A stretch of 21,291 nt of DNA from a virus. Position 1 is the first letter of the stretch, and the number at the start of each line of letters is the position of its first letter. Positions 1 through 21,291 of the stretch are shown one piece after another. The stretch spans positions 1 to 21,291 of the IMG/VR virus record IMGVR_UViG_3300044998_001408; one strand, written 5' to 3'. The notes below the pieces were generated by a model. That model had not been told where the DNA came from and made no database searches. It was given only the letters and a program-made list of their open reading frames with translations. A program made the position numbers and the translations under genes.

Positions 1-2457
1 TTATATTGTGAAGCGAAACCCGACGCAACGAATGCTTGCAGTAACCGCCCCAGCGATCACCTGCGTCCGATAATAGGCAGTCAGTGATGTTTCTATCGGG
101 ATCCAGGCGCGACCGAAGTAAAAGACACCGCCAGCGCGTCCTGTTGCCGCCCTCGCGGTGTAGTATCCGCCAGCCGCCACCGTGCTGCCCTGATCAATCG
201 GACTGACCCCGACAATGCCCTCGTCGCCGTCGCTCGTGAAATGCGCCAACGCATTAAGCCACCAATGCGTCGCGGCGTTGGCTGGCACAACTCCTGTAAG
301 GTTAACTGTTGACCATGCCCCTGCACTGGCAGTAGTGGTGATGATATTAACTTCTGCCGCGATTTGCTCAATGGTGTTCCCGTTGATGGTGGACACCCAT
401 TGCACAATATTTCCAGACCCGTCCGTCCGAAAACCGCCGACAAATCGCCTCGTGGCATCTCCCGTTTTTTGCCAGTACCGATACGTCGAATTCCACACGC
501 AAACAGTCGTGCTTTCCTCAAGCGCGGGCGTTCCTGCATTGCTATAAAGATAGATGTAATAAAAGGTGTTGGAAGACAAAGAAAGCGACGATCGCACGAT
601 CGGAGACGCCCATCCCGTAATCACACCATTGACATTTCTCCTCCCCGCCTCCACCTGATAGCCAGAGGCGCTATTCCACACAGGACGTGCGCCATGTTCC
701 TCCACAACTCCATCTCGAATCGATCTCACCGAAGTCATCACACGGTTGCCTGAGCCTGTTTGCCCCACCACAACAAACAGGCTCAGTTCTGGAGACCAGC
801 AGATGGAGCGCCATTGATTACTTGCCGCGCTGGTTCTGATCGTCCAATTGATCCCATCGGGCGACGTCATCACATTATCCGTTCCCACTGCGACGAATAA
901 ACCAAATTCCGGAGACCAACATACTGAATTCCAAGCAATAGACGCTGGGCTGGTTCTGATTGTCCAGTTGATCCCATCGGGCGACGTCATCACGCGATTG
1001 CTAGCACCCCCTGATTCTGCCACTGCGACGAACAGGCTCAATTCGGGAGACCAACATACTGAATTCCAGGAATTATCCGCCGCGCTGGTTCTGATCGTCC
1101 AATTGATCCCATCGGGTGACGTCATCACGCGGTCCCCCGTGCCAGAGCTTGCCACCGCCGCAAACAACCCAAGTTCCGCGGACCAACAGACCGAACGCCA
1201 ATTATTATCTGCTGCACTGGTTCTGATCGTCCAATTGATCCCATCGGGTGACGTCATCACGCGATTGCCCGTACCTCCATTTGACACTGCGACGAACAGG
1301 CTTAATTCGGGAGACCAACATACTGAATTCCAGATATTATCTGCTGCGCTGGTTCTGATCGTCCAATTGATCCCATCGGGCGACGTCATCACGCGATTGC
1401 CCGTACCTGTTTGCGCCACTGCGACGAACAGGCTCAATTCGGGAGACCAGCAAACCGAGCGCCAGTTATTATTTGCTGCGCTGGTTCTAGTCGTCCAGTT
1501 GATCCCATCGGGTGACGTCATCACGCGATTGCCCGTACCTGACTCTGACACTGCGACAAATAGATCCAATTCGGGAGACCAGCATACTGAATACCAGGAA
1601 TTATCCGCTGCGCTGGTGCGAGATACCCACTCCCGCACAAAAAATTCCCGCCCTGGCAATTTCACGCTGACCTTCAATGACGCCATCGTCGCCGTCGCTG
1701 TCAGCGTATCGCCCTTGATGATCACTCGCACAGTATCGCCAGACAACCAGGCATTTTGTATTTTTGCGATCTTTTGCTCGCCGCTGTCCAGCCAGCGTAC
1801 AACCCGCCCTGCTGATAGTTTCCACAAATGGTTGCTCTCCCCGTTTTCGTCAGTAATTGTAAATTCTGTATTTGATGCGCGGACAGGCGTCCCTGGAACA
1901 GTTGCCCAGAAACTGCTTCCGCCTCCTCCCCCGCCAGTGCCTAAAGGACCGACCACATTTCCTGCATCGTCTTCATGAAACAACCCCCCTGGTTTGAAAT
2001 ACAGCTTCCACGTGTTCGCGCTTGGCGTTGGAGGATCTCCGCTCTGCTCATTCCACTCCGTCAAGCCCGATCTATGTAAATAATTTACGGTCACCGCCGA
2101 ATATGATCCCGTGCCGTCGGGCACGATCAACCCAATTTCTCCATCCATGAGCGTCTGGATGATGGTCGCCTCATCGTTGCTCTTAATCGTCAATACATGG
2201 TCGGTGCCTGTATGGTTTTTGACCACGTAAGGGTGGTTATTAGGTCCCGTGGGAGGCAATTTTACAATCCGATCATCCCCATTGCAATCGAACACCTGCA
2301 CGGCGGTGTCCGCATCGTTGAGCGTGTATGTGGTCACGGACAAAACTGTCGCGTTCGTGAATCCATGTCTGACGATGCTTCCCAGCAGGATGTTGTAATA
2401 TTCTGCCAGTACCCAATTCTCGCTGTCCGTCACGCTGAAATCATTAAGTGTTGTCAT
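1..2457 (-). CDS. Tail-tip/receptor-binding protein with seven-repeat beta-propeller
   Basis: An 818-residue protein, last gene of the tail operon and probably exposed at the tail tip. Residues 1-130 look like a fibre attachment region and are followed by a Gly-rich linker at about 174-182. Residues 277-583 hold seven near-identical repeats of about 40-45 residues, each with W-x-S-V-C-W-S-P-E-L-x-L-F-V-A-V and, in the first six, an Asp-box-like SPDGINWT. This fits a seven-bladed sialidase/BNR-type propeller. The last repeat lacks SPDGINWT, and the segment before the first repeat (REWVSRTSA) could supply the missing strand and close the ring. Residues 584-818 are beta-rich with many aromatics and may be a jelly-roll-like tip domain. 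The ATG follows AGAGGAAG at good spacing, and the stop is at 1-3, so the gene is complete. Receptor binding is inferred from position and fold; the ligand is unknown. Confidence 0.85.
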   Translation of the reverse strand: MTTLNDFSVTDSENWVLAEYYNILLGSIVRHGFTNATVLSVTTYTLNDADTAVQVFDCNGDDRIVKLPPTGPNNHPYVVKNHTGTDHVLTIKSNDEATIIQTLMDGEIGLIVPDGTGSYSAVTVNYLHRSGLTEWNEQSGDPPTPSANTWKLYFKPGGLFHEDDAGNVVGPLGTGGGGGGSSFWATVPGTPVRASNTEFTITDENGESNHLWKLSAGRVVRWLDSGEQKIAKIQNAWLSGDTVRVIIKGDTLTATATMASLKVSVKLPGREFFVREWVSRTSAADNSWYSVCWSPELDLFVAVSESGTGNRVMTSPDGINWTTRTSAANNNWRSVCWSPELSLFVAVAQTGTGNRVMTSPDGINWTIRTSAADNIWNSVCWSPELSLFVAVSNGGTGNRVMTSPDGINWTIRTSAADNNWRSVCWSAELGLFAAVASSGTGDRVMTSPDGINWTIRTSAADNSWNSVCWSPELSLFVAVAESGGASNRVMTSPDGINWTIRTSPASIAWNSVCWSPEFGLFVAVGTDNVMTSPDGINWTIRTSAASNQWRSICWSPELSLFVVVGQTGSGNRVMTSVRSIRDGVVEEHGARPVWNSASGYQVEAGRRNVNGVITGWASPIVRSSLSLSSNTFYYIYLYSNAGTPALEESTTVCVWNSTYRYWQKTGDATRRFVGGFRTDGSGNIVQWVSTINGNTIEQIAAEVNIITTTASAGAWSTVNLTGVVPANAATHWWLNALAHFTSDGDEGIVGVSPIDQGSTVAAGGYYTARAATGRAGGVFYFGRAWIPIETSLTAYYRTQVIAGAVTASIRCVGFRFTI
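709..1629 (-). repeat. Tandem coding repeats, seven propeller blades
   Basis: Seven direct repeats with a period of about 120-135 bp (mostly 132-135) inside the tail-tip gene. The DNA is highly similar between units, and changes cluster in the codons just before and after the first Trp and in the loop before N-R-V-M-T-S. The similarity points to recent duplication or gene conversion among blades. The units are in frame and carry no stops. Confidence 0.9.
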
Positions 2458-2472
2458 TTTTCTTCCTCTTTT

Positions 2473-3045
2473 TTACGAAGTGGGACCTATCGCCATCCAG
2501 TTAAAATCAAGATTATTAGTCGTACTAGAGTCAAGTTCCACAAAAAGTGTGAAGGCGCTTGCTGATTCATTCCCGACATAAAATCGTTTTAGTCCGTTCG
2601 CTATAGGAATAGCTCGAGATGTAACCATAACAATGGGCACATTAGCAAACAATACTGGGAACGTGATTGTCACATTGCCTACCGCACTTGCTACAAAAGG
2701 CACCCTGCCTGCTCCAACTTGCAGTCTTGAGTTTTCTGGTATGTAGTTCGCGGTACCTTGGCTATTCCAAATTGTTGGGCTTCCACCCTGGCGATTGGCT
2801 ACTATGAGTATTTCTTTCCAAGTCACTCCTAATGGCTGTGTAGAATCTGCCGTCAGTACCTTTCCATTGCTATCGACATTTAATACCCCCATTTCATCCA
2901 CACCCGATCCAACGGGCAGTTGCCCCTTTGCGCTGAAAACATCGGGCACAGATGCCGCCATATTATCTCCCCAATAGGTGTTGATGAATATCTCGTCGAT
3001 CCAGTCATTTGCCGCAACAGTGGGAACGGGGGTGTAACCAGTCAT
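2473..3045 (-). CDS. Tail fibre protein with H-type-lectin-like C-terminus
   Basis: A 190-residue protein between the zinc-ribbon gene (3-nt gap) and the propeller gene (15-nt gap). The N-terminal half resembles the repetitive, Gly/Asp-containing stretch of fibre proteins. Residues about 100-188 have a beta-sandwich pattern: an ITFPVLFANVPIVMVTSRA-type strand, then a FYVGNESASAFTLFVEL strand, then a terminal FNWMAIGP. That ending is characteristic of the H-type lectin domain seen in phage fibres, which usually binds sugars. GGAG lies 8 nt before the ATG. Expected role: minor or side fibre, or an adaptor for the propeller protein. The lectin assignment rests on motif recognition only. Confidence 0.7.
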   Translation of the reverse strand: MTGYTPVPTVAANDWIDEIFINTYWGDNMAASVPDVFSAKGQLPVGSGVDEMGVLNVDSNGKVLTADSTQPLGVTWKEILIVANRQGGSPTIWNSQGTANYIPENSRLQVGAGRVPFVASAVGNVTITFPVLFANVPIVMVTSRAIPIANGLKRFYVGNESASAFTLFVELDSSTTNNLDFNWMAIGPTS

Positions 3046-3048
3046 AGC

Positions 3049-3528
3049 TCATACTCCATAGATTGAATTTAACTCGTTCAGGCTTTCGATACTCTGGCTC
3101 GGATGCCAATTTCGTGGAAGTTCGGGGTATATGGGCTTCGCCAGCCGTGCCTTCTCGATATTGTTCTTTGCCAGGGGATGCTCGATGACGGGACGTCTCA
3201 TCAACATTGCCTCGATCTCGTCTCGGGTCTTCCTTGGAGGGAACAATACAGGCCTCGCCATGCCGCTGTTCCCATTCCCGCAACGCGGGCAAAACATGAT
3301 CGGTTCCTCTGGATCCGCATATACCGATTGGTTGCATTCGCATCTCGCCAGCCAGCGTCCAAAATCCACGTATGCCGCCAGCGGTGTCCCTCCAATCCGT
3401 CTGCCGTCCCAGAGAATCGTAAAATATCCCTTCTTACAATAGAGCCGCATGGTTTCCATGATCCAGTCTCGTACATTCGAATGTCCGTCGCGCCGTGCAA
3501 TATCTGCCGCAGTAATGAATCTGCTCAT
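3049..3528 (-). CDS. Zinc-ribbon protein of the tail-tip module
   Basis: A 159-residue protein of unknown function. Cysteines at 63, 65, 80 and 83 form a C-x-C...C-x-x-C knuckle (CEC ... CPRC), a plausible zinc ribbon. The N-terminal part (ITAADIARRDGHSNVRDWI) could be a short helical, helix-turn-helix-like segment, and the C-terminal third is basic and proline-rich. GGAGG lies three nt before the ATG. The gene sits between the hub protein (12-nt gap) and the lectin-like fibre (3-nt gap), so it is probably co-expressed with the tail tip as a small structural part or assembly helper. I cannot assign a family. Confidence 0.7.
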   Translation of the reverse strand: MSRFITAADIARRDGHSNVRDWIMETMRLYCKKGYFTILWDGRRIGGTPLAAYVDFGRWLARCECNQSVYADPEEPIMFCPRCGNGNSGMARPVLFPPRKTRDEIEAMLMRRPVIEHPLAKNNIEKARLAKPIYPELPRNWHPSQSIESLNELNSIYGV

Positions 3529-3540
3529 GAGCCTCCAAAT

Positions 3541-5049
3541 CTAAAATGGAACCCGCATCGGGATTTGGCTGGGAACGACCCAATAATCGCCCGACTCCTC
3601 GACTGGTTCCAGCATTACATCGGTTCTTGTCACCATTCCTGCCGCGTCCGACCATTGATGCTCCAAATAATAGACCTTGAATATGCCGCTGATCCCCCTG
3701 CTTGCAATATCCACATCCACTTGCACTCCCAGGTCGAGTGCAAATTGTTTCTCTGGATTGTTGCGCATTTGAAAACCGATGTGTTTTCGGGGGAATGCCA
3801 GTTTATCCTTCAGATGTCTGGCGATTGCCCTCGCGGCATGGATGTTTCCAATCCACTCGTAATCAATATCGAGGGAACGGATTTGATAGATGTTTTGGCT
3901 GGCGGAATCATTGAACTCGCTCGTTTCACGATTGGTCGTCAACGCATCGCCGCGCAATCTGTTCAAAGTCAAATATCCCGCCAGGCTGCCACTATGCTTT
4001 ATCGACATTTTCGCGGCTGTCGAGAATGGATAGGCGCTTACCTCAAAATCTGACGTAATATCCACTCCTGTGCCGTCCGCGTTTGTATTGGCGAGATAAT
4101 CAACCCCTGCCACGGGCTGGACAATATTGGTTCCCAAAACGTCTTCTCCATTGAATGTATAGTTTGCAAAAATATCATCCCGCTTCTCTCCTGGTGTCAG
4201 GCGGATGCTTTCGATTGCCCTCCACAGTTCAACAGTGGGCTGGATCTCCCTCTGTTTCGCCGTAACGCGGATTGAATTCCGCACCACGTCCCACGGCTCG
4301 ATCACTTTTAACGATCCCAGGAACACATCCTCGTCCGAGATCGTGAATGCGCTGGTGTGTATGTGATGCCTGTTGTGAAATGTGAGCTTTCCATCAGCCG
4401 CAATGAACAGCTTCCCCATTTCTGAAAATGCCAGATCATGCAGTGCGCTTGCTGCGCTCTTCCTGTCAGCAAACCAGTACCGACGCAGGTCCACGCCTCG
4501 ATCCAACTCTCGCCCCCAAAGATTTGTCCATCCAATGGTATCCAGCAGGAAATTCATCGCCTCATCGCCGTGGATATTTTCCTGCAATTTGATATTTACC
4601 CGATTATTCTGATCCCTCAATGTGTTCCAGCCGTCTTCGCCGATCAGTTGTACCCGTCGTATTCCCCTCCCCTCATCGATGACGGGCTCGTTTAGTTTTC
4701 CCGCAATAAGCGGCATAAACTGATCGCCTGGTGTATGAACCTTCAACCGAAAGTATTTGCCTGCGCCGATGTTCGTATTTACAAATGGATCATATTTATT
4801 GTTGACATCAAGCAGAGTCACGACCATCTTGCCTGTTTCGTCCTCCTCGAAGCCGTCTCCATTCGGGCGTATCACATAACGCTTTCCGCGCCGCACGCGC
4901 AGGCTGTTCATCAGCAATCCGTCATTTTGTCCATCGAAGAAAAGGTCGTTATCCCAATCCACCTCCAATGCGAACAGCGGACGTTTGATTTCGCCCGCGC
5001 CAAATTGGAATTCGCCGAATTTCTTCTCGCCGAACAGACCGAATGTCAT
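3541..5049 (-). CDS. Tail hub / tail-associated protein (baseplate hub-like)
   Basis: A 502-residue protein encoded directly after the tape measure with an ATGA overlap (5046-5049). In siphoviruses this position holds the distal-tail/hub (Tal or gp27-like) proteins that close the tube and carry the fibres. The N-terminal region is beta-rich (LEVDWDNDLFFDG, VTLLDVNNKYDPF), the middle includes a helix-rich segment around residues 165-215, and the C-terminal part (FALDLGVQVDVD, FKVYYLEHQWSDAAGMVTRTDVML) has the OB/barrel-like beta pattern of hub proteins. No peptidase motif is evident. The assignment relies on gene order plus general resemblance to phage tail hubs, so the exact structural class is uncertain. 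Confidence 0.75.
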   Translation of the reverse strand: MTFGLFGEKKFGEFQFGAGEIKRPLFALEVDWDNDLFFDGQNDGLLMNSLRVRRGKRYVIRPNGDGFEEDETGKMVVTLLDVNNKYDPFVNTNIGAGKYFRLKVHTPGDQFMPLIAGKLNEPVIDEGRGIRRVQLIGEDGWNTLRDQNNRVNIKLQENIHGDEAMNFLLDTIGWTNLWGRELDRGVDLRRYWFADRKSAASALHDLAFSEMGKLFIAADGKLTFHNRHHIHTSAFTISDEDVFLGSLKVIEPWDVVRNSIRVTAKQREIQPTVELWRAIESIRLTPGEKRDDIFANYTFNGEDVLGTNIVQPVAGVDYLANTNADGTGVDITSDFEVSAYPFSTAAKMSIKHSGSLAGYLTLNRLRGDALTTNRETSEFNDSASQNIYQIRSLDIDYEWIGNIHAARAIARHLKDKLAFPRKHIGFQMRNNPEKQFALDLGVQVDVDIASRGISGIFKVYYLEHQWSDAAGMVTRTDVMLEPVEESGDYWVVPSQIPMRVPF

Positions 5050-7103
5050 TTATGCTTCTCCCTGTTCCTGATCTCGTCCGCGATCATCGGTGCCAGCACA
5101 AATCTTGCCTCATTCTCATCCGCGGTGCTGATCAATGGGTGATAGTCCACTGTAACGATCAAAGGTTGCTGTGACCCACCTTTTGCCGCCGAGGCAGGCA
5201 TTTTTGGCAGGGGGCTGTCCCATCCAGGATAATATTTCGCCCCAGTATCGTTGCCGAATGTTTGTTCCGCCATACTCGACATGGTGTCCATGATATGTTG
5301 CAGGTTCGGCATCATGGTTTCCCACCCTTCCATAACCCCTAATGCGCCTCCCTGTCCGATCGGCACGCCAACCTCCACGCGTGGACGGCGGGCGGGCGAA
5401 CTAATGCCAAAGAATCCCTTGAACGCATCCATTACAGCGCCGCCCACATTTTTCACTATTCCGATCAGCATGGGGATTGCACCTAACATTCCCGTGCCGA
5501 TCCCTTTTAGGATGTTCAAGCCGACTTCGCCCCAATTGATCGTTTTGAAATATTCAATGATATTTTTGACCAGCGCGGAAACAGCAGTCTTGATATTTTC
5601 CCAGGCGGTGGAAACGATTGTTTTCATCATATTCCATGCGTTGTCCCACATCTCCCGTAGGATCTCGCCAAACCTCCTCCAATCGCCGCTGAATGCGGCT
5701 TTGAACAATTCCCCAATTAATTTGATTTGCTTAAGTCCCGCCTCGAAATACAACGCAATCGTGGACATCGTCCTCTCCCAGATCTCGCTCACCGCCCCCA
5801 GCTTGCCGCTCGTCAGGTCCTGTACAAACTGCATCCCCCCAGCGATCAACCCCTTCACAAAATCAATTGCAATCTGGGTCTTCTCCTGAATACCTCCCCA
5901 ATTATTCGTCCATGCCTGGTAAAGCAAATATCCAACCGCGATCAACGCCGCGATCACTGCCACCACGATCAACACAGGCGCCGAAATCGCGCCGATCACC
6001 CCGATCACCGCCCCTACTGCCGTGATCAATGTCCCCAACACCATCAACAGCGGCCCCACTGCCGCTACCACCACGCCGATGATCACCACCCACTTCTGCT
6101 GTTCAGGCGTCAATGCCTGGAACTTCGTAATCAACCCGCTCACCCACGACACAAGCTGTATCGCATAAGGCAGCAACTGCGCCCCCAATGCCGCCGCCGC
6201 ATCGATATACTGCGCCTTCAATATCCTTTGTGAATTCGCCAACCCATCTGACGTTCTGGCAAAATCGCCGTGCGCAGTCCCCGTCTGCTCCATGATCAAG
6301 GCATATCTCGCCTGCACTTTTGCCGCATCGCTGATTTCTCCCGAAACACCTGCTGTTGCCTCTTCCAGTTTCGCCTCGATCTCCGCCAACTTCTGCGCCG
6401 CGCTCCGCGCTTCAAGGCTTTCCTCGCCGTATTTCTCCACCGCCAGGTTGTATGCCAGCTGCACCTTCTCCGCATCCAGCATCAACCCATTCAATTTCAG
6501 CATGTCAACGTTGCTTTCCACCAGACCCATTTCCATCGCCTTCAGCGCCACCGCCGCCTCGTTGATGTTCACGCCGAATTTACGCATCGGCATTGACATT
6601 CCCACCAGTCCCGATTGCATTGCGTCCAGCACCTCTTGTGGGCTGGCATTGTTGAATGACGCCAGGTCGCTCGCCAACTGCACCAGATTGGTGCTCATAT
6701 CTGCTGATTCTCTGTTTCCCACCCCCATCGTCACGAATAGGTTTCCGTATGTCGCCGCCGCCGCAAGTGCCTGTTCCTGTGATTGCCCCATCGCAACCGC
6801 CGCGTTCTCTCCCCATTTCAGCACATCATCACCCATGTCCCCGAACACCACGCTTACCTTGTTTTTCGTTTCATCCAGATCGCTCGCATAATTGATTGCT
6901 GCCACACCAGCCGCAAGCAAAGGCAACGTCAAAAATGTGGTCGCCTTTTGCCCCACATTCGTAACATTTTCCCCCATCGCCATCATATTTTTTGACACGC
7001 TTTGAGACCAGGTCTGGGTTGTCTTTTCAGCCTGTCCCATGGTTTCTTGAAACCCCTTGGAATCCGCGATCAATTTAACTGCCAGCGTCGCAATCGTTGT
7101 CAT
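5046..7103 (-). CDS. Tape measure protein
   Basis: A 685-residue protein that sets tail length and sits inside the tube until DNA ejection. It starts with a helical segment (about 1-50). Residues about 55-290 match the conserved core of phage minor-tail/TP901-type tape measures (LDETKNKVSVVFGD, LASFNNASPQEVLDAMQSGL, MRKFGVNINEAA). A coiled-coil stretch at about 225-250 follows, then a long hydrophobic block at about 338-397 typical of these proteins and thought to insert into the host membrane. The C-terminus contains FFGISSPARR, a common tape-measure tail motif. At the usual ~0.15 nm per residue the tail would be near 100 nm. AGAGGAAA precedes the ATG. It lies right after the G/GT chaperones, as in lambda. 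Confidence 0.95.
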   Translation of the reverse strand: MTTIATLAVKLIADSKGFQETMGQAEKTTQTWSQSVSKNMMAMGENVTNVGQKATTFLTLPLLAAGVAAINYASDLDETKNKVSVVFGDMGDDVLKWGENAAVAMGQSQEQALAAAATYGNLFVTMGVGNRESADMSTNLVQLASDLASFNNASPQEVLDAMQSGLVGMSMPMRKFGVNINEAAVALKAMEMGLVESNVDMLKLNGLMLDAEKVQLAYNLAVEKYGEESLEARSAAQKLAEIEAKLEEATAGVSGEISDAAKVQARYALIMEQTGTAHGDFARTSDGLANSQRILKAQYIDAAAALGAQLLPYAIQLVSWVSGLITKFQALTPEQQKWVVIIGVVVAAVGPLLMVLGTLITAVGAVIGVIGAISAPVLIVVAVIAALIAVGYLLYQAWTNNWGGIQEKTQIAIDFVKGLIAGGMQFVQDLTSGKLGAVSEIWERTMSTIALYFEAGLKQIKLIGELFKAAFSGDWRRFGEILREMWDNAWNMMKTIVSTAWENIKTAVSALVKNIIEYFKTINWGEVGLNILKGIGTGMLGAIPMLIGIVKNVGGAVMDAFKGFFGISSPARRPRVEVGVPIGQGGALGVMEGWETMMPNLQHIMDTMSSMAEQTFGNDTGAKYYPGWDSPLPKMPASAAKGGSQQPLIVTVDYHPLISTADENEARFVLAPMIADEIRNREKHK

Positions 7104-7125
7104 TCAATTTCCTCTGGGTGAGCCG

Positions 7126-7178
7126 CCCCCTCCCCCAAATTCAGCGCTTTCCTGAATTTGGGGGAGGCTGGGAGGGGG
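7126..7178. repeat. Palindromic GC-rich element R1
   Basis: Perfect 13-bp inverted repeat (7132-7144 with 7152-7164, 7-nt loop) plus the G-rich right tail (CTGGGAGGGGG). It encodes the last residues of the GT chaperone (TPSQPPPNSGKR), with the stop codon at 7141-7143, and ends 23 nt before the tape measure ATG. Confidence 0.85.
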
Positions 7179-7533
7179 TCAACGCCCCAAACGCCCCAAA
7201 CGCCGCCTCCACCTTCCGCCACACACGCTCATGCTCAGGAATAACCTCCTGAACCTCCATCTCATCCAAAGCCGCCTCGAAATCGGGCATGAACACTTTT
7301 GGATCGGTCACAGGATCGCTGTCTTTAGTCCGCGTCATCACGTTCGTGATCTGCGCCGCCAACATCGCCATGCGCAAGTCCCGCCGCCACTCCCCAAACG
7401 GCTGGATGCGGTAAAACGCCATCCACTCCGCAAACTCGCGGCTGCTCATGGCTCTCTGCCACTCAGCCACCGTCCGCCCGCCCAAAGCCAGGGCTAACTC
7501 GAACCAGAATCTTCGCTCTGGGCGGTCTCGGAG
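7141..7533 (-). CDS. Tail assembly chaperone T domain, made as GT by -1 frameshift
   Basis: This is the -1 frame entered from the G gene at the AAAAAAC heptamer (7533-7539). It reads on without a stop for 130 codons after the slip, giving a GT fusion of about 251 residues. The segment LALALGGRTVAEWQRAMSSREFAEWMAFYRIQPFG is split here only by length limits in description; its core MSSREFAEWMAFYRIQPFG matches the lambda T/DUF4035 class. The conserved sequence begins upstream of the only candidate start (TTG at 7485, no Shine-Dalgarno), which argues against independent initiation. By analogy with lambda, G and GT coat and recruit the tape measure and tail tube during assembly and are absent from the virion. 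The C-terminal 13 residues come from repeat R1. Family match and context are strong; the frameshift itself is inferred. Confidence 0.85.
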   Translation of the reverse strand, partial: LRDRPERRFWFELALALGGRTVAEWQRAMSSREFAEWMAFYRIQPFGEWRRDLRMAMLAAQITNVMTRTKDSDPVTDPKVFMPDFEAALDEMEVQEVIPEHERVWRKVEAAFGAFGALTPSQPPPNSGKR

Positions 7534-7895
7534 TTTTTTGTCAGTTCATCCACATCCTCTTCCGTGATGCCGCTCAACCTCTGCGCCACCTCATACACGC
7601 GGTTCAACGCCGCCGCGCTCTTCCTCGCCAATTGCGGGATGTCCTCTTCCGAGAATATGCGCGTGCCATTTTCGTCGATCATGCAGCGTGCGCAAACCTT
7701 CGCACGCAGGTTCTCAAGATTGACGCTGGCTTTCTTCCCCTTCCCTCTGATCATGCTCGCCTCGAGGTTGTCTCGTTCCGTGCCAGTCAAACCCTGCACC
7801 AACACTTTGCCGCCCCACTCGGGAACGATGACTTCCTCGCGCTGAATATCGTCTGCCGCCAAAATTGCGTCACGGCTCAAAAATTGATTACTCAT
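7494..7895 (-). CDS. Tail assembly chaperone G
   Basis: A 133-residue protein between the tail tube and tape measure genes, the standard place of lambda gpG-type chaperones. I start it at the ATG at 7895 (MSNQFLSRDA) rather than a longer in-frame ATG at 7982, because the longer N-terminus is only the translation of repeat R2 and would overlap the tube gene stop. The protein is mixed alpha/beta (EEVIVPEWGGKVLVQGLTGTERD, then helices) and ends in an acidic Ser-rich tail after the slippery site. Codons ACA AAA AAC at 7541-7533 place A AAA AAC in zero-frame phase for a -1 slip into the T frame. G alone should be the major product. Confidence 0.88.
   Translation of the reverse strand: MSNQFLSRDAILAADDIQREEVIVPEWGGKVLVQGLTGTERDNLEASMIRGKGKKASVNLENLRAKVCARCMIDENGTRIFSEEDIPQLARKSAAALNRVYEVAQRLSGITEEDVDELTKNSETAQSEDSGSS
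7533..7539 (-). promoter_or_regulatory. Programmed -1 frameshift site (A AAA AAC)
   Basis: The minus strand reads ACA AAA AAC in the G frame, so the heptamer fits the X XXY YYZ rule. A weak hairpin (CCAGA pairing with TCTGG) follows about 13 nt downstream, and a GAGG lies about 15 nt upstream; either could stimulate slipping. Both frames on either side have the lengths expected of G and T. Confidence 0.85.
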
Positions 7896-7917
7896 CCTAA
7901 TTCTCCAATCTCCATCT

Positions 7918-7968
7918 CCCCTCCCCAAATATCCCGCCAGGGTATTTGGGGAGGGGTCGGGGGAGGGG
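7918..7968. repeat. Palindromic GC-rich element R2
   Basis: Arms CCCCTCCCCAAATA and TATTTGGGGAGGGG with a short CCC/GGG inner stem and a TCGGGGGAGGGG tail. It fills the tail tube-G gap and ends 23 nt before the G start codon. The 51-nt unit is identical to the core of R4 and differs from R3 at one base. Confidence 0.9.
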
Positions 7969-8397
7969 CTAAATCTTCTCAACCTTCCCGCTGATCTTCA
8001 ACTTCACATCTGCCCGCAGGACGCCCTTCACAGGCGCCTTCGCCTTGAAGCCTGTCACCAGCGCCGCGAACTTATACCCATTCCCGCCAGGGTCTGGATA
8101 CACCAGTTGGAAGTTCCGCTTCACGCGATTGAGCATGTCCGCCTGCAATCCCGTGTCCAGGTTATGCGTCGCTTCGGTGGGCAGGTAATTGATTTGGAAC
8201 GATACCTCCCCGCCGTTCAAGATCGTGCCTGCAAATTCCGACCAGCCGTCGCCGCTGTGGTTCGTGATGTCCTCCGTATCCAGGCTCAGATCAGGACCGT
8301 CAAGATCGCCCACATTCACGATCGTCGCAAACGTTTCAGGCGTCCCCCCGTCGCCGATTTTCAAAAATGTCCCAAAGGACGTAACCGAATCTGTCAT
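7969..8397 (-). CDS. Major tail (tube) protein
   Basis: A 142-residue protein placed just before the G/GT chaperones and tape measure, the position of lambda gpV-like tube proteins. It opens with FGTFLKIGDGGTPETFATI, has a central DTEDITNHSGDGWSEFAGTI stretch and INYLP, and ends in the strand-rich ALVTGFKAKAPVKGVLRADVKLKISGKV; this pattern (G-x-G-G-x-x-E-x-F near the start, D-x-T-x-H/N in the middle, a basic beta end) is typical of siphovirus tube subunits. The subunit stacks as rings to form the DNA conduit. A strong AAAAGGAG lies before the ATG, consistent with high expression. Element R5 sits just upstream and R2 just downstream. Confidence 0.9.
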   Translation of the reverse strand: MTDSVTSFGTFLKIGDGGTPETFATIVNVGDLDGPDLSLDTEDITNHSGDGWSEFAGTILNGGEVSFQINYLPTEATHNLDTGLQADMLNRVKRNFQLVYPDPGGNGYKFAALVTGFKAKAPVKGVLRADVKLKISGKVEKI

Positions 8398-8414
8398 CGT
8401 TCATCTCCTTTTAT

Positions 8415-8452
8415 CTCCCCTCTCCCTCAGGGAGAGGGGTCGGGGGTGAGGG
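8415..8452. repeat. Palindromic GC-rich element R5
   Basis: Perfect 10-bp stem (8417-8426 with 8430-8439, 3-nt loop) plus a TCGGGGGTGAGGG tail. It occupies the gap between the small beta-rich protein and the tail tube gene, ending 18 nt before the tube ATG. Confidence 0.85.
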
Positions 8453-8459
8453 TCATATC

Positions 8460-8819
8460 TTACAACTTCAACACGGCAAACTTGATCGCCGTATTATTCG
8501 CTTCCAGGCGGCACCTTCCGTCGCTCTGCATCCAGCCCTTCTTGTTCGTGAACTTGAATGCCGCGATCTCACCCGCCCCCAACGAGTAAGCCGAAATATC
8601 GCCCACTCTCTTCAGGTCGTCCGCCACCGAATTCAGCGTGAAGGTATATGCGCTCGCCCCTGTGTTCCACACCAACAGCACATCATTCCCGCTCATCACG
8701 AACTCCTCCTTGTTCGTGGTATCCGCCGCGGTGAACACCACATCCAGCGAATCCGCTGTAGGCGGCAATGCGGGATACGGTCCCACAACAAACGTTCTTG
8801 TCAAATTAACTCGTGCCAT
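8460..8819 (-). CDS. Small beta-rich virion-module protein
   Basis: A 119-residue protein with alternating strands (SLDVVFTAADTTNKEEFVMSG, DVLLVWNTGASAYTFTLNSV, GEIAAFKFTN) and a C-terminal NNTAIKFAVLKL strand, suggesting a beta-sandwich. I recognise the type (PYPALPPTADSLDV opening, NTGASAYT-type centre) as a small protein often found near the phage neck or tail genes, but its function is not settled; a neck or capsid decoration role is possible. A strong AAAGGAG precedes the ATG, and only one nt separates it from the upstream zinc-finger gene. Confidence 0.75.
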   Translation of the reverse strand: MARVNLTRTFVVGPYPALPPTADSLDVVFTAADTTNKEEFVMSGNDVLLVWNTGASAYTFTLNSVADDLKRVGDISAYSLGAGEIAAFKFTNKKGWMQSDGRCRLEANNTAIKFAVLKL

Positions 8820-8820
8820 G

Positions 8821-9180
8821 TCAATTCTCCTTTATCGTAAATTTCTTCCGCTCAGTACCCTGGGCGTCCACGGTGGATTCGACCTCCACCAACTCAACCT
8901 CGAACAACTCTTCCCCATCTTCATCCCCCCTCCCCGCTTGTTGGGGAGCGGTTGGGCGCTGCACTGAGCTTGTCGAAGTGGGAGGGGTCGGGGTTGACGC
9001 CGCATCAGCATCCATTGACCGAGCCGCGTGTCCCTCGACATGCTCTCCGATCTCATCCACCTTCAGCGTATCCCAGCCGCAAACCTTGCATACGTACAAC
9101 GGCATCCCCTTCCAATGCTTCACCTCGTACTGCTCAATGCCAACCGCCAAACCGTCACTGTCAACTGCCTTCTTCGCCAT
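8821..9180 (-). CDS. C2H2 zinc-finger neck-region protein with repeat insertion
   Basis: A protein of 119 residues from the ATG at 9180; an ATG at 9183 is possible but lies one nt from AGGAGG, so I prefer the second. Numbered from the first ATG, C32, C35, H48 and H52 give C-x2-C-x12-H-x3-H, the classical C2H2 finger spacing (VCKVCGW ... GEHVEGH). A linker of about 30 residues rich in Pro, Thr and Ser is the translation of element R6 with a second repeat nested in it. The end, LFEVELVEVESTVDAQG-type followed by ERKKFTIKEN, is a separate beta segment. The start overlaps the stop of the tail terminator gene. Role unknown; DNA or protein binding is possible. Zinc binding is inferred from the motif. 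Confidence 0.75.
   Translation of the reverse strand: MAKKAVDSDGLAVGIEQYEVKHWKGMPLYVCKVCGWDTLKVDEIGEHVEGHAARSMDADAASTPTPPTSTSSVQRPTAPQQAGRGDEDGEELFEVELVEVESTVDAQGTERKKFTIKEN
8925..8993. repeat. Palindromic element R6 with nested second repeat, inside a gene
   Basis: CTCCCC/GGGGAG stem (8930-8935 with 8943-8948) and the usual G-rich right end, interrupted at 8962-8980 by a CACTGAGCTTGTCGAAGTG repeat. The whole is in frame within the zinc-finger gene. Confidence 0.75.
8962..8980. repeat. CTGAG...GAAG dispersed repeat S1
   Basis: Short imperfect palindrome CACTGAGCTTGTCGAAGTG, of a dispersed class common in bacterial genomes. It is embedded in R6; other copies are at 12232-12258 and 18283-18309. 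Confidence 0.7.
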
Positions 9181-9575
9181 CATGCCTCCTTATGCCAGAT
9201 CTCCACATCCACGCTCACCCAATGTCTGCGCGTTTCTGGGTCATAGTTATCGCGCGCATTTTCCGAAAAACCTGCTTCGCAAGTCAACGCCCCCAGCGGA
9301 CCCTTGTAACCGTCCAGCAAGGCAAGCAATTCCCGCGCCAGCGAAACCGCCCCCAGGTAACCGTCATGCGTCTCCGTGTCCAGATCAAAACAATCGAACT
9401 GATAGCGCGGATGCCGCAGACTGCTCCGCCCGCTGTGCGTATGCTCGGGCGGATCCGTGATCTGCAAATAGCGCACCGCTGGAAACGTCGGCGTCTGCGG
9501 CAATCGGTTCGGATAGATCCGAGTTCCTGCGCTCGTCGCATTGTTCAGGTACGAAAACAACTCTTCTGCAAACAT
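9180..9575 (-). CDS. Tail terminator / tail completion protein (DUF3168-like)
   Basis: A 131-residue protein. It has the DUF3168/gp17-like layout: an N-terminal helix (FAEELFSYLNN), an RIYPNRLPQTPTFPAVRYLQITDPPE stretch with the usual P-A-V-R-Y strand, an RYQFDCFDLDTETHDG strand and helix (AVSLARELLALLDGYKG), then C-terminal strands. Such proteins cap the tail tube and join it to the head. It starts 2 nt after the HK97-gp10-like gene without a clear Shine-Dalgarno sequence, so translation is probably coupled to that gene. Its stop overlaps the start of the zinc-finger gene. Confidence 0.85.
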   Translation of the reverse strand: MFAEELFSYLNNATSAGTRIYPNRLPQTPTFPAVRYLQITDPPEHTHSGRSSLRHPRYQFDCFDLDTETHDGYLGAVSLARELLALLDGYKGPLGALTCEAGFSENARDNYDPETRRHWVSVDVEIWHKEA

Positions 9576-9577
9576 GG

Positions 9578-10129
9578 CTACTCGCTCGCCGCCTTCATCA
9601 CTAAATTGAGGTAAACATCCCGCATCTCGTTGATCGCCAGCGGCTTCTTCTCGTCATATGCGGGGCGCAGGTACGGTCTCGCGGGGATCTCCACGCTGGT
9701 CTTCAGCACATACTGCACCGCATTGCCTCCATCCACCAGCACCAGGCTTCCACCGTTCGTCTTCCGTAATTTCAGGTCGTTATGCCGCAACGGACTGCCC
9801 TTGTATGTACCGACGGGCACGGCAAGATACTTCCTCGTCTTCGGCTTGATCACGCCGCCGAACTCATGGATCGCCGCATACACCAGGTTCGTCCCGATCT
9901 CCGAGACCGCGCGGTCTTTGCTCTGCTCCACCACCTCCGTATGGAGTGATCGGCTCAACTGGCGCGACTCCATCAGCCCCTGATCCTTGATATTGTCCTT
10001 CGCGCCGTTCAAGATCGGAAGTGATCCAGCGCGCGCCACTGCTCCCAATGTCGCGCCCTGCACCGCCTCGCTCATCGAGCGAAACTTCCGCAGCAACTCC
10101 TCTTCACCGATCACAACATCATCTGCCAT
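9578..10129 (-). CDS. HK97 gp10-like neck/tail completion protein
   Basis: A protein of 183 residues from the ATG at 10129 (MADDVVIGEEELL); the longer in-frame ATG at 10168 would lie in repeat R3 and is rejected. GGAG is 6 nt before the chosen ATG. It starts with a helix (EELLRKFRSMSEAVQGATLGAVARAG), and contains the family features VSEIGTNLVYAAIHEFGG and the end ARPYLRPAYDE, typical of HK97-gp10/virion morphogenesis proteins that act at the head-tail joint. The position between stopper and tail terminator agrees. Unusually long loops with many Lys/Arg lie between. Confidence 0.85.
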   Translation of the reverse strand: MADDVVIGEEELLRKFRSMSEAVQGATLGAVARAGSLPILNGAKDNIKDQGLMESRQLSRSLHTEVVEQSKDRAVSEIGTNLVYAAIHEFGGVIKPKTRKYLAVPVGTYKGSPLRHNDLKLRKTNGGSLVLVDGGNAVQYVLKTSVEIPARPYLRPAYDEKKPLAINEMRDVYLNLVMKAASE

Positions 10130-10157
10130 ATCAACTCCATCCCCTCCTTGTCCATCC

Positions 10158-10208
10158 CCCCTCCCCAAATATCCCGTCAGGGTATTTGGGGAGGGGTCGG
10201 GGGAGGGG
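10158..10208. repeat. Palindromic GC-rich element R3
   Basis: Same 51-nt unit as R2 with one base changed in the loop (CGTCA for CGCCA). It fills the gap between the stopper and gp10-like genes and ends 29 nt before the gp10-like ATG. Confidence 0.9.
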
Positions 10209-10220
10209 TGAGGGCTGGGG

Positions 10221-10583
10221 TCACTTTACAACCCTGCACTCCAAATGCGTTACCAATCCATCTGCATCTTCAGCGGGCAACAAAATGTCATATTCCTGTC
10301 CGTCTACTTCCGCAACCCAATCGCTTGCCAGGTCGTCGAACTGCCCTGCCAGCAGGATCACGTGCGTCGTATCGGAATATACATAAGCCGTCGTCCTGCG
10401 TTCCCCGCCAGTCGCTGGTGCCACACGGCACGGAATCGCCTCATAACCACTGCGCACCTCATGGGTCACCTTCTCGTTTCCCGTTGTGCTTTGCGTTTTC
10501 ACGGGCATTTTCAATGCGCACGTCTGTGGAAAATGGTTCTTTTCCAACTCGCGCAACAGCCGTGTATGGAACAACTTGCTCAC
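10221..10583 (-). CDS. Head-tail stopper / head closure protein
   Basis: A 120-residue protein in the stopper position, after the connector and before the gp10-like protein. The C-terminal half is strand-rich (GGERRTTAYVYSDTTHVILL, WVAEVDGQEYDIL) and ends in the THLECRVV strand common to SPP1 gp16/phage head-tail joining proteins, which ring the connector and hold DNA in the head. The start overlaps the connector stop by 4 nt, so translation is likely coupled. Confidence 0.78.
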   Translation of the reverse strand: MSKLFHTRLLRELEKNHFPQTCALKMPVKTQSTTGNEKVTHEVRSGYEAIPCRVAPATGGERRTTAYVYSDTTHVILLAGQFDDLASDWVAEVDGQEYDILLPAEDADGLVTHLECRVVK

Positions 10584-10969
10584 GTCTGCCTCGCAAACTG
10601 CTTCAAAAGACGTTCGCGGGCTGTGAACTCATCGTTCACCATCTCGGCGTAATCGAAGAGATTCCCGTCAGCCGCATCCGAAGCGTCCGCCTCGTCCCTC
10701 AGCCTCTGGGCGTGTTCCCGCAGCGCCCGCGCCACTGCCGCGCCATCCGTACTGATGTCCAGCGTCCGCACCACCTTGAGTACCAATGCCTGGTCGCTCG
10801 CAATTGAATCCAGTGCCGCCGCCGCGCCGCGTTTGACGCTGTCCTCGTTCATGCTCAGGAATGCCCCAATCTCCTCGTCCGAGAACATCGCCTCAGCTTC
10901 GACCTTGTCTCCGATGATCAGCCGCACCCGACCAATGTCGTCGCTGGCAGGGTTGTAAGTGAACGCCAT
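10580..10969 (-). CDS. Head-tail connector (adaptor) protein
   Basis: A 129-residue, mostly helical protein directly after the major capsid gene. It opens with YNPASDDIGRVRLIIGD and FSDEEIGAFLSMN, the typical start of small adaptor proteins, then a long helix (KRGAAAALDSIASDQALVLK) and C-terminal helices (AVARALREHAQRLRDEADA). These form a 12-mer ring below the portal. GGAG lies about 9 nt upstream of the ATG. Element R4 separates it from the capsid gene. Confidence 0.85.
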   Translation of the reverse strand: MAFTYNPASDDIGRVRLIIGDKVEAEAMFSDEEIGAFLSMNEDSVKRGAAAALDSIASDQALVLKVVRTLDISTDGAAVARALREHAQRLRDEADASDAADGNLFDYAEMVNDEFTARERLLKQFARQT

Positions 10970-10992
10970 TTCTGAAATCTCCGTTTACTACT

Positions 10993-11055
10993 CCCCTCCC
11001 CAAATATCCCGCCAGGGTATTTGGGGAGGGGTCGGGGGAGGGGTCGGGGGAGGGG
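10993..11055. repeat. Palindromic GC-rich element R4 with duplicated tail
   Basis: The 51-nt core equals R2, but the TCGGGGGAGGGG tail occurs twice in tandem (to 11055). It fills the major capsid-connector gap and ends 24 nt before the connector ATG. Confidence 0.9.
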
Positions 11056-11058
11056 GTC

Positions 11059-12216
11059 TTACGACCCGCTGCCATTGCTTGCAATCGTCATCTTCGGGTC
11101 CATGCGCGAACCGCCAAAAATATGACGCACCTTGTACTCGCGGGCGTCCGTCTCGAAATCCCATTCGTCCACGCCGCCGCCGCCCACGCGCACCGCGTTC
11201 GGCTGCTTCATGAACAACTGCGGTTCTTCGTATCCGCGCAGGAAGCCCACCTCCAGCGCGGGACGCCCGTTGCTCGGATTGGCGAAGAAGAACCATGACG
11301 TATGACCGTTCGCCGTGCTTGCGATGATCGGGATGTACGGGTTCACGTTCACACGGAAGCGCGTCTTCATCCAGTTCGTGGCGACCAGCTTCGTGTTGCT
11401 CGTTCCGCCTTTTTCAGCCAGTTCGATCTGCAGCGCGTTGATGATGTTCAGCGCGGTCGGTTCCAGTGCGGGCGGCACTACTAGCTCGATCATCTCGATG
11501 AAGATCGGCTCGCCGTTCTCGTCGGTCAACTTGCTCCACGTTTCCATCGCAGTCTGCAGGGCGTTCAGCGAAAGTACGGGATTGCCAGTCATCTGGTTCA
11601 CCCCGCCCGTGTAAAGCGATGAGTGCGGACCGCTCGCGCCGACGAACAACTGCGTCACGAACTTCAATTCGCTTCGGCGCGCGGCGCGTCCCAGACGTTG
11701 CGGCGCGTCAGCCAGGGCGTCCAGGTCGTCGTTGATGAAGGTCTCGAACGAAAACGGCAGCTTGCGCCCGTGTTTCTTCACAACATAGGTGTACGGCGCA
11801 TTCTCGTTGATTTTCGATGCGGGATAGCGCTGCTTTTCCTTCACCTCGGACAGCACATCGTCCGCGCCGTAGGTCGAGAAACGCTTCACCTCGCGGAAAT
11901 CGCGCACTGTTGCCCGCTTCGCATAATTCGCCCAATCCGCGGGATACTCCTGGTACGCCGCCAGCAACTGGCGGTCCAGCACATCCCCGAACAGATACGG
12001 GAAATCGCTCGTGGTCATCGCCTCCTGCAGGCGGTATGAAGGCGTCCGTCCCCGCAGCACATTGCTGATCAGCGTCGCGGCTTCCGCCAGGCGCTTCTTG
12101 TAATCGGGGCTTCTGCGCATTTTGAAACTGCGCACGCCCATCCCCTCACCGCTTAACAACCTCTCCGTGCTGGCTTCCTCCGCGCGGACGGTTTCAAGTA
12201 ATTCAAGGAATTCCAT
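11059..12216 (-). CDS. Major capsid protein (HK97-fold, Mu gpT-like)
   Basis: A 385-residue protein preceded by a very strong AAGGAG, as expected for the most abundant virion protein. Conserved features of the gpT-like group include LQEAMTTSDFPYLFGDVLDR, the YPADWANYAKRATVRDF stretch, YTYVVKKHGRKLPFSFETFINDD and ELKFVTQLF; later come ALQTAMETWSKLTDENGEP, LVVPPALEPTA and a C-terminal WDFETDAREYKVRHIFGG strand. These fit the HK97 fold (E-loop, spine helix, P and A domains). The N-terminal 35 residues may be a small delta-like region. The segment RLLSGEGMGVRS near residue 20 looks like a remnant of a dispersed repeat. Upstream lies the DUF2190 protein, downstream the connector. Confidence 0.93.
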   Translation of the reverse strand: MEFLELLETVRAEEASTERLLSGEGMGVRSFKMRRSPDYKKRLAEAATLISNVLRGRTPSYRLQEAMTTSDFPYLFGDVLDRQLLAAYQEYPADWANYAKRATVRDFREVKRFSTYGADDVLSEVKEKQRYPASKINENAPYTYVVKKHGRKLPFSFETFINDDLDALADAPQRLGRAARRSELKFVTQLFVGASGPHSSLYTGGVNQMTGNPVLSLNALQTAMETWSKLTDENGEPIFIEMIELVVPPALEPTALNIINALQIELAEKGGTSNTKLVATNWMKTRFRVNVNPYIPIIASTANGHTSWFFFANPSNGRPALEVGFLRGYEEPQLFMKQPNAVRVGGGGVDEWDFETDAREYKVRHIFGGSRMDPKMTIASNGSGS

Positions 12217-12231
12217 GTTTTTATCTCCTTA

Positions 12232-12258
12232 TGTCATTCTGAGCGTAGCGAAGAATCT
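12232..12258. repeat. CTGAG...GAAG dispersed repeat S2
   Basis: TGTCATTCTGAGCGTAGCG then AAGAATCT, a short dispersed palindrome abutting the decoration gene stop (12259-12261) and ending 16 nt before the major capsid start, just above its Shine-Dalgarno sequence. Confidence 0.75.
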
Positions 12259-12621
12259 CTACGCCAGCGCCTTGATGACCTCGATGGTCGCCGTTGCGCC
12301 GCTCGATACCGTCCCCTTGGCAAAGCCAAAGAAACGACCCGTCGCCTTCTTCGAAACGGGCGGGCTGTCCGCGTCCACGTAATACAGCTTGTCGCCCAAG
12401 GCGACTGCCGAGTTCCCGCTTCCGTCCACACCCCTCACCGAAATGTCCCAAACGTTCCCAGGTGTGAAATCCACGCTGGTCACCCCGTCGCTCTGCTCGT
12501 TAATCAACGCGACGCCAGTTGCCTCGCCAAAGCGGACAGGGTCTCCCGAAGCGGGCGTAGCTGGGTGCGAACACACCACCGCCAGCCCATTCGCTTCACC
12601 GTACTTCAAATTCTTTGCCAT
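12259..12621 (-). CDS. Capsid decoration/stabilising protein (DUF2190-like)
   Basis: A 120-residue beta-rich protein between protease/scaffold and major capsid. The pattern GLAVVCSHPATPASGDPVRFGEATGVAL, then SVDFTPGNVWDISVRG with ALGDKLYYVDADSP and FFGFAKGTVSSG-type sequence, is that of DUF2190 proteins: repeated G-D-P-V / G-D-x-L-Y turns and many small strands. Members decorate and strengthen mature capsids. GAGGTGAACT lies before the ATG. Confidence 0.85.
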   Translation of the reverse strand: MAKNLKYGEANGLAVVCSHPATPASGDPVRFGEATGVALINEQSDGVTSVDFTPGNVWDISVRGVDGSGNSAVALGDKLYYVDADSPPVSKKATGRFFGFAKGTVSSGATATIEVIKALA

Positions 12622-12660
12622 AGTTCACCTCTTGTCTTTTGCTCCCTCCCTTTCCACTAC

Positions 12661-12698
12661 ACCCCCCTCTCCTTTAGGAGAGGGGCTGGGGGTGAGGT
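12661..12698. repeat. Palindromic GC-rich element R8
   Basis: Perfect 9-bp stem (12664-12672 with 12677-12685, TTTA loop) plus CTGGGGGTGAGG tail. It fills the gap between the protease/scaffold stop and the decoration gene start. Confidence 0.85.
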
Positions 12699-12717
12699 GG
12701 GCAGGGAAAAGGGTTAT

Positions 12718-13161
12718 TCACCGACCACTCGCCGCCAGCTTCGCGCCGCTCTCGCTCAAACCAAGCCCCGCGAACGCCTTTTCCAACTGCACATCCACAT
12801 CGGCTTCGTCGAACTCGGTGGCTTCCGTACCCGAACTGCCCAGCCCGCGGACCTTCCCCAAGCCCGCCGCTTTCGTCAGGTATTCCACCTCAGCCTGCAC
12901 CGCTTCCGCGATCTTGGCTTCGAATGCCTCCCCGTCCAACGCGCCTTCCTTCATGGGCGCGCCCTTCGGCAGGCTCTCCAGCAGACGCGCCTTCGTCGCC
13001 TCGGGCAGATCGAACTTGACGAGCACACGGCTCACCATGTCTTTCGCGTCCCGCAGTGTCAGCGCCTCGCTCAGCCTGGCATTCTTCTCCTTTTCCGCGT
13101 CCAGATCGGTCTTGAGCGCGGAAACGGACTCCTGCAAGTCGTTCAAAACTTTCTCGTCCAT
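12718..13161 (-). CDS. Nested capsid scaffold protein (internal start)
   Basis: An in-frame ATG at 13161 (residue 326 of the protease gene) is preceded by AAAGGAG at a 6-nt spacing, better than many true starts here. The 147-residue product would hold a predicted coiled coil (LNDLQESVSALKTDLDAEKEKNARLSEALTLRDA, residues 6-40), a basic helical middle and a C-terminal EFDEADVDVQLEKAFAGLGL helix that could bind capsid. This is the scaffold layout known from lambda Nu3, which is likewise made from an internal start inside the protease gene. Independent translation is inferred. Confidence 0.7.
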   Translation of the reverse strand: MDEKVLNDLQESVSALKTDLDAEKEKNARLSEALTLRDAKDMVSRVLVKFDLPEATKARLLESLPKGAPMKEGALDGEAFEAKIAEAVQAEVEYLTKAAGLGKVRGLGSSGTEATEFDEADVDVQLEKAFAGLGLSESGAKLAASGR

Positions 13162-14136
13162 ACGTTTCTCCTTTACAAATTTATTTTCCACGCTCTTGGA
13201 CGTGGTTTTCTTATCGGCATCTCCCCCCTTTGCCCTTGGGGAAGAGGGCTGGGGGTATGCCGCCTCGAACAACGAAATGATCTGACCGCCCGCCCCTGGA
13301 GCGGTCACAAAATCCACACTCTTCCGCTTCGTCAATTCCTGGATGATCGGACCCTCGCGGTTCTCGATCTTTCCCTGCGTCGCCTTGCCATACGCGCGGA
13401 TGCTCACCCCGATGTGCGGCGCAAGATCGTCCACCGCACGCTTGTAATTCTCGAACACCTTCGCATCTGCGTACAATCCCGCTCCAGCGGGACCGTTGGA
13501 CTGATACCGCGCATCCGTCACCAACTCCGCTGCCAGCGCATTCAAATCCCCTTCGGGGCGCTCCGCTTCCTCGCTGGGCGTCTGGTGATTCCAATACATC
13601 TTGGTGCCGCGCGTGAAAATCTTCGGACCATCTCGCTCGAGCACCTCAGCAGGGTAATAACCGCTCGATCCCCACCCAGGCTGGATGATCTTGATCGGGA
13701 TCGTCCCATCCCGCCGCACAGCCGTCTCGATCAGCGGCACAAACATCGCCCCATCCCCCGACTCCACCAACTCCACACCCCCCTCTCCATCACGCAGTGA
13801 TGGGGAGGGGCTGGGGGAGGGGTTTCCCTCACTCACACTCTGTCCGTCATCCTTCGGCGCATCCTCCCACGGACTGCGCTCGAACAACTGCGGCGCATTC
13901 TCTGTCAGGAATCCATGATATGAATCCAACGCCGCCCCGATCGCGCCGCTCAATATCTTCCTCTCATCGCGCGTCACATAACCATGCCCGAACATATCAT
14001 CAGCCATGTTCGTCAGCGACAGGTGCAGGCGGCTTTCCAGCCACTCCGCCGTATTCGCCCGCTCCATCAATGGCAGGTCATCCCCGCCCCGCCCGCGGAA
14101 CAATTCAAGGAATTTTTGCAATTTATTTTTCTTCAT
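12718..14136 (-). CDS. Capsid maturation protease fused to scaffold
   Basis: A protein of 472 residues from the ATG at 14136, which overlaps the minor head stop (ATGA) and has AAGGAG 6 nt upstream; a longer ATG at 14166 is less likely. Residues 24-95 form a helical N-domain. Residues about 130-290 look like a prohead protease of the herpesvirus-assemblin-like type: candidate catalytic His184 in MYWNHQ and Ser245 in HIGVSIRA. Residues 326-472 are the scaffold. Two palindromic elements are inserted in frame, adding Pro/Ser-rich NPSPSPSPSL (about 104-119) and PQPSSPRAKGG (about 294-306). The second falls at the protease-scaffold boundary. The third catalytic residue was not identified. Confidence 0.85.
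   Translation of the reverse strand: MKKNKLQKFLELFRGRGGDDLPLMERANTAEWLESRLHLSLTNMADDMFGHGYVTRDERKILSGAIGAALDSYHGFLTENAPQLFERSPWEDAPKDDGQSVSEGNPSPSPSPSLRDGEGGVELVESGDGAMFVPLIETAVRRDGTIPIKIIQPGWGSSGYYPAEVLERDGPKIFTRGTKMYWNHQTPSEEAERPEGDLNALAAELVTDARYQSNGPAGAGLYADAKVFENYKRAVDDLAPHIGVSIRAYGKATQGKIENREGPIIQELTKRKSVDFVTAPGAGGQIISLFEAAYPQPSSPRAKGGDADKKTTSKSVENKFVKEKRMDEKVLNDLQESVSALKTDLDAEKEKNARLSEALTLRDAKDMVSRVLVKFDLPEATKARLLESLPKGAPMKEGALDGEAFEAKIAEAVQAEVEYLTKAAGLGKVRGLGSSGTEATEFDEADVDVQLEKAFAGLGLSESGAKLAASGR
13221..13255. repeat. Palindromic element R9, in frame in the protease gene
   Basis: CTCCCCCCTTTGCCC opposite GGGGAAGAGGG, with CTGGGGG tail; imperfect stem. It adds about 12 residues between the protease and scaffold parts and ends about 60 nt above the internal scaffold start. 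Confidence 0.75.
13775..13822. repeat. Palindromic element R10, in frame in the protease gene
   Basis: 14-bp stem with one mismatch (13780-13793 with 13797-13810, GCA loop) and CTGGGGGAGGGG tail. It encodes about 16 Pro/Ser/Gly-rich residues between the N-domain and the protease domain. Confidence 0.85.
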
Positions 14137-14981
14137 ATTTTCTCCTTCTTCCTCTGATACCGACACTCACACCTGCACCCAGGGAACCGCAGCGGACGCA
14201 AATGTCCGCTCGGAAACGCCGCATCCAACCCGATCCAGCCTGCCTCCTCATTCTCTCGGCACCCGTCGCTTACCTTGTCATCCCCCACCGTATTCCACGA
14301 CTTCTCCATCGCCAGACCAGCCGCCTCCAGATCCTTCGCCACAATGCGGTTGCCTTCCTCATACGCATTGCCCAGTTCCGTCACCGCGATCAACCTCGCC
14401 CGATACTCCGAAATATCATCGAAGCGTTCCAGGATCGCTTCCATCGTCTTTTTGTACGACCAGCCCTCCTCCGCCGCCTGGTTCAACAAGGTCTGCAACA
14501 ACTCCCTTGTCGTCTCATTGACGCCCGTCACCAAGTCTGCGCCATAATCGCGCAGGTAATCCTCCGCGCGCGGATTCTTCAAATCAAAATTGATCTTCAG
14601 TCCCAGTTCGGCGATCATCGCAATCCCGCCCAACTCCAGCGCCTTCTCGATTGCCTCGTCAATTGGCAGCGAAAACAACTTCGCCGTCTCCAAAACAATC
14701 TGCGCCCAAATCGCATTGAACTCGCTTGGTGGCAGCGCCTCCTCGAACTTCATATTGAGCCAGGCGTCATGCATCTTCCACGGATCTTCGCTCTCCGAGA
14801 AGAACCGCCGCACCTGCCGAAACTTCGACGCCAGCGCGCTTGCCTGCGAACGGAACGCCTTCCGCAGTTTCATCTCCAGCGGACGGATCAGCCTCTCCAT
14901 CTTCCTCCGCTGGTTCCCCCGCCGCAGCGCCTCCTCGAACGCATCGTGGGCGGAAACGACATTACGCAGGTTCGTGTCCAT
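14133..14981 (-). CDS. Minor head protein (Mu F / SPP1 gp7-like)
   Basis: A 282-residue protein between portal and protease, its standard place. It is helical over most of its length, with conserved ISEYRARLIAVTELGNAYEEG and the C-terminal KSWNTVGDDKVSDGC plus FPGCRCECRY, the W-x-x-x-x-D-x-x-V-x-D-x-C...P-x-C-R-C signature of the Mu-F-like domain. It is thought to sit inside the head near the portal and to be ejected or to assist assembly. Its start overlaps the portal end by 20 nt and its stop overlaps the protease start. Confidence 0.9.
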   Translation of the reverse strand: MDTNLRNVVSAHDAFEEALRRGNQRRKMERLIRPLEMKLRKAFRSQASALASKFRQVRRFFSESEDPWKMHDAWLNMKFEEALPPSEFNAIWAQIVLETAKLFSLPIDEAIEKALELGGIAMIAELGLKINFDLKNPRAEDYLRDYGADLVTGVNETTRELLQTLLNQAAEEGWSYKKTMEAILERFDDISEYRARLIAVTELGNAYEEGNRIVAKDLEAAGLAMEKSWNTVGDDKVSDGCRENEEAGWIGLDAAFPSGHLRPLRFPGCRCECRYQRKKEKI

Positions 14982-16590
14982 TGACTCCTGCCTTCTTGTA
15001 CTGTTGGATCGCCTCCGCCAGCTTCCGCGCCGCCTCCTTCGTCCGATCGTCGCTCGCAGAACCCAGCCCGCTCGTCACGCTGCTTGTCCCATCGGGGAAC
15101 AACAGCGCCATAATTTCATCCACATCATCCTCGCCCATCGCGTTCAAGATCAACCGTGTCGCAAGTTCTTCGTCCAACAGCATCAACTGCTGCCCGTTCA
15201 GCGTCAGCGCGGTAACCACCGCCTGCACCGCCGCCTGGACATCCTTCTCGAGGATCGGCGGAAAATCGATGTCAAGATACGTATTCACCCTAGTATTCCA
15301 AACGATCTTCTCTTCCTTCTCGCCCTCGTCCTCGATGATCTCCACATGCCCAAGTTTCTTCACATCAGAGTTGTACTTCACCGCCTGCAACATCACATAC
15401 TCGAAGATCTGCTTCAACACATCCGTCCAGAACGTCTGCCCCTCCTTCATCCCCAATTCCGTCGGACGGTCCATCGTCTTTGCCGTGGCAAACGTCCCCA
15501 CCGAAACGTCCCCAAAATACGTCTCAGGCAGTCCCAGCCCAGCCGCCGCCATCAACAGGAAACGCCGCCCATCGTCTGCAGAGATCGCCGCTCCGCGCAA
15601 CTGCATCGGTTGCAGGTCCGTTCCTTCACCCAAAAACGCCATCGCGCCCGTCACAGGCGGCGGGTTCGTCTCATCGCCCATTCCGCCGCCAGCCGCCAGT
15701 GTCGTTGCCATCTTCGCACGCTCTGCCGCGATTGCCTTCTTCCCGCCCTTCGTGATCCGCTTCCAGGCAAATCGGCTGTACGCCCGCATCAGCGAAGCCA
15801 CATCCTCCAAAAATTCCTTGTATGCCCGCGCCCAGTCAATCGCTGCATACACCTGGCTCACCCCGAACTTCCATCCGCTCATCCCGCCCGCCCGCGCATG
15901 GAACACAGGCGCATCCCACTCGATCTCCATCCCCCCGATCCTCGCAAGCCTCTTCACGGGCTTGTATCGCCAATCGGGATAGCAGGCTGTCCTGTTGCGC
16001 GTAATGCGCCGCCCGCGTGAGTCAATGCCCTTCTCAGTCCATTGTCGGACGTAAAACCACGGCGTCTTCGCATCCTCGGGGTCGCTGATGATCTCCGTGA
16101 TCTCATCGAATGGCAGCGTCCTCACCCTTACTCTGCCGTCTGTTGGTCGCGTGAAAAATACGAAGAAAATATTCCCGTCAACCTCAATGTCCACCTGCTT
16201 CAACATCTGCGCCTGGTGGCTCGTCAACTCCGCGCGGTTCTTGGGATCGTCCCAAAACGCCTGCAGGACTTTGTTCAACGTACCGTTGCTGTACTTGATA
16301 TTGATCCCCTGCGCCCAGATATACAACGCTTTCACCATCACGCCGCGTTTGATGATCGGATTCTTGATGAACATCACCCGCGCCAGGTCGGTGATCTTCC
16401 TCAAACCGCCTCGGCTGAACTCATGCTCACCATCCAACATCAACCGCATCCAGTTCGCATCTTCCAGGGCAAGCTCCAGCTCCGCCAGTCGCTCGCTCAA
16501 AACCTCCGTGTTGAAACTGCTCTGACGCACTTCCTGCATCAAAGCCTCATTCAACTCCATCAACTGCGTTTTCGTCACTCGTCCAGCCAT
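14962..16590 (-). CDS. Portal protein
   Basis: A protein of 542 residues from the ATG at 16590 (MAGRVTKTQ), with AGGA 6 nt upstream; the in-frame extension to 16617 falls in element R11. It has the position (after the large terminase) and pattern of phage portals: an N-terminal helical part, ARVMFIKNPIIKRGVMVKALYIWAQG, a strand-rich DIEVDGNIFFVFFTRPTDGRVRVRTLPFDEI segment, FKFGV-type crown motifs (MSGWKFGVSQVYAAIDWARAYKEFLED), and LGLPETYFGDVSVGTFATAKT ahead of long C-terminal helices. The dodecamer forms the DNA channel and docks the terminase. It overlaps the minor head gene. Confidence 0.93.
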   Translation of the reverse strand: MAGRVTKTQLMELNEALMQEVRQSSFNTEVLSERLAELELALEDANWMRLMLDGEHEFSRGGLRKITDLARVMFIKNPIIKRGVMVKALYIWAQGINIKYSNGTLNKVLQAFWDDPKNRAELTSHQAQMLKQVDIEVDGNIFFVFFTRPTDGRVRVRTLPFDEITEIISDPEDAKTPWFYVRQWTEKGIDSRGRRITRNRTACYPDWRYKPVKRLARIGGMEIEWDAPVFHARAGGMSGWKFGVSQVYAAIDWARAYKEFLEDVASLMRAYSRFAWKRITKGGKKAIAAERAKMATTLAAGGGMGDETNPPPVTGAMAFLGEGTDLQPMQLRGAAISADDGRRFLLMAAAGLGLPETYFGDVSVGTFATAKTMDRPTELGMKEGQTFWTDVLKQIFEYVMLQAVKYNSDVKKLGHVEIIEDEGEKEEKIVWNTRVNTYLDIDFPPILEKDVQAAVQAVVTALTLNGQQLMLLDEELATRLILNAMGEDDVDEIMALLFPDGTSSVTSGLGSASDDRTKEAARKLAEAIQQYKKAGVNGHEPA

Positions 16591-16604
16591 AACATTCCTA
16601 GTCT

Positions 16605-16650
16605 CTCCCCTCCCCATTACTTCGTAATGGAGAGGGGTCGGGTGGAGGGG
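16605..16650. repeat. Palindromic GC-rich element R11
   Basis: 14-bp stem with one mismatch (16607-16620 with 16624-16637, TTC loop) and a TCGGGTGGAGGGG tail directly abutting the large terminase stop (16651-16653). It ends 15 nt before the portal ATG. Confidence 0.85.
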
Positions 16651-18252
16651 TCACACGGGGCTTATACTCACCCTCTCCTCGTAGACAAACTCGTTCTCAT
16701 CATCCTGCTCAAGTTCTTTTATCGCTTCGACAATCCCCCGCAGTTTGTTGAAGCCAGTGCTGCTGCCGTCCACCTGGTCTTTGAAGCGCGCCTTCGGGAA
16801 AGCCGCCAACTCGTCCAGGTACTCGTCGATCCAACCGCCGCTTACAAGGCGCACCCGTCCTGCCTGTGCCTTCGAAGCGAACGGTCCCGCATTTGTTTCC
16901 TTATCGCCAGTAACCTGCTCGAAAAAGCCATACAGACCGTGATCGGCAAGGTTAGCATTCGTCGCTCTGGCGCTGTCCAACCCTGCGCTGCCAGGGTCTT
17001 GCGGATGCACAATCATGTGCGCGCCGTAGGTCTTGTAATCCTCGACCCCCAGTTCGATCATCTTCGCCTCGCGCTCCGCCGAAGACACCTGATCCTTCCA
17101 CACATGCTCGATGTAAATGTAATCATCCCGCCCCCACGAAATGACCACCCGCGAAGACCTCGCCCCGCCGCCAGCCGTTGCCGCCTTGTCCCACGCGCTC
17201 AAGCGTGCGTATACATTATTGCCAGGCCCGCTCGGTACTTCCACGAACCAATCCCGCTTGAACATCGTGCCCTCGCGCGAATAAGGCGCTTGCTGGTAAA
17301 GCGACTCGAAGTCATACAGCCCAAGGTCCGCACGGGTTGACTTCAAAAAACCTTCGTCGTACCACGACGGGCACAACGCCTCTCCCGCTTTCCGCGCCAG
17401 CGGGTCGCTCAAAGGCAGGAAAACACCCTCGCGCATCCTCTTTCGCTGTTCCGCTTCTGTTGCAGGGTATTTTTCCAACGCCAGCCCAGGCATACAAACG
17501 ATCTGCCACTGGCTTGCCAGCGGGTCGCTCACCATCCTCTGCATCAGCCTGCCCGCCAGGTCGTCTAGATGCCAGCGCGTGTGGAAGATCACCACAGCTG
17601 CATTAGGACGCAGGCGCGTGCGAGCCGCGCTCTTGAACCAATCATCCACCAACTCGCGCCGCGATTCGCTCTCGGCTTCTTCGCGGTTCTTGAATGGATC
17701 ATCGATGATGAATAGATGCGCAGGCAGGCCTGTAATACCGCCGCCCACGCCAGCCGCTTTCACACCGCCCCGATACGGTCTCGCCAGATCCCAATTCTCG
17801 GTCGAGCGCGAATCACTGCTCAATTCGACGGGCATGATCTTGTCGCTTTTCGTGCCGAAGATCGCCTGATATTCTGGGGCGACGATCTGGTCGCGGATGA
17901 ATCGGCTGTGGCGGGTTGCCAGGCTGTCGCCGTATGAGGTTAAGATTACGTGACTGTCTGGCAGAATACCCAATAACCACGCGGGGAAATTGCGGCTGGC
18001 AATCTGGCTTTTCCCGTGTTGCGGAGGCATGAAGATCATCAGGCGTCCGATGCCTCGCTTCCCGCCGCTTGCAATATACAGTGCCACTTCCTGCAATTTC
18101 GCAGCCAACAGCCGCACATGCGGCGGCGTTTCATAACGCGGATCTACATACTGGCAATACGCCAGAAAATTACGCCGCGCCGCCTTGCGCAGTCGCTTTT
18201 CTTCAGCGGCATCGCGTGGAGTGATCGTGATGTTCGAAACCGCAGGCAGCAT
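16651..18252 (-). CDS. terL: Terminase large subunit
   Basis: The packaging motor: an ATPase that pumps DNA and a nuclease that cuts it. Length is 533 residues from the ATG at 18252; a GTG at 18255 is also possible and overlaps the small-subunit stop. Motifs (numbered from the GTG) are MPPQHGKS (76-83), a variant Walker A; LFIIDDPF (about 181-188), Walker B; VVIFHTRWH (221-229), a coupling motif; and in the nuclease half acidic residues in SAWDKAAT (D355), HPQDPGSAG (D420) and FKDQVDG (about 492-496), which fit the RNase H-like metal triad. This is a full-length protein with no frameshift. Its C-terminus ends beside element R11. Confidence 0.95.
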   Translation of the reverse strand: MLPAVSNITITPRDAAEEKRLRKAARRNFLAYCQYVDPRYETPPHVRLLAAKLQEVALYIASGGKRGIGRLMIFMPPQHGKSQIASRNFPAWLLGILPDSHVILTSYGDSLATRHSRFIRDQIVAPEYQAIFGTKSDKIMPVELSSDSRSTENWDLARPYRGGVKAAGVGGGITGLPAHLFIIDDPFKNREEAESESRRELVDDWFKSAARTRLRPNAAVVIFHTRWHLDDLAGRLMQRMVSDPLASQWQIVCMPGLALEKYPATEAEQRKRMREGVFLPLSDPLARKAGEALCPSWYDEGFLKSTRADLGLYDFESLYQQAPYSREGTMFKRDWFVEVPSGPGNNVYARLSAWDKAATAGGGARSSRVVISWGRDDYIYIEHVWKDQVSSAEREAKMIELGVEDYKTYGAHMIVHPQDPGSAGLDSARATNANLADHGLYGFFEQVTGDKETNAGPFASKAQAGRVRLVSGGWIDEYLDELAAFPKARFKDQVDGSSTGFNKLRGIVEAIKELEQDDENEFVYEERVSISPV

Positions 18253-18968
18253 CACTCCGTCTCACTTTCCCCACTCTCCAAACCTGTCCTGAGCGTAAGT
18301 GAAGGATCATTTGGGGAGGGGTCGGGGGTGGGGTAAAACATCCCCGCCAGTTCCTCAGCGCCTTGTGCCAGATCGTCCAGCGTGGATTCATCCAACTCAT
18401 GCGCGCCGCCGTCCGCCTTGCGTTTCAACACCGCCGCAACCTGGTTCAGCGGCACGTAATCGCCAGTCATCTCCATGTACAACTTCAAATGGTTGAAAAA
18501 CTTGTAATCCTCGCCAGACTTTTTCATGCCGTTGATCAAATTCATAAATGAGTCCGCTCGATGCTCCCACAACTCAAGCGTCTGCATTACGCCAATCATC
18601 CCTTCGATGGCGGGGTTCTTCTTCTTCCACAAACTGATTGCGCGGTCGCTCGATAGGCTGAGATATTTTGTAGCCAAATCCTCTTGTGTTCTCGGTTCCC
18701 GCCCTTCCAGCGGAGTGGACGCCCACGCGATGTAACACGCCTGTCGCCACGTCCAACCGCTCTCGACCAGCATTTCAAACCGCCCGAACCATGCGGGCGC
18801 ATCTGGCTTGCCCTTCAACGCAAAAAAAGCGGAACGTCCCGCTTCCGAAATCAAGCGTGCCTGGTCTTGCGGAATATTCTCCAGTTCCACCTCTGGCAGG
18901 TCCAATGCCAGGGCAAGCTGGGTATATTCTTCGGATAACTTGAAACTTAAAGGTCTTGCTAACGGCAT
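18252..18968 (-). CDS. Terminase small subunit-like protein
   Basis: A 238-residue protein whose stop overlaps the large subunit start, the usual arrangement. A helical stretch RTQEDLATKYLSLSSDRAISLWKKK (about 93-117) is a candidate helix-turn-helix for recognising the packaging site, followed by helices suited to oligomerisation (FMNLINGMKKSGEDYKFFNHLKLYMEMTGD). GGAG lies 7 nt before the ATG. Residues 212-235 (YPTPDPSPNDPSLTLRTG onward) are the translation of element R12 with a nested CTGAG-type repeat, so the natural end probably lay near residue 210. The assignment rests on position and layout, less on sequence. Confidence 0.8.
   Translation of the reverse strand: MPLARPLSFKLSEEYTQLALALDLPEVELENIPQDQARLISEAGRSAFFALKGKPDAPAWFGRFEMLVESGWTWRQACYIAWASTPLEGREPRTQEDLATKYLSLSSDRAISLWKKKNPAIEGMIGVMQTLELWEHRADSFMNLINGMKKSGEDYKFFNHLKLYMEMTGDYVPLNQVAAVLKRKADGGAHELDESTLDDLAQGAEELAGMFYPTPDPSPNDPSLTLRTGLESGESETE
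18269..18333. repeat. Palindromic element R12 with nested second repeat, in the TerS C-terminus
   Basis: Arms CCCCACTCTCCAAA (18269-18282) and TTTGGGGAGGGG (18310-18321) with a TCGGGGGTGGGG tail. The loop is replaced by a 27-nt CTGAG-type repeat. It lies 17 nt upstream of the large terminase ATG. Confidence 0.85.
18283..18309. repeat. CTGAG...GAAG dispersed repeat S3
   Basis: CCTGTCCTGAGCGTAAGTGA then AGGATCA, sitting exactly between the two arms of R12. Same class as S1 and S2 and in the same orientation. Confidence 0.75.
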
Positions 18969-18982
18969 AATTTACTCCGTGT

Positions 18983-19273
18983 TCACGGGTACAAAATCTG
19001 CCAAAGGCGGATGAAAACGTCGCCTACGATCAGCGGGACTAGGATCCACAACAGACGGTATCCGACCAGGTACGTGCGCCACATCACGTTAACCTTGCCC
19101 AAGTCGTCGTGATACGCTCGCATGAACATCACGAACAATCGCTGCGTTTCCAAAACCATACGGCTCTCTTTTGAAAGGGACTTATTCGCCAGCATCGCGT
19201 CAATGGATTTGCTGTACTGATCCAGCAAAGCCTCTTCCACTTTCCTTCCAGACGTAGTGGTCTCTCCGCTCAT
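18983..19273 (-). CDS. Small membrane-anchored protein (possible lysis/holin-like)
   Basis: A protein of 96 residues from the ATG at 19273 (MSGETTTSG); the longer in-frame ATG at 19348 would overlap the SH3b gene by 60 nt. The N-terminal two thirds are helical and charged (EEALLDQYSKSIDAMLANKS, ESRMVLETQRLFVMFMRAYHDD), and the C-terminus is one membrane helix (YLVGYRLLWILVPLIVGDVFI). The shape, a soluble helix plus one C-terminal membrane span, recalls XhlA-type and other lysis helper proteins. It sits with the holin-like and SH3b genes, 14 nt from each neighbour. Function is inferred from architecture only. Confidence 0.65.
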   Translation of the reverse strand: MSGETTTSGRKVEEALLDQYSKSIDAMLANKSLSKESRMVLETQRLFVMFMRAYHDDLGKVNVMWRTYLVGYRLLWILVPLIVGDVFIRLWQILYP

Positions 19274-19287
19274 AAAATCGCCGCCTA

Positions 19288-19656
19288 CTAGGGCTTCGGT
19301 CCGCTGTATCCCTGACTGCGCAGATACTGATCTACCGCCGCCATCCATGTATACACGTTCGACGGAATTGCGGCTGTAGGAACTCCTGACGTGGGCGGAT
19401 GCAATGGAGAACTGATTGTGCTCGTCTGCTCACGTGCGTAGATGATGTTTCCGATGGCAAGACACGCATATTCCTGCACGCGTTCATCGCCGCGGCTCAC
19501 CCGCGCCCACACCTGGTTCCCTTGCGCGAACACATCCATTGCCCTGAAACCCTCGCCGTTCGACATGACCCGCATGATCGTGCCAGTCTTCGTATCGGGT
19601 TTCGAGCGGACATTCAGTCCGCTCTTATTCACCACTACAAACACACGCTCTGTCAT
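19288..19656 (-). CDS. SH3b-domain protein
   Basis: A 122-residue protein starting 1 nt after the holin-like stop, so probably translationally coupled. Residues 1-75 form a bacterial SH3 domain: VNKSGLNVRSKPDTKTGTIMRV, the hallmark G-L-N-V-R-S, then NQVWARVSRG and YACLAIGNIIYA. Such domains bind cell wall peptides and are common on phage lysins. A Ser/Pro/Thr linker and a C-terminal helix (MAAVDQYLRSQGYSG) follow. No catalytic peptidoglycan domain or signal peptide is visible, so this is not a complete endolysin; it may target a partner to the wall or stay in the cytoplasm until lysis. Confidence 0.8.
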   Translation of the reverse strand: MTERVFVVVNKSGLNVRSKPDTKTGTIMRVMSNGEGFRAMDVFAQGNQVWARVSRGDERVQEYACLAIGNIIYAREQTSTISSPLHPPTSGVPTAAIPSNVYTWMAAVDQYLRSQGYSGPKP

Positions 19657-19657
19657 G

Positions 19658-20065
19658 CTATCCCCCTGGCGTATGTTGGAAGCTCTTCAACGTGTCCTTC
19701 AGTCCAAAGCTGGCGAGGATGGTCACGATCAAGGTCAATGCAACCGCCACCGAAGGCTGCGCGGCTTCAGGGATCGCCGAAAGCAATGCGTTGAAAAAGA
19801 AAATGACGCTCATCGCAATCGAAGCCGTAAGCGCCGAACCCCAGCCGCTGATGTCCTTTCCGACCAAATGCGAGATCGACTTCAGCCCTTGCGTCACCAA
19901 TAGACCGATCACGATCACGATCAGGTTCTCAATTTCCACAGGCAGGGTAACGCCGCCTTCCTCCGCAGGCACAACATCCTGTGCCACAGGCGCGGCAAGC
20001 GCGGGGCTGGCAAAAACGAACGCCACCCCAATAACCAGAACAACCGAAACAAACAACTTTTTCAT
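19658..20065 (-). CDS. Holin-like membrane protein
   Basis: A protein of 135 residues from the ATG at 20065, with AAAGGAG upstream; a longer in-frame ATG at 20209 would read through element R13. It begins with a signal-like segment (MKKLFVSVVLVIGVAFVFA then SPALA, a plausible signal peptidase site). Membrane helices follow at about 46-62 (ENLIVIVIGLLVTQGLK), about 79-101 (LTASIAMSVIFFFNALLSA) and about 106-125 (VAVALTLIVTILASFGL). Small size, several membrane spans and first place in the late operon next to an SH3b protein fit a holin, which would time lysis. The short C-terminus is basic. Other small membrane proteins cannot be excluded. Confidence 0.7.
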   Translation of the reverse strand: MKKLFVSVVLVIGVAFVFASPALAAPVAQDVVPAEEGGVTLPVEIENLIVIVIGLLVTQGLKSISHLVGKDISGWGSALTASIAMSVIFFFNALLSAIPEAAQPSVAVALTLIVTILASFGLKDTLKSFQHTPGG

Positions 20066-20101
20066 CCTGTATCTCCTTTTTTCTTCCCTCTCCATCTCTC
20101 T

Positions 20102-20160
20102 CCCCTCCCCAAATGCCGCTCTTGCTCTTTGGCATTTGGGGAGGGATCGGAGGAGGGGGT
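20102..20160. repeat. Palindromic GC-rich element R13
   Basis: Perfect 15-bp stem (20103-20117 with 20131-20145) and 13-nt loop, with an ATCGGAGGAGGGGG-type tail. It lies between the leader terminator and the holin-like gene, in its 5' untranslated region. Confidence 0.88.
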
Positions 20161-20181
20161 GGATTCTCCGCTCAGGGAAAC

Positions 20182-20218
20182 AAAAAGCGCCCGCGTGACA
20201 AATCGTCACGCAGGCGCT
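20182..20218 (-). terminator. Intrinsic terminator in the late leader
   Basis: On the minus strand a 14-bp stem (arms 20205-20218 and 20186-20199, 5-nt loop) is followed by TTTTTG. The one variable pair is a U-G wobble in the minus-strand RNA but a C-A mismatch in the plus-strand RNA, and only the minus strand has the T run. It lies about 120 nt upstream of the holin-like ATG, inside the leader transcribed from the two promoters. No promoter is visible between it and the first late gene. Confidence 0.88.
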
Positions 20219-20250
20219 CTACCTGCAATCTTGACCTCGCCTGCCTTCGG

Positions 20251-20283
20251 CCCTCCCACTCTGGGTGGGATCGGGGGGTAGGG
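20251..20283. repeat. Degenerate palindromic element R14
   Basis: TCCCAC/GTGGGA stem (20254-20259 with 20265-20270) and a TCGGGGGGTAGGG tail in the same orientation as the other elements. It lies in the leader between the second promoter and the terminator. Confidence 0.6.
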
Positions 20284-20316
20284 CTATGGTCAGCGGAGAT
20301 ATTCAGTTACATCAAA

Positions 20317-20344
20317 ATTTTAACAAATGTTCTACAAAAGTCAA
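20317..20344 (-). promoter_or_regulatory. Near-consensus promoter P2
   Basis: Minus strand TTGACT (20344-20339), 16-nt spacer, TAAAAT (20322-20317). Start expected near 20310. The region between and downstream is AT-rich, unlike the rest of the window. It lies between the upstream hairpin and the leader terminator. Confidence 0.6.
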
Positions 20345-20358
20345 GTCTTTAATTAAAA

Positions 20359-20398
20359 CGCAAGCGGACGGCCTGAGGGGGGCAGGTCGCCCGCTTGC
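20359..20398 (-). terminator. Hairpin at predicted +1 of P1, terminator-like
   Basis: 14-bp stem (20385-20398 with 20360-20373) with one mismatch and one G-U pair, an 11-nt C-rich loop, and GTTTTAATT after it on the minus strand. It begins within one or two nt of the predicted start of promoter P1. It could end upstream transcripts, truncate P1 transcripts, or act as a 5' RNA structure. Confidence 0.6.
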
Positions 20399-20405
20399 AA
20401 AGTGA

Positions 20406-20433
20406 ATTATACGCAAGTGAGTCCGTTTGTCAA
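20406..20433 (-). promoter_or_regulatory. Perfect consensus sigma-70 promoter P1
   Basis: Minus strand TTGACA (20433-20428), 16-nt spacer, TATAAT (20411-20406), both hexamers exact. Start expected near 20399. It points into the late operon and is the best promoter in the window. Its -35 overlaps the stop codon of the 45-codon ORF. Confidence 0.75.
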
Positions 20434-20567
20434 TATGTTCGCCGCAAGGTTTCAGAGATCCATCCTTGCGGCGCCATCTCATACCCATGCCAATCCAGCC
20501 AGACATGGACAATCGACGCCGCCAGCCTCGGAAACCGTCGCACGATGAAAGTCGCTATCAGATACAT
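20430..20567 (-). CDS. Possible small ORF of 45 codons
   Basis: An ATG at 20567 preceded by CTGGAGGATGC (GGAGG, 4-nt spacing) opens a 45-residue frame: a hydrophobic start (MYLIATFIVRRFPRLAASIV) and a Trp-containing end (HVWLDWHGYEMAPQGWISET). The frame stays open upstream to an ATG at 20723, but only the shorter start has a good ribosome site. No family recognised. It ends within the -35 of P1. It may be a real small gene or chance. Confidence 0.3.
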   Translation of the reverse strand: MYLIATFIVRRFPRLAASIVHVWLDWHGYEMAPQGWISETLRRTY

Positions 20568-20587
20568 GCATCCTCCAGGAAATGAAA

Positions 20588-20612
20588 TTGCCCCATCCAA
20601 AGAATGGGGCAA
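20588..20612 (-). terminator. Hairpin, possible weak terminator
   Basis: Perfect 9-bp inverted repeat TTGCCCCAT / ATGGGGCAA with a 7-nt loop. On the minus strand it is followed by a T-rich stretch (TTTCATTTCC). It could end the transcript of the gene at the right edge. It lies about 10 nt above the ribosome site of the 45-codon ORF. Confidence 0.45.
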
Positions 20613-20883
20613 AATAAAAACAGAACAGATAGATTCATCCCTTGGAGGGGACACGAGCATGATTATAACCACGTCGCACCGCTCTCCACCTTTCAGATCA
20701 TTAACAGTAAAACCGCATTTCACCCCACGGCAGTTTCAACGATCAGGATCTGTTTTATTCTATATGGTCTCGATACTTGAAAGGTATCTTGCATATGTGT
20801 CTTTGAAAGAGAGCAACGGCTTGCTTTACAGGCAGCGGGCGGGGTAGATAATGCCCATTTGCCGATAAAGCCTAAAGTGTGGA
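20613..20883. other. Intergenic region without recognisable gene
   Basis: About 270 bp below the edge gene, more AT-rich than the rest. Short frames are open on both strands, but none has a ribosome site together with a recognisable protein. A 5-bp palindrome (GATAC...GTATC) near 20770-20790 and a lone TATAAT-like hexamer near 20660 lack partners, so I assign nothing. Confidence 0.5.
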
Positions 20884-21291
20884 TCAATCATTTTCAGCGG
20901 GAGAATCCCCGCTGTCCTGTGCAAGCTGTGTTAGGCGTAGACGGACGGCTCTCTGCAATAATTCAAGCCCGTAATCTTCTAGCCAATCAGTCATGCTATC
21001 GTAACCATTGCCGCCGAAATATTCATCGGCTTTCATTTGCCTTGCGGCTTCGGCTAAATCTTCGCCACCAAGTAGCGGGAAATCCAGCGTAGTTCCATAC
21101 TCGCCAGGCTCAAACTTTTCTTCTGGCACAAAATCAAATTCGGCGGCACTCTCTGGTGTATGCAAATGCAACGACACAATCAAACCAGTATCGCAATATT
21201 CACAACCGCGATAGATTTCAACCACCATGACATTGCCGCCAATCTCAACAATCTTATACGGGCGTGTCTCGCCACAACCACATTCACCCAT
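20884..21291 (-). CDS. Cys-rich acidic protein at the window edge
   Basis: A 135-residue frame whose ATG is the last three bases of the window, so the true start and ribosome site cannot be judged and the gene may extend further. C4, C6, C30 and C33 (CGC ... CEYC) form a plausible zinc site around beta strands (KIVEIGGNVMVVEIYRGCEYCDTG). The rest is acidic, with helices near the end (WLEDYGLELLQRAVRLRLTQLAQ). No family recognised. It lies 450 nt upstream of P1 and probably belongs to a different transcription unit from the late genes. Confidence 0.65.
   Translation of the reverse strand: MGECGCGETRPYKIVEIGGNVMVVEIYRGCEYCDTGLIVSLHLHTPESAAEFDFVPEEKFEPGEYGTTLDFPLLGGEDLAEAARQMKADEYFGGNGYDSMTDWLEDYGLELLQRAVRLRLTQLAQDSGDSPAEND

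Follow-up and report, generated by a model that had tools for sequence, protein, structure and literature searches.

The locus examined here raises a simple question: how can the late genes of a phage be transcribed when a strong terminator stands between the promoters and the first gene? The window, meaning the whole stretch of DNA that was analysed, is an IMG/VR virus record of 21,291 bases, with the late operon on the minus strand. An earlier reading of its letters, hereafter the original prediction, had described promoters followed by hairpins in tandem, ending in this terminator, and had compared the arrangement with lambda Q and with put-type antitermination. To our knowledge, the control of late genes has been worked out in few phage models, and we know of hardly any phage biology for the host phylum.

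The late operon and its relatives

The late operon comprises the following features.

19658-20065, minus strand: first late gene, encoding a 135-aa protein that resembles a holin in position and character, with membrane segments and a signal-like N-terminus.
11059-19656, minus strand: remaining late operon to the capsid gene (SH3 protein, small protein, terminase small-like protein, TerL, portal, MuF, MCP).

Pfam and PHROG searches gave no informative match for the first late gene product, and a protein search with this gene returned no relatives; TerL and TerS were therefore used as queries, recovering dozens of relatives, in which homologues of the 135-aa protein also open the operon. The nearest relatives among bacterial genome records are Anaerolineales metagenome-assembled genomes (MAGs; L051, L052). 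No close annotated phage was found, the best TerL identity being 37% with no convincing leader match. The early region is absent from the 21,291-base contig; in two relatives (G004, G003), Pfam assigned early-region proteins to integrase, recombinase, primase and methylase families, which points to a temperate style.

The window also contains dispersed C-rich/G-rich hairpin repeats, with one copy at 20165-20089, between the terminator and the first late gene, and partial copies at 7902-7968, 10991-11043, 10181-10208 and 18308-18333. Another of these repeats is an insertion close to the C-terminal end of the terminase small-like gene, absent from the gene in relatives.

Promoters and terminator upstream of the late genes

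Three elements define the route of transcription towards the first late gene.

20406-20433, minus strand: P1, sigma-70 promoter TTGACA-16-TATAAT (12/12 consensus match).
20317-20344, minus strand: P2, late-leader promoter TTGACT-16-TAAAAT (10/12 consensus match), its position upstream of the leader element M2 being conserved in relatives.
20182-20220, minus strand: intrinsic terminator, a hairpin with 17 counted pairs (20220-20184) followed by TTTTT (-30.1 kcal/mol).

As the original prediction had it, P1, which is perfect, and P2 both point towards the late genes, and they are the sole minus-strand promoter-like sites in 18500-21291; the hairpin with TTTTT before the first late gene is the strongest terminator in the region, and the minus-strand scan located no promoter-like site after it, between 20181 and 20065. 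Loosely defined promoters occur at chance level (3 found against 2.7 expected), so the case rests on conservation. In relatives, the order upstream of the first late gene is P1, a hairpin with loop UGCCCCCCUCA, P2, leader, strong terminator, ribosome-binding site and start codon; a P1-type promoter precedes the hairpin there too, and the terminator was found in 31/31 leaders analysed. The leader from P2 to the ATG folds far better than shuffled sequences (z -8.5).

About 16 leaders leave 18-33 nt between the end of the T-tract and the start codon, which is too short for a promoter plus leader, and late transcripts must therefore cross the terminator, coming from P2 or further upstream. The readthrough proposed for the window is thus needed in many relatives as well, where the gap leaves no room for a promoter.

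Two points extend the earlier description: the hairpin that follows P1 (20397-20353) constitutes a separate element, and the terminator is overlapped by an antiterminator hairpin. Since some relatives (e.g. L007, L064, L072) keep the P2 leader and lack the P1 unit, the two units are separable.

A predicted antiterminator in the P2 leader

The P2 leader contains, or is adjoined by, the following elements.

20178-20310, minus strand: M2, P2 leader RNA matched by covariance model R2 (45.9 bits, E 6e-8).
20233-20291, minus strand: hairpin H1, stem GACC (20291-20288) with GGUC (20236-20233), with motif AUAGC...GGCGA and an insertion that enlarges the loop.
20210-20226, minus strand: antiterminator hairpin X:X', GCAGG-UAGAGCG-CCUGC, pairing 20226-20222 with 20214-20210 (-9.5 kcal/mol).
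20293-20298, minus strand: leader 5' strand CUCCGC, complementary to GCGGAG beyond the terminator.
20166-20171, minus strand: GCGGAG element; it forms the 7-nt loop of a further hairpin (H3) in most relatives, while the window has lost the H3 stem.
20321-20332, minus strand: LexA-box-like GAACATTTGTTA, which overlaps the P2 -10 and agrees with the host pattern GAACN4GTTC at 7/8 positions.

The pattern CTCCGCAG...TGGYG gave mostly chance matches in viral contigs, and M2 was for this reason sought with R2, a covariance model built from 14 leaders with the window sequence left out and the X and X' columns unpaired. The 3' strand of X:X' is part of the 5' arm of the terminator, so that the two structures exclude each other. 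X:X' was searched with a script that locates the terminator and then seeks the best-scoring stem that its 5' arm can form with the preceding 18 nt. Across 31 leaders, own partners had a mean score of 13.8 against 9.43 +/- 0.53 for permuted ones (maximum 11.45 in 5,000), and a hold-out of 20 leaders found by R2, which is blind to X:X', gave 12.38 against 10.10 +/- 0.56 (maximum 12.35 in 10,000), figures that overstate independence, the leader sequences being related. The stem reaches at least 4 bp in 30/31 leaders (antiterminator range 4-6 bp; the exception, L221, has 3 bp) and is weak in the hold-out leaders L160 and L095a; its loop measures between about 5 and 11 nt.

In folding predictions on growing transcripts, the antiterminator (-9.5 kcal/mol) appears while the terminator 3' arm is not yet made, before the terminator (-30.1) displaces it; the terminator being far more stable, a trigger would be needed. 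M2 displays the hallmark of an attenuator, a covarying alternative hairpin that excludes an intrinsic terminator, and we consider it very probable from these comparisons that it constitutes a conserved alternative RNA fold overlapping a terminator. That the structures form and that the terminator works is what we infer. The involvement of RNA structure, also suggested earlier, thereby takes a concrete shape, that of a conserved leader antiterminator excluding the terminator.

Other parts of the leader covary as well. The 4-bp stem of H1 shows eight distinct pairings among 20 leaders, with 80/80 pairs standard, and the leader 5' strand and the post-terminator element occur in relatives in four combinations (CTCCGC/GCGGAG, TTCCGC/GCGGAA, CTACGC/GCGTAG and CTTCGC/GCGAAG), the segment boundaries in both cases having been picked by eye, which makes this evidence weaker than the X:X' permutation tests. 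The GCGGAG-type element is the loop of H3 in 13/17 leaders, on a stem of 4-8 bp, and the lost H3 stem of the window adjoins a dispersed repeat. Pairing of CUCCGC with GCGGAG is possible only once polymerase has read through. Hairpins similar to the dispersed repeats were seen inside the H1 loop of L061.

The perfect GAACN4GTTC is present in the promoters of 6/6 host lexA genes tested, and the pattern is matched 7/8 in 14/24 phage leaders, at one of two main positions. This suggests a second layer of control, at initiation, in which a LexA-like or other repressor would act at P2. By eye, the leaders share no conserved start codons, which makes leader-peptide attenuation unlikely.

A predicted hairpin RNA downstream of P1

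The element between the two promoters was characterised separately.

20353-20397, minus strand: M1, predicted to be a stand-alone small RNA transcribed from P1; a hairpin of ~45 nt that has a 13-bp stem, loop UGCCCCCCUCA and U-rich tail.

The window copy, one of the 28 members of covariance model R1, scores 56.2 bits against it (E 1e-13). A pattern consisting of the promoter -10 and the loop, in which the stem is not required, matches 42 viral contigs; among distinct viral and host loci with an upstream TATAAT, 61/70 pair 7 or more of 9 flanking bases, and interrupted stems account for most of the rest. Within the stem, 95% of cells are paired against 51% in shuffled sequences, and the covariation score is 1.13 against 0.25 for the shuffled and at most 0.23 for slid pairings. 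The search pattern itself accounts for part of the constancy of the loop. L316, found via M2 and not via M1, has the loop-closing U-A replaced by C-G yet keeps GCCCCCCUC unchanged, which suggests that the true constant loop is these nine bases.

The third stem pair from the loop is only G-C, A.C or G-U (41, 12 and 4 of 57 sequences), with a purine never on the 3' side, while the surrounding pairs change freely. In L148, around 2560-2620 on the plus strand, a long hairpin with a CCCCCC loop and without a U-rich tail lies between P2 and M2, possibly a displaced or degenerate M1. A pairing between the C6 loop of M1 and M2 was considered and dropped, G-rich stretches such as GGCGGGGCC not being conserved, by eye, where they would be needed.

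Distribution of M1 and M2 in phages and hosts

R1 matches 59/61 genomes of the family to which the genome of L051 belongs, usually with E below 1e-8 and in 1 to 8 copies each, 15/131 genomes across the phylum, Chloroflexota, and 0/7 genomes from other phyla, most of the host genomes being MAGs. The host copies are preceded by promoter-like sequences, and their genomic surroundings vary. In nine host loci (L278, L282, L283, L287, L290, L295, L299, L301 and L303), an ftsK/spoIIIE-type gene, recognised by sequence and not by domain search, stands upstream of M1, the distance being about 190-590 nt and for most loci 180-250 nt; this is likely the ancestral chromosomal location of M1.

Rfam yielded nothing at gathering and only scattered weak matches below it, M1 having no match, and no earlier description was found in the open-access literature searched, most subscription-journal papers lying outside the search. 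We are highly confident, on the basis of these patterns, that M1 is a real small RNA family, which is best read as an Anaerolineales small RNA also carried by phages.

M2 was detected by R2 in 5/152 host-family genomes, before holin-like genes as in the phages, and these copies are apparently prophages; wherever examined, M2 directly precedes late or holin-like genes. An M1 copy accompanies the M2 switch in many, not all, of these phages. The idea that the tandem promoter-hairpin units are one repeated device was given up, because M1 appears to be a family of small RNAs spread across the hosts and M2 a leader of phages. A second M2-like leader is present elsewhere in some phages (L194:2367-2460, L191:3299-3392, L065:2298-2387, L095:1106-1190), and L320 has two in tandem around 1501-1597.

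For the trigger, no gene upstream of P1 common to all relatives was found, and Pfam identified no known antiterminator among the proteins upstream of P1 or the early-region proteins of the two relatives, whose scans (G004, G003) contained no Q, N, NusG-like or ANTAR families. Several relatives have a second terminase-small-like gene upstream of P1 (L006:2275-2919, L060 and others). In L163, L173, L175, L177 and L198, the gene for a conserved ~70-aa protein (KEVYTLELEKLQRCFSEI...GWRQVE; family unknown) ends right before P1; the protein, a candidate regulator, also occurs in L009 (2039-2257), where it had no Pfam match.

Proposed mechanism and alternatives

We regard as probable a model in which M2 is an attenuator gating the late operon and P1 is a separate gene for M1. 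It draws on the conserved mutually exclusive structures, the lack of a downstream promoter and the differing distributions in phages and hosts. Conditional gating of the late genes by M2, taken by itself, is fairly likely. According to this model, polymerase from P2 would first make H1 and then X:X'. An unstabilised X:X' would be displaced by the terminator 3' arm, and transcription would stop by default with a short RNA of about 130 nt; if X:X' were held by a factor, whose control of the switch we infer, polymerase would read through into the late genes. GCGGAG, usually the H3 loop, could then pair with CUCCGC at the leader 5' end. Upstream, P1 would independently produce the ~45-nt C6-loop hairpin RNA.

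A two-RNA switch, in which the C6-loop RNA of phage or host acts in trans on the late leader or its antitermination factor, is a tentative extension to which we assign a low probability.

The nascent H1 and second hairpin might instead act directly on RNA polymerase, protein-free, in the manner of put. This is unlikely, even though two hairpins do lie near the transcript 5' end, putL is likewise an element of ~70 nt with two stem-loops right after its promoter (PMC9378689), and no antiterminator protein was found: the second hairpin and the local terminator are mutually exclusive, which suggests a local switch, and constitutive RNA-only antitermination would provide no control unless P2 itself were regulated.

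Covariation of X:X' while it excludes the terminator, seen again in the independent hold-out, also bears on the view that P1 and P2 make two stable small RNAs, with X:X' a by-product of folding and the late operon served by leaky termination or upstream transcripts. In host genomes M1 does behave like an independent RNA, and terminators end both units, as that view would have it, but M2 stands directly before late or holin-like genes wherever examined, and we think the explanation quite improbable.

We hold it decidedly doubtful that a lambda-Q-like phage protein loads on polymerase at P2 and makes it terminator-resistant, leaving the leader structures only to shape the terminator. Such logic has no need of a conserved terminator-overlapping antiterminator or a covarying H1; the order of promoter, terminator and late operon is that of lambda pR'-tR', and the regulator could lie unseen in the early region missing from the contig, yet no Q or N family turned up among the early proteins of two relatives, where a divergent Q could be missed.

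That the M1 hairpin is a mere intrinsic terminator insulating P2 from upstream transcription, as its stem and U-rich tail would allow, is very improbable given its own promoter, its constant loop, its 1-8 copies in most host genomes, the nine host loci downstream of an ftsK/spoIIIE gene and the U-A to C-G change of the closing pair in L316 with GCCCCCCUC kept.

Under the preferred model of an M2 attenuator and a separate M1 gene, a conserved leader attenuator would represent a third kind of control, next to Q-type proteins and put-type RNAs. M1, for its part, would stand for a family of small RNAs that occurs in nearly every genome examined of one bacterial family and lacks an Rfam entry, and its presence in phage late leaders would offer a handle on its function. 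If the two-RNA switch were true, a conserved Anaerolineales small RNA would help to time phage late gene expression.

Comparison with known systems

At lambda pR'-tR', a late promoter is followed by a terminator and then by the late operon, readthrough being the control point. The M2 locus shares the sequence of promoter, terminator and late operon with no further promoter. Q acts via a DNA element and a promoter-proximal pause (PMC7171158), whereas the conserved feature of M2 is an RNA antiterminator.

The put element is a two-stem-loop RNA of ~70 nt that acts on distant terminators; its triplex-containing V binds the polymerase zinc-binding domain with no trans factors, and it is a persistent polymerase-bound element of early operons (PMC9378689). 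Like HK022 put, M2 is a short RNA with two hairpins close to the beginning of a phage transcript, but its second hairpin shares bases with the terminator, and put, compared by its description, is not described so. Of the likeness to lambda Q and put drawn by the original prediction, readthrough and RNA structure stand, while membership in either class gains no support, Pfam having returned no Q or N among the early-region proteins of two relatives and the second hairpin of M2 overlapping the terminator.

M1 recalls the 6C RNA of Actinobacteria in being a small RNA with a C-rich loop. 6C RNA folds into three helices with two C-rich loops (PMC6582537), whereas M1 is one ~45-nt hairpin from a different phylum, and the Rfam 6C covariance model gave no match at gathering, nor at E up to 5.

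The targets of ANTAR proteins, such as the eut and nasF leaders, have two similar hairpins with hexanucleotide loops bearing A1 and G4 (PMC7496416). The hairpins of M2 depart from this loop rule, being unlike each other and with a second loop of about 5 to 11 nt, and no ANTAR domain was found in the phage early proteins scanned (G004, G003). What M2 has in common with ANTAR-type attenuators is the architecture itself: two small hairpins, the second of which overlaps a mutually exclusive terminator.
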